Shown here piece by piece: positions 1-37,732 of a stretch of DNA of 37,732 nucleotides (position 1 is the stretch's first letter; each line of letters begins with the position of its first letter). A program made the translations under genes and the position numbers. The notes under the pieces were generated by a model. It did no database searches and was not told the DNA's origin. It worked only from the letters and a program-made list of their open reading frames with translations. The stretch spans positions 1 through 37,732 of the forward strand of contig SCRJ01000193.1 in assembly GCA_004298115.1 (NCBI GenBank), in the 5' to 3' direction. Source of the DNA: Acidobacteriota bacterium. GTDB lineage: Bacteria; Acidobacteriota; Thermoanaerobaculia; Thermoanaerobaculales; Thermoanaerobaculaceae.

Positions 1-351
1 GGCTTCGACGGCCTCTACGGCCTCGTCAAGGGCCACCTCGAGCGCGATCCGCTCTCGGGCGATCTGTACCTGTTCGTCTCCGGCAATCGCAAGCGGGCCA
101 AGGTCCTGATGTGGGACGGCACCGGACTGTGCCTGTACGCCAAAAGGCTGGAGAAGGGGCGCTTCGCCCAGGTGTGGGGGGAGGACACCCTGGAGCTCAC
201 CGTGGCGGAGCTGCAGCTGTTCCTCGAGGGCAGCGCCTTGGTCGGCAAGGTTCGCGTTTCGCCTGCTGCGCTGTGCTTGAAGTGCTTGACAAACGTCACC
301 GAGATTGCGACTATTGCGCGTGCCAAGGCTGGAGCAGATCCGGGACGTTGA
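1..351 (+). CDS. tnpB: IS66 family accessory protein TnpB (5' end missing)
   Basis: The frame is open from the first base and encodes about 116 residues starting GFDGLYGLVKGHLERDPLSG. The core LYLFVSGNRKRAKVLMWDGTG followed by LCLYAKRLEKGRF is the signature of IS66 Orf2/TnpB. TnpB is needed for efficient IS66 transposition, although its biochemical role is not well defined. Roughly the first 20 residues, including the usual DMRK segment, lie before the window. The C-terminus is slightly longer than usual and overlaps the start of tnpC by 47 bases, consistent with translational coupling of the two transposition genes. Confidence 0.85.
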   Translation, partial: GFDGLYGLVKGHLERDPLSGDLYLFVSGNRKRAKVLMWDGTGLCLYAKRLEKGRFAQVWGEDTLELTVAELQLFLEGSALVGKVRVSPAALCLKCLTNVTEIATIARAKAGADPGR

Positions 352-1831
352 CACGCTGCAGCAGGCCGCCATCCTCCTCGAGAAGACCGTCATTTCCCAG
401 CAGCACACCATCGCGAGGTTGAAGGTCGAGATCGCCCAGCTGCGCGGCGAAGGTGTCCCCGCCCAGCTCGAGCTCGACCTCTTGAAGGAGCAGCTCGAGG
501 CGCTCAAGAAGAAGGTCTTCGCCCCGTCCTCGGAGAAGCGCCCGCAGGACGGGGAGCCAGGCGCGCCGTCAGCACGCGAGCCCCGCCGCGGCCACGGTCC
601 CAAGGCGCAGCCCCTCCTGCCGGTCTCGACCGTCACCCACACCCTGCCCGAGGACGAGCGCACCTGTCCGGTGTGCCAGGGCCGGTTGGAGCCGATGGGC
701 GAGCAGAGCGAGGACTCCGAGGAGATCACCGTCATCGAGGCGTCCTACCAGGTCGTCACCCACCGCAGGCAGAAGTACCGCTGCTCGTGCAACGCCTCCG
801 TGGTCACCGCGCCGGGTCCGGTGAAGCTCACGCCTGGCGGGCGCTACTCGCCCGAGTTCGCCGTCCACGTCGCGGAAGCCAAGTACCTCGACCACCTGCC
901 GCTGGAGCGCCAGGCGCGGGCGATGGGGCGCAAGGGTCTGGACACCGACGCCCAGACGCTGTGGGACCAGCTCATGGCCCTGGCCAAGCACCTCACCCCC
1001 ACCTACGAGGCGCTGTGCGAGCAGGTGCTCGGCTCGGACGTCGTCTTCATGGACGAGACGCACTGGCGGCTGATGGACGGCGACGGCAGCCACCGCTGGT
1101 GGACGTGGTGTGTCGCCAGCGATGAGGCGGCCGCGTACTGGATCCGGGGGCAGCGGTCGAAGGATGCGGCCGTGGACGTGCTCGGCGCCTTCGAGGGTGT
1201 CCTGATGTCGGACGGCTACGCGGTGTACGAGGCGCTCGCCCGCGGGGCGCCGGGGATTCGCCCGGTGCACTGCTGGGCGCATGTGCGACGAAAGTTCATC
1301 GAGGCGGAGAGCCCGTTCCCCGAGGAGTGCCGCAAAGCGATTGACTGGATTGGCGAGCTGTACGAGGTGGAGCGAGAGGTGCCGAAGCTCCCGCGCGATG
1401 CCCCGGAGAAGGCTCGTACCGAGGCGTTGGCGTTGCGAGCGAGGCTGCGCGACGAGCGCTCGCGCCCGATCATCGAGGCGCTGCGGAGCTGGGCGTACGA
1501 GACCAAGCCGGCCACGCTGCCGCAGAGCTCGCTGGGCAAGGCGATCGAGTACATGCTCTCTCTGTGGCAGGGGCTGACGGTGTTTCTGACCGATGCTCGC
1601 GTGCCCCTGGACAACAACGCGGCGGAGCGGGCCCTGCGTGGGGTCGTGGTCGGACGGAAGAATCACTACGGCTCGCACTCCAAGCGCGGCGCCGAGGTCG
1701 CGGCGATTCTCTATACGCTGTTCGAGAGCGCGAAGCTCGCCGGCGTCGACCCGCATCGCTACGTGCTCGAAGCGACCCGCCGCGCGATCGCCTCGCCCGG
1801 CACCGCGACGCTCCCCCAAAACGTCACCTGA
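305..1831 (+). CDS. tnpC: IS66 family transposase TnpC
   Basis: This 508-residue DDE transposase catalyses cutting and joining of the element ends. Order of parts: an N-terminal coiled-coil-like leucine-rich region (about residues 15-75), a Cys-rich zinc-binding segment (CPVC at 121-124 and CSC at 160-162), then the RNase H-like catalytic domain. The catalytic residues fit Asp250 (FMDETHW), Asp303 (MSDGY) and Glu441 (NNAAERALR). The C-terminal pattern GRKNHYGSHSKRGAEVAA is typical of IS66. Length is normal and no stop or frameshift is visible, so the transposase may be active. The start is TTG at 305; in-frame codons slightly downstream could serve instead. Confidence 0.93.
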   Translation: MRLLRVPRLEQIRDVDTLQQAAILLEKTVISQQHTIARLKVEIAQLRGEGVPAQLELDLLKEQLEALKKKVFAPSSEKRPQDGEPGAPSAREPRRGHGPKAQPLLPVSTVTHTLPEDERTCPVCQGRLEPMGEQSEDSEEITVIEASYQVVTHRRQKYRCSCNASVVTAPGPVKLTPGGRYSPEFAVHVAEAKYLDHLPLERQARAMGRKGLDTDAQTLWDQLMALAKHLTPTYEALCEQVLGSDVVFMDETHWRLMDGDGSHRWWTWCVASDEAAAYWIRGQRSKDAAVDVLGAFEGVLMSDGYAVYEALARGAPGIRPVHCWAHVRRKFIEAESPFPEECRKAIDWIGELYEVEREVPKLPRDAPEKARTEALALRARLRDERSRPIIEALRSWAYETKPATLPQSSLGKAIEYMLSLWQGLTVFLTDARVPLDNNAAERALRGVVVGRKNHYGSHSKRGAEVAAILYTLFESAKLAGVDPHRYVLEATRRAIASPGTATLPQNVT

Positions 1832-1917
1832 TCGGACTCGACGCAGATCCTCAGCCATTCAGTCAAGACATACCCTTGGGGTAGGGCGAGGACTTACTTT
1901 CCTTCAAAGACTACCTG

Positions 1918-2532
1918 GTGGCGTTCCAGTGCGGGCACGTGCTGCGCCTCCTCTCGCTCCCTGAACCGGAGCGGTTCCAGTTCGCGACGCGCAGCGCCGC
2001 AACCGAATGGGGCGCGCGGCTTGTCAGGGCCTTCTGGAAGAGCTCGGGACGGCCAACGCCCCCCGACCCGGTCCTGGCGACCGTCACGGAACAGCTTGTT
2101 TCGGGCCTGTTCACGCAGCTCCGGTCGATCCCGATCGGAATGCGGATCGACGCCTGGCTCGCTGCCGACTACCGCGCTCTTGCTGATCAGCAAGCTGAAG
2201 CACTCGCAGCGCAGCAAGAGGAGGCGCTCTCCTGCCTAAGCCCCCAGATCCGCGCCATGGTCCCGGACGAGATCGTCTCGGCAAGCATCCTCCTCAACAC
2301 CGCCTACGCGCTGTTCTGCGACCGTCTGCTCGGGGCCACGCAATACCACGTGCCCTACGCGGCCTCCGGTTTCAATAACCTCGGCGAGGCGCTCCTCAAG
2401 ATTTTCGACGAGCTGCCCACCGGGCCGTCCTCGGACCGTGCCCTCGTCGACCGCTGGGCTCGAGAGATCGGCCTCGACGGCAAGTACACCTGGGTGCCAC
2501 TGGCGTTCGCTACTTCAAGCGTGCCGTCGTGA
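1918..2532 (+). CDS. C-terminal fragment of an unknown protein cut by the IS66 element
   Basis: The frame is open from 1885, directly after the probable IS end. It reads SFKDYLVAFQCGHVLRLL and continues for about 210 residues to a stop 7 bases before the next gene. GTG at 1918 is the first start-like codon but has no convincing ribosome site. The sequence begins in the middle of a helical domain, so I read this as the 3' part of a gene whose 5' end is on the far side of the element. I do not recognise the family. It is largely helical, with a conserved-looking stretch TQLRSIPIGMRIDAWL and no evident catalytic motif. Its spacing to the TPR gene makes it the first visible member of the 1918-6436 cluster. 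Confidence 0.6.
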   Translation: MAFQCGHVLRLLSLPEPERFQFATRSAATEWGARLVRAFWKSSGRPTPPDPVLATVTEQLVSGLFTQLRSIPIGMRIDAWLAADYRALADQQAEALAAQQEEALSCLSPQIRAMVPDEIVSASILLNTAYALFCDRLLGATQYHVPYAASGFNNLGEALLKIFDELPTGPSSDRALVDRWAREIGLDGKYTWVPLAFATSSVPS

Positions 2533-2539
2533 GGATCTC

Positions 2540-3631
2540 GTGAGACCACCGATCAGATTCACCGTTGCGAGGGAGTTCCTCCCGATCCAAATCGCCCCGA
2601 GCGATCCGCGGGAGCTTGAATCCGCTTCGTTCCTCGAGGCCGCGAAGCGTTTCTACGAGAGCCAGTTCGAAGACGGCACCGTCGAGGTCAAGTCAGTCCC
2701 CGGTGGCTTGGAGGTGACCTGGGCGCCTGAAGAAGCCGGTCTCGATCCCTTCGAGTACGCCGTCGAACTCCTGCAGAAGAGGCAATACGAGGTTGCTGTC
2801 CCGTTCCTGCAGCACCTCCTGGACGACGAGCCTGATCACCCGGGAGTTCTGTTCAATCTTGGGATGGCGGAGAGCGACCTCGGCAAGCTCGACGACGCCA
2901 TCGTCCACCTCAAGACCCTCGTTGAGAAGGATCCAAAACACGGCCACGGTTGGGTCGCCCTCGGGGTCGCCCAGGCCCGGGCGGGGCAGATCGATGATGC
3001 GATCGCGGCGCTCAACGAGGCGGTGCGTATCGTTCCGGACGACCCCTACGCGCGGCGCAACCTCGGTGCGTTGTTGGGCAAGAAGGGGCTCCTGGCTGAC
3101 GCCTTGACGCACCTGCGCGAGGCGGTGCGGCTGCTTCCGGCCGACCAGCAAGCGCTTTACGGCCTGGCGCACACCCTCCTGACGCTGGGCGGTGACGACC
3201 AGGTGGCCGAGGCCGATGGGCTTTTCCAGAGGGCGGTCGCCATTGACCCCGAGAGTGACGTTGCGGAAGTCTGCCGCAAGGAGCGCGGCCAGATCGCGCA
3301 ATGCGCGTTCCGCGCCAACGCCGGTGGCCATCTCCGGATGGACGCCGTCATGTACTGCCTTGGGGCGATGCGGACCTTCGCGAAGCTGTCGAAGGAGGAC
3401 GTCCGCAAGATCGCCTTCGAGATCGCCATGCTCGGGACGAAGGGTCTCGACGTGAACGACCCGGCCCAGAAGTACCAGCTCCGCTCGCTCCCGGGCCGCT
3501 TCTCCGGCCTCCACCTCGTATCGATCGAGTACGTCGGTTTCAAGCTGGTCGATCCGTCCGTCGACCTCGGCTTCGACCTGTCACAGGAGTATCGCCAAGC
3601 TCAGCTTCTCTTCGGGGGCTCGGGAGGGTAG
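2540..3631 (+). CDS. tetratricopeptide repeat (TPR) protein
   Basis: A 363-residue protein. Residues about 70-245 form around five TPR units, recognised from A-E-LL-x-Q-AV and LG-A--GK-DDAI spacing (for example FNLGMAESDLGKLDDAIVHLKTLVEKDP). TPR solenoids bind peptides or partner proteins, so this is probably the scaffold or sensor of the cluster. The N-terminal 65 residues and the last 110 (GGHLRMDAVMYCLGAMRTF onward) are not recognised. GTG 2540 is preferred because GAGG lies just upstream and the longer frame would overlap the previous gene by about 95 bases. The stop is 2 bases before the MazG-like gene, indicating one transcript. Confidence 0.8.
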   Translation: MRPPIRFTVAREFLPIQIAPSDPRELESASFLEAAKRFYESQFEDGTVEVKSVPGGLEVTWAPEEAGLDPFEYAVELLQKRQYEVAVPFLQHLLDDEPDHPGVLFNLGMAESDLGKLDDAIVHLKTLVEKDPKHGHGWVALGVAQARAGQIDDAIAALNEAVRIVPDDPYARRNLGALLGKKGLLADALTHLREAVRLLPADQQALYGLAHTLLTLGGDDQVAEADGLFQRAVAIDPESDVAEVCRKERGQIAQCAFRANAGGHLRMDAVMYCLGAMRTFAKLSKEDVRKIAFEIAMLGTKGLDVNDPAQKYQLRSLPGRFSGLHLVSIEYVGFKLVDPSVDLGFDLSQEYRQAQLLFGGSGG

Positions 3632-3633
3632 CC

Positions 3634-3978
3634 ATGGGTCTTGAAGCGCTCACCGCTCGCGCCAACGCCATCAGGGACGCCCGGGACTGGCGCCAGTTTC
3701 ACAACCCAAAGGACGTCATGCTCTCCCTGTGCCTGGAAGCGGCCGAACTCCTGGAACACGCCCAGTGGCGCAACGGTGACGACCTGAAGGCCTATCTGGC
3801 GGAACACCGGGACGAGGTGGGCGAGGAGCTGGCCGACATCCTCTACTGGGTGCTCGTGCTCTCCGACGACCTCGGGATCGACCTCGAGGACGCCTTCCGG
3901 CGCAAGATGGACCTCAACGAGCAGCGCTATCCGGTGGACAAGGCCCGCGGCAAGGCCACGAAGTACGACAAGCTGTAG
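3634..3978 (+). CDS. MazG-like nucleotide pyrophosphohydrolase
   Basis: A 114-residue all-alpha NTP pyrophosphatase of the MazG/RS21-C6 (dCTPase-like) superfamily. These enzymes hydrolyse (d)NTPs to the monophosphate plus pyrophosphate. The metal-binding pattern is present: EAAELLEHAQW supplies the first acidic helix (E-x2-E) and EVGEELADILYW the second (E-x2-E-x2-D). Length matches the single-domain subfamily. The ATG lies 2 bases after the TPR stop, and the gene ends 10 bases before the nuclease-helicase gene, so it belongs to that unit. In this context it could deplete or cleanse nucleotides during infection or stress; that role is inference. Confidence 0.88.
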   Translation: MGLEALTARANAIRDARDWRQFHNPKDVMLSLCLEAAELLEHAQWRNGDDLKAYLAEHRDEVGEELADILYWVLVLSDDLGIDLEDAFRRKMDLNEQRYPVDKARGKATKYDKL

Positions 3979-3988
3979 GAACGCGGCG

Positions 3989-6436
3989 ATGCAGCTCTAC
4001 TGCGGCACGACCACCCAGTTCGTCGACGACACACTCCAGAACCGGATTACCGGTAGGCTCGAGGAAGCTTTCTTCACCCATTTCCGCTACCGCCCTTCTC
4101 ACAGCGAGGTGAACTCCTGGCGGAACTCCCTGCGGGCCATGTGCAACGTCGTCCAGTACGCCCGGCTCGACGACAACGGGCTCGTCTTGGAGTACCAGCT
4201 TCCCCTCACGTCGAAGCGCCTCGATTTCATGATCACAGGCCGCGACGCGCGGGGTGCCGCGAACGCGGTGATCGTCGAGCTCAAACAGTGGTCCGAGGCT
4301 CAGGCCAGCAATGTGGACGGATGTGTGGCGACCTTCGTCGCCGGAGCGGTGCGAGACGAGCTTCACCCGTCCGTCCAGGTCGGGCAGTACCACCAGTACC
4401 TGGAGGACTTCAACCCGGTGTTCTCCTCAGGGGACGTCACCCTGAGCGCCTGCAGCTACCTCCACAACTGGTCCTTTGACGCCAGGAGCGAGTTCTTTTC
4501 TTCCCGGCACAGCTCGGCCATCGCCCGGTACCCCCTGTTCGCCGGGGACCAGACCACCGGGCTCGCGACCTTTATGACGAGCCGGGTGGACCGCGGCGGC
4601 GGGTCCGAGGTCCTCCAGACCGTGCTCCAGAGCAAGTACAAGGCGAGCAAGAAACTCATGGAACACGTCGCTGGCGTGATCGCCGGCAGGCCCGAGTACG
4701 TGCTGCTCGACGAGCAGCTCGTCGTCTTCGAGACCGTGCTCGGCCTTGCGCGCTCGGAGCTCGACGGCCCGCGCCGGACGGCGCTCATCGTGAAGGGCGG
4801 GCCGGGCACCGGCAAGTCGGTCATCGCCCTGAACCTCATGAGCCGCCTGCTGCGCGACGGGTTCAACGCCCATTACGCGACCGGCTCGCGGGCGTTCACC
4901 GAGACGCTCCGGGCGATCATCGGCCGCCGCGGCGCGCCTCAGTTCATGTACTTCAACTCGTACGGCGAGGCCGAACCGGACGCGATCGACGTCCTGATCT
5001 GCGATGAGGCCCATCGCCTCCGCAAGCTGAGCGGAGACCGCTTCCGGCCGAGCCGCACCGGAAAGCCGCAGGTCGAGGAAATTCTCAACGCCGCCAAGCT
5101 CGCCGTGTTCCTCATCGACGACCGCCAGGTCGTGCGTCCGAACGAGGTCGGTTCCTCCGCCTACATCCGGGAGCATGCCGAGCGGCTCGGCTGCGAGGTG
5201 CGGGAGCACACCCTCGAAGCGCAGTTCCGGTGCGCCGGTTCGGACGGGTTCGTGAACTGGATCGCCAATACGCTTGCCGTGGAGCGAACGGCAAACGCGA
5301 TCTGGGAGGGCGACGAGCGGTTCGATTTCCGGATCTTCCCGTCCCCAGAGAGCCTCGAGCAGGCCATCCGTGCCCGCGCGGCGCAGGGCCACTCGGCGCG
5401 TCTGGCGGCGGGGTTCTGCTGGCCATGGTCGAAGCCGAACCCCGACGGCACCCTCCTGGATGACGTCGTGTTGGGCGACTGGCGCCGGCCCTGGAACGCG
5501 AGGCCGGAAGCGAAGAGGCTTGCGGCCGGCATCCCGAAGGCTCAGCTGTGGGCGCACGAACCGGGCGGGCTCGATCAAGTCGGCTGCGTTTACACCGCCC
5601 AGGGGTTCGAGTTCGACTATATCGGGGTGGTCTTCGGCCGCGACCTCCGGTACGACATGGACGCGCAGGCCTGGATCGGCGACCGGAAAGCCTCATTCGA
5701 CCGACCCGTCAAACAGGGTGGCGAAGCCTTCATCGACCTGGTCAAGAATACCTATCGCGTGCTGCTCTCCCGGGGCCTCAGGGGCTGCTACGTTCACTTC
5801 GTGGACCGCGACACCGAGCGGTTCTTCCGCACCCGCATCGACGGACGGGTGGCGGAACCTCGGCTCGACGAGTTGCTGGCGGCGCCGACCGCGGTTGAGC
5901 CGGAGCATGTCGAGCCGTTCCGGAGAGTCCCACCAGGGGACGTCCGCCCGTTCGAGACGTGTGTGCCGCTGTACGACCTCGCGGTGGCGGCCGGTCGGTT
6001 CTCGGACGCCCAGGCGATCGACGAGGTTGGCCTGGGCGATGAAGACCGCCGAGCCGGAGATTTCACCTGGGTCGAGCTGCCGGAGGCGTTTCGGCCGCAG
6101 CGCGGTCTCTTCGTCGCACGGGTCGTCGGAGACTCGATGAACCGCCGGATCCCCAACGGCGCCTGGTGCCTGTTCCGGCGCGCGTCCGCGGGCTCGCGAA
6201 ACGATCGGGTCGTCGTCGCTCAACACAGAGACATCGCGGACCCGGAGACGGGCGGCCGGTTCACCGTGAAGGTCTACGAGAGCAAGAAGGAGCGGCTGCC
6301 CGACGGCTCGTGGCGCCACACGTCCATCGTTCTACGACCGGACACGACCGCGGCCGGGTACGAGCCGATCGTCCTGGCGCCCGAAGCCGCCGCCGACCTG
6401 CGGATCGTGGCTGAGCTTGTGGCCGTTCTCGGCTGA
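3989..6436 (+). CDS. PD-(D/E)XK nuclease - DUF2075 helicase - S24 peptidase fusion
   Basis: An 815-residue multidomain protein. Residues about 60-130 carry a PD-(D/E)XK nuclease core (Asp79 in KRLDFM; Glu97 and Lys99 in VIVELKQW). Residues about 250-640 are a DUF2075/Schlafen-group-3-type superfamily 1 helicase: Walker A GGPGTGKS with Lys276, Walker B DVLICDEAHRLR, later motifs YTAQGFEFDYIGVVFG and NTYRVLLSRG. Residues about 700-815 form an S24/LexA-UmuD-like serine peptidase domain with Ser716 in VVGDSMN and Lys761 in FTVKVY, the expected Ser-Lys pair. The protein could therefore cut nucleic acid, translocate or unwind, and self-process or signal on DNA damage. It is the last gene of the TPR-MazG cluster. 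All key residues appear intact. A defence role is inferred from domains and neighbours. Confidence 0.88.
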   Translation: MQLYCGTTTQFVDDTLQNRITGRLEEAFFTHFRYRPSHSEVNSWRNSLRAMCNVVQYARLDDNGLVLEYQLPLTSKRLDFMITGRDARGAANAVIVELKQWSEAQASNVDGCVATFVAGAVRDELHPSVQVGQYHQYLEDFNPVFSSGDVTLSACSYLHNWSFDARSEFFSSRHSSAIARYPLFAGDQTTGLATFMTSRVDRGGGSEVLQTVLQSKYKASKKLMEHVAGVIAGRPEYVLLDEQLVVFETVLGLARSELDGPRRTALIVKGGPGTGKSVIALNLMSRLLRDGFNAHYATGSRAFTETLRAIIGRRGAPQFMYFNSYGEAEPDAIDVLICDEAHRLRKLSGDRFRPSRTGKPQVEEILNAAKLAVFLIDDRQVVRPNEVGSSAYIREHAERLGCEVREHTLEAQFRCAGSDGFVNWIANTLAVERTANAIWEGDERFDFRIFPSPESLEQAIRARAAQGHSARLAAGFCWPWSKPNPDGTLLDDVVLGDWRRPWNARPEAKRLAAGIPKAQLWAHEPGGLDQVGCVYTAQGFEFDYIGVVFGRDLRYDMDAQAWIGDRKASFDRPVKQGGEAFIDLVKNTYRVLLSRGLRGCYVHFVDRDTERFFRTRIDGRVAEPRLDELLAAPTAVEPEHVEPFRRVPPGDVRPFETCVPLYDLAVAAGRFSDAQAIDEVGLGDEDRRAGDFTWVELPEAFRPQRGLFVARVVGDSMNRRIPNGAWCLFRRASAGSRNDRVVVAQHRDIADPETGGRFTVKVYESKKERLPDGSWRHTSIVLRPDTTAAGYEPIVLAPEAAADLRIVAELVAVLG

Positions 6437-6450
6437 GGCGCGGCAGTGTT

Positions 6451-6469
6451 CCGGGCCGAAAGGTCCGGG
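6451..6469 (+). terminator. GAAA-loop hairpin after the nuclease-helicase gene
   Basis: CCGGGCC and GGTCCGG pair over 7 bases (one G-U) around a GAAA tetraloop, 15 bases after the stop codon. No T-run follows, so it is a stable mRNA end or a weak terminator rather than a textbook intrinsic terminator. Confidence 0.4.
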
Positions 6470-6846
6470 ATGCCACCCCGGCTCGGGGAGCCTCTCCAGC
6501 AACCTGATCAGATAGGTACCGTGTATCCCGATGTCACACTTCTCGGCGGGCAATCGTGACGTACGAGTAGAACCACCCCGTCGGCAAGGGACAGCGGCGC
6601 GCTCGGCAACCGTACGCCTCCAAGCTGGAGCCGCACCGCGAACCGACCCCAAAATCATCAGATCGTGATGCTCGGTACCTTTGCGGGAGGTCGAGGGGCC
6701 CGGGTATTCAAGCGCTGGCGACACAGTTGTCGTGCAGCGTCGTCCCTGTGGACGACTTAGGCCACCTCCGGGGCCGCCTATTCTGAACGCCGCCATGGAC
6801 GCGCGGGAAGCGCATAATGAGTTGTACTAGGAGGTTCTGAGACCAA

Positions 6847-6939
6847 ATGACCGCTAACGACAAACGCAACCCGCGCCTCCGACTCCCGGTTTGTCAGGTT
6901 TCGATAGTCCACTTAATCTGCGTTGGTCGCCCTAGCTGA
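6847..6939 (+). CDS. possible 30-residue leader peptide
   Basis: A short frame beginning MTANDKRNPRLRLPVCQV and ending TGA 3 bases before the ATG of the UvrD-like helicase. AGGAGG lies 12 bases upstream, a rather long spacing. The helicase start has no ribosome site of its own, so coupling through this frame is possible. The same stretch can also be read as a degenerate attC-like site, and the two readings compete. Existence of the peptide is unproven. Confidence 0.25.
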   Translation: MTANDKRNPRLRLPVCQVSIVHLICVGRPS

Positions 6940-6942
6940 CCA

Positions 6943-8961
6943 ATGCCGATCACTCCAGCCCAAGTCCGAGCCGCCCAGGGTGTTCAGCACGCGGCTGCTC
7001 ATGATGCCGCAGCCCAGGTACGGCTCGTAGCAGGCCCCGGGACCGGCAAGTCCTTTGCCATCGAGGAGCGCGTCCGCTGGCTCCTAGCTCAGGGGACCGC
7101 CCCGGGAGAGATCTGCGCGGTCTCCTTCACCCGGGCATCCTCGCTCGACCTGCGTCGTCGCATTCAGTCGTTCTGCCAGCAGACCGGTCAACCAACAGCC
7201 ACGAACGTCCGCGTCAGCACCCTCCATTCTCTGGCGTTGCGGACGCTGCGCGCCGGGGGCTTCCTGACGGCATATCCTGCGGAGCCGCTGGTCATGAACA
7301 CCTGGGAGTTGGAGACCATCTTCGACGCGGAGTTCGGAAGCACGCGCAATCTTGGGAAGACTCGGTGCGAGCAGGTCCGGCTCGACCACGAAGCATTCTG
7401 GAGCACGGGCCAGTGGGGACCTCCGAACTACATTCCCCCGGACCCAGCGATTTCCCCAGCGGAACGGGCCCACTTCCAGCAGTTCCACGGCCCGAGGACG
7501 CAGATCTACTCATGCGTTCTGCCGGGAGAGATCATCCGGCAATGTGTGGACCACATGAACGCGGGGACGCTTGATCCCATTGCTCTCCTCAGCATCCGTC
7601 ACCTAATCGTCGACGAATACCAAGATCTGAATCCGGTTGACCTTGAGTTCGTGGATCTCATGGCCGCCCGGGGGGTGCTTCTCTTTGTTGCGGGCGATGA
7701 CGACCAGAGCATCTATTCCTTCCGGTACGCGTCTCCGGCGGGCCTCCAGGACTTCCCAATCCGCTATCCAGCAGCGGGGCAGCACACGCTGTCCGACTGC
7801 TTCCGCTGCACGCCGGCGGTGCTTGCGGCAGGCCAAGCGGTAATCGGCGCCAATTTTGACCCAGCACGCATCTCGAAGAATCATGTCCCCCTGTACGCCA
7901 CCGCGGCGCCGCCTCAGCAGGGAGTGGTGCACCGCTGGAGCTTCACTAGCGGGGGTGTGGAGGCGCGAGCGGTGGCCGAGTCGTGTCGCGACTTAATCCA
8001 AGCCGGCATCAACCCGCGGGAAATACTCATTCTCCTCAGCAACACGCGGACTCTCTGGTCTGAATTGAGGGCGGAGTTCCAGACTGCAAGCGTGCCATGT
8101 GAACCGCCGAGAGCGGAGACGTTTCTTGACTCCGTCACGGGCCGATGCGTTCTGGCCGTCCTGCGGATCGTCTGCGACGCCGAGGACTACGTAGCGCACC
8201 GCACCGTCCTTGGTCTTCTCCGTGGGGTGGGGGTCGGGACCTGCAACTCCATCGCCGGCGCGGTCATCACCAACAATCTGAACTTTCGCGATATCTTCTA
8301 TCAGCCCCTACCAGGTAGCGTCTTCACTGGTCGTCCACTCACGGGGTTAAATCGAGCCAGAACCGTGCTGGCCCAGGCTGCGACGTGGCAGTCCACCGAC
8401 ACGCTCGCCCAGCGGGCGGCCGACATCGCGGGCATCGTGACGAGTATGTTCGGGACGCACGAGGCGCACGCGTGGCAGACGTTCGCAGCGACGCTGCCAG
8501 CGGGTGCAACGATCGGGGAGGTTCGGGACTTCCTGTGGGCCGATACGGATGAACAGCAGAGCGCCCTTCTTCAAGCGGTTTACGAACGACTCAACCAACC
8601 AATCCCGGGCGCCGGACTCCTTCCGGATCGGGTGCGCGTATTAACCATGCACGGAGCGAAAGGGCTCTCGGCCAAGGTGGTCTTCATCCCCGGACTCGAA
8701 GAGCAGATCCTACCGGGCCCGTGGCGCCAACCTTACCCAGGACTCGTATTGGAGGCGGCGCGTCTTCTCTACGTGTCGGTCACCCGAGCCAGGGGCGCGT
8801 GCGTCATCAGCTTCGCGCGGACACGCATTGTCAACGGGCAGTTCAATCAACAAGTCCCATCTCGGTTTTGCGCTCAGTTGGGGGGAACGTTTGGCTCAAG
8901 AGCGAGCGGGCTCTCTGTACCAGAGGTGCAGGCACTTGCACAGGAGTGTGCAACGCTGTGA
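6943..8961 (+). CDS. UvrD/Rep-type superfamily 1A helicase
   Basis: A 672-residue ATP-dependent 3'-5' DNA helicase. Motifs in order: Walker A GPGTGKS (Lys36), SFTRAS (motif Ia), VDEYQDLN (motif II, about residue 223), GDDDQSIYSFR (III), VRVLTMHGAKGLSAKVVFI (V) and EAARLLYVSVTRAR (VI). It is somewhat shorter than UvrD/PcrA and has no visible nuclease domain. Stand-alone UvrD-like helicases are common in defence islands and as partners of nucleases; none is directly beside it here. It heads the less GC-rich block of attC-separated ORFs and is followed after 68 bases by attC-like element 1. It could therefore be an unusually large cassette gene. Confidence 0.93.
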   Translation: MPITPAQVRAAQGVQHAAAHDAAAQVRLVAGPGTGKSFAIEERVRWLLAQGTAPGEICAVSFTRASSLDLRRRIQSFCQQTGQPTATNVRVSTLHSLALRTLRAGGFLTAYPAEPLVMNTWELETIFDAEFGSTRNLGKTRCEQVRLDHEAFWSTGQWGPPNYIPPDPAISPAERAHFQQFHGPRTQIYSCVLPGEIIRQCVDHMNAGTLDPIALLSIRHLIVDEYQDLNPVDLEFVDLMAARGVLLFVAGDDDQSIYSFRYASPAGLQDFPIRYPAAGQHTLSDCFRCTPAVLAAGQAVIGANFDPARISKNHVPLYATAAPPQQGVVHRWSFTSGGVEARAVAESCRDLIQAGINPREILILLSNTRTLWSELRAEFQTASVPCEPPRAETFLDSVTGRCVLAVLRIVCDAEDYVAHRTVLGLLRGVGVGTCNSIAGAVITNNLNFRDIFYQPLPGSVFTGRPLTGLNRARTVLAQAATWQSTDTLAQRAADIAGIVTSMFGTHEAHAWQTFAATLPAGATIGEVRDFLWADTDEQQSALLQAVYERLNQPIPGAGLLPDRVRVLTMHGAKGLSAKVVFIPGLEEQILPGPWRQPYPGLVLEAARLLYVSVTRARGACVISFARTRIVNGQFNQQVPSRFCAQLGGTFGSRASGLSVPEVQALAQECATL

Positions 8962-9029
8962 GTGGACCCGGGTATGAGACCAGTGGGCGCGGAGACGCTG
9001 CAATCCAGACGGGGCTACGTGATTCAGGC

Positions 9030-9131
9030 GCCTAACAGCGCGCTGGACCGGGCGGCCTGTCCTGTCACGCCCGTTGCATGGACGCAACGGGCGCGCCAGT
9101 CCGGCCCGCCGGTCAGCGCGAGCGTCTAGGC
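9030..9131 (+). repeat. attC-like element 1
   Basis: It begins GCCTAAC and ends GTCTAGGC, which is one inserted base away from GTTAGGC. Inside is a perfect 10-bp stem (CGCCCGTTGC at 9068-9077 with GCAACGGGCG at 9084-9093, loop ATGGAC). An outer pair of GC-rich arms near GACCGG/CCGGTC flanks it. The whole 102 bases fold into one long imperfect hairpin, as attC sites do. It lies between the helicase gene and the next ORF. Confidence 0.6.
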
Positions 9132-9150
9132 TGCTGGTGGGGAGCTAGTC

Positions 9151-9657
9151 ATGGATCAGTGGAGCACCCTTAACGTTGCGATGAATGTCTTCTCAACGGC
9201 TCTAGAACTGTTCGATGAACTAAAGACTCCGGAGTTGTTCGAAGCAGCCAGCCCCTACCCGCTGATGGAGGCGAAGGCGACGAGCCAGGACCTGACCGAC
9301 GTCATTGCGGCACTCCCGCCGGAGATCGTCGAAAGGAACTACCACATTTTCCAACAGCAGATCCTGCGCTGTATGGTCACCACGGACTTTCACCCGGTTG
9401 ATCACCTCGTCAATTTCAGCAGCCTCACGTTCGCGTACGAGTCGGCTCCGGCCAAGGCGATTGATACCATCTTTCGGGACTGCCTTCCGCGATACCTGGA
9501 GCTGCGGGGCTTTGATGCCACGTGGGAAGAAGTCGCCGAGAACTATTTCCTCGCAATTCCCGCCGGCGGCGATGTGGTCCTCAACACCCGTCTCCACTTT
9601 GAGCATCCCTCGGCCATCGGGTTTGCGATCATCCGCCGTGCGTACAGTGGGATGTGA
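9151..9657 (+). CDS. hypothetical protein of cassette 2
   Basis: A 168-residue soluble protein beginning MDQWSTLNVAMNVFSTALEL. GGGGAG precedes the ATG at a good distance. It is acidic and mixed alpha/beta in appearance, with no transmembrane segment, signal peptide or recognisable catalytic motif. I do not know the family. It begins 20 bases after attC-like element 1 and ends 45 bases before element 2, so it occupies one complete cassette-sized unit. Base composition is lower in GC than the surrounding chromosome, in keeping with acquisition. Confidence 0.7.
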   Translation: MDQWSTLNVAMNVFSTALELFDELKTPELFEAASPYPLMEAKATSQDLTDVIAALPPEIVERNYHIFQQQILRCMVTTDFHPVDHLVNFSSLTFAYESAPAKAIDTIFRDCLPRYLELRGFDATWEEVAENYFLAIPAGGDVVLNTRLHFEHPSAIGFAIIRRAYSGM

Positions 9658-9702
9658 GTTCAGCGTGCCTGCGGCCCAATTAGCGAGGAGTACCCGCTGG
9701 CT

Positions 9703-9786
9703 GCCTAACCAGCGCCTGCAGCGGACACGGACGATGTTCCTGCGTCGCGGGCGTGGCTCCGGTCGTCATCGTGCCGTGCGTAAGTC
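9703..9786 (+). repeat. attC-like element 2
   Basis: It starts GCCTAAC and ends near GTAAGTC (two mismatches from GTTAGGC). CACGGACGATG at 9726-9736 pairs with CATCGTGCCGTG at 9767-9778 apart from one bulged G. A single unpaired base inside a stem is a feature attC sites use for strand choice. The right core is degenerate, so it may be inactive. Confidence 0.5.
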
Positions 9787-9842
9787 CCGCATGTCACCAG
9801 GCGTGCTGCCGAAGTGCGGCGCAGGCTTCACTGAGATGAAAC

Positions 9843-10517
9843 GTGTCTGATCGCCCACCCTACTTCATGCACGTCATGACCGAGTTCTTTGGCGCCTGGG
9901 AACAGCGCGTTGTATTCCTAGACGAGCTCGCAGCGTCAGAACACGAGCCGGAGGCCTTCCTGCTGGCCTCGTGTTACATCGAAGCCCTCGGCCATGGGCT
10001 CTATCCTGATTGCGAGGGAAGCCAGAGGGCCTTTTGCAAAGCTCTCATCGAACATGGTGGAAGTGCTGTCTTCGGTGGGCATCATCCTCGCGCGCTCAAG
10101 GACTGGCTCACACATGCCCAGGAAGCGTGGGCTCGCGGCGTCGCAGTCAAAGTCGGTGCGGTCCTCGACGGTCTAATTGGGACCTTATTCACGGAAGGGG
10201 AGCTCCGTCGAGCACTGGAGCCGTACGTCACAACCGCTGAGATGAGGCATCTCACTCCTAGCCTCTGGCATGCGACGTACGCTGCAGTCGTCTACACTGA
10301 CACGCGGAGTGAAGCCGTACACAACTTTCCTGCTACTGCAGTCGAGTTCTCGGCCAGCACCTTCGGTGGACAGGCAGTGCCCGCCATCAACTATAGGCTG
10401 CTTGCTCCCGCGCTCAAGGCGATCCTCATGCACTGCGAGAAGGTCTCGTTTGAGTCGCGCCTTTACTTCGGCCATGACTTACGCAAGCTCTTCTCGGCGA
10501 CGTCGAGTAAAGTCTAA
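9843..10517 (+). CDS. hypothetical protein of cassette 3
   Basis: A 224-residue protein with no family I recognise. The start could be GTG 9843 (MSDRPPYF) or an ATG at 9867 (MHVMTEFFGAWEQ); neither has a strong ribosome site. It is rich in Leu, Ala and His, probably mostly helical, without signal peptide or membrane segment. The TAA stop overlaps the GTCTAAC core of attC-like element 3, so gene and site share bases as in compact cassettes. Confidence 0.68.
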   Translation: MSDRPPYFMHVMTEFFGAWEQRVVFLDELAASEHEPEAFLLASCYIEALGHGLYPDCEGSQRAFCKALIEHGGSAVFGGHHPRALKDWLTHAQEAWARGVAVKVGAVLDGLIGTLFTEGELRRALEPYVTTAEMRHLTPSLWHATYAAVVYTDTRSEAVHNFPATAVEFSASTFGGQAVPAINYRLLAPALKAILMHCEKVSFESRLYFGHDLRKLFSATSSKV

Positions 10518-10587
10518 CCAGCGCTTGCGGTGGACCGGGCCAGGGGGGCGCAGGGGTTGGGGGTCGTGCGGTGTGTGTGGGTAAACT
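10512..10587 (+). repeat. attC-like element 3
   Basis: It begins GTCTAACCAGCGCTTGCGG and runs through GTCGTGCGGT to a degenerate end near GTAAACT. It is a clear sequence relative of element 5: both contain GTGGACCGG after the left core and GGTCGTGCGGT before the right end. No good right-hand GTTRRRY is present. Confidence 0.45.
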
Positions 10588-10657
10588 AGTCGTATGCGAA
10601 GAGTGAAAGTGAAAGGCCAACTGAATGGTAGCGTCGACCGCGCAGAAGGAGGTTCCA

Positions 10658-11020
10658 ATGAAACGTGACCTCGACCTCATTCGGAAGATCGTACTGGCGA
10701 TCGAGGAGTCGCCTTCCGGGTTCGCTCCTAAGCTCTCGTTCGGGGGTTACAGCGATGCGCAAATCGGGTATCACGAATATCTTCTGATTAGCGCCGGCTA
10801 CGCTACCGGACCAGAGACTACGAACATGGGGAGTGAAGGGCCAGAGGCAATGATCAGAAGCCTCACATGGGCTGGGCACGAGTTTGCTGACGCCGCCCGT
10901 GACGACTCGCGGTGGAATAGGGCCCTCGGGATGGTGAAGGACAAGACCGGCACCATCACTCTTGAACTCCTCAAACAGCTTCTCAGCACTCTTATGAGGA
11001 ACGCGTTGGGCCTACCGTGA
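10658..11020 (+). CDS. DUF2513-family protein
   Basis: A 120-residue protein matching the DUF2513 pattern: MKRDLDLIRKIVLAIEES at the start, GYSDAQIGYHEYLLISAGY in the middle and LTWAGHEFADAARDDSRW further on. DUF2513 proteins are small, probably winged-helix-like, and often found in phages and mobile regions; their function is not established. The ATG at 10658 is fixed by a strong ribosome site (AAGGAGGT, 10646-10653). The frame could be extended upstream to 10625, but without support. The gene ends 7 bases before attC-like element 4. Confidence 0.85.
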   Translation: MKRDLDLIRKIVLAIEESPSGFAPKLSFGGYSDAQIGYHEYLLISAGYATGPETTNMGSEGPEAMIRSLTWAGHEFADAARDDSRWNRALGMVKDKTGTITLELLKQLLSTLMRNALGLP

Positions 11021-11027
11021 GCGAGCG

Positions 11028-11095
11028 GTCTAACCGGCGCTTGCGGGTGGCGCCTCACTGGCGTTCGTCGGTGTTCCTGAGGCGCGGCGTTAGGC
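11028..11095 (+). repeat. attC site (element 4, best preserved)
   Basis: It runs from GTCTAAC (11028-11034) to GTTAGGC (11089-11095), both fitting the integron core consensus RYYYAAC...GTTRRRY. It is 68 bases long, within the normal attC size range. GCGCCTCA (11050-11057) pairs perfectly with TGAGGCGC (11078-11085). This is the strongest evidence that the block is integron-derived. Confidence 0.72.
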
Positions 11096-11110
11096 CGGAG
11101 GGAGACAGCC

Positions 11111-11563
11111 ATGAAGATCTATGCTGAACATGGGGCGCTGCATCATGAGTTGAAAGGGTTCCAGCAGCGGGGGATCATCGAGCTCGTGACCTTCCCCTAC
11201 GAGAACAAGAACCACAATATCCCTGGGTTGGCGACGCCTTCGGCGGCCCAGCTCGGTGATCTAGGGAACATCACCATCGGACAAATGAAGTTCAGGATCG
11301 GAGACATGTCCGCCTCGGAACGATACGAGGAGATTCTGTCAATCGTGGGTCCCCGGAACCGTCGCGATGCTTTGCATGTCGATTCTGCCTACAAGTCAGG
11401 TTGCGCAGCGATGCTTTCTCGCGATAGGCACATCGTTGGCAAGGCAGCTCGGCTGTACGCTCTTCTGGGCCTCCGCGTCTTTCATCCTGATGTCGAGTGG
11501 GAGGGCTTCGTCCAGTTCGTTGTGGATTCCCCGGAAGCAGCGAGGGTGCCGTCTACCGTCTAA
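11111..11563 (+). CDS. PIN-like domain protein (tentative)
   Basis: A 150-residue protein. The C-terminal part, RRDALHVDSAYKSGCAAMLSRDRHIVGKA followed by LGLRVFHPD, resembles the second half of PIN nucleases: an Asp-containing helix, then a (T/S)-R-D-x-x-I strand, then a strand ending in Pro. An N-terminal catalytic Asp is not obvious, since the start reads MKIYAEHGALHHELKGF, so activity is uncertain. GGAG precedes ATG 11111. No antitoxin-like partner is adjacent. The gene begins 15 bases after attC element 4, and its TAA overlaps the core of element 5, so it forms a complete cassette. Confidence 0.65.
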   Translation: MKIYAEHGALHHELKGFQQRGIIELVTFPYENKNHNIPGLATPSAAQLGDLGNITIGQMKFRIGDMSASERYEEILSIVGPRNRRDALHVDSAYKSGCAAMLSRDRHIVGKAARLYALLGLRVFHPDVEWEGFVQFVVDSPEAARVPSTV

Positions 11564-11631
11564 CAGGCGGGTGCAGTGGACCGGCCAATCGGGCCGCAGA
11601 GTTGGTGGTCGTGCGGTATCGAGGGGTAGGC
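11558..11631 (+). repeat. attC-like element 5
   Basis: It starts GTCTAAC and shares GTGGACCGG and GGTCGTGCGGT with element 3. The right end is degenerate (GTAGGC at 11626-11631, one base short of GTTAGGC). It marks the right edge of the cassette-like block; the high-GC chromosome with the MerR gene starts about 45 bases later. Confidence 0.5.
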
Positions 11632-11675
11632 GGTTACCCGGGGCGACCTGATCCGCCCGCGATTTAATTCGACAC

Positions 11676-11703
11676 TTGACAATGCGACAGTGAGTGCTAT
11701 CTT
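11676..11703 (+). promoter_or_regulatory. promoter for the MerR gene, leaderless
   Basis: TTGACA (11676-11681), 16 bases, TATCTT (11698-11703), then only 6 bases to the ATG. Transcription would start at or next to the A of the ATG, giving a leaderless mRNA. No ribosome site is present, which agrees. Confidence 0.65.
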
Positions 11704-11709
11704 TGCGGC

Positions 11710-12174
11710 ATGGACGGTGCTCGCACGTTCTCGATCGGGTCGCTGGCGAATGCGGCGGGGGTGTCACGGCGGACCGTCCGCTTCTACGTCCAGGGCGGGG
11801 TGCTCGAGCCGCCCGTGGGCCTCGGCCGCGGCGCGCACTACACCGAGGCGCACCTCGCGCGCCTGATGCAGATCAAGTCGTGGCAGGAGCAGGGGGTGCC
11901 GCTCGAGGCGATCCGCGGGCGGCTGCAGGACCGGACCTCGCCGGCGCGCGGCGCCGGCCGGCGGGAGCAGCGCCGGGCCGAAGCCGCGGCGGGTTCCCCT
12001 GCTGCGAATGTGACACCGGGCGCCGCCGTGCCCGGCCGGGCGTGGATGCGGCAGCCGTTGCTCGCCGACTACGAGCTGCACGTCGCCGCCAACCGATTGC
12101 CGCTGTCCGCCGCGCAGCTCGCCGCCCTGGCGCGAGCGCTGCGCGACATCGTCGAGGAAGGAGACACCGAGTGA
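11710..12174 (+). CDS. MerR-family transcriptional regulator
   Basis: A 154-residue regulator. Residues 5-70 are a MerR winged helix-turn-helix (FSIGSLANAAGVSRRTVRFYVQGGVLEPP...YTEAHLARLMQIKSWQEQGVPLEAI). The remainder is Ala/Arg-rich with a C-terminal helix and no metal-binding Cys, so it is not a classical metal sensor. The stop overlaps the start of the VIT-VWA gene by 4 bases (GTGA), so the two are translationally coupled. The regulator probably controls this operon from its own leaderless promoter. Confidence 0.9.
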   Translation: MDGARTFSIGSLANAAGVSRRTVRFYVQGGVLEPPVGLGRGAHYTEAHLARLMQIKSWQEQGVPLEAIRGRLQDRTSPARGAGRREQRRAEAAAGSPAANVTPGAAVPGRAWMRQPLLADYELHVAANRLPLSAAQLAALARALRDIVEEGDTE

Positions 12175-14657
12175 GAACCCAGACCGCCGTCGCCGAACCG
12201 ACCACGGGCGCGTACGTGATGCCGGAGCGCCGCCCGCTGCCGCTCGAAGGGGTGCGCGTCGCGGCCGAGATCTCGGGCGCCGCGAGCCGGGTCGTGATGG
12301 CTCAGCGCTACCGCAACGCCGAGGCCGTGCCGGTGGAGGCCGTCTACGTCTTCCCGCTGCCCGAAGGGGCGGCGCTGTGCGGGCTGGTGATCGAGACCGC
12401 CGGCCGGCGCATCAACGGACGCGTGCTCGAGCGCGAGGAGGCGTTCGCCGCCTACGACGACGCCCTCGCGGCCGGGCACGGCGCGGCGCTGCTCGACGAG
12501 GAGCGGCCGAACGTGTTCACGGCGAGCGTCGGGAACCTCCTCCCCGGGCAGGAGCTGACCGTCGAGCTGACGTGGGTCGAGACGCTGGCGCGGGAGGGCG
12601 AGGCGATCCGCTTCGCGCTGCCGACGGTGGTCGCGCCGCGCTACGTGCCGGACGGCGACGCCCGCGGCGTCAGCCCGACCCCCGGCGAGCGGGTGAGCCC
12701 GCCGGTGGCGCCGGCGGTGCCGTACGGGTTCACGTTCGCGGCCGAGGTCGAGCTGCCGGGCGGCGTGGCCGGGGTCGAGTCGCCGACGCACCCGATCCGC
12801 GTCCGCCTGGCGGACGGCAAGGCCCGCGTCGAGCTGGCGCAGGAGGCCGCGGCGATGGACCGCGACCTGGTGCTGCTGCTCACCCCGGTCGCGGCCGCGA
12901 AGCCCTGCGGGCGCCTGGAGCGCCAGGCCGACGGCTCGGTCGTGGCGGCGGTGAGCTTCGTGCCGAACCTTTCGCGCTCCGGCGGGTCGCGCGAGGTGGT
13001 GTTCCTGGTGGACCGCTCCGGCTCGATGAACGGCGACTCGATCGCGGCGGTGCGGCGGGCGCTGCAGCTGTGCCTGCGCTCGCTCGAGGAGGGCGATGCC
13101 TTCGACATCGTGGGGTTCGGCTCGACGTTCCAGACGTTGTTCGGCGCGCCGCGGCCGTACGCGCAGGCGAGCCTGGAGGAGGCCTCGGCGCACGTGGAGC
13201 GCCTGCAGGCCGACCTCGGGGGGACGGAGATCCTGCCCGCACTGCGCTCGGTGCTGGAGCGGCCTTGCGCCTGCGGCCTGCGCCGCGAGGTGGTGCTGCT
13301 CACCGACGGCGAGGTCTCCAACGACGACGCGGTGGTGGCGCTCGCCCGCGAGCACGCGGCGACGACGCGGGTGTTCGCATTCGGCATCGGGCACGCGGCG
13401 TCGGAGCACCTCGTCCGCGCGGTGGCCAGAGCGAGCGGCGGGGCCGCGGAGATGATCCTGCCCGGCCGGGCGCTGGAGGCGACGGTGGTGCGGCAGTTCG
13501 GGCGGCTGCGCGCCGCGGCGCTCGAGGACGTGCGGGTGGCGTGGAGCGGGGCGAAGGCGCAGCTGCAGGCGCCAGCAACCGTCGCGCAGCTGTTCGACGG
13601 CGAGCCGCTGGCCGTCTACGCGTGGCTCGACGGGGCGCCCGCGGCGGCGCTGCTCTCGGCGACGAGCGCGGGGAAGGCGGTGTCGTGGGAGGTGGAGCTG
13701 GACCCTGAGAAGGTCGCGGACGGCTCGCTGCTCGGGACGCTCGCCGCGCGCGCCGCGATCCGCGACCTCGAGGAGGGGACGGCGGAGGCGCGGCGCGGCT
13801 CGAACCAGCGCGAGCGGGCGGAGACGCGGGTGCGCGAGGCGATCGTGCGCCTGGCGGTGCGCTACGGCCTGGCGTCGCGCGAGACGTCGTTCGTGGCGGT
13901 CGAGGAGCGCGAGGCCGGCGAGGACCGCCCCGCGGCGGAGCTGCGCCGCATCCCCGTGGCGCTCGCGCACGGGTGGGGCGGGGTCGGGACGGCGTCGCGA
14001 TACCTCTCCGCGGATGTGCTTGGGCAAGGTGCTCCCGCGAGCGTGGCCGGCTGGTCGGCCAACATCAGGTTCGATGCGGCCATGCAGGTGTCGTCGGGTC
14101 CGATCGACGGGGCCGTGGGGTCTCCCATCCTCGCGGAGGCCAGGTTCTCCCGGCGCGCGCGGTCGCAGGGGAGCGCTCCGCCGAGCCTGCGCAGGTCGGG
14201 GCCACCGGTAGGCGAACCGGTGCCGCCGGCAGGCTACCCCGCGCCGCCGGCTGGGCCGCACGACGCGCGACGCCGGGCGAGGGAGGATGAAGGGAACGCG
14301 CCGCTTTCGGCGCCTCCCGCGACCCGCCGGCACGATGCGCTGGTGCGGCTGCAGCGGGCCGACGGCTCGTGGCGTCTGACCGAGCGGCTTCTCGATGAGA
14401 TCGGCCTGGAGCCCGAACGGTTGGTCTGGTGGGCGGACAGTATTGGCGGCGGCGTGAGGTGTGAGGCGATCGTCGCGACGCTCGCGGCCGTGGCGTTCCT
14501 CGAAATGGATGCCGCCGAATACAAGGACGAGTGGTCGTCGCTGGCGGCGAAGGCCGAACGTTGGGTGCAGGCCACCCTCGCGGCCATGGGTATCGACGGC
14601 GCGTTCGAACCCCTTCGGGATGACGTGGATGACCTCATTCGGGGGAGGCGGGAGTGA
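12171..14657 (+). CDS. VIT and von Willebrand factor A domain protein
   Basis: An 828-residue protein. Residues about 15-140 match the VIT domain (inter-alpha-trypsin/vault type: AQRYRNAEAVPVEAVYVFPLPEGAALCG). Residues about 270-440 are a VWA domain with a metal-ion-dependent adhesion motif (VDRSGSM, Asp281) and the later TDGEVSND. A Pro-rich linker follows, then a C-terminal domain (LVRLQRADGSWRLTERLLDEIGL) like the end of eukaryotic VWA5A/PARP4-type proteins. No signal peptide or membrane anchor is seen, so it is probably cytoplasmic. The GTG at 12171 has AAGGAG upstream and overlaps the MerR stop. Role unknown; protein-protein scaffold is the usual guess. Confidence 0.9.
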   Translation: MRTQTAVAEPTTGAYVMPERRPLPLEGVRVAAEISGAASRVVMAQRYRNAEAVPVEAVYVFPLPEGAALCGLVIETAGRRINGRVLEREEAFAAYDDALAAGHGAALLDEERPNVFTASVGNLLPGQELTVELTWVETLAREGEAIRFALPTVVAPRYVPDGDARGVSPTPGERVSPPVAPAVPYGFTFAAEVELPGGVAGVESPTHPIRVRLADGKARVELAQEAAAMDRDLVLLLTPVAAAKPCGRLERQADGSVVAAVSFVPNLSRSGGSREVVFLVDRSGSMNGDSIAAVRRALQLCLRSLEEGDAFDIVGFGSTFQTLFGAPRPYAQASLEEASAHVERLQADLGGTEILPALRSVLERPCACGLRREVVLLTDGEVSNDDAVVALAREHAATTRVFAFGIGHAASEHLVRAVARASGGAAEMILPGRALEATVVRQFGRLRAAALEDVRVAWSGAKAQLQAPATVAQLFDGEPLAVYAWLDGAPAAALLSATSAGKAVSWEVELDPEKVADGSLLGTLAARAAIRDLEEGTAEARRGSNQRERAETRVREAIVRLAVRYGLASRETSFVAVEEREAGEDRPAAELRRIPVALAHGWGGVGTASRYLSADVLGQGAPASVAGWSANIRFDAAMQVSSGPIDGAVGSPILAEARFSRRARSQGSAPPSLRRSGPPVGEPVPPAGYPAPPAGPHDARRRAREDEGNAPLSAPPATRRHDALVRLQRADGSWRLTERLLDEIGLEPERLVWWADSIGGGVRCEAIVATLAAVAFLEMDAAEYKDEWSSLAAKAERWVQATLAAMGIDGAFEPLRDDVDDLIRGRRE

Positions 14658-15069
14658 GATCGGACATCAGAGGACGCGCGCCCTGCGGTCGCGCCCCAAA
14701 TCGAGACGGGGCGGTGTCTTGCTTGTGTGGGGCTCGCGCGGCGCGCGAGCTTCTTCTTGCCCTCCGGAGGGTCGAGCTCGTGCGTCATGACCTCGACGAC
14801 AGCGCGCCCGGCGGTCGCCGATGCAGCCGTCGTTCCCGCGGACGCGGGAACCCAGGTCCTTGTCAATGCCAACGCGAAGCCTTTCCCCTCGATCTCGTCG
14901 TGGCGCCTTCGGCGACCTCGAGGTTGGCATACGGCGAGTAGAGACGAGATTGAACTGTCGCTGCGCTCCTCGGCATAGAAATTGCCGCCAGCGTATGATT
15001 CTTGGGCAACAGGCGGGAGAAGTCGTAGTGATCGGCCAGAGGCTCTGAGCACGGGAATGGGGGCACCAT
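14658..15069. other. repeat-filled intergenic region
   Basis: No gene is supported here. It contains a copy of the GCGCG-rich palindromic repeat ending CTTCTTCTTGCCCTCCGGA (about 14725-14767), a perfect 9-bp hairpin GTTCCCGCG/CGCGGGAAC (14832-14851), and a 41-base fragment (14900-14940) about 80% identical to 19450-19490 inside the DUF2779 gene. Confidence 0.6.
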
Positions 15070-16081
15070 GTGACAGATGAACTCGTCAATCGCGGCGGCA
15101 AGGTCGCTTTCTTCGAAGCGCCTGACGGGCGGGTTCGGCTGGATGTGCGCCTGGAGCGGGAGACCGTCTGGCTCTCGCTCTCCCAGATGGCCGAACTGTT
15201 CGGGCGCGACAAGTCGGTGGTCTCCAGGCACTTGCGGAACGTATTTTCGTCCGGTGAACTGGAGCGAGGAGCAGTTGTTGCAAAAACTGCAACAACTGCC
15301 TCGGACGGCAAGACCTACCAGGTCGAATACTTCAACCTCGACGCCATCCTCTCGGTTGGCTACCGCGTCAACTCAAAGCGCGGAACGCAGTTCCGCATCT
15401 GGGCGACCCAGACGCTGCGCGATCACCTGCTGCGGGGCTTTACGCTCAACGAGCAGAGATTGCGTGAGAGTGGGCTGCGTGAGATCGAGCAAGCGGTCGG
15501 GCTGCTGGCCCGCACGCTCACCGCCCACGCTTTGGTCACCGACGAGGGGCGGGCGGTGCTGGCAACGATCCAGCAGTACACGCGCGCCTGGCGCTGGTTG
15601 GTGGAGTTTGACGAGGAGCGGCTGGCCGCGATCCCCACAAACCCAGTTCTTCCCACAGCCAGCCTGTCTCCGAAGGCAGCCCGCGCGGCCATCCTCGATT
15701 TGCGCGCGTCGCTCGCCGCTCGCAAAGAGGCGAGCACACTCTTCGGCCAGTAACACGGTGAGCAGCTCAACGGGATTCTGGGCGCCATCGAACAGACGTT
15801 CGACAGGGCGCCGCTGTACCCGACAGCGCAGGCTCGGGCGGCTCACCTCCTCTACTTCGTCATCAAGGGCCACCCCTTCGTCGATGGCAACAAGCGCATC
15901 GGCGCTCCTGTTCCTGGACTACCTGCGGCGCAATGGCCTGCAAACACATGCGGACGGCAGCCCCCGTTTCGCCGACAACGCGATGGTCGCACTCGCGCTC
16001 CTCGTGGCCGAGAGCGAGCCGGCGCAAAAGGACTTGATGATTCGCCTGGTCCTCAACTTGCTCGAAGACACCTTGGAGTGA
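15070..16081 (+). pseudogene. RhuM-Fic family protein, inactivated
   Basis: Frame 1 (15070-15753) encodes 227 residues of the RhuM-like N-terminal domain (WLSLSQMAELFGRDKSVVSRHLRNVF). It stops at TAA 15751-15753, exactly where FGQ should continue into HGEQLNGILGAIEQTFD. Past the stop the same frame reads the intact Fic core HPFVDGNKRIG. A 2-base loss near 15903 then shifts the frame so that ALLFLDYLRRNGLQ continues in frame 2 to 16081. The ancestor was therefore a RhuM-Fic fusion; Fic domains usually AMPylate proteins. One C-to-T nonsense change plus one small deletion make it a recent pseudogene. A truncated RhuM protein could still be made. Confidence 0.85.
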
Positions 16082-16728
16082 TCAGAGCCTTGGCGGATTC
16101 TGTCGCCCAAGAGACCGCGTTTGCCGCGCTCGCGCAGCGGCAAGGTGCGATGGCCGGTTGGCGAGCACCCCGCGCATGAAAACTCGGAGATCGGCTCCGA
16201 GTTGTCAGTCCCCCTCGGTTCGGCAGCGCTCATCAGGATGAGGTTGTAGCGAAATCCGCCGACCGGCCGTCGGCAATCATCCGGTCTCGAAGGAGCACCG
16301 GCGGCCCGCCTTCGGCTGTTCCATACGACCGCGCCCTGCGCACACGAAGGGAACGGGAGGGGCCCGGGACGATCCCGACGTGGTGCTACTTGTCAGTCGG
16401 ATTGCCAAATAACCCCACGGTAGTCTCCCTGGGGTGGGGCGTGACGACTGCACAGGAACGACGACTGAACGACAGCGTCTCGTTGTTGTCCGCGTGCACG
16501 CGGCTGCCCGCCGCGATCCAGGCCAGTTCGCAGAGCGGATCCAGCAGCCCGGCCATGCTCATGGTGTCGCCGGCGCAGAAGGCGCAGTTGGTGCGGTTGC
16601 GCGGCACGGGCATCGCGACCTCCGTCTGCCGCGAGGATAGCAACGCCGGACCGGCGGCGCGCTCCACAGGAACGCAGGCGATGGCCGGGCCGGGCCCTGG
16701 TGTGCTCGTGCGGGGCCGGCGCGGCGCG
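16082..16728. other. non-coding region with a DUF2779 3'-end remnant
   Basis: About 650 bases without a supported gene. Beside the hairpin at 16181-16203, positions about 16518-16585 are roughly 80% identical to the 3' end of the DUF2779 gene (19299 onward). On the minus strand this reads CAFCAGDTMSMAGLLDPLCELA against YCAVDTMSMVRLLERLRELA in the intact gene. The stop codon of the ancestor has become TGG. Confidence 0.6.
16181..16203. terminator. perfect 9-bp hairpin downstream of the Fic remnant
   Basis: AACTCGGAG and CTCCGAGTT pair without mismatch around ATCGG. It lies about 100 bases after the Fic stop. There is no T-run, so its function is uncertain. Confidence 0.35.
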
Positions 16729-18009
16729 CTAGACGACGAACATCGCGATGCCCGCCGCGAACATCGCCAGCGTCGTGAAGCCCACGACCACGCGCCCCAG
16801 CCACGAACTCGGCTGGCCGCGCATCAGCTTGCGGTCCGACGCGGCGTGCAGGATGCCGATGAGCAGGAACGGCGCCAGGAGGCCGTTGATCACCGCCGTC
16901 CAGTAGAGCGCCTTTACCGGGCTGATCCCCGCGAAATCGATCGCGACGCCGATCGCGATCGAAACCGCGACGACGGTGTAGAAGGCGCGCGCCCGGTTGA
17001 ACCTCTCGTCGATCCCCTGCCGCCAGTTGAACGTCTCGGCGAACGCGTACGCGGCGGAACCGGCAAGCGTCGGGATCGCGAGCAGTCCGGTCCCCACGAT
17101 GCCGATCGTGTAGAGCAGCATCGCGAAACGGCCCGCCAGCGGAACCAGCGCGGCCGCCACGTCGGCCGAGGTCGCGAGCTGCGTCTGGCCGTGCGCGTGC
17201 AGCGTGCTGGCCGTCGTCACGATGATGAAGAACATCGCGACGTTCGAGAACAGCGTGCCGAGCCCGATGTCGATCTTCCGGTCGCCGATCTCCGTCTTCG
17301 TCGCCCCCTGTCTCGCCCTGAGGGTGAGGTGGCCGGCCGCCTTCTCCTCCTCGACCTCCTGCGACGCCTGCCAGTAGAAGAGGTAGGGGCTGATCGTGGT
17401 CCCGAGGATCGCGACGAGCGTCGCCCACGCCTCGCGGCCGTGCGGCAGGTTGGGCACGACGGTCGCGCGCAACACGGCCCCCCAGTCGGGATGGACGTCG
17501 ATGGCCGCGACCACGTAGACCGCCAGGATGAGCGCCAGCCACTTGAGGGTGTTGGCGATGACCGCATAGCGGAGGCGGATCGTCGCGATCGTGATCCCGA
17601 TGCCGCACGCGAGCACCCAGACGACGGCCGGCACGCCGGTGAGCAGGTGGATCGCGTCCGCCATCCCGCCCAGGTCGGCGCCGACGTTGATGGTGTTGGC
17701 GACGAACAGCGCGCCGGCGGCGGTCGCGAGCAGCCACCGCGGGTACTTGTGGCGCAGCGCCCCGGTCAGCCCCTGGCCGGTGACCAACCCGATCCTCGCG
17801 CACATCTGTTGCACGGCCGCCATCAACGGCCAGAGCACCGGCGCGGTCCACAGGAACTTCGTGCCGAACTGCGCGCCGGTGATGGAGTAGGTCGCGATCC
17901 CCGACGGGTCGTCGTCGGCGGCGCCGGTGATGACGCCCGGCCCCAGCGCCGCCGCGATGCGGCGCAGCGCCGAGCGTTTGAGCGGGGCCTTCGACTTGGT
18001 CTTTGCCAT
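16729..18009 (-). CDS. NRAMP-family divalent metal transporter, non-canonical
   Basis: A 426-residue inner-membrane protein with about 11 hydrophobic segments and the NRAMP layout starting LGPGVITGAADDDPSGI. The two metal-site signatures differ from classical NRAMP: TM1 has DPSG (Asp34) instead of DPGN, and TM6 reads ISPYLFYW where the classical motif has MPH. The metal-binding Asn, Met and His are therefore changed. NRAMP-related magnesium transporters are known to have lost such residues, so Mn/Fe transport should not be assumed. It is transcribed alone, divergent from the toxin-antitoxin pair, with repeats on its upstream side. Confidence 0.88.
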   Translation of the reverse strand: MAKTKSKAPLKRSALRRIAAALGPGVITGAADDDPSGIATYSITGAQFGTKFLWTAPVLWPLMAAVQQMCARIGLVTGQGLTGALRHKYPRWLLATAAGALFVANTINVGADLGGMADAIHLLTGVPAVVWVLACGIGITIATIRLRYAVIANTLKWLALILAVYVVAAIDVHPDWGAVLRATVVPNLPHGREAWATLVAILGTTISPYLFYWQASQEVEEEKAAGHLTLRARQGATKTEIGDRKIDIGLGTLFSNVAMFFIIVTTASTLHAHGQTQLATSADVAAALVPLAGRFAMLLYTIGIVGTGLLAIPTLAGSAAYAFAETFNWRQGIDERFNRARAFYTVVAVSIAIGVAIDFAGISPVKALYWTAVINGLLAPFLLIGILHAASDRKLMRGQPSSWLGRVVVGFTTLAMFAAGIAMFVV

Positions 18010-18116
18010 GCGGGTATCGTGCTGCCGCCATCATAGATGACCCGGCTCGAGCGCTTCCGGCCGGCGCGAGCACCAAAGCGGGGTGAGCAGGACCCAGGGG
18101 CAAACGGTTGGGGACG

Positions 18117-18224
18117 GGATTGCTTCGTCCGCCTCACTACGCTCGGCGTCTTCGCAATGACCGTGGGTCCCCAGTGTCATTGCGAGCCACGCCGCAGGCG
18201 GGGCGAAGCAATCTCGGGGTCACC
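18117..18224. repeat. two CATTGCGAG palindromic modules
   Basis: Two inverted modules: GATTGCTTCG...CGCAATGACC (about 18117-18163) and GTCATTGCGAG...GAAGCAATCTC (about 18174-18224). Each carries its own short variable inner region. They belong to the same repeat family as those inside the DUF2779 gene and at 33892-34168. Confidence 0.8.
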
Positions 18225-18259
18225 GACGGACGCCGGGACTCCTCGTCACCGGCCGTGGT

Positions 18260-18416
18260 CTACGCCAGCTCTCGCAGCCGCTCCAGCAGCTCGACCATGC
18301 TCATGGTGTCGACGGCGCAGTAGCGGAGGAGGGCGTCGCGAAGGTGCTGCTTGTCGGCGGCGGTCATGGTGTCGCCGTGGAACAGCAGGCGCTCGAGCTC
18401 GACGGCGGTGGTGGCG
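18260..18416 (-). pseudogene. detached copy of the DUF2779 3' end
   Basis: About 157 bases roughly 88% identical to 19299-19455, including the TAG stop. On the minus strand it encodes the same C-terminal segment, LLFHG through RYCAVDTMSM to RELA, which carries the third exonuclease motif. Similarity stops abruptly at GTGGCG. No upstream part of the gene is attached, so this is a duplicated fragment. Confidence 0.78.
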
Positions 18417-18499
18417 AGTCGCCTGCCGAGGCGATCGCCACGAAAGATGATCGTTCAGCCGCACTTGACAATTCATCAACTATAGCGCGAGAATCAATT

Positions 18500-18814
18500 G
18501 TGGCCGGCAAGGGAGGCGATCCCACGACGCGGCTCGGTGTGCTGGAGGCCAGAAAGTTGTTGACCTGGATCCTTCCGCACGGCTCGGTCGTCTTTTCCGG
18601 GCACGCGCGACGGGAGATGGACGATGACGACCTCAACGAGCCTGACGTGGTCAACATCCTGCGGGCCGGCATGATCGCCGACGCACCCGACTTCGAACGC
18701 GGCACCTGGCGCTATCGGGTGGAGACGGATCGGATGTGCGCCGTTGTCAGCTTCAACGGCCGCTCGGAGGTCGTGGTGGTGACGGTTTGGCGGAAGAAGG
18801 GGCGTGGCCGATGA
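18500..18814 (+). CDS. DUF4258 (MqsR-like) toxin
   Basis: About 104 residues. The core VLEARKLLTWILPHGSVVFSGHARREM, then DVVNILRAGMI, then TWRYRVETDRMCAVVSF and VVVVTVWRK, fits the DUF4258 toxins that pair with MqsA-type antitoxins. These belong to the RelE/MqsR-like RNase fold. The ATGA overlap with the next gene shows coupling. The start is uncertain: GTG 18500 is chosen, but GTG 18539 (VLEARK) also fits the family length, and neither has a good ribosome site. TTGACA (18465) and TATAGC (18481) lie upstream but only 10 bases apart, so the promoter is unclear. Confidence 0.8.
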   Translation: MAGKGGDPTTRLGVLEARKLLTWILPHGSVVFSGHARREMDDDDLNEPDVVNILRAGMIADAPDFERGTWRYRVETDRMCAVVSFNGRSEVVVVTVWRKKGRGR

Positions 18815-19302
18815 GCAAGAAGCGGTGTTCGATCTGCGGCAAGGGGGCGTTGGAGATCAGACGCGAGCCTCGCCGCTACGGGTGCGGGATCGACGTGATC
18901 CTCGTGGACATCGAGGTCCGCCACTGCCCGGCGTGTGGCGAGGAGTTCGAGGTCATCCCCAACATCGAGCGGCTGCATCAGGCCATCGCCCGGGACCTCG
19001 CCAAGTCCGACGCGCGCCTGCGCGCCGGCGAGATTCGCTTCCTGCGCACGTACCTCGGGTACTCGAGCGTTGACTTTGCCCGGCTCATGGGCGTGAGTCC
19101 GGAGACGGTGTCGCGGTGGGAGAGCAAGGGGGCGCCGAAGCGGATGGCGCTGTCGGCCGAGCGGCTGCTGCGCCTGATGGTGCTCCAGAACGAGCCGATC
19201 CGTTCCTACGGGCTCGAGGGTGCGGGGGCCAGCGAAGGACCGCCGGCGCAGCCGCTGCGTCTCCGGGTCACGCCCACCGGCTGGGAATCCGCCGCGGCCT
19301 AA
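18811..19302 (+). CDS. MqsA-family antitoxin
   Basis: A 163-residue antitoxin and regulator. The N-terminal zinc domain has CxxC pairs (Cys6/Cys9 in CSICG, Cys39/Cys42 in CPACG). The C-terminal half is an XRE-type helix-turn-helix (FLRTYLGYSSVDFARLMGVSPETVSRWESKG). It should neutralise the upstream DUF4258 toxin and repress the operon. AAGGGG precedes the ATG. The stop codon overlaps that of the convergent DUF2779 gene by 4 bases (19299-19302), leaving no room for a terminator between them. Confidence 0.9.
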   Translation: MSKKRCSICGKGALEIRREPRRYGCGIDVILVDIEVRHCPACGEEFEVIPNIERLHQAIARDLAKSDARLRAGEIRFLRTYLGYSSVDFARLMGVSPETVSRWESKGAPKRMALSAERLLRLMVLQNEPIRSYGLEGAGASEGPPAQPLRLRVTPTGWESAAA

Positions 19303-21116
19303 GCCAACTCGCGCAGTCGCTCCAGCAGCCTGACCATACTCATGGTGTCGACGGCGCAGTAGCGGAGCAAGGCGTCGCGCAGGTGCGCTCGCTCGGCGGC
19401 GGTCATGGTCTCGCCGTGGAACAGCAGGCGCACGAGCTCGACGGCCGCGGTGGCGCCTTCGGCAACTTCGAGATCGGCGTAGGGGGAGCGGGAAGGGGAT
19501 TGATTCGTCCCGGGTGAGGGCGGGTTCGGAGGGGTTGGCGGTGACCACGAGATTGCTTCGTCGTCCCGCCCGTCGGCGGGACTCCTCGCAATGACCGGTT
19601 GTGCGGAGGAAGGAGGCGTCGCAGCGATCGTTCCCTCCTCTGTCATTGCGAGTCCCGCCGCAGGCGGGACGAAGCAATCTCGAGGTCCTGGGAGGGACGG
19701 TGGGCACCCAGTTGGGGACGGGATTGCTTCGTCGTCCCGCCCGTCGGCGGGACTCCTCGCAATGACAGTGGGGTCGGACGGGATTGCGTCGTCGCTTCGC
19801 TCCTCGCAGTGACCGGAAGGGGTGGGACGACCCGCAATGACAGCGGGGACGAGGGCGGGGAGGACGGACTTGAGGCTGAAGCTGCCGTGGAAGTCGGGGT
19901 GGTAGACGTGCGCGCGGACGATCGGCAGCGGGTCGGCAAGCCGCCCGGCGATGGCGAGCAGGTCGTCGGCAAGCTCGGGCACGGCGTCGGCGAGGCGCTC
20001 GATGCAGCCGCGCTCGAAGCCGGCGTTGTAGGCGACGACCGTGCGGGCGCCGGCGCACGCCGCGACGAGCGCGCGCGCCAGCTCCGGGCGCGGGTCGCCG
20101 GGGCCGTCCGCGAGCCACTCGTGGTGCACGAGCGTCTCGCCGGCGGCCTCGACGTCGAAGCTGAACTGCACCGGCACCTGCTCGTACGGGTGGCAGCCCT
20201 CCCACACCGGGATCGCCGGGGCGACGGTCTCGAAGTCGAGGAACGCGAGAGGCGAATCGAAGACGCGCAGCGCCCGGTCGAGGCCAGGCTCGACGACGAT
20301 GCGTCCGGTCAGCACAGCCTCGCGCTGGCGCGCCTGGACGGCGTTGAGGCCGTCGGCGGGCAGCTCGGCGATCGTCTCGAACCCGGCGGCGATCAGCGCC
20401 GCGCCGCCGTGCGGCGCGCGGTAGAGCGTGCTGACGTGGTGCTCGGGCACGCCGGCCCAGCAGCGGCTCATGAACGGGCACTCGTACGGCTTGGTGCAGT
20501 GCTCGCCGATCGGCACGTCGGGGAGGCCGCCCGCGAGCATGCGCAGCTGGCCGGCGATCAGCTCCGGCAGCTCGGGCTGCCACGCCTCGGCCGCGCCGGT
20601 GACGTCCTCGCGGACGAAGAGGTCCTCGAGGTCGGGGAACGTGCACTCGCGGTTGAGGTGCATCAGCTCGGCGCCCTCGACGTCGAGGCCGGCGGCGCGC
20701 AGGACGTGGAGCTGGACCGCGACGTCCGGGATGTGCTCGTCCTTGATCCTGGTGGAGGACTTCACCTCGATCAGGCGGAAGCGGTCGCCGTCGCGCTCGA
20801 GGATGTCCACCGCGGCATAGACGCCGCCCGAGTCGAACGACGCCTCGTAGACCGCCGGGACGCGCTGCTCGAGCAGGCGCTTCGTCGTCGCGAGCCGGCG
20901 GGCGAAGGCGTTGTGCGGCGCATCCACCAGCGCCCCGCCGGGCACGTACGTGCGCGCCACCTCGCCAACGCGCGTGCCCTGGTCGAACACCGCCTGCTGC
21001 GCCGGGGTCGGGACCAGCTCCGGCGCGTCCGGCTCGTGCACCTTCCACCACAGCTGCTTGTGGCACTGGAGCCCGGCCGTGAACCGGGTCTTCGACAGGC
21101 GGTATCGGCTGGCCAT
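19299..21116 (-). CDS. DUF2779 protein: Cas4-like nuclease fused to DEDD exonuclease, with repeat insertion
   Basis: A 605-residue protein. Residues 1-220 resemble a Cas4-type PD-(D/E)XK nuclease: Asp104, then Glu117 and Lys119 in LIEVKSS, with Cys18, Cys207, Cys213 and Cys219 positioned for an iron-sulfur cluster. Residues about 290-605 are an RNase H-fold exonuclease (DUF2779): LDFET (Asp294, Glu296), VAYNAGFERG and YCAVD (Asp590). Between motifs two and three, residues about 426-543 are low-complexity and contain VIARSPADGRDDEAI twice; this is the translated CATTGCGAG repeat. The insertion keeps the frame and adds about 118 residues. The protein presumably degrades nucleic acid; its biological role is unknown. 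Confidence 0.85.
   Translation of the reverse strand: MASRYRLSKTRFTAGLQCHKQLWWKVHEPDAPELVPTPAQQAVFDQGTRVGEVARTYVPGGALVDAPHNAFARRLATTKRLLEQRVPAVYEASFDSGGVYAAVDILERDGDRFRLIEVKSSTRIKDEHIPDVAVQLHVLRAAGLDVEGAELMHLNRECTFPDLEDLFVREDVTGAAEAWQPELPELIAGQLRMLAGGLPDVPIGEHCTKPYECPFMSRCWAGVPEHHVSTLYRAPHGGAALIAAGFETIAELPADGLNAVQARQREAVLTGRIVVEPGLDRALRVFDSPLAFLDFETVAPAIPVWEGCHPYEQVPVQFSFDVEAAGETLVHHEWLADGPGDPRPELARALVAACAGARTVVAYNAGFERGCIERLADAVPELADDLLAIAGRLADPLPIVRAHVYHPDFHGSFSLKSVLPALVPAVIAGRPTPSGHCEERSDDAIPSDPTVIARSPADGRDDEAIPSPTGCPPSLPGPRDCFVPPAAGLAMTEEGTIAATPPSSAQPVIARSPADGRDDEAISWSPPTPPNPPSPGTNQSPSRSPYADLEVAEGATAAVELVRLLFHGETMTAAERAHLRDALLRYCAVDTMSMVRLLERLRELA
19547..19814. repeat. four CATTGCGAG palindromic modules inside the DUF2779 gene
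   Basis: Modules lie at about 19547-19595, 19641-19687, 19720-19767 and 19780-19814, in alternating orientation. Each pairs a GTCATTGCGAG end with a GAAGCAATC end around a short hairpin such as TCCCGCC...GGCGGGA. They fall within the coding frame and create no stop codon. Confidence 0.85.
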
Positions 21117-21190
21117 CGGACGCGGCCTCCGGGCCGGACGCGACCGGGTGGAGGCGGCGGCAGTCTAGTCCACCCGACGAGCGCGGCCGG

Positions 21191-22222
21191 TTACCGCCCG
21201 AACACCAGCACGACGAACGAGCCGGGGACGATGCTCGGCCACGGGTGCGGCCGCTCCGGGGTCGGCGGCGGCGGCGGGCCGAACGTCGCCGTGGCGAGGT
21301 AGACCGTGCCGGTCGCCGGGTCGAGCGCCATCGTGCGGGCGCCGCGCTGCGTCGTGACGGTTTCCGCCACGGCGAACTGGTCGGGAGAGCTCTCTCGCGC
21401 GACCGTGAGCGAGCCGTCGCCGCACGACGCGAAGGCCAGGCCGGTGGCGGGGTCGAAGGCGTTGGCGTCGACGCCGGCGCCGATCGGCAGCGTGGCGATC
21501 ACCTTGCCGGTGTCGGTGTTCAGCACGGCCATGAGCTTGTTGTGGCAGCCGATGAACAGCCGGTGGTGGGCGGCGTCGATCGCCATCCCGCTCGGCCCCT
21601 CGCCCGGGGCGAGCGGCCAGCGCGCGAGCACGACGAGCTTCGCCGTGTCGAGCTCGACGACCTCGCTGGTGTCCTCGATATTGACGAAGAGGTGCCCGCG
21701 CCCGTCGGCGGCCGCGAACTCCGGCTTGCCGCCGAGCGCCACGCGGCCGGCCACGGCGCCGGTGGCCGCCTCGATCGCGGTGGTGTCATGGCCGTGCCCG
21801 TTCATGGTGAACACGCGCTTCGACGCCGGGTCGTAGACGATCGCGTCGGGACCCTCGCCGACCGCGACCCGTTTGATCGCCTTGAAGGTGCGCGTGTCGA
21901 ACATCGTCGCGTTGCCGGAACGGCCGTCGCTGGTGTAGCCGATCTCGGTGCCGGGGACGAGCACGACGCCGTGCACGCCGGGCGTGTCGGCGATCTCGCC
22001 GACCGGCGCGCCGGTGGCGGCGTCGATCACGACCACGTGGGTGGACCGCGAAAGGTAGAGACGGTGCGCCGCGGCGTCGAGCGTCAGGTAGTCCCAGCCG
22101 CCGTCGCCGCCGACCGCGAACGTCTTGAGCAGATGGTATCCGGGCGCCGCCGGGGCCGCGGCCCCCGCGACACCGCCGAGAAGAACCATCACCGCCGCCG
22201 CGCACAGCGCACGCAACCTCAT
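21191..22222 (-). CDS. secreted YncE-like beta-propeller protein
   Basis: A 343-residue protein. The N-terminus MRLRALCAAAVMVLLGGVAG is a signal peptide ending near AAAPAAP, so it is exported. The rest consists of repeated 40-45 residue blades (YLTLDAAAHRLYLSRSTHVVVIDAATG; VYDPASKRVFTMNG; MAIDAAHHRLFIGC), typical of YncE/YVTN seven-bladed propellers, which usually act as binding platforms. GGAGG upstream fixes ATG 22222 over the longer frame that starts at 22327. It is a single gene, divergent from the PilZ gene, and the operator region between them carries a sigma-54 promoter facing the other way. Confidence 0.87.
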   Translation of the reverse strand: MRLRALCAAAVMVLLGGVAGAAAPAAPGYHLLKTFAVGGDGGWDYLTLDAAAHRLYLSRSTHVVVIDAATGAPVGEIADTPGVHGVVLVPGTEIGYTSDGRSGNATMFDTRTFKAIKRVAVGEGPDAIVYDPASKRVFTMNGHGHDTTAIEAATGAVAGRVALGGKPEFAAADGRGHLFVNIEDTSEVVELDTAKLVVLARWPLAPGEGPSGMAIDAAHHRLFIGCHNKLMAVLNTDTGKVIATLPIGAGVDANAFDPATGLAFASCGDGSLTVARESSPDQFAVAETVTTQRGARTMALDPATGTVYLATATFGPPPPPTPERPHPWPSIVPGSFVVLVFGR

Positions 22223-22412
22223 GACCGCCTCCCCCCCCGCCGCTGCGGGCACGTCTGAGTCGCATGATACGGCCGGCGGCTGGGCGCGGCAACGCCGGGG
22301 GGGCCGATGTGTTTCCAAATGGCGCACTTTCTCGGAATTGGCTGGCGGACGTTGGAGCGACGCAGTCGCACGCGCGAGCTAAGCAACTGATCCAATAGAG
22401 TATCCACAAACG

Positions 22413-22428
22413 TGGTACGGGGATTGCC
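22413..22428 (+). promoter_or_regulatory. sigma-54 (RpoN) promoter
   Basis: TGGTACGGGGATTGCC matches the -24/-12 consensus TGGCACG-N4-TTGC, with GG and GC 12 bases apart. The predicted start lies near 22438, directly before the AGGAGG ribosome site of the PilZ gene. An enhancer-binding protein would be needed; no gene for one is in the window. Confidence 0.7.
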
Positions 22429-22449
22429 TTCTCATGACCAGGAGGCCAC

Positions 22450-22836
22450 GTGTCACCACGAGGAGATGTGCGGACGCCAACCCGAGGGCCCGTCCGGTAT
22501 GAGCGGCGAGCCGTGCCGCGGGTCGAGCCGCGACTGCCACTGGACGCGAAGGTGATGACGATCCAGTCGGCGCGCGTCCTCAACATTTCCTCGCGCGGAG
22601 CGCAGATCGAAGTGGCCAGGGCGCTGCCGCCGGCGGGGATGTGCGACCTGCGCATCCAGTTCGAGGAAGGGGAGTTCGCCGCCCACGCCACGGTCCTGCG
22701 CTGCACCGCGGTGGAGCTCGGGACCAACGATACCGAAGGCTCCGGCGTGCTGTACCGCGCCGGCCTCCAGTTCGGCGACCTCGACCCCGAGTCGCTGGCG
22801 TGGCTGTCGGCGAACGTGCTCTACGCCGACGCGTGA
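22450..22836 (+). CDS. PilZ domain protein
   Basis: A 128-residue single-domain PilZ protein, a receptor for cyclic di-GMP. The binding signature is present: RRAVPR near residue 20 (R-x3-R) and NISSRGAQIE near residue 47 (D/N-x-S-x2-G). Start GTG 22450 follows AGGAGG by 4 bases. The sigma-54-type promoter just upstream suggests expression tied to motility, surface or nitrogen regulation through an unseen activator. There is no output domain, so it probably acts by protein-protein contact. Confidence 0.9.
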   Translation: MSPRGDVRTPTRGPVRYERRAVPRVEPRLPLDAKVMTIQSARVLNISSRGAQIEVARALPPAGMCDLRIQFEEGEFAAHATVLRCTAVELGTNDTEGSGVLYRAGLQFGDLDPESLAWLSANVLYADA

Positions 22837-22865
22837 TCGGCCGCGCCGGCCCGCCAGACCGGGCG

Positions 22866-22945
22866 GGCGGCCACGGGGGCGGTCCCTACATGAGGTCCGG
22901 CCCACCACCGCAGTGCCGGGGCGGCGCTTGTCCCCGCCCGTGACG
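22866..22945. repeat. GC-rich palindromic repeat remnant
   Basis: Contains GGGGGCGGTCCCTACATGA and later GGGGCGGCGCTTGTCCCCG. Related wording (TGTAGGGGCGGG and GGCCGCCCCCACATGA) occurs at 28682-28771. It lies between the convergent PilZ and MFS genes. Confidence 0.45.
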
Positions 22946-22989
22946 GCAGCGCCCGTGTCGCCCGCCCCCCGCGCCGCCCGAGGACGACC

Positions 22990-24438
22990 TCACGAGCCTG
23001 CTGTAGGACGCCCCGTCCGGACGAGGGAGCACAGCGCCGCGAGCGCGGCGAAGACGGCGCCGGCCGCGTAGGCGTGGCGCGCGCCGGCCAAGAAAGCCGC
23101 GGTCTCGGCGGGCGCGAGCACGGCGCTGCGCAGCACGGACGCGGGGACGAAGGCGTAGAGCACGGCGCCGGCGGCGGCCACCCCCAAGGTCATGCCGACC
23201 GTCCGGGTGGTGCCGAGCAGGCTGGAGACGACGCCGAGGTGTTGGCGCGGAGCGGCGCCCATGACGGCGCTGTTGTTCGGCGACTGGAAGACGCCGGTGC
23301 CGACGCCGAACACGATCAGGCGCCAGGCGACCTCGTGCGCGCCGGCGCCGGCGGGCACCGCCGCGAGCAGCCCGCACCCGGCCGCGCACACGCTCGTCCC
23401 GGCGATCGCGAGGCCCGCAGTGTCGATCCGGTCGGACAGGGCCCCGGCGAACGGGGCGACGGCCAGGACCGAAAGGGGAAACGCGGTCATGATCAACCCC
23501 ACCCGGCCGGGGCCGGCCGCGAGCGTGCGCTGCAGCAAGAAAGGCGTCACGAAGACGACGACGTACTGCGACATGAAGTTGAGCAGCGCCGCGAGGCTGC
23601 CGAAGCTTAAGGCGCGAACGCGGAACAGGTCGAGACGCAACATCGGCTGCGGCGACCTCGACTCGATGCGCAGGAACAGCGCGGCGGACGCCGCCGCGAC
23701 CGCGAGCAGGGCGGTGACGACGGGGGTGACGCCGGCCTGCTGCGCCCGGTTGACGGCGAGGAGGAGGCCGGCGAGGGCGGCGGACGCGGTCGCGGCGCCG
23801 GCGAGGTCGAGCCGCCCCGGTTGTCCCTTCAGGTCGGGCAGCAACCGCGCGGCGAGCGCCAGAGCCGCGACGCCGATCGGCAGGTTGATGAGGAACGCCG
23901 ACCGCCACCCGAACGCCGCCGCGAGGGCCCCGCCCAGGCTCGGCCCGATCGCCAGCCCAATGGAGATGCTGACCGCGTACGTGCCGAGCACCCGGCCGCG
24001 CTGCGTCGCCGGGAACACCCGCGTCAGGATCGCCAGCGGCACCGCCATCGTCATCGCGGCGGCGAGGCCCTGCAGCACGCGGAAGGCGATCAGCCAGCGT
24101 ATCCCCGGCGCGGTGGCGCACAGCGCCGAGGCCGCGACGAACCCGGCCAGGCCGGCGAGGAAGATGCGGCGGTACCCGAGGATGTCGCCGAGGCGCCCGA
24201 ACGTCAGCACGAGGCTCGCGATCGTGAGCAGATACGCCATCGGGATCCACTGCGCCGCGGCCACGCTGGCCGCGAACGAGCGCGTGATCGTCGGCAGGAT
24301 GACGTTGACGATGCTCGCGTCGATCGGACCGAGGATGGTGCCGAGCATGACGACCACGAGGATCGAGCGGCGCCGCGGATGGCCGCCCTCGCCCGCTCCG
24401 GGGAGCGCGGGTCGGTCCGGAGGTGCGGCCACGCTCAC
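22990..24438 (-). CDS. MFS drug-type transporter, DHA2 (14-TMS) family
   Basis: A 482-residue inner-membrane exporter. The start reads ILVVVMLGTILGPIDASIVNVILPTI, the DHA2 motif in TM1. RLGDILGYRR between TM2 and TM3 is the MFS A-motif, and the motif-C-type GLAIGPSLGGALAAAFGWRS lies in TM5. About 14 hydrophobic segments are present, and substrates are likely lipophilic compounds driven by the proton gradient. It follows the cytidylate-kinase-like gene after 13 bases on the same strand, so they are cotranscribed, although the functional link is unclear. Confidence 0.92.
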   Translation of the reverse strand: MSVAAPPDRPALPGAGEGGHPRRRSILVVVMLGTILGPIDASIVNVILPTITRSFAASVAAAQWIPMAYLLTIASLVLTFGRLGDILGYRRIFLAGLAGFVAASALCATAPGIRWLIAFRVLQGLAAAMTMAVPLAILTRVFPATQRGRVLGTYAVSISIGLAIGPSLGGALAAAFGWRSAFLINLPIGVAALALAARLLPDLKGQPGRLDLAGAATASAALAGLLLAVNRAQQAGVTPVVTALLAVAAASAALFLRIESRSPQPMLRLDLFRVRALSFGSLAALLNFMSQYVVVFVTPFLLQRTLAAGPGRVGLIMTAFPLSVLAVAPFAGALSDRIDTAGLAIAGTSVCAAGCGLLAAVPAGAGAHEVAWRLIVFGVGTGVFQSPNNSAVMGAAPRQHLGVVSSLLGTTRTVGMTLGVAAAGAVLYAFVPASVLRSAVLAPAETAAFLAGARHAYAAGAVFAALAALCSLVRTGRPTAGS

Positions 24439-24451
24439 GCCGCGCCGCCGC

Positions 24452-25117
24452 TCAGGTTGCGGCCGCCGCCGCCTCGCGGGCCTTGATGCGGCTGGCCACG
24501 AGCGTCGTGACCAGCTCGGCGGCGAGCTCGAGGCCGACCGCGCCGGTGTTGACGCAGAGGTGATGGAGGCAGGCGTCGTCCCAGTCGCGGCCGGTGAAGG
24601 CGCGGACGAACTTTGCGCGCTGCTTGTCCGAGCGCCGGATCGTCTCCGCCGCGTCGTCCGCGCCGGCCAGGCCGTACGCCTCCATCGCGCGGCGCACGCG
24701 CCACTCGAACGGAGCGTGCACCCTGATGGAAATGAGGCCGGGGTGATCCGCGAGGACGTGGAAGCCGCCGCGGCCGACGATCACCGCGTCGTAGCGGCTC
24801 GCGATCTCGCGGATGATCCGGCTCTCGAGCGCGAACAGGTCGCGCTCCTCGAGCGTCCGCAGCGGCGGCGCGACGAACGGCGCCTCGGGCGGCCCCAGGG
24901 AGAACTGGCGGAACGCGAGCTTCCACAGCGCGGCTACCCGCTCCTCCCTGCCTTCGAGGTCGTCCTCGCTGACACCGCTGGTGCGGGCGGCGTTCGCCAG
25001 GATCTCGCGGTCGGTGTAGCGCAGCCCGAGTCGTTGCGCCACCGCTTGACCGATGAACGCCCCGCCGCTGGCGAACTGCCGGGAGATCGCGAGCACGATC
25101 GTCGTCGGCCGATCCAT
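24452..25117 (-). CDS. cytidylate kinase-like family protein
   Basis: A 221-residue P-loop protein of the cytidylate-kinase-2 type. The N-terminus TIVLAISRQFASGGAFIGQAVAQRLG carries the modified P-loop (SRQFASGG); VGRGGFHVLADHPGLISIRVHAP is the second conserved strand; SDKQRAKFVRAFTGRDWDD is the LID-like region. Members of this family phosphorylate nucleotides or unknown small substrates. ATG 25117 is chosen because GGAGG precedes it. It is the first gene of a two-gene unit with the MFS exporter, so modification followed by export of a compound is conceivable but speculative. Confidence 0.85.
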   Translation of the reverse strand: MDRPTTIVLAISRQFASGGAFIGQAVAQRLGLRYTDREILANAARTSGVSEDDLEGREERVAALWKLAFRQFSLGPPEAPFVAPPLRTLEERDLFALESRIIREIASRYDAVIVGRGGFHVLADHPGLISIRVHAPFEWRVRRAMEAYGLAGADDAAETIRRSDKQRAKFVRAFTGRDWDDACLHHLCVNTGAVGLELAAELVTTLVASRIKAREAAAAAT

Positions 25118-25237
25118 GACCCCTCCGTAGGCGGTGCGCCCGGTGGCCACCCGTCAGGCGCGCGCACCGTCGCATCTATCGTACCGCCGCGGGCGGGCCA
25201 CGGACCCACCCAACCTCGCGCTGCCGCGTCTCTGTAG

Positions 25238-25309
25238 CGGCCGATGCTCGCATCGGCCGGCGCGCCGCGATCCACGTGGACAAGGCCGGCGTTTGCAAGC
25301 AAACGCCGG
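25238..25309. repeat. two adjacent palindromes downstream of DUF1501
   Basis: CGGCCGATG and CATCGGCCG (25238-25259) form a 9-bp stem with a CTCG loop. This palindrome, preceded by GTAG, recurs at 28825-28846. A second perfect 11-bp stem, CCGGCGTTTGC/GCAAACGCCGG, lies at 25286-25309. Both sit in the 263-base gap between the cytidylate-kinase-like gene and DUF1501. Confidence 0.7.
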
Positions 25310-25380
25310 TACGGAGACAACGACCGCGCGCCCGGCGGTTGCGCCCCGCCTCTGGCCGGTGCGCGGGGACGGGGCGCCGC

Positions 25381-26724
25381 TCAGCGGAAGAAGCCCATGT
25401 CGGTGTGCGAGAACTGCCCGATGTTGGGGAAGACGGTCGCGAGCGCGCCGCCGTCCACGCCGAACCAGCGCGCCAGCGTGGCGCCGTACTCGTCCACCGC
25501 GGTCGTCGGGATCCAGCGCCCCTCGTTCGAGGAGTCGTCGGGGCCGGCGAGCGCCAGCGTCGGGAACGAGCCGTAGAAGTCGCCGCCCTTGACGGAGCCG
25601 CCCATGACGACGTGGTGGTTCCCCCACGCGTGGTCGCTGCCGCCGCCGGAGGCGGGCTTGAACGTCCGCCCGAAGTCCGAGAGCGTGAAGGTGGTGACCG
25701 CATCCGCGACGCCGAGCTCCACGGTCGCGGCGTAGAACGCCGCGAGCGCCTGGCTCACCTGCGTGAGCAGGGTCTGCTGCGTGGCGAGCTCGTCGGTGTG
25801 GGTGTCGAAGCCGGAGAGCGACGCGAAGAAGATCTGGCGGCTCGTCTTGAGCGCCCCGCGCACCGAGATGATGTTGGCGATCGACTGGAACTGCTTGCCG
25901 AGCGAGGTGGACGGAAACGCGGTGGCGAGCTTGGGCGCCGAGGCGAGCGCGGCGTTGAGCGTGGCGTTGTCGTCGATCGCCGCCGCGCCGATCGCGCTCG
26001 CCGCGCCGGTGAGGACGTTACCGGTGTCGAGGGTGAGCAGGGTGCGCAGCGCCGCGTAGCGCGCCTGCGAGACCGCGGTGGCCTGGAACCCCTTCAAGTT
26101 GGCGCCGGGCACGAGCGGCCGCGAGTTGACGCCGGTCGTGAACAGCGGGATGCCGGCGACCGAGATCATCATCGGGAAGCTGCTGCCGGCGAGCGCCGCG
26201 GCGGCGTCGGCGAGGCGCCCGCCCCACCCCGTCTGCGCGCGCGGGTCGAGGGCGCGCGCGATCGAGGACTGCCACTGGTCCTGCTGGTCGAAGTGCGAGA
26301 ACAGGCTGTCAGGCCGCGGCGCGCCGGCGAGGTAGTCGGCGCGGGTGATCGGCTGCAGCAGCGTGCCGACGTTGGCGAGGACGGCGAGGTTGCCCTGCGC
26401 GTACAGCGGCTGCAGCTCCGCGAGCGCGGGGTGGAGGCCGAACGCCGCGCCCTGGCTCGGCGCGTCGACCTTCAAGAGCGAGTCCTTGGGGATGTTGATC
26501 TGCGCGCCGCGCACCTGCTGGTACGCGGCGTACTCGTCGTACGGGATGACGGTGTTGTTGCCGTCGTTGCCGCCGAACAGGAACAGGCAGACGAGGGCGC
26601 GGTAGTCGGACGGCGCGGCCGCGACCGCCGCCTCGAGGCGCGGCAGCCAACCCAGCCGGGAGAGAAAAGCGAACGCCCCGAGCCCCCAGCCGATCTCGCG
26701 GAACAGGTCGCGACGGGTCTTCAT
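25381..26724 (-). CDS. DUF1501 family secreted protein
   Basis: A 447-residue protein with a twin-arginine-like export start (MKTRRDLFREIGWGLGAFAFLS). Typical DUF1501 features follow: LVCLFLFGGNDGNNTVIP, FGLHPALAELQPLY, LFSHFDQQDQWQ and FGRTFKPASGGGSDHAWGNHHVVMGG near the C-terminus. The family belongs to the alkaline phosphatase/sulfatase-like fold. It lies 15 bases after the DUF1800 gene, the widespread DUF1800-DUF1501 pairing. Function is unknown; an envelope or extracellular role is inferred from the export signals on both proteins. Confidence 0.92.
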   Translation of the reverse strand: MKTRRDLFREIGWGLGAFAFLSRLGWLPRLEAAVAAAPSDYRALVCLFLFGGNDGNNTVIPYDEYAAYQQVRGAQINIPKDSLLKVDAPSQGAAFGLHPALAELQPLYAQGNLAVLANVGTLLQPITRADYLAGAPRPDSLFSHFDQQDQWQSSIARALDPRAQTGWGGRLADAAAALAGSSFPMMISVAGIPLFTTGVNSRPLVPGANLKGFQATAVSQARYAALRTLLTLDTGNVLTGAASAIGAAAIDDNATLNAALASAPKLATAFPSTSLGKQFQSIANIISVRGALKTSRQIFFASLSGFDTHTDELATQQTLLTQVSQALAAFYAATVELGVADAVTTFTLSDFGRTFKPASGGGSDHAWGNHHVVMGGSVKGGDFYGSFPTLALAGPDDSSNEGRWIPTTAVDEYGATLARWFGVDGGALATVFPNIGQFSHTDMGFFR

Positions 26725-26739
26725 CTCCTCGCCTCCTCC

Positions 26740-28473
26740 TCAGCGCGCCACCTGGTACTGCGAGGAGCTCGCCACCAGGTAGAACGCCGTCTGCGCGCGC
26801 AGCAGCGCGCTGGTAGGGGGGATCGCCGCGACCGCGCCGACGACGGCGGCCACGGCGGCGTTCGACATCGTGTCGTGCAAGAACACCCGGTCGAGCGCCG
26901 CGACCAGGGCGGCGGGGTCGCCCGCGAGCGCCGCGAGGGCGGTGAAGTCCGCCGCCGTGCCCGGGTCGGGCGCGGGTGAAGCGAGGTGCGAGAACGCCAG
27001 GGCGTTGACGAAGTTGATGCGGGAGGAGGCCGCCAGCGACGACTGGATGCCGAACTCCGGCCCCTGCAGCGGCGTCCCGGGGACCTGGTACTCGTGCGGG
27101 TAGTAGCTGAACACCGACGGGGAGTAGAAGAGGTTCTGGCCCATCGCGTTGGCCTGCCCCGCCAGGATGCCGTCGCTCGTCACCCCGACCGCCCGGCAGA
27201 CGTTCGTGATGAACAGGACGGGCTCGCGCAGGCGGCCGAAGTCGGGGTCGGTCTTGACTGCGCCGCGCGCCTCGGGGTCGAGCAGGATCGCGGTGATCAC
27301 GGCGCGCATGTCGCCGCGGACGCCGGCGCCGTTGTCGTCGAACGCCTGCGCCACCCGGCGCACGTACGCCGGGCTCGGGTTCGAGGTGACGAGGTGCTGG
27401 ATCAGCTGCGCGCCGATGAACGGCCCGACGTTGGGGTGGTAGAAGATGTTGTCGAGCGCCTGGGTGAGGTCGGTGTTGCCGTCCTGGCCGGCGGGCAGGG
27501 TCGAATGCACCGCGCCGGGGTAGGACAGGAGCAGCTTCTCGCCTTGGTCGTGGTTGGCGTCGACCCCCGCCGCGTTGCGGTACAGCCACATCGGCGCCAT
27601 GAAGTTGGGCGGGTCGTGCTTGACCCCGGGCACGCCCGGCAGCGGCGCGTACGTCCACCCGGTGAACACCTGCGCGAAGTCCTCGATCGTGTCCTGGGTG
27701 TAGGTGGGGACCGGGTTGCCGCCGGCGTCGAGCACGAGCGAGCCGTCGGGGTTGAGCATGTTCACCCCGATCGAGAACAGCTGCATGACCTCGCGGGCGT
27801 AGTTCTCGTTCGGAGAGACGTTCGCTGGGGGCGCCGGCGCGTCGTTGTTCACCATGTCGAGGTAGTGCCCCATCGCGGGGTTGAGCGTGAGGTCGTAGAG
27901 GATCGTGCGGTAGTTGGCGAACGCGTCGGCGAGCAGCATGTCGAGGTACGGCGCCATCTGGCTCGGCTGCTGGATCTTCTGGCCGGAGACGACGAGGATC
28001 TCGTGCAGCGCGAGCGCGACGCGCTGGCGGAGCTGGTCGTCGTTGCCGAGGGCGTTCTTGAAGAACCGCACCTGCAGCGGGTACATCGTGTAGTTGTCGC
28101 GGGCGCAGGTGGCCGGGCTGCCGGCCGGGCAGCCAACCTTGGAGCTGGGCGGCATCGGCGCCAGGTTCGGGTACGACGACGTCGCCGCATCGAACTGCTC
28201 GTCGAGATAGCCGGCGAAGCCGACCCGCTGCACGTGGGCGATCAGCGCGGCGGTGGGCCCGAACGTCGCCTGCTCGAGGAAGCGGACGGCGTCCGCCTCG
28301 GAGACGGCGGTGGTGACGGCCTCCAGGTGGCGGCGCGGGGTGTGGGCCGGGGCCGCCGCCGGAGCCGCCGCCGGGAGGAGCGCGAGGCACGCGAGCGCCG
28401 CGGCCGCCGCCCGGCTGCCGCGCCGGTCCCCGGCCGGTCGTGGGGGAGGCGACGTCAAGGGACCTGCTTTCAT
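26740..28473 (-). CDS. DUF1800 family secreted protein
   Basis: A 577-residue protein. The N-terminal Ala-rich hydrophobic stretch (SRAAAAALACLALLPAAAPAAA) is a signal peptide. The DUF1800 opening AVRFLEQATFGPTAALIAHVQRVGFAGYLDEQF is clear, followed by NENYAREVMQLFSIGV, FTGWTY, VGPFIGAQLIQHLVTSNPSPAYV and LREPVLFITNVCRAVG. GGAGGA 7 bases upstream fixes ATG 28473; the frame is open further up but without support. It is first gene of the operon with DUF1501. Biochemical function is not established for the family. Confidence 0.92.
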   Translation of the reverse strand: MKAGPLTSPPPRPAGDRRGSRAAAAALACLALLPAAAPAAAPAHTPRRHLEAVTTAVSEADAVRFLEQATFGPTAALIAHVQRVGFAGYLDEQFDAATSSYPNLAPMPPSSKVGCPAGSPATCARDNYTMYPLQVRFFKNALGNDDQLRQRVALALHEILVVSGQKIQQPSQMAPYLDMLLADAFANYRTILYDLTLNPAMGHYLDMVNNDAPAPPANVSPNENYAREVMQLFSIGVNMLNPDGSLVLDAGGNPVPTYTQDTIEDFAQVFTGWTYAPLPGVPGVKHDPPNFMAPMWLYRNAAGVDANHDQGEKLLLSYPGAVHSTLPAGQDGNTDLTQALDNIFYHPNVGPFIGAQLIQHLVTSNPSPAYVRRVAQAFDDNGAGVRGDMRAVITAILLDPEARGAVKTDPDFGRLREPVLFITNVCRAVGVTSDGILAGQANAMGQNLFYSPSVFSYYPHEYQVPGTPLQGPEFGIQSSLAASSRINFVNALAFSHLASPAPDPGTAADFTALAALAGDPAALVAALDRVFLHDTMSNAAVAAVVGAVAAIPPTSALLRAQTAFYLVASSSQYQVAR

Positions 28474-29030
28474 CGTGGGCTCCTCCCGGATGCCTGTGGT
28501 GACGATCCGCCCGCCCCAGGGTTGACACCAAGACTGCGATCGCGTCTCGTATACGCCACGCGTGCGCGCCGCGGCTGTGCTCCCCGTCACCGATTCGCGC
28601 CCACCAGACCCGCACAACCAGGGACGGCCACCGATTCTTCGGGGTCGGCGCCCTCGCCCGCCCTGTGGTCGCGTTCCAGACGAATGTAGGGGCGGGGCTT
28701 GCCTGCCCCCGCCCGCGCTGGACGCGTGGACTTCCACCCACTCGCGGGCGGCCGCAAGGGCCGCCCCCACATGACGACCAACGGCGGGGAAGAAGGCGGC
28801 GCGGCGCGCCGCCAGTTTCCGTAGCGGCCGATGCTCGCATCGGCCGACAAGGCGCACGGTCGTGGGCCGGAAGGCGAGCCGGGGCACGCCAGCGGACGAC
28901 GATTCTCTTGACATGTCTATTCGGTGTCGTGACAATCTCAATCGAGCTGCAATCGGACACGGTTCGCGGGCGGGATGGGTCGATCGGGGCGGCGGTTGGC
29001 GCCCCGCCGGGTTCTCCCGAGGAGGCGACG
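28474..29030. other. divergent intergenic region rich in repeats
   Basis: About 550 bases upstream of both the DUF1800 operon (minus) and the Ig-like secreted gene (plus). It holds a GC-rich repeat pair at about 28682-28771 and the palindrome CGGCCGATG/CATCGGCCG at 28825-28846 (second copy of the one at 25238). A plausible promoter lies at 28908-28936. No gene is supported. Confidence 0.6.
28908..28936 (+). promoter_or_regulatory. sigma-70-type promoter for the secreted Ig-like gene
   Basis: TTGACA (28908-28913), 17 bases, GACAAT (28931-28936; 4 of 6 consensus bases). It gives a leader of about 90 bases before ATG 29031. Confidence 0.45.
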
Positions 29031-29747
29031 ATGAAGGCGAAGCCAGGCGTCCTCGCGCTGTGCGTGCTGTGTCTGGCGGCGGGTGTTGCCGTCGCCGACG
29101 AGGTCTCGATCACGCAGCCCGTCGGAGGGACCTACAAGCGCTACACGGACCTCATGGTCAAGTGGACGTACACCTTCATGCAGGACTACCCGACGACGGC
29201 GAACCAGAAAGAGGTGGAGATCTGGCTGGCGCGTCCGTCCTCGACCGTCTCCAGCCCGAACTGGATCGACCAGGTCGGGAAGGCGGACGTGTTGACGGGC
29301 TCGTTCAAGTGGCGGATCAACGCGCCCCCCGGGACGTACCGCCTGCACTTCTACAAGCGCGCCGCGCCGCTCGCCGGGTCGGTGGCGGTGAGCGAGCTGT
29401 TCACCATCGAGCCCGGGAAGGTACTCGCGCCGCTCCCGCACACCTTCGTCCCGCTGAACCGGATCGACATCGTCTCGCCGGTCGCCGGCCAGGAGTACGC
29501 CATCGGCAGCACGATGACGATCACGTGGAAGAAGGACAAGATCGCCGGCTACCCCACGGTGTGGCTGCAGATCTGCTGGCCGGACGGCAGCTCCGCGGCG
29601 GGCGCCTACCCCGCGCCGAACAGCGGCAGCTACCAGTGGACGATCGGCGAGACCGCGGAGAACTCGCTGCGGGTGAGCGTGTACACCCCGGACAACAAGT
29701 TCAAGGGGATGAGCGGCACGTTCAAGGTGAAGTTCCCGCCGCACTAG
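29031..29747 (+). CDS. secreted protein with two Kre9/KNH-type Ig-like domains
   Basis: A 238-residue exported protein with signal peptide MKAKPGVLALCVLCLAAGVAVA. Two similar beta-sandwich units follow: about residues 23-130 (SITQPVGGTYKRYTDLMVKWTY...SFKWRINAPPGTYRLHFYK) and 145-238 (DIVSPVAGQEYAIGSTMTITW...SYQWTIGETAENSLRVSVY). The pattern I-x-P-x-x-G...V-x-W...(Y/F)-x-W-x-I fits the Kre9/KNH-like family of cell-surface domains. GAGGAGG upstream fixes the start. It converges on the CARDB-type gene. Function is probably surface adhesion or matrix binding; no enzyme motif is seen. Confidence 0.75.
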   Translation: MKAKPGVLALCVLCLAAGVAVADEVSITQPVGGTYKRYTDLMVKWTYTFMQDYPTTANQKEVEIWLARPSSTVSSPNWIDQVGKADVLTGSFKWRINAPPGTYRLHFYKRAAPLAGSVAVSELFTIEPGKVLAPLPHTFVPLNRIDIVSPVAGQEYAIGSTMTITWKKDKIAGYPTVWLQICWPDGSSAAGAYPAPNSGSYQWTIGETAENSLRVSVYTPDNKFKGMSGTFKVKFPPH

Positions 29748-29784
29748 CAGCGGCGGCCGGCCACGGACCCAGATCGACGGACCC

Positions 29785-29824
29785 ATGGGGCGGGCGCGCC
29801 GCGCCGGCTTCCTCTTGCCCTCCG
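29785..29824. repeat. GCGCG-rich palindromic repeat (copy 2)
   Basis: ATGGGGCGGGCGCGCCGCG followed by CCGGCTTCCTCTTGCCCTCCG. Nearly the same string occurs at 30671-30711 and, more diverged, at 14725-14767. It has a CGGCGCGCCG-type core palindrome and a constant tail CTTGCCCTCCG. It lies between two convergent genes. Confidence 0.7.
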
Positions 29825-29889
29825 AGTTCGCCGACCACCCAGCCGGCGGGAGCTTGTGCGCCCTGGCAGGCGCCCGTTCCTCGGAGCGC

Positions 29890-30510
29890 TCAATACCCCT
29901 GGAGCTTCGGGCCGAGCACGACCCCGGGTTGCAGCGTCTTGGCGGCGGGGGGCGCGACCGAGAACGTGCGCAGCGCCTTGAACGTCATCTCGCGCGAGTT
30001 GTTGCTCTCGCTGCGCTCGGCGACCTGGTTGCCGACGTCGACGGCGCACTTGTACGTGTGGGTGCCGGCCTGGTGCGGCACGTAGGTAATGAAGACCTTG
30101 GTCCCCACGGTGAGCGGCCAGGCGAACTCGCACACCGGCGGGTTCTGCACGGTGTCGGAGCCCTCGCCGCACGTCTTCGCGCCGTCGATGTACCACGCGA
30201 CCTTGAACGCCAGGGCGGGCACGGTGCCCTTGATGCCGATGTCGCACCCGAGGTAGATCGTCTCGCCGACCTTTGGGTCGCCTCCCAACGGGGTGAACGC
30301 CTGATTGATGATCCCGCCGCCGATCCACACCGAGTTGACGAGGATGTCGGGAGCGAGCTGGTAGTGCCCGGCGGCGGCGGTCGCCGCCGCTGCGTTGGGC
30401 GGGTGGTCGGGGATCACGGTGGGTGGGGGCGCGGCGTTCAGTTGCACCCCGAACGCACCCACGGTCATGGTCAACGCTACGGCTCGCGCACACCCCGCCA
30501 TTCCTCGCAT
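29890..30510 (-). CDS. secreted CARDB-like domain protein
   Basis: A 206-residue exported protein. The signal peptide is MRGMAGCARAVALTMTVGAFG, cut near LNAAPPP. A single CARDB-type beta-sandwich follows, from PDILVNSVWIGGG through VAWYIDGAKTCG to GTHTYKCAVDVGNQVAERSESNNSREM. The closing V-D-x-x-N-x-V-x-E-x-x-E-x-N-N signature is the family hallmark. ATG 30510 is chosen for the signal peptide and a GA-rich ribosome site; the open frame extends much further upstream without support. It is flanked on both sides by copies of the same palindromic repeat. A role at the cell surface is likely. Confidence 0.75.
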   Translation of the reverse strand: MRGMAGCARAVALTMTVGAFGVQLNAAPPPTVIPDHPPNAAAATAAAGHYQLAPDILVNSVWIGGGIINQAFTPLGGDPKVGETIYLGCDIGIKGTVPALAFKVAWYIDGAKTCGEGSDTVQNPPVCEFAWPLTVGTKVFITYVPHQAGTHTYKCAVDVGNQVAERSESNNSREMTFKALRTFSVAPPAAKTLQPGVVLGPKLQGY

Positions 30511-30670
30511 CGTCGGCCCCCTTCGCCTTCCTATTACTGTTGTCCACTGTCGATTCTCAGGATCATGGCCGACGTTGTCAAGCGTGTCGGCGCGGGCGGC
30601 CGCCTCGGTGCGTTCGGCGTCGTGGCCGATGCTCGCGCCTCCATCGCGGCAGGGATCTGTCGTGTCTCTA

Positions 30671-30711
30671 TGTGGGGCCGGCGCGCCGCGCCGGCTTCCT
30701 CTTGCCCTCCG
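30671..30711. repeat. GCGCG-rich palindromic repeat (copy 3)
   Basis: TGTGGGGCCGGCGCGCCGCG followed by CCGGCTTCCTCTTGCCCTCCG. Same orientation as the copy at 29785-29824; together the two bracket the CARDB gene. Confidence 0.75.
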
Positions 30712-30790
30712 AGCGCCAGGACAACGGAAGTGCGCCCGGCGGGCGCCCACCACATCAGGGCTCGTCTGGCCCGCAGGTCTGAATGGCTCG

Positions 30791-30825
30791 GCCATTTTGA
30801 CAAATGGCGTAGGCCGGCCTAGCGT
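30791..30825 (+). promoter_or_regulatory. pdxR promoter with overlapping inverted repeats, leaderless
   Basis: TTGACA (30797-30802), 17 bases, TAGCGT (30820-30825), then 6 bases to GTG 30832, so the mRNA should be leaderless. GCCATTT-TGAC-AAATGGC (30791-30808) is a perfect inverted repeat over the -35 box. AGGCCGGCCT (30811-30820) is a perfect palindrome in the spacer. Both are candidate PdxR operators. Confidence 0.6.
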
Positions 30826-30831
30826 GCCGGC

Positions 30832-32220
30832 GTGGACCAGATCCTCGACCGCGCCCGCCGCGCCGTCTCGGCCTCGGCCTCGCACCCGCTCTACTTGCGG
30901 CTGGCCGAGGCGCTCGCCCCCACGCTCGCGGAGGACGGGGCCGGCACGCTTCCCTCGGCGCGCGCGCTGGCGGTCGAGATCGGCCTGAACCGCGCCACGG
31001 TGACCGCGGCGTACCGCGAGCTGGCGCGGCGCGGCCTGCTGGCGCTGCGTCCCGGGCGCCCGGGCCGGCGGCCGGCGGCGCACGCCGAGCCGGCGCCGGC
31101 GGGGTTCGAGCCGCCGGCGGGCGGGATCGACCTCGCCCGCTACGCGCCCGACCGCGAGCTGCTGCCGGCCGGGCAGGTGTTCCGCTGGCTGGGCGTCGGC
31201 GAGGGCGAGGGCGAAGGCGTCGCCCAGTACGGCAGCGCCTGGGGGTACCAGCCGCTGCGCGGGTGGCTCGCGGCGCGCCTGGCGAGCTTCGGCGTCCCGG
31301 CCGCGGCCGACCGGGTGCTGCTGACGGGCGGCGTGCAGCACGCGCTCGACCTGCTGCTGCGCGCCCTGGCGCGCCCCGGCGACACGGTGCTGGTCGAGGA
31401 CCCGACCTACCCGGGGTTGCCGCCGCTGCTCGCCCTCCACCAGGTGCGCGTGGTCGGGATCCCGGTGCACCGCGACGGCGTCCGGCCGGCCGAGGTCGCC
31501 GCTCTGCTCCGGCAGGAGCGACCGCTGCTCGCGATCCTCACCCCCACACTGCACAACCCCTCGGGGCTGGTGCTCGGGGAGGAGAACCGGCGCGAGCTGC
31601 TCAGGCTGCTGCGCGGACGCGGCGTGCAGGTCGTGGAGGAGCTGTTCGACCCGGCGCTGGTGAGCGACGGCGAGGTGCCGCCGCCGCTGGCCGCGCTCGA
31701 CCCCGCCGTGGTGGCGGTCGGCTCGTTCTCGAAGGCGCTGTTCCCCGGGCTGCGCGTGGGCTGGGTCGCGGGCCCGGCCGAGCTGCTCGAGCGTGTCGCC
31801 GCGGTGAAGAGTTCGGCCGACCTCGGCGGCAGCCCGTTCCTGGAGGCGGCGGCGTGGACGCTGTGTCGGCGCGGGGTGTTCGACGACCAGCTCGCGCGCC
31901 TGCGCGGCGCCGCACGCGCCCGGCTCGAGATCGTGCTCGCCGCGCTCGCGCACGCGCCGAAAGGCGTGGCGTGGAGCGTGCCGCGCGGCGGCTTCTCGCT
32001 GCTGGTGACGCTGCCGCCGGGGTGGAGCTCGCGCGCCGTCGCGGCGCGGGCGGGGGAGCGCGGGGTGTGGGTGCTGCCTGGGCCGGCGATGTCGGTGTCC
32101 GGCCGCGACGACGTGGTGCGGCTCGCGTACGCCGCAGTCGGCGGCGAGCGGCTCGAAGAGGGGATGCGGGGTTTTTGCGCGGCGCTGGAGCCCGGACGCG
32201 GGCCGCTGCCGCTGGTGTGA
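30832..32220 (+). CDS. pdxR: PdxR-like MocR regulator (GntR HTH plus aminotransferase fold)
   Basis: A 462-residue fusion. Residues about 15-80 are a GntR winged helix ([11 protein letters not shown]...[31 protein letters not shown]). Residues about 110-455 form a type I PLP-dependent aminotransferase domain with TPTLHNPSG and the PLP lysine in [11 protein letters not shown] (Lys301). In MocR regulators this domain senses pyridoxal phosphate rather than catalysing. The pdxS-pdxT genes lie directly downstream on the same strand, so it is very likely PdxR, controlling B6 synthesis in response to PLP. The gene starts with GTG without a ribosome site. Confidence 0.92.
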
Positions 32221-32233
32221 GACGAGAGGGGAT

Positions 32234-32251
32234 CCGGAGCGTCGGCTCCGG
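32234..32251 (+). promoter_or_regulatory. hairpin in the pdxR-pdxS gap
   Basis: CCGGAGC and GCTCCGG form a perfect 7-bp stem with a GTCG loop, 13 bases after the pdxR stop and 17 before ATG of pdxS. It could attenuate or stabilise the message; no T-run follows. Confidence 0.35.
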
Positions 32252-32267
32252 GGTCCGGGAGGACGAG

Positions 32268-33155
32268 ATGGAGTTCCAGTCAGAACAGTTCCGAGTCAAG
32301 GTCGGCCTCGCCGAGATGCTCAAGGGCGGCGTGATCATGGACGTCACCGATGCGGCGCAGGCCAAGATCGCCGAGGACGCCGGCGCCGCCGCCGTCATGG
32401 CGCTCGAGCGCGTGCCGGCCGACATCCGCGCCGAGGGCGGCGTCGCCCGTATGGCCGCGATCGGCAAGATCGAGGAGATCATGAAGCTCGTGTCGATCCC
32501 GGTGATGGCCAAGTGCCGGATCGGGCACATGGCCGAGGCGCGGGTGCTCGAGGCGCTCGGCGTGGACTTCATCGACGAGTCCGAGGTGCTGACCCCGGCC
32601 GACGAGGAGAACCACGTCTGGAAGCGCGACTTCAAGGTCCCCTTCGTGTGCGGCTGCCGCAACCTCGGCGAGGCGCTGCGCCGGATCGGCGAGGGCGCCG
32701 CGATGATCCGCACCAAGGGCGAGGCCGGCTCGGGGAACATCGTCGAGGCCGTCCGCCACCTGCGCGCCGTGCGCCGCGAGATGCGCCGTCTCGGCACGCT
32801 CGACGCCGCCGAGTTGGTGCCGGCGTCGAAGGAGCTGCAGGCGCCGCTCGAGCTCGTCGAGTACGTGGCGCGCGAGGGCAAGCTGCCGGTGCCGAACTTC
32901 GCGGCCGGCGGCGTCGCCACCCCGGCCGACGCGGCCCTGTGCATGATGCTCGGCGCCGAGTCGGTGTTCGTCGGCTCCGGGATCTTCAAGTCGGAGGACC
33001 CGTCGCGGCGCGCCGCGGCGATCGTCAAGGCGGTCACCCACTGGCAGGACCCGGCGGTGGTGCTGGAGGCCTCGCGCGGCCTCGAGGGCGCGATGGCCGG
33101 CCTCGACATCGCCAAGCTCACGCCCGAGGAGATGCTCTCCCGCCGGGGGTGGTGA
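32268..33155 (+). CDS. pdxS: pyridoxal 5'-phosphate synthase subunit PdxS
   Basis: A 295-residue synthase subunit that builds PLP from ribose 5-phosphate, glyceraldehyde 3-phosphate and ammonia. The sequence is highly conserved: [39 protein letters not shown] with the catalytic Lys82, and [11 protein letters not shown] with Lys150. It forms a dodecameric beta-barrel complex with PdxT. GGGAGG precedes ATG 32268. Its stop directly abuts the pdxT start, giving tight coupling. Confidence 0.98.
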
Positions 33156-33755
33156 GTGCCTGGCCGCTGGGCGCCGATCGGGCTGCTCGCGCTGCAGGGC
33201 GACTACGCGGCCCACGCCCGGGCGCTGGCCGAGCGCGGCGCCGCCACCCGCGAGGTGCGCACCTCCTCCGACCTCGCGGGCCTCGCCGGCCTCGTCCTCC
33301 CGGGCGGGGAGTCCACCACGATGCTCACCCTCATGGAGGGGAGCGACCTCGGCGCGCGCCTCGTAGCGGAGATCAAGGGCGGGCTGCCGGTGCTCGCGAC
33401 CTGCGCCGGGGTGATCCTGCTCGCGCGCGAGGTGCGCCTCCCGCCGCAACGCTCGCTCGGGGTGCTCGACGCGGTCGTCGAGCGCAACGCCTACGGGCGG
33501 CAGCTCGACTCGGCGGTCGTCAGCCTCACCGTGCGCGATCGCGACGGGCTCGGGACGGACGCGCTCGAAGGGGTCTTCATCCGCGCGCCGCGCGTGACCG
33601 CGGTGGGGACGAGTGTCGAGGTGCTGGCCACGCGCGGGGACGATCCGGTGCTGCTGCGCCAGGGCGCGATTCTGGCGGCGACGTTCCACCCCGAGCTGAC
33701 GGCCGGGTCCCCGGTCGTGGACCTATTCGCCCGTCTCGTCCGCGCCGCCGGATAG
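33156..33755 (+). CDS. pdxT: pyridoxal 5'-phosphate synthase glutaminase subunit PdxT
   Basis: A 199-residue glutaminase that supplies ammonia to PdxS. The class I amidotransferase triad is present: Cys83 in LATCAGVILLA, and His178 and Glu180 in FHPELT. The PdxT signatures LALQGDYAAHARAL and LPGGESTTM are intact. It starts with GTG immediately after the pdxS stop. The downstream gap is filled by CATTGCGAG repeats, so the operon probably ends here. Confidence 0.97.
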   Translation: MPGRWAPIGLLALQGDYAAHARALAERGAATREVRTSSDLAGLAGLVLPGGESTTMLTLMEGSDLGARLVAEIKGGLPVLATCAGVILLAREVRLPPQRSLGVLDAVVERNAYGRQLDSAVVSLTVRDRDGLGTDALEGVFIRAPRVTAVGTSVEVLATRGDDPVLLRQGAILAATFHPELTAGSPVVDLFARLVRAAG

Positions 33756-33891
33756 CGCGCGCCCGCCCATCGGGGGACCCCACATCCAAGACCCGAGGGC
33801 GGTCGGGTCCGACATGAGGGGTTCCGTGGGGCAGGCGCCCTTGCCCGTCCTGGCGTCGCAGGGTTGGGGTACGAGGGGCCGCGCCGACCGC

Positions 33892-34168
33892 TGTCATTGC
33901 GAGGTTCCCGAGCGGAGCGAGGGAACCGCGGCAATCTCGAGGTCGCCGCTGGGTACCTCGGCATCGCGGCCGGCACGAGATTGCTTCGTCGGTGCTCGCT
34001 GTGCTCGCACCTCCTCGCAATGACCGGTTTTCCCCCGGTCATTGCGAGGTTCCCGAGCGGAGCGAGGGAACCGCGGCAATCCCGAGGTCATCGCGGGGCA
34101 ACTCGGCATCGCCGTCGGCACGAGATTGCTTCGTCGTCCCGCCGTTGGCGGGACTCCTCGCAATGACC
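33892..34168. repeat. tandem pair of CATTGCGAG composite palindromes
   Basis: Two units of about 132 bases (33892-34025 and 34038-34168) are near-identical over most of their length. Each starts GTCATTGCGAGGTTCCCGAG and ends CTCCTCGCAATGACC, so each is bounded by inverted ends and has hairpin arms inside. Only the inner part of the right arm differs: GTGCTCGCTGTGCTCGC in one and a TCCCGCC...GGCGGGA hairpin in the other. They fill the 498-base gap 33756-34253 together with GC-rich spacer. Confidence 0.85.
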
Positions 34169-34253
34169 AGGTGTCGAGGGACGGCGGTGGTCCTCGGAAT
34201 GGCCAAGGGTCGGGGGATGGCGGTCGTTCTCACAACAACCGCAGGTGAGGAGA

Positions 34254-35018
34254 TCAGAACGTGTAGGTGTCGCCCTGGCGGAGCTCTTCGACCGGGTGGG
34301 GGAAGCGGGTCGCGGCCAGCTCCTGGCGCAGCTCGTCCACGTATGCCGGCTTGAGGTGGTACAGGTGGACGGCGACGTCGCGCTTGAGCTTGGCGAGCTC
34401 GGCGGCGAGGGTCGTCGGGGTGAGGTGCAGCGAGACGTCCGCCACCGCCTGCATCCGGCTCGGGAACGAGACCTCGACGATCACCGCCTTGAGGTTGGGC
34501 GTCCGGTTGGCGAGGTCCCAGACCTCCTGCGTCGGCCCGGTGTCGGAGGTGAAGAGCACCGCGCCACCCTCGTCCTCGACGAGGTAGCCGTGCGTCGGGA
34601 CGGTGTGCCGCACCGGCACCGAGGTGAGGCGCAGGCCGCCGGCGGTAAACGTGGTCCGCGGCTCGACCTGGGTGAGGCGCACCGCCGGCAGCATGTCGTT
34701 GGGGATGCGCGTGAAGTCCGGCCAGGTGTCGTTGTTGAACAGGTGCATCTTGACGGTGTGGAGGACCTGCGGCGTGAGGAGGATCTCGAGCGCCTCGCGT
34801 TGTTCCCCGAAGGTGTTCTCGACCAGGAACGGGATCGACGCGGTGTGGTCGAGGTGCGAGTGGGTGAGCACGATCTGGCGGATGCGCCGCTGCGCGTCGA
34901 GCGGCAGCGCCTGGGTGATCGAGCCGGCGTCGAGAGCGAGCTCGCCGTTGATGAGAAACGAGGTCATCCGGCACGTCGGGCTCGACCCGCCGAAGCTCCC
35001 CAGGATGTGCCACTCCAT
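34254..35018 (-). CDS. class-II cAMP phosphodiesterase-like metallo-beta-lactamase-fold protein
   Basis: A 254-residue protein with the zinc motif THSHLDH (His53, His55, Asp57, His58). LFTSDTGPTQEVWDLA supplies the further metal-binding Asp, and LYHLKPAY the final His. Motif order and spacing resemble class-II 3',5'-cyclic-nucleotide phosphodiesterases, so hydrolysis of cAMP or a related diester is likely; other MBL hydrolase activities remain possible. ATG 35018 has no ribosome site but lies 6 bases after a TATACT box, implying a leaderless mRNA. It is divergent from the lipoate ligase-like gene. Confidence 0.82.
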   Translation of the reverse strand: MEWHILGSFGGSSPTCRMTSFLINGELALDAGSITQALPLDAQRRIRQIVLTHSHLDHTASIPFLVENTFGEQREALEILLTPQVLHTVKMHLFNNDTWPDFTRIPNDMLPAVRLTQVEPRTTFTAGGLRLTSVPVRHTVPTHGYLVEDEGGAVLFTSDTGPTQEVWDLANRTPNLKAVIVEVSFPSRMQAVADVSLHLTPTTLAAELAKLKRDVAVHLYHLKPAYVDELRQELAATRFPHPVEELRQGDTYTF

Positions 35019-35024
35019 CGACAA

Positions 35025-35030
35025 AGTATA
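35025..35030 (-). promoter_or_regulatory. -10 box of the phosphodiesterase-like gene, leaderless
   Basis: TATACT on the minus strand ends 6 bases before ATG 35018. No good -35 hexamer is seen. Confidence 0.5.
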
Positions 35031-35086
35031 GGACACAAACGGGCACAAATGTCTGCCTCAGGCGGCACGCCGCGGTCCCCGGTCGC

Positions 35087-35092
35087 TACAAT
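35087..35092 (+). promoter_or_regulatory. -10 box of the lipoate ligase-like gene, leaderless
   Basis: TACAAT ends 7 bases before GTG 35100. The -35 is weak. An upstream in-frame ATG (35049) would place this box inside the gene and is therefore disfavoured. Confidence 0.5.
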
Positions 35093-35099
35093 CCGGGGC

Positions 35100-35741
35100 G
35101 TGGACGCCGCCCAGATCCCGCCGCCGCCGTCCGGCCACGCCCGCTCGCTCGCCGGTCTCGACCTGGCGGGGGCGCCGCCGCCGTTCGTGCGGGCGGAGGC
35201 GGCGCGCGAGGTCGTCGTGGTGGTGAGCCGCTCCCGCACCGCCGCGCGCGAGATCGTCCTCGAGCGCTGTGCGGCCGACGGCGTCCCGGTCGTGGTGCGG
35301 CCCTCCGGAGGCGGTGCGGTGGTGCTGGCGCCCGGCGTCGTTGCGGCGTCCGCGGTGCTCGCCGCCGACCCCGCGGTGCGCTTCCCGGAGCCGTACTTCC
35401 GGCGTTGCTGCGGGGCGGTGGCCGCCGCGCTTGCCGCCGTCGGCGTCGAGGGCGTCGCGATGCGCGGGATCTCGGACCTGTGTCTCGGGGACCGCAAGAT
35501 CGCGGGCAGCTCGCTGCGCCTCGCCGGCGGCCGGGTCCTCTTCCAGGTCTCGGTCCTCGTGGAACCCAATCTCGGTCTGCTCGACCGCTACCTGCGCCAC
35601 CCCTCGCGCGAGCCGGAGTACCGCGCCGGCCGCGGGCACCGCGAGTTCGTCACCTCGGTGCGCCTCGCCGGATTCGCCGCGACGGTCGGGGACGTCGTGG
35701 CGGCGGTGGACGAGTTCCTGCGCACGGCGGCGCGGGCGTGA
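35100..35741 (+). CDS. lipoate-protein ligase A-like protein
   Basis: A 213-residue protein of the BPL/LplA/LipB family, which transfers lipoyl, biotinyl or octanoyl groups to protein lysines. VRPSGGGAVVLAPGVV matches the R-R-x-S-G-G-G-A-V motif, and DLCLGDRKIAGSSLR contains the catalytic Lys (D-x-x-x-x-x-x-K-I-x-G-x-x). It is shorter than LplA and lacks its C-terminal domain, so it could be an octanoyl or lipoyl transferase of the short type. The start is GTG 35100, inferred from the -10 box; ATG 35049 is the alternative. Confidence 0.85.
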   Translation: MDAAQIPPPPSGHARSLAGLDLAGAPPPFVRAEAAREVVVVVSRSRTAAREIVLERCAADGVPVVVRPSGGGAVVLAPGVVAASAVLAADPAVRFPEPYFRRCCGAVAAALAAVGVEGVAMRGISDLCLGDRKIAGSSLRLAGGRVLFQVSVLVEPNLGLLDRYLRHPSREPEYRAGRGHREFVTSVRLAGFAATVGDVVAAVDEFLRTAARA

Positions 35742-35772
35742 GGGCGGACCGCGTCGGCGGCCGCCGCGGGCC

Positions 35773-35800
35773 TTGCCTCAAGTAGCTGCGAGCGTGTAAC
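35773..35800 (+). promoter_or_regulatory. promoter for the amidase gene
   Basis: TTGCCT (35773-35778), 16 bases, TGTAAC (35795-35800). Downstream, GGTGCGG and CCGCGCC can form a hairpin in the 5' leader before ATG 35845. Confidence 0.4.
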
Positions 35801-35844
35801 CTCGGGGGCTCAGGGTGCGGGGAAACCGCGCCCCCACACGAGCC

Positions 35845-37242
35845 ATGCGCAAGACCCTCGCGATCGTCTTTGCCGTACTCCTGCTGCTGCCGATGGCGGC
35901 GGCGGCGGTCACCGTCACGACCCCGCAGGGTCCGCAGGAGGTGTTCGCCCGCGGCGACCTGCTCGACGCGCTCGCGGTGATGCGCCTCGCGGGGATCGAC
36001 GTCCAGTTCGCGGCCGCCGCCGGCAGCTACAGCGCCGTCACCGGGGACCACCAGGTCCAGTTCACGCCGGGCGGAGCGCTGGCCGTCGTCGACGGCCGCC
36101 TGACGCGGTTGCCGGGGCCGTTGCGGCAGCTCGAGGGCCACATCGTGTGTGCGCCGGCCACGGCCGCGGTGTTGCTGGCGCCGTTCGGTTGGACGGTGCG
36201 CGCGAGCGGCGCGGCGTTCGAGCTGGCGCGCACCTCGGCCGGCGAGGTGATCGAGGTCTCGGTGGTGCGCGCCCCGACGGGCACGACGCTCGTGGTGCGC
36301 GGCACCTCGCAGCGGCCGCAGGTCGCGGCGACGCCGGGCGCCGTCGCGCTGCAGTTCGTCACCCCGGTAACGCTGGCCAAGCCGATCGTGCCTGACGCCG
36401 AGCTGCTCGGGGGCGACCTCCGGGGCACGACGCTCACGCTCCACCTCGCCGCCGGCGCCGAGGTCGCGAACACCTACCCGCTCGACAACCCGCCGCGGTT
36501 CGTGGTCCGGCTCGGCGCCGCCGCGCCGGTGGCGGCGGTCGCGACGCCTCGCGCCGGCCCTCTCGTCGTCCTCGACCCCGGGCACGGCGGTGGGGACCAG
36601 GGCGCCAAGGGACCCGGCAACGAACTGGAGAAGGACATCACGTTGGCGGTCGCGCGCGCCACCGCGGCGCAGCTCCAGGCCGCCGGCGTGGCCGCCCGCC
36701 TCACCCGCGACGGCGACGACACGGTGTCGTTGACCGACCGGACCGCGCTCGCGAACCGCCTGCAGGCGACGGTGTTCGTCTCGATCCACGCCAACGCCTC
36801 GCTCGCCCGCGGCGCGCACGGCGCCGAGACCTACTACATGAGCGCCGACGCCTCCGACGCGCAGGCGGCGCAGTCGGCGGCGCGCGAGAACGCCTCGGCC
36901 GGCCCCGACACCGTGCAGCTCATCCTCTGGGATCTCGCGCACGTCGCGAACCTCAACAACTCCGCGCGCCTGGCCCGCTCGATCCAGGAGAAGCTCAACG
37001 CCCTGCAGGGGATCAAGGACCGCGGCATCCGTCAGGCGCCGTTCGTGGTGCTGACCGGGGCGACGATGCCGGCGGCGCTGGTCGAGGTCGGCTTCCTTTC
37101 CAACGCCGACGAGGCCGCGCGGCTGTTGTCCCCGGACACGCAGCAACAGATCGCCGCCGCCCTCGCCGACGCGATCGTCGCCTACCTGCACGAGCCGACG
37201 CCGGGCCCGGCCACGCCGCCGGCCGACACGCCCACGCCATGA
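35845..37242 (+). CDS. N-acetylmuramoyl-L-alanine amidase with AMIN domain
   Basis: A 465-residue exported cell-wall hydrolase that cleaves the amide bond between MurNAc and the stem peptide. Signal peptide: MRKTLAIVFAVLLLLPMAAAA. Residues about 110-230 look like an AMIN peptidoglycan-targeting domain (GTTLTLHLAAGAEVANTYPLDNPPRFVVRL). Residues 240-455 are Amidase_3 with zinc ligands His247 (DPGHGG) and His315 (SIHANA), and catalytic Glu414 (LVEVGFLSN). The Pro/Thr-rich tail is unstructured. The stop overlaps the next start by 4 bases (ATGA), so it is coupled to the GerMN gene. Confidence 0.94.
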   Translation: MRKTLAIVFAVLLLLPMAAAAVTVTTPQGPQEVFARGDLLDALAVMRLAGIDVQFAAAAGSYSAVTGDHQVQFTPGGALAVVDGRLTRLPGPLRQLEGHIVCAPATAAVLLAPFGWTVRASGAAFELARTSAGEVIEVSVVRAPTGTTLVVRGTSQRPQVAATPGAVALQFVTPVTLAKPIVPDAELLGGDLRGTTLTLHLAAGAEVANTYPLDNPPRFVVRLGAAAPVAAVATPRAGPLVVLDPGHGGGDQGAKGPGNELEKDITLAVARATAAQLQAAGVAARLTRDGDDTVSLTDRTALANRLQATVFVSIHANASLARGAHGAETYYMSADASDAQAAQSAARENASAGPDTVQLILWDLAHVANLNNSARLARSIQEKLNALQGIKDRGIRQAPFVVLTGATMPAALVEVGFLSNADEAARLLSPDTQQQIAAALADAIVAYLHEPTPGPATPPADTPTP

Positions 37243-37732
37243 AGACGCTGCGCCCGATCGTGGCAGCCCTGGTCGTGCTCGGCGTCCTCGCGGCCGTCGT
37301 GCTGCTCGGCCGTCGCCACCGTGCCCCCGCGCCGCCGCCGGCGGCGGAAGAGGCGACGCCCGCCCCCACGCCGGTGCCCGCCGCGCTCGTCCTCTTCTTC
37401 CCGGGCGACGACGCGATGCTGCACCGCGAGGCGCGCGAGGTGCCCGAGCTGCCGGCCGGGGTCCCGGCGCGCATCAAGCTGGTCATGGAGGAGCTCGTCG
37501 CGGGCTCGCACCAGGGCTTCGCGCCGGCGGTGCCGTGGGGCGCCACCGTGCAGGCCGTGTTCCTCGACCGCGACGGCAACGCCTGGGTGGACCTCACACC
37601 GCCGCCCGCCGACGTGGTCGCCGGCACCGACGGCGAGCTCGACCTCGCCTACGCGGCCGTCAACAGCATCGCCGCCAACTGCCCCGGCGTCCGCCGCGTC
37701 CAGCTGCTGTTCGGCGGGCAGCAGGTCGCGAC
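37239..37732 (+). CDS. GerMN domain lipoprotein-like/membrane protein (3' end missing)
   Basis: The first 164 residues are visible. Residues 6-24 (PIVAALVVLGVLAAVVLLG) are a membrane anchor, followed by a Pro/Ala linker. From about residue 50 the sequence (LVLFFPGDDAMLHREAREVPEL...IKLVMEELVAGSHQGFAPAVPWGATVQAVFLDRDGNAWVDLTPP) fits the GerMN (sporulation/spore germination GerM) fold, also common in non-spore-formers beside cell-wall amidases. It is translationally coupled to the amidase gene, which supports a role in envelope remodelling. The window ends inside the domain. Confidence 0.88.
   Translation, partial: MKTLRPIVAALVVLGVLAAVVLLGRRHRAPAPPPAAEEATPAPTPVPAALVLFFPGDDAMLHREAREVPELPAGVPARIKLVMEELVAGSHQGFAPAVPWGATVQAVFLDRDGNAWVDLTPPPADVVAGTDGELDLAYAAVNSIAANCPGVRRVQLLFGGQQVA

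Follow-up and report, generated by a model that had tools for sequence, protein, structure and literature searches.

Four closely spaced genes downstream of an insertion sequence, at positions 1918-6436 of an Acidobacteriota contig, raised the question of whether they form an anti-phage defence system, as the first-pass annotation had proposed. The window analysed here (37,732 nucleotides) spans contig C60 entirely; the draft genome to which it belongs is 3.97 Mb in size. An IS66-family element (1-1897, + strand) is cut by the contig start, with its left end outside the contig and its right end, read directly from the sequence, near 1897; its transposase (305-1831, + strand) matched Pfam DDE_Tnp_IS66 at 1.3e-76. 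The genes that follow, A to D, are + strand ORFs separated by 7 bp (A/B), 2 bp (B/C), and 10 bp (C/D), and the ORF coordinates confirmed the co-directional arrangement and gaps as first described. B, C, and D are predicted to be intact in the window. The domain assignments also held: TPR, MazG, helicase, and S24 peptidase domains were recovered by Pfam, and the nuclease by its invariant residues. The set had been described as matching no named system, and none of the PADLOC systems of 2023 covered it; in the open-licence literature we found no named system or paper for the set or for the S24 tail of D, which leaves priority unproven.

Gene D (3989-6436, + strand, 815 aa) was assigned by Pfam, alignment, and structure as a PD-(D/E)XK-like nuclease joined to an SLFN-g3 SF1 helicase and an S24 tail. 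Pfam gave no match in the N-terminal 240 residues. Within the nuclease domain (3989-4588, + strand), D79 (4223-4225), E97 (4277-4279), K99 (4283-4285), and the QxxxY motif (Q130, Y134) were invariant in ten homologues, and the predicted topology and strand-helix order of this region fit PD-(D/E)XK, with pLDDT mostly 74-94. The residues and the model together indicate a PD-(D/E)XK-like nuclease of putative activity. The helicase domain (4778-5806, + strand) matched SLFN-g3/DUF2075 (PF09848) at 5.9e-84 over residues 264-606 and profile positions 2-354 of 354, that is, over the whole domain, with the Walker A motif GGPGTGKS (270-277) and DEAH (339-342) both invariant. The model of D had a mean pLDDT of 66 and was fair to good for most of 1-470 and 545-615; its helicase matched SF1 enzymes (UvrD, Z 17.6). 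Human Schlafen group III proteins (SLFN11, SLFN14) share the same Pfam helicase family; D differs from them in that its helicase is preceded by a PD-(D/E)XK-like domain, apparently active as judged from its sequence, and the Schlafen RNase core was not found. SLFN11 and SLFN14 also matched D in structure, at Z ~15.7; superposition of D residues 5-606 onto SLFN11 398-899 gave an rmsd of 18 Å over several domains, and therefore domain placement differs between the two. A Foldseek/VIA search with whole D returned matches filled by the helicase, in which a nuclease-domain match was not isolated.

Against PADLOC, D gave weak matches, mostly to its helicase (Nhi 1e-7, AbiO 5e-9, PDC-S41 1e-12). Nhi and AbiO resemble D in that a single protein combines a nuclease with an SF1-type helicase, and their profiles match the D helicase. 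To our knowledge Nhi has no MazG, zincin, or S24 component, and its match was partial (E 1e-7), covering residues 236-390 of the window D and leaving the D nuclease domain unmatched. Phage SSB has been reported as the trigger of Nhi (PMC10732053).

Which genes belong with D was addressed through gene C (3634-3978, + strand, 114 aa), a MazG-type nucleotide pyrophosphohydrolase by Pfam and alignment. It matched MazG-like (5e-16) and MazG (4e-7), both above cut-off, and its metal-binding motif ExxE...ExxD was intact, with E35, E38, E65, and D68 invariant in the alignment. Among 34 D loci (E<1e-150, with at least 500 bp of flank on both sides), a same-strand MazG lay within 500 bp of D in 19, mostly 6-80 bp away, and a nearby same-strand MazG was absent in the other 15. 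A looser count of 23/38 admits contig-edge loci if MazG is present, a rule that favours the pair hypothesis. Beyond the 19, Halomonas locus L028 carries MazG ~140 bp past the S24 tail. The pair occurs in Acidobacteriota, Actinomycetota, Bacillota (L056), haloarchaea (L055), and phage contigs, and catalytic residues are kept on both sides of it. In 100 genomes, MazG (E<1e-10) was found only in the two with full-length D, G000 and G058 (2/2 with D vs 0/98 without; Fisher p ~2e-4). In 72,556 plasmid records, D was present in at least 10 of the 19 with this MazG vs ~0.01 expected, an expectation that disregards relatedness and record size. Because MazG and D co-occur in both genomes and plasmids, the gene arrangement is beyond chance. 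The first-pass annotation had stated that a lack of conserved co-occurrence would refute its proposal; instead, the MazG and D pair recurred in different phyla and domains, and six loci had TPR, MazG, and D together, so the proposal was not refuted and is supported in part. The annotation had treated the four genes as one unit, of which the MazG and D core stood and the TPR part as a fixed member did not: MazG and D are the constant core, and the TPR part is optional. The idea that this MazG serves D exclusively was rejected, with no D nearby in 76/80 viral MazG loci.

The optional part is built from genes A and B. Gene B (2540-3631, + strand, 363 aa, GTG start) contains TPR repeats by Pfam and a conserved C-terminal domain (residues ~261-363), which corresponds to the C-terminal end of fused TPR-zincins. 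A single protein joins the TPR part to an HExxH part and the B C-terminal part in L098 (Acidobacteriota), in L081 (Microcystis phage Mwe-JY31), and in L073 (a Hymenobacter plasmid), and Marivirga locus L052 carries a frame-broken version of this fusion. Gene A is a remnant (1898-2532, + strand) delimited by alignment to relatives, with an ORF of 204 aa (1918-2532) from the first available start, a GTG at 1918. It had no Pfam family match; it aligned (26%) to the protein at 5833-6636 of L103, an IMG/VR phage contig, and it also aligned to the middle domain of the fused TPR-zincins L098, L081, and L073. The HExxH motif reads HECGH in L103, HELEH in L098, HELVH in L081, and HEIVH in L073. At the corresponding position of gene A (1924-1938, + strand), a few codons past its start at the IS66 end, the sequence reads FQCGH, with the His and Glu lost. 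Relatives of gene A thus appear zinc-peptidase-like by the motif alone; an AlphaFold model of A, at pLDDT 41, was left out of this call. The alignment indicates that IS66 removed the N-terminus of A and that two key motif residues are gone. Truncated by IS66 and left with a degenerate motif, gene A is probably dead, as judged from one sequence, and the window copy of the set probably lacks a functional zinc-peptidase-like part.

These comparisons revised the earlier view of both genes. A had been called an unknown protein truncated by an IS; the truncation stands, and the gene product groups with the TPR protein and has zinc-peptidase-like counterparts in relatives. B had been called a scaffold; the TPR assignment is correct and the scaffold role covers only part of it, as a zinc-peptidase-like domain accompanies TPR in relatives. 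TPR/zincin components, MazG, and D occur together in the window, L103, L098, L081, L073, and L052, and L103 has all four genes, arranged as B, A, MazG, D. As a constant component of the cassette, the TPR-zincin was rejected, being confined to these six loci. Separately, Thauera plasmid pTha01 (L072, 7947-9026) carries a homologue of B, 38% identical over 94%, that keeps the C-terminal domain; it adjoins IS elements, and no MazG or DUF2075 gene is annotated nearby.

We further investigated where D resides. The D profile matched in 12/396 Acidobacteriota genomes and in 26/396 genomes of the phylum of G449, a Nitriliruptorales MAG; one scan of genome contigs yielded two loci only. Viral contigs were searched with the D alignment profile, and plasmids and phages with the D sequence itself. 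With the single D sequence as query, viral contigs gave no match; the alignment profile did find matches there. D was found on plasmids and in Microcystis phage Mwe-JY31. In L103 the cassette sits between the major head and portal/terminase genes on the opposite strand. In L105 the MazG and D pair adjoins endolysin and tail J genes at a prophage end, with a tRNA-dihydrouridine synthase-like gene, read directly from the sequence, on the other flank. The Priestia pair adjoins an MrcB_N protein and type I restriction-modification genes, and the Hymenobacter pair adjoins methyltransferase and restriction genes. Neighbourhoods of phage modules and restriction genes are typical of defence cargo. Chromosomal copies in several loci had no phage genes seen nearby.

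Carriage on plasmids and prophages, the proximity of restriction genes, and a tail common to restriction enzymes made defence the best reading, and we consider it reasonably probable that MazG and D form the core of a mobile, restriction-like anti-phage cassette. Reading defence from neighbours is guilt by association and falls short of proof. Its location among phage structural genes in L103 and at the end of a prophage in L105, together with the commonness of MazG in phages, would also suit a role of the cassette as a phage or plasmid counter-measure, in which MazG and D act against host DNA or competing elements for takeover or superinfection exclusion. We regard this as improbable, given that several loci are chromosomal copies near which no phage genes were seen, and given the finding of D beside or near MazG in only 4/80 viral MazG loci, which indicates that phage MazG is usually something else. 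An equally unlikely reading is a DNA-damage or repair cassette, with MazG cleaning aberrant nucleotides, D processing damaged forks, and the tail tying both to SOS. House-cleaning roles of MazG are established, the LexA-like tail is present, and the SF1 helicase fold of D is common to UvrD and RecD2, all of which fit repair; the patchy distribution in the two sets of 396 genomes, the plasmid and phage carriage, the restriction-gene neighbours, and the same tail on restriction enzymes argue against it. If the defence reading is true, a widely distributed candidate system is added to the nuclease-helicase class, MazG acquires a defined genetic partner for a defensive role, and prokaryotic Schlafen-type helicases become linked to restriction. 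In one contig (G273 contig 392, L153/L101), a MazG and D pair and a separate S24-tailed Res-type enzyme ~7 kb away were observed, an arrangement that resembles a small defence island.

As a candidate defence cassette, the set was compared with known nuclease-protease pairs. In protease Hachiman and Canu, a nuclease, a protease, and in Hachiman also a helicase act together, and caspase (Canu) loci include TPR domains (PMC12799240). In those systems a pro-nuclease is the target of a separate protein, either a trypsin-like protease or a caspase (PMC12799240), whereas the cassette has an HExxH-like protein and a LexA-type tail in cis. Hachiman profiles (PADLOC, E<=0.01) gave no match to A-D. The DefensePredictor report lists MazG among predicted, unvalidated defence domains, in passages that name no nuclease-helicase partner (PMC13092281); the MazG listed there may or may not belong to this cassette.

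The tail of D (5888-6433, + strand) matched Pfam Peptidase_S24 at 9e-6. The first-pass annotation had rightly placed a peptidase domain here and missed its LexA-type nature and its sharing with other effectors; the shared LexA-like tail is the more surprising result and lies outside what was claimed then. By comparison with homologous tails, the predicted cleavage site is A668-G669 (5990-5995), with Ser716 (6134-6136) and Lys761 (6269-6271) as the dyad (all + strand), so both the Ser-Lys dyad and the Ala-Gly site of the S24 family are present. Ser and Lys were each conserved in 43/43 homologous tails; at the cleavage site, 42/42 had Ala-Ala and 40/42 had the Gly. LexA was the nearest PDB relative, by a weak match; with the tail of the D model at pLDDT <40, claims on the tail draw on sequence only. 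The tail shares the dyad and Ala-Gly site with LexA and UmuD, differs in being without a DNA-binding HTH, and is fused, like the other tails, to effector enzymes of 600-1850 aa. Spacings in the tails are 48 from Ala-Gly to Ser and 45 from Ser to Lys, longer than those of LexA (35 and 37). The D tail is of LexA type and apparently cleavage-competent.

Searched against 396 Acidobacteriota genomes, a tail profile gave 40 matches in 33 of them, and most of these matches fell within ORFs of 800-2077 aa. The tailed bodies were HsdR (n=10), a DEAD/MZB YprA-like helicase of ~2000 aa (n=10), Res/BPTD_3080 (n=5), type ISP (n=4), EcoEI-type HsdR with S24 near the N-terminus (n=3), the SLFN nuclease-helicase (n=4, including Halomonas, with L275 as a fifth), and a few others. 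We found no description of this tail on HsdR or defence helicases in open-licence papers. The S24 tail is absent from most D genes and is thus not essential to the core; the tailed D genes are those of the window and four other loci (L031, L086, L275, and L028), and MazG adjoins all five, in L028 downstream of the tail. In the tail tree, which predates the fifth SLFN tail (L275), the four SLFN tails and the HsdR tail of L030 grouped together with support of 100/99, HsdR nesting within the group; this HsdR tail was also the closest in identity (56%) to the window tail. Several body classes require more than one change on the tree, and most classes also cluster. Because HsdR nests among the SLFN tails and several classes change more than once, the tree indicates that the tail has moved between effectors. 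Its conservation bears on whether it cuts. LexA and UmuD C-terminal domains dimerise, and the S24 tail could be a non-cutting dimerisation or docking module whose conserved dyad is an inherited relic; we consider this doubtful, since Ser and Lys (43/43) and Ala-Ala (42/42) are kept across unrelated, otherwise divergent enzymes, which suggests selection for catalysis and for a cleavage site.

Several further S24-related genes were seen. YprA-like DEAD/MZB helicases with S24 tails, unrelated to D, occur in L041, L042, L045, L047-L050, L146, L148, and L149. In L039, L043, L139, L141, L142, L144, and L147, the S24-tailed HsdR has an ImmA/IrrE-type M78 peptidase gene in its vicinity, and in L039 both are within a complete type I locus (HsdM, HsdS). 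A small protein in L154 (4122-4910) fuses an S24 domain to a DUF3037 domain.

With defence preferred and a cleaving tail favoured, a mechanism can be proposed. D would load on invading or replicating DNA, unwind it, and cut it, and MazG would hydrolyse nucleoside triphosphates, thereby starving replication or clearing altered nucleotides. The TPR and zinc-peptidase-like protein, present in some lineages as one or two genes, may sense infection and/or cleave a partner. Through its dyad and Ala-Ala-Gly site, the tail would cleave itself, probably stimulated by a RecA filament, and release the nuclease-helicase from the tail. The RecA dependence follows LexA and UmuD; other S24 proteins need no RecA. 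A cut at A668-G669 would leave the D body ending in ...LAVAA, and the cleaved bodies of other tails would end in -AAA or -VAA. LexA cleavage yields an N-fragment that terminates in VAA and is a substrate for degradation by ClpXP. Because the -VAA end resembles this terminus recognised by ClpXP, the likelier direction would be that the nuclease is shut down once the cell's own DNA is damaged, so that restriction alleviation is built into the enzyme; this direction is favoured, at modest odds, over the alternative of activation. One degron model cannot cover all tailed enzymes, because S24 lies near the N-terminus of EcoEI-type HsdR, where cleavage leaves no C-terminal degron on the body. That the D tail acts as an SOS-linked switch is a real possibility, somewhat short of an even chance. 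The broader proposal, that a LexA-type domain was repeatedly recruited onto unrelated restriction and defence enzymes as a general SOS-coupling switch, in which self-DNA damage might, for instance, lead to exposure of a ClpXP degron on the effector, is put forward more tentatively still. If it is true, the shared tail is a switch built into the enzymes, and the old question of how a restriction enzyme spares its own chromosome after DNA damage becomes testable.

Two other observations were made elsewhere in the window. A UvrD-family helicase (6943-8961) had GajB as its closest PADLOC profile (1.8e-40), and the GajA profile gave no match among the tested neighbours of this helicase. In the nuclease-like gene at 19299-21116 (- strand), stretches at ~19400-20000 read like HCEERSDDAI and VIARSPADGRDDEAI, and this suggests that palindromic repeats have been inserted in frame.

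Follow-up and report, generated by a model that had tools for sequence, protein, structure and literature searches.

Why should a short cassette array that lacks an integrase gene begin with an integron attachment site? This question was raised by the window, a 37,732-nt stretch of an Acidobacteriota genome (GCA_004298115.1, contig SCRJ01000193.1), in which the initial annotation had described an integrase-less integron cassette array (CALIN) with five attC-like sites. That label was fair. When the whole window was searched by tblastn with IntI, no match was obtained at E ≤ 10, and the decayed array contains at least two attC sites in a single orientation (four homologous sites, all on the + strand). 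It is not a complete integron, intI not being adjacent to attI. Judging from the sequence, we think it quite likely that the locus is a satellite integron platform, in which a copy of the host attI heads a short decayed array and would be served in trans by a distant IntI.

Layout of the array and condition of its attC sites

The features of the array are listed in Table 1. The five RYYYAAC left cores reported earlier are present (9030, 9703, 10512, 11028 and 11558), and two ORF stops do lie inside cores (10512-10518 and 11558-11564). Position 6922, given earlier as the start of the array, is not part of an attC but the crossover of an attI copy. The cargo is lower in GC, as had been stated: between 7 and 12 kb most 1-kb steps have values of 0.58-0.65, while those of the flanking DNA are mostly 0.66-0.78. 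As for the cargo itself, the calls of a UvrD-type (SF1) helicase and of DUF2513 held, and the PIN-like call for 11111-11563 was not confirmed, with no Pfam match at E ≤ 1; the same search gave none for the genes at 9151-9657 and 9843-10517. The helicase also matched GajB profiles (PADLOC GajB, E 1.8e-40).

Table 1. Coordinates of the attI block, cassette genes and attC elements in the window.
Feature	Position	Strand	Remarks
attI block	6744-6929	+	~185 bp; copy of the intI-adjacent attI of contig C9; crossover G6922|T6923
-10-like hexamer CATAAT	6813-6818	+	conserved with the C9 and G003 copies (alignments)
Shine-Dalgarno-like AGGAGG of leader ORF	6829-6834	+	
Leader ORF across the attI crossover	6847-6939	+	stop 3 nt upstream of helicase ATG
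First cassette gene, 672-aa UvrD/PcrA-type SF1 helicase	6943-8961	+	PF00580 E 1.6e-34; PF13361 E 4.5e-16
attC 1	9030-9131	+	~90% identity to canonical attC L160:6771-6871; folds as attC, z -6.56
Second cassette gene, 168 aa, no assigned family	9151-9657	+	no Pfam match at E ≤ 1
attC 2	9703-9828	+	right end decayed; score 66 to canonical attC L047:1615; no attC fold, z -0.03
Third cassette gene, 224 aa, no assigned family	9843-10517	+	stop within left core of attC 3
attC 3	10512-10638	+	right end decayed; score 91 to canonical attC L040:10416; no attC fold, z 0.63
Fourth cassette gene, DUF2513	10661-11020	+	PF10711 E 1.2e-22
attC-like element 4	11028-11095	+	canonical outer boxes only; homology at null level; z -0.27
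Fifth cassette gene, 150 aa, no assigned family	11111-11563	+	stop within left core of element 5
attC 5, 3' side truncated, array end	11558-11631	+	score 79 to first 74 bp of L040:10416

A motif-and-stem scorer, which returned 110 candidates at a score of at least 8 in 79 outside loci vs 5 in Markov-shuffled DNA, found no attC candidate in the window, and an Rfam scan of the window gave 0 matches. Because the scorer had found none, the attC sites were judged by homology, using as a yardstick 18 candidates from congeneric genomes, each lying downstream of the attI match of its locus and on the attI strand. Elements 1, 2, 3 and 5 aligned with canonical attCs of the congeners with scores of 152, 66, 91 and 79, respectively; when each element was shuffled 100 times, the highest scores were 29-36. 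Element 4 (11028-11095) scored 29 vs a null of 30. Its two canonical boxes and a short stem, which the initial annotation had emphasised, are real, but the stem is badly placed and the element neither shows homology nor folds as an attC.

Four of the five right cores had been described as degenerate. Most of the attCs are indeed decayed; three right ends had been misplaced, and one site is truncated. With homology taken into account, elements 2 and 3 end at ~9828 and ~10638, that is, ~40-55 bp beyond GTAAGTC and GTAAACT, respectively, and element 5 is homologous but cut short, its end lying near 11631. The right box of attC 1, GTCTAGGC, has one extra base. When the bottom strands of the four complete elements were folded singly, element 1 alone adopted the attC fold (z -6.6); the canonical relatives gave z values of -10.7, -5.1 and -6.5 at the L160 and L040 sites and only -1.4 at the L047 site.

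The end of the array falls between 11631 and 11663; from the latter position on, the flank was 90.8% identical to the congeneric genome G003, in which no array lies at the matching right-flank position and the genes on the left side differ. The SLFN-type left neighbour of the window array was present in 0 of the 8 other genomes of the genus. An orthologous array locus in G003 was rejected, the right flank being common, the array missing and the left genes different.

The attI block, its copies in the genus and their history

Elsewhere in the genome, an intact intI, attI and canonical attC were found on contig C9. In the host genome G000 (3.97 Mb, 203 contigs), the full IntI was encoded on this contig alone (459 bits vs a cut-off of 265), where intI, the attI-like region and the canonical attC follow in this order on one strand. 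The block at the head of the window array was 71% identical to the C9 attI over 190 bp (E 5.8e-15), with an alignment score of 95, where 300 shuffles reached 31 at most. When 12 copies were compared, the conserved block extended from ~6742 to 6931 in the coordinates of the window, and conservation peaked beside the crossover. The block qualifies as an attI site by its homology to the intI-adjacent site and by a crossover of the form G|TTRRRY at the first cassette; the box in the window, GTTGGTC, differs from GTTRRRY at one position, which falls within the cassette-derived part. A phage or plasmid source of the block was considered and rejected, as it had no match in phage or plasmid collections.

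A plain CALIN could also have formed if cassettes had been inserted off target into a genomic site without attI; this route is among the origins proposed for CALINs, together with intI loss and rearrangement, in the accessible part of PMC8618304, and it would accord with an intI that is not nearby. However, the first cassette lies behind a full attI block, which also stands at the head of other arrays in the genus, so that this origin is scarcely credible.

A sequence-only attI model (R1), built from five attIs including that of the window, was run on 17 genomes of the family and matched in 9 of 9 genomes of the genus vs 0 of the 8 others. The window attI scored 90 bits with this model, being itself one of the five sequences from which it was built. 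After removal of two antisense echoes from 22 R1 rows, 20 attI loci were retained, of which four were adjacent to IntI. The 16 loci without IntI comprised two at the dnaE locus (G005 and G002), two truncated, one decayed (G000_C68), two core-only and nine intact copies, and the window attI is counted among the last. Five copies were found in G001, including an orphan that shares its contig with intI and lies ~28 kb from it, so binning cannot account for that orphan; most of the genomes compared are probably MAGs. Of the 16 loci lacking IntI, 10 had attC matches downstream; every match was on the sense strand, and none lay upstream. Since several attC queries derive from the loci matched and thus include self matches, independence holds for the remaining loci only. 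No downstream attC match was found at the other six (G003_C201, G001_C19, G000_C68, G004_C312 and the two truncated copies), and at G003_C201 and G004_C312 less than 1 kb of sequence lies downstream of attI. No IntI was found in G007 and G008, and the dnaE neighbour was likewise missing from both bins.

Flanking genes allowed two orphan loci to be recognised in several genomes, namely locus A (G003_C99, G007_C88 and G001_C52) and locus B (G003_C201, G008_C140 and G001_C45). The cassettes at both loci differed in every between-species comparison, and the switch occurred at the attI crossover. In five orphan-locus pairs, identity was 59-93% to the left of the crossover and 48-53% to the right of it, where shuffled means were 49-51%. 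At locus A, the 181 bp that lead up to the crossover were 93% identical between G003 and G007, identity beyond it was 48% (shuffled mean, 50%), and the corresponding values of the other four pairs were 59-78% and 49-53%. When G001 and G007 were compared at the same locus, both flanks of the locus were conserved (77-78%), and the stretches between them, ~5.8 and ~1.0 kb, respectively, were quite dissimilar. At the dnaE locus, where intI is lost, G005 and G002 shared 89% identity to the left and 91% to the right of the crossover, as expected for an array frozen after intI loss.

A tree was calculated from 12 of the 20 attI copies (185 columns), leaving out the truncated, decayed and core-only copies and G006_C99. 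The copies were grouped by lineage with support of 100/99. For loci A and B and the intI locus, which had been defined by synteny before tree building, grouping by locus was rejected by the AU test (p 8e-5, 7e-4 and 1e-6, respectively). Such lineage-wise (concerted) evolution would result if the copies exchanged sequence or if attI was copied repeatedly to the same places, either being sufficient; independent attI insertion at identical loci would also account for the tree.

These observations bear on whether the orphan attIs are dead leftovers of separate complete integrons, each of which lost its intI in place. Such a history fits the dnaE locus of G005 and G002, where intI is gone, the attI is decayed and the cassette is frozen, and the decayed attCs of the window would also agree with it. 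However, a tblastn search at E ≤ 1e-3 of the 16 loci without IntI revealed a 71-aa IntI remnant at the dnaE locus of G002 and none at any other locus. The between-species differences of the cassettes at loci A and B, and the evolution of attI copies by lineage and not by locus, likewise argue against leftovers, which we regard as an unlikely explanation. Under the preferred reading as satellite platforms, the C9 IntI would insert and excise cassettes at the orphan attIs in trans.

Within this set, the window copy shared 67-72% identity with the five further copies in its lineage and formed the longest branch of the 12-copy tree. Because its attI is diverged, three of four complete attCs lack the fold and the last attC is truncated, the copy looks decayed and may be dead. 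From the long branch and the lack of fold in most attCs, it is probably an ageing satellite still shaped for expression of the helicase. Its earlier characterisation as old and immobilised is largely apt for the window copy, most attCs being decayed, but missed that the array has its own attI, that the genome carries an intact intI and that copies occur throughout the genus.

The leader ORF and probable expression of the first cassette

In 14 of the 18 copies with a readable crossover, a leader ORF starts exactly 75 nt before the GTT, behind a Shine-Dalgarno-like sequence. The ORF spans the crossover, and its stop codon is supplied by the cassette near the start of the first gene. The leader is thus similar in kind to ORF-11 and ORF-18 of the class 1 site attI1, described in the accessible text of PMC8876359 as short ORFs that have their own Shine-Dalgarno sequence, span the crossover and end in the first cassette; the sequence is different here, and the fixed distance of 75 nt is found in most copies. 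Coupling was counted in 18 of the 20 copies, and the three frames offered 12, 15 and 9 usable cases. Where the first cassette gene lies in another frame, its start codon overlapped the stop as NTGA in 7 of 12 cases for the leader frame, compared with 0 of 15 and 0 of 9 for the two remaining frames, while the counts in later cassettes were 3 of 9 vs 2 of 13 and 0 of 10. No Shine-Dalgarno sequence of the helicase itself was evident. The attI leader is probably coupled to the first cassette gene, which in the window is the UvrD-type helicase; ribosomes that end the leader ORF would restart on this gene.

Translational coupling has been demonstrated for ORF-11, with amino-acid changes having a slight effect (PMC8876359, accessible sections). 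In agreement with this slight effect, no codon-position signal was seen for the leader peptide here: in 12 of the 14 copies starting at -75, differences by codon position were 431/377/478, with no coding-type bias, and coding selection on the peptide was rejected. A scan with the sigma-70 promoter consensus found none; a cassette promoter in the block, which carries the conserved -10-like hexamer, is nevertheless probable. Each attI block, with its own leader and probable promoter, would drive transcription, giving several expressed first positions per genome.

The conservation of the -10-like box, the Shine-Dalgarno sequence and the leader start, the strong start-stop overlap with the first gene and the decay of the window copy for recombination would all suit a promoter and leader module that was copied for expression, with the attC-like sites as passengers and the integrase having no present part. 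Conservation is maximal at the crossover and not at the leader start, however, and sequences change between species exactly at the crossover, so that a pure expression module seems very improbable. A satellite platform remains the reading we prefer.

Parallels in known integrons and in other genomes

The window locus resembles the chromosomal integron on C9 in its homologous attI, its attC-bounded cassettes in one orientation and its attI leader ORF, and differs from it in having no intI. Several attIs per genome are seen here, while a single attI is described as typical in the available sections of PMC9024848. The same sections state that IntegronFinder 2.0 detects no attI outside class 1, so the attI of the window would stay unseen. 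The array shares with CALINs the absence of a nearby intI and differs from them in the conserved attI at its head. We found one precedent in which a CALIN headed by attI accompanies a complete integron, the Shewanella prophage M16-3 (PMC9892861, as far as its accessible text goes); it is a single cryptic prophage, whereas here there are up to five copies per genome, they occur throughout the genus and some loci are conserved. In Xanthomonas, CALINs without intI occupy conserved chromosomal positions across species, and the accessible part of PMC12444791 mentions no attI, unlike the array of the window; these fixed-locus CALINs may be candidates for the satellite-attI explanation. The integrons of Treponema, a member of another phylum, resemble those studied here in that intI is transcribed toward attI and the cassettes, and differ in having one attI per integron (PMC3607928, accessible portion). 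No account of several chromosomal attIs served by one integrase was found in full-text searches of a collection that lacks most subscription papers. The class 1 intI points away from the cassettes, whereas the intI studied here points the same way as they do.

A CALIN with its own attI would offer a distant integrase a ready landing site and a point of expression, so that a genome would have several parallel first cassette positions and not one. Satellite attIs would change models of cassette expression, array turnover and CALIN decay, and genomes are worth scanning for extra copies of their own attI, a step which annotation tools omit. More tentatively, and with the odds in our view against it, chromosomal integrons in general could be multi-platform: attI blocks would be copied genome-wide, exchange through IntI or homologous recombination would keep them alike, a single integrase would shuffle cassettes among them, and many CALINs would be satellites that go unseen as their attI is unannotated. 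If this is true, the extra copies that occur independently in Lampropedia (three) and G010 (one) would make it a general feature and not a peculiarity of one genus.

Extra attI copies were found in three of five cases, namely the studied genus, G010 and Lampropedia, and not in Duganella or Methylobacillus. G010, which belongs to another genus of the same family, carries its attI twice; the second copy (80% over 141 bp) has the same GTTAGGC at its end and an ORF behind it, and the motif-and-stem scorer found no attC there. Duganella, Methylobacillus and Lampropedia had been chosen as single-attI controls. Methylobacillus gave a single attI match, and Duganella gave the integron locus only, with a second match ~320 bp away on the same contig that is probably a cassette repeat. 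Lampropedia puyangensis had three extra copies of the attI region (84-89% over 111-140 bp), and no IntI match was obtained in the 10-18 kb stretches around them. Two of these copies are followed by attC candidates, and the third lies at a contig end.

Further attI copies and an inverted repeat inside attI blocks

Copies of attI, the docking site of the integron integrase IntI, were found at additional loci. Downstream of the decayed third attI-like copy in the window's genome lay a 375-aa ORF, with no attC match; the second copy in G010 (another genus of the same family) was followed by a 232-aa ORF, with no attC detected. Lampropedia puyangensis, meant as a single-attI control, carried three additional copies, two of which had attC candidates downstream; the remaining copy lay at a contig end.

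An inverted repeat, GCAAACCGAG...CTCGGTTTGC, lies within attI directly 5' of the crossover, at L040:10027-10060 and in further attI blocks. It may serve in IntI binding or form an RNA hairpin.

Coordinates of the features
Feature	Location	Remark
Third attI-like copy, window's genome (G000:C68)	L161:2906-3021	29.5 bits; decayed
Second attI copy, G010 (L197)	G010:C32:16892-17032	3' end at same GTTAGGC
Additional attI-region copy, L. puyangensis integron	L206:8954-9091	no IntI nearby
Additional attI-region copy, L. puyangensis integron	L207:9709-9848	no IntI nearby
Additional attI-region copy, L. puyangensis integron	L208:9141-9251	no IntI nearby
815-aa protein, Schlafen group 3 helicase and S24-type peptidase domains	window 3989-6436	
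Short dispersed repeats	window 18176-18216, 19642-19682, 25230-25347, 28821-28851, 33890-33988, 34038-34168	

Other features of the window and of an intI locus

The Schlafen/S24-type protein was absent from all eight other genomes of the genus. The six short dispersed repeats also matched G003:C100, a contig of another genome of the genus (L172:18578-18868), and may represent a small family of repeats in this genus. The dnaE-like gene upstream of intI (L009:1-3721) has an open frame with many in-frame GGACCACGGACC repeats, also as the reverse complement, which give peptide runs such as TDHGPRTTDHGPR.

Follow-up and report, generated by a model that had tools for sequence, protein, structure and literature searches.

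The loop between the second and third exonuclease motifs of a DUF2779 nuclease gene has probably been colonised in frame, and recurrently, by REP-like palindromic repeats within one acidobacterial genus. The case belongs with the intragenic REP insertions known from other phyla (PMC3733652), and shows them in an unusually clear and recurrent form. The gene lies in a stretch of 37,732 nucleotides (the window, here always at its full length), which is contig C60 of genome G000 (3.97 Mb, 203 contigs). The genomes compared are MAGs only, and the contigs fetched from G003, G005, G007 and G008 match public Acidobacteria MAG records without a difference (palsa_272, WY1.bin89, 37-71-11 and fen_297, respectively). 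An earlier note, based on the letters of the window alone, had reported a stop-free repeat insert of about 118 residues at 19488-19841 and likened it to the palindromic elements of Rickettsia (RPEs): the observation is right, and the interpretation is right on in-frame insertion and loop tolerance, but wrong on the closest parallel.

Members of DUF2779 are RNase H-like, presumed 3'-5' exonucleases carrying a DUF83 or PD-(D/E)XK-like partner domain (PMC3985635). The window gene (hereafter exo) matches the profile PF11074 (DUF2779), and its product associates a Cas4-like PD-(D/E)XK part with an RNase H-like exonuclease domain, so that the PF11074 domain, the conserved acidic motifs and the Cas4-like partner expected of the family are all present. 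Its predicted structure resembles Cas4 and MGME1, with a weaker match to RNase T and exonuclease I. In an alignment of 51 sequences, every invariant column is kept in the window protein (including D104, E117, K119, the Cys residues, D294 and E368), and the near-invariant Asp590, taken as motif III, is positioned after the insert. The gene was found in six of nine genomes of the genus and in none of the eight other genomes searched in the family, its nearest homologues elsewhere being mostly from Gemmatimonadota, and this distribution suggests a horizontal gain by the genus. The features of the gene and of its insert are as follows:

19299-21116, minus strand: DUF2779 nuclease gene, a single open frame of 605 aa
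19485-19847, minus strand: expanded loop, 363 nt versus 9 nt in G008, between helices 415-422 and 554-570
19833-19841, minus strand: repeat head remnant (GTCATTGCG)
19782-19812, minus strand: degenerate CATTGCGAG copy, read HCEERSDDAI
19722-19765, minus strand: CATTGCGAG copy, read VIARSPADGRDDEAI
19643-19679, plus strand: inverted CATTGCGAG copy, read DCFVPPAAGLAM from the gene strand
19551-19594, minus strand: CATTGCGAG copy, read VIARSPADGRDDEAI, identical to 19722-19765
19496-19509, minus strand: repeat tail remnant (GACGAATCAATCCC), which corresponds to the old end of the repeat in G003 and G007
19302-19484, minus strand: C-terminal 183 nt with motif III (Asp590), constant in length in five species

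Relative to the insert-free gene of G008, the net insert amounts to 354 nt (118 codons), stop-free and confined to one place, which bears out the size and position first reported. It is made up of four CATTGCGAG hairpin repeats, one of them inverted and the other three in the orientation of the gene, along with head and tail remnants. The repeated peptide module seen in the earlier reading, VIARSPADGRDDEAI, is indeed present exactly twice in the protein; HCEERSDDAI and DCFVPPAAGLAM correspond to the same repeat in another frame or on the other strand, so that one repeat is given three readings in a single gene. The two copies read as VIARSPADGRDDEAI are identical across the 44-nt unit and lie 171 nt apart, suggesting a local duplication. 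The predicted RNA fold of the insert reaches -174.7 kcal/mol, far more stable than that of dinucleotide shuffles (z = -6.3).

Outside the genus, the site is 12-13 residues long in all 47 stop-free homologues measured, a count from which four others were left out for internal stops within the fetched range. These sequences span bacteria and archaea (Gemmatimonadota, Cyanobacteria, Verrucomicrobia, Bacteroidota, Woesearchaeota and others). The earlier note had said that a loop of the same length but unrelated sequence in distant organisms would refute its reading, and none of the 47 has one. Within the genus, the site measures 13 residues in G008, 60 in G003, 75 in G007, about 85 in G001 and 131 in the window species, the inserts thus adding 47 to 118 residues. 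The corresponding loops are 363, 225, 150, 195 and 9 nt long in the five species (363 in the window, 9 in G008, and 225 in G001, whose value comes from a partial gene). The part preceding the loop is constant at 1269 nt in the four complete genes, and the reading frame is open in every insert-bearing species. Since three other species bear repeat inserts at this very point, the insert is unlikely to be an artefact of a single assembly. These lengths form a natural series at one point, against a constant length of the compared remainder of the gene, and lend themselves to asking how intergenic repeats turn into protein. G008 branches outside G003, G000 and G007 with a support of 87/87, G001 being too partial to place.

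The repeats found at this site are short imperfect palindromes of 25-49 nt, present in many dispersed copies. Four families were distinguished: A (CATTGCGAG), B (TCTGTGGAGCGCGCGC...), C (GTAGGGGCGGGGCTTGCCCCCGCC) and D (CATTCTGAG type), family C alone starting with GTAG and family A having neither a GTAG nor a CGTC terminal tag. A strict pattern for family A (TCATTGCGAG-N5-35-GCAATC) has 26-27 copies in G000, eight of them inside the window, and 4 to 72 copies per genome in eight other genomes of the genus; the inner stem of these copies varies while its pairing, judged by eye, is kept. The reversed control pattern has none in any of the nine genomes, and the occurrence of the repeat in the window is therefore not due to chance. 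At 33894-34166 of the window, four CATTGCGAG copies of alternating orientation form a 145-nt direct duplication in an apparently intergenic position. A literature search with the repeat motif string returned chance matches only.

Where do these repeats reside in the genome? About 209 copies of families A to D were surveyed in fetched stretches of six genomes, using an approximate codon model seeded with selected, mostly family-supported genes, and nearly all of them are intergenic. In-frame copies were found in five genes, exo included, and this approximate in-gene count is a lower bound, as the final scan missed at least three known cases (the imuA tail of G001, imuB of G006 and the window exo array). 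Apart from exo, these genes are imuA, imuB, metH and a pyruvate-formate-lyase-like (PFL-like) gene. In imuA, a compound inverted pair of family C is read in frame in G000 and G003 (at the tail in G003), and the in-frame tail of G001 is made of family A and another repeat; a probable imuB of G006, named from its place beside imuA, has an in-frame repeat seen by eye, and a Pfam search with this fragment gave no match. The imuA and imuB stretches lie in L190 (2394-3266), L200, L194 and L197. An in-frame family D copy occupies the linker of the methionine synthase gene metH in G006 (L206, ORF 2386-5886, aa 878-887), and a family C copy lies in the PFL-like gene of G008 (L240, ORF 1425-4085, aa 630-637). 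Four other in-gene fuzzy matches (C189:11415, C109:42672, G003:C139 and G008:C40) were judged to be chance two-mismatch matches, and a supposed imuA relic at G003:C182:2486-2635 proved to be no gene fragment but two family C copies inverted to each other, which form a compound repeat.

Three of the five genes with in-frame copies, counting exo, are DNA-processing genes. In other phyla, REP insertions within genes tend toward DNA-repair genes (Di Nocera and colleagues, PMC3733652), a repair gene being in some species the sole gene with such an insertion, and the recB genes of X. campestris and X. oryzae carry different REPs at roughly the same position (same source). An apparently strong preference for repair genes weakened once metH and the PFL-like gene turned up; the present sample is too small to claim an enrichment, and lends thin support to the reported tendency.

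At the exo site, at least four dispersed families are represented across the genus, and the loops of G001 and G007 decompose into pieces that match dispersed repeats. In G001, G003 and G007 alike, a family C repeat stands ahead of one of family A, and in the window the loop-end relic at 14900-14953 is likewise preceded by a repeat tail. This GTAG-then-CATTGCGAG order looks ancestral. Given the shared order and the branching of G008 outside G003, G000 and G007, the simplest history, read from degenerate pieces, would be a single ancestral C-A gain followed by additions, family C having later been lost in the window species; alternatives to consider are several separate gains, or a loss of the insert in G008. 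Under the proposed history, the ancestor of the insert-bearing species would have gained a compound repeat (a GTAG-tagged palindrome, then a CATTGCGAG palindrome), and later lineages would have added, duplicated or lost copies, with B added in G001, D in G007 and four CATTGCGAG copies in the window species, where family C would have been lost. Since motif III is downstream of the insert, only changes that keep the frame and introduce no stop would survive. The result would be a disordered, putatively mostly neutral passenger, and the density of repeats at the site would stem from loop tolerance and from recombination or slippage between resident repeats, rather than from a repeat that prefers genes.

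The end of the gene has its own record of rearrangement. Fragments of the exo 3' end recur downstream in the same orientation, bracketing small gene modules, in the window, in G003 and on contigs of G007:

Window, order of features: exo, a DUF4258/MqsA toxin-antitoxin pair, relic 18252-18416, an NRAMP gene, relic 16507-16581, a RhuM-family gene with an early stop, relic 14900-14953
G003, order of features: exo, an AAA/DUF4143 ATPase, relic, an AbiE pair, relic
Regions with relics: window 14900-19455; L038 7547-11352; L037 3126-3168; L042 1660-5517

Past its stop codon, relic 18252-18416 is followed by sequence similar to that beyond the intact exo of G003, as if this relic were the original gene end, displaced by a module that arrived with a new one. 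The arrangement looks like an insertion hotspot at the gene end that restores the exo 3' end, and no integrase was noticed among the genes examined. The RhuM-family gene (PF13310, 15070-16081) has a stop near 15754, with its likely C-terminal part in another frame, and appears broken.

Could the loop itself be a true insertion hotspot, with an independent new transposition in each species and no ancestral insert? The families differ between species, and the relics show that the neighbouring gene end collects insertions too. However, the GTAG-then-CATTGCGAG order and the tail motif are common to three to four species, and the insert-free G008 branches outside G003, G000 and G007, making separate transpositions unlikely. 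A more far-reaching reading, in which the loop is an active site of repeat turnover, with gain, duplication and swapping across species, and the encoded segment alters the action of the nuclease, is considered rather improbable; if it were true, one enzyme would repeatedly draw new protein sequence from extragenic repeats.

The dN/dS ratios (0.14-0.44 before the loop and 0.14-0.56 after it) are below 1 on both sides. With the frame open and both flanks under purifying selection, the in-frame insertion between motifs II and III proposed earlier holds, and we infer translation of the gene right across the insert. The ratio is slightly high in some pairs involving the window species (0.44 against G003 in the N part), and a mild relaxation is possible there. 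AlphaFold gives a pLDDT of 90-98 to most of the core, and below 50 to residues 427-448 and 458-540, which are flanked by confident helices; the model points to a disordered loop on an intact enzyme fold, in agreement with the earlier suggestion that the insert sits in a loop and that the enzyme may still fold.

A decaying pseudogene or a cut-off product, with repeats landing in dying DNA, would fit the lack of the gene in some genomes of the genus, the rearranged locus marked by the 3'-end relics and the upper dN/dS value in the C part. This is improbable, as four species, each with an insert of its own, keep the frame open, selection is visible on both sides of the loop, and the invariant residues are retained. 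Conversely, the repeat-encoded loop might have been put to use, for example in binding a partner or nucleic acid, and be kept by selection: it is long in four of the five species compared, and DNA-repair genes recur among in-gene cases both here and in PMC3733652. Yet its length and sequence are different in each species, disorder is predicted, and G008 manages without it, so that such a role is very improbable. A mobile gene-targeting repeat that encodes a peptide, as proposed for RPEs, could account for an in-frame insertion in a conserved enzyme and for the few other genes affected, but is scarcely credible with copies nearly all intergenic, one repeat with three readings in exo, and several unrelated families at a single site.

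Taken together, these observations show that REP-like repeats are inserted in frame in an uncultured genus of acidobacteria as well. Where VIARSP..DEAI, VGAGLAPAR or similar peptides turn up in its annotated proteins, they can be flagged as translated repeats.

Among known systems, the nuclease agrees with the DUF2779 proteins of PMC3985635 in its two-domain architecture, and differs from the homologues outside the genus by the length of its site (131 residues versus 12-13). RPEs, of about 105-150 bp, are often found within genes, where the peptide that they encode is conserved (PMC10969869, PMC2229807). The parallel drawn in the earlier note stands insofar as a palindromic repeat is placed in frame in a conserved enzyme gene and apparently tolerated, and fails elsewhere: here the units are shorter (25-49 nt), almost all are intergenic and several frames are read. 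By the two features tested, the repeat is not an RPE: it seldom enters genes and does not encode one particular peptide.

REPs of the GTAG families can flank the gene of a tyrosine transposase (RAYT). The genome has two RAYT-like genes, which fell below the NCBIfam cut-off as tested, and no copy of families A to D was found flanking them, within about 1.5 kb; a RAYT as the mover of these families is thus unsupported. One REP-associated tyrosine transposase-like gene (L036, 1395-2519) has 23-nt terminal inverted repeats of its own (GGTACCTGGTACC...), unrelated to families A to D.

The closest match is with the intragenic REPs of the GTAG and CGTC families, which are also short palindromes, mainly intergenic, often alternating in orientation and sometimes in frame within genes; family C here has GTAG at its start. 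The present case differs from them in that at least four families are gathered in one loop across one genus, that up to 118 residues are added, compared with 43-82 in the clusters of PMC3733652, and that the main family, CATTGCGAG, lacks the GTAG or CGTC terminal tag.
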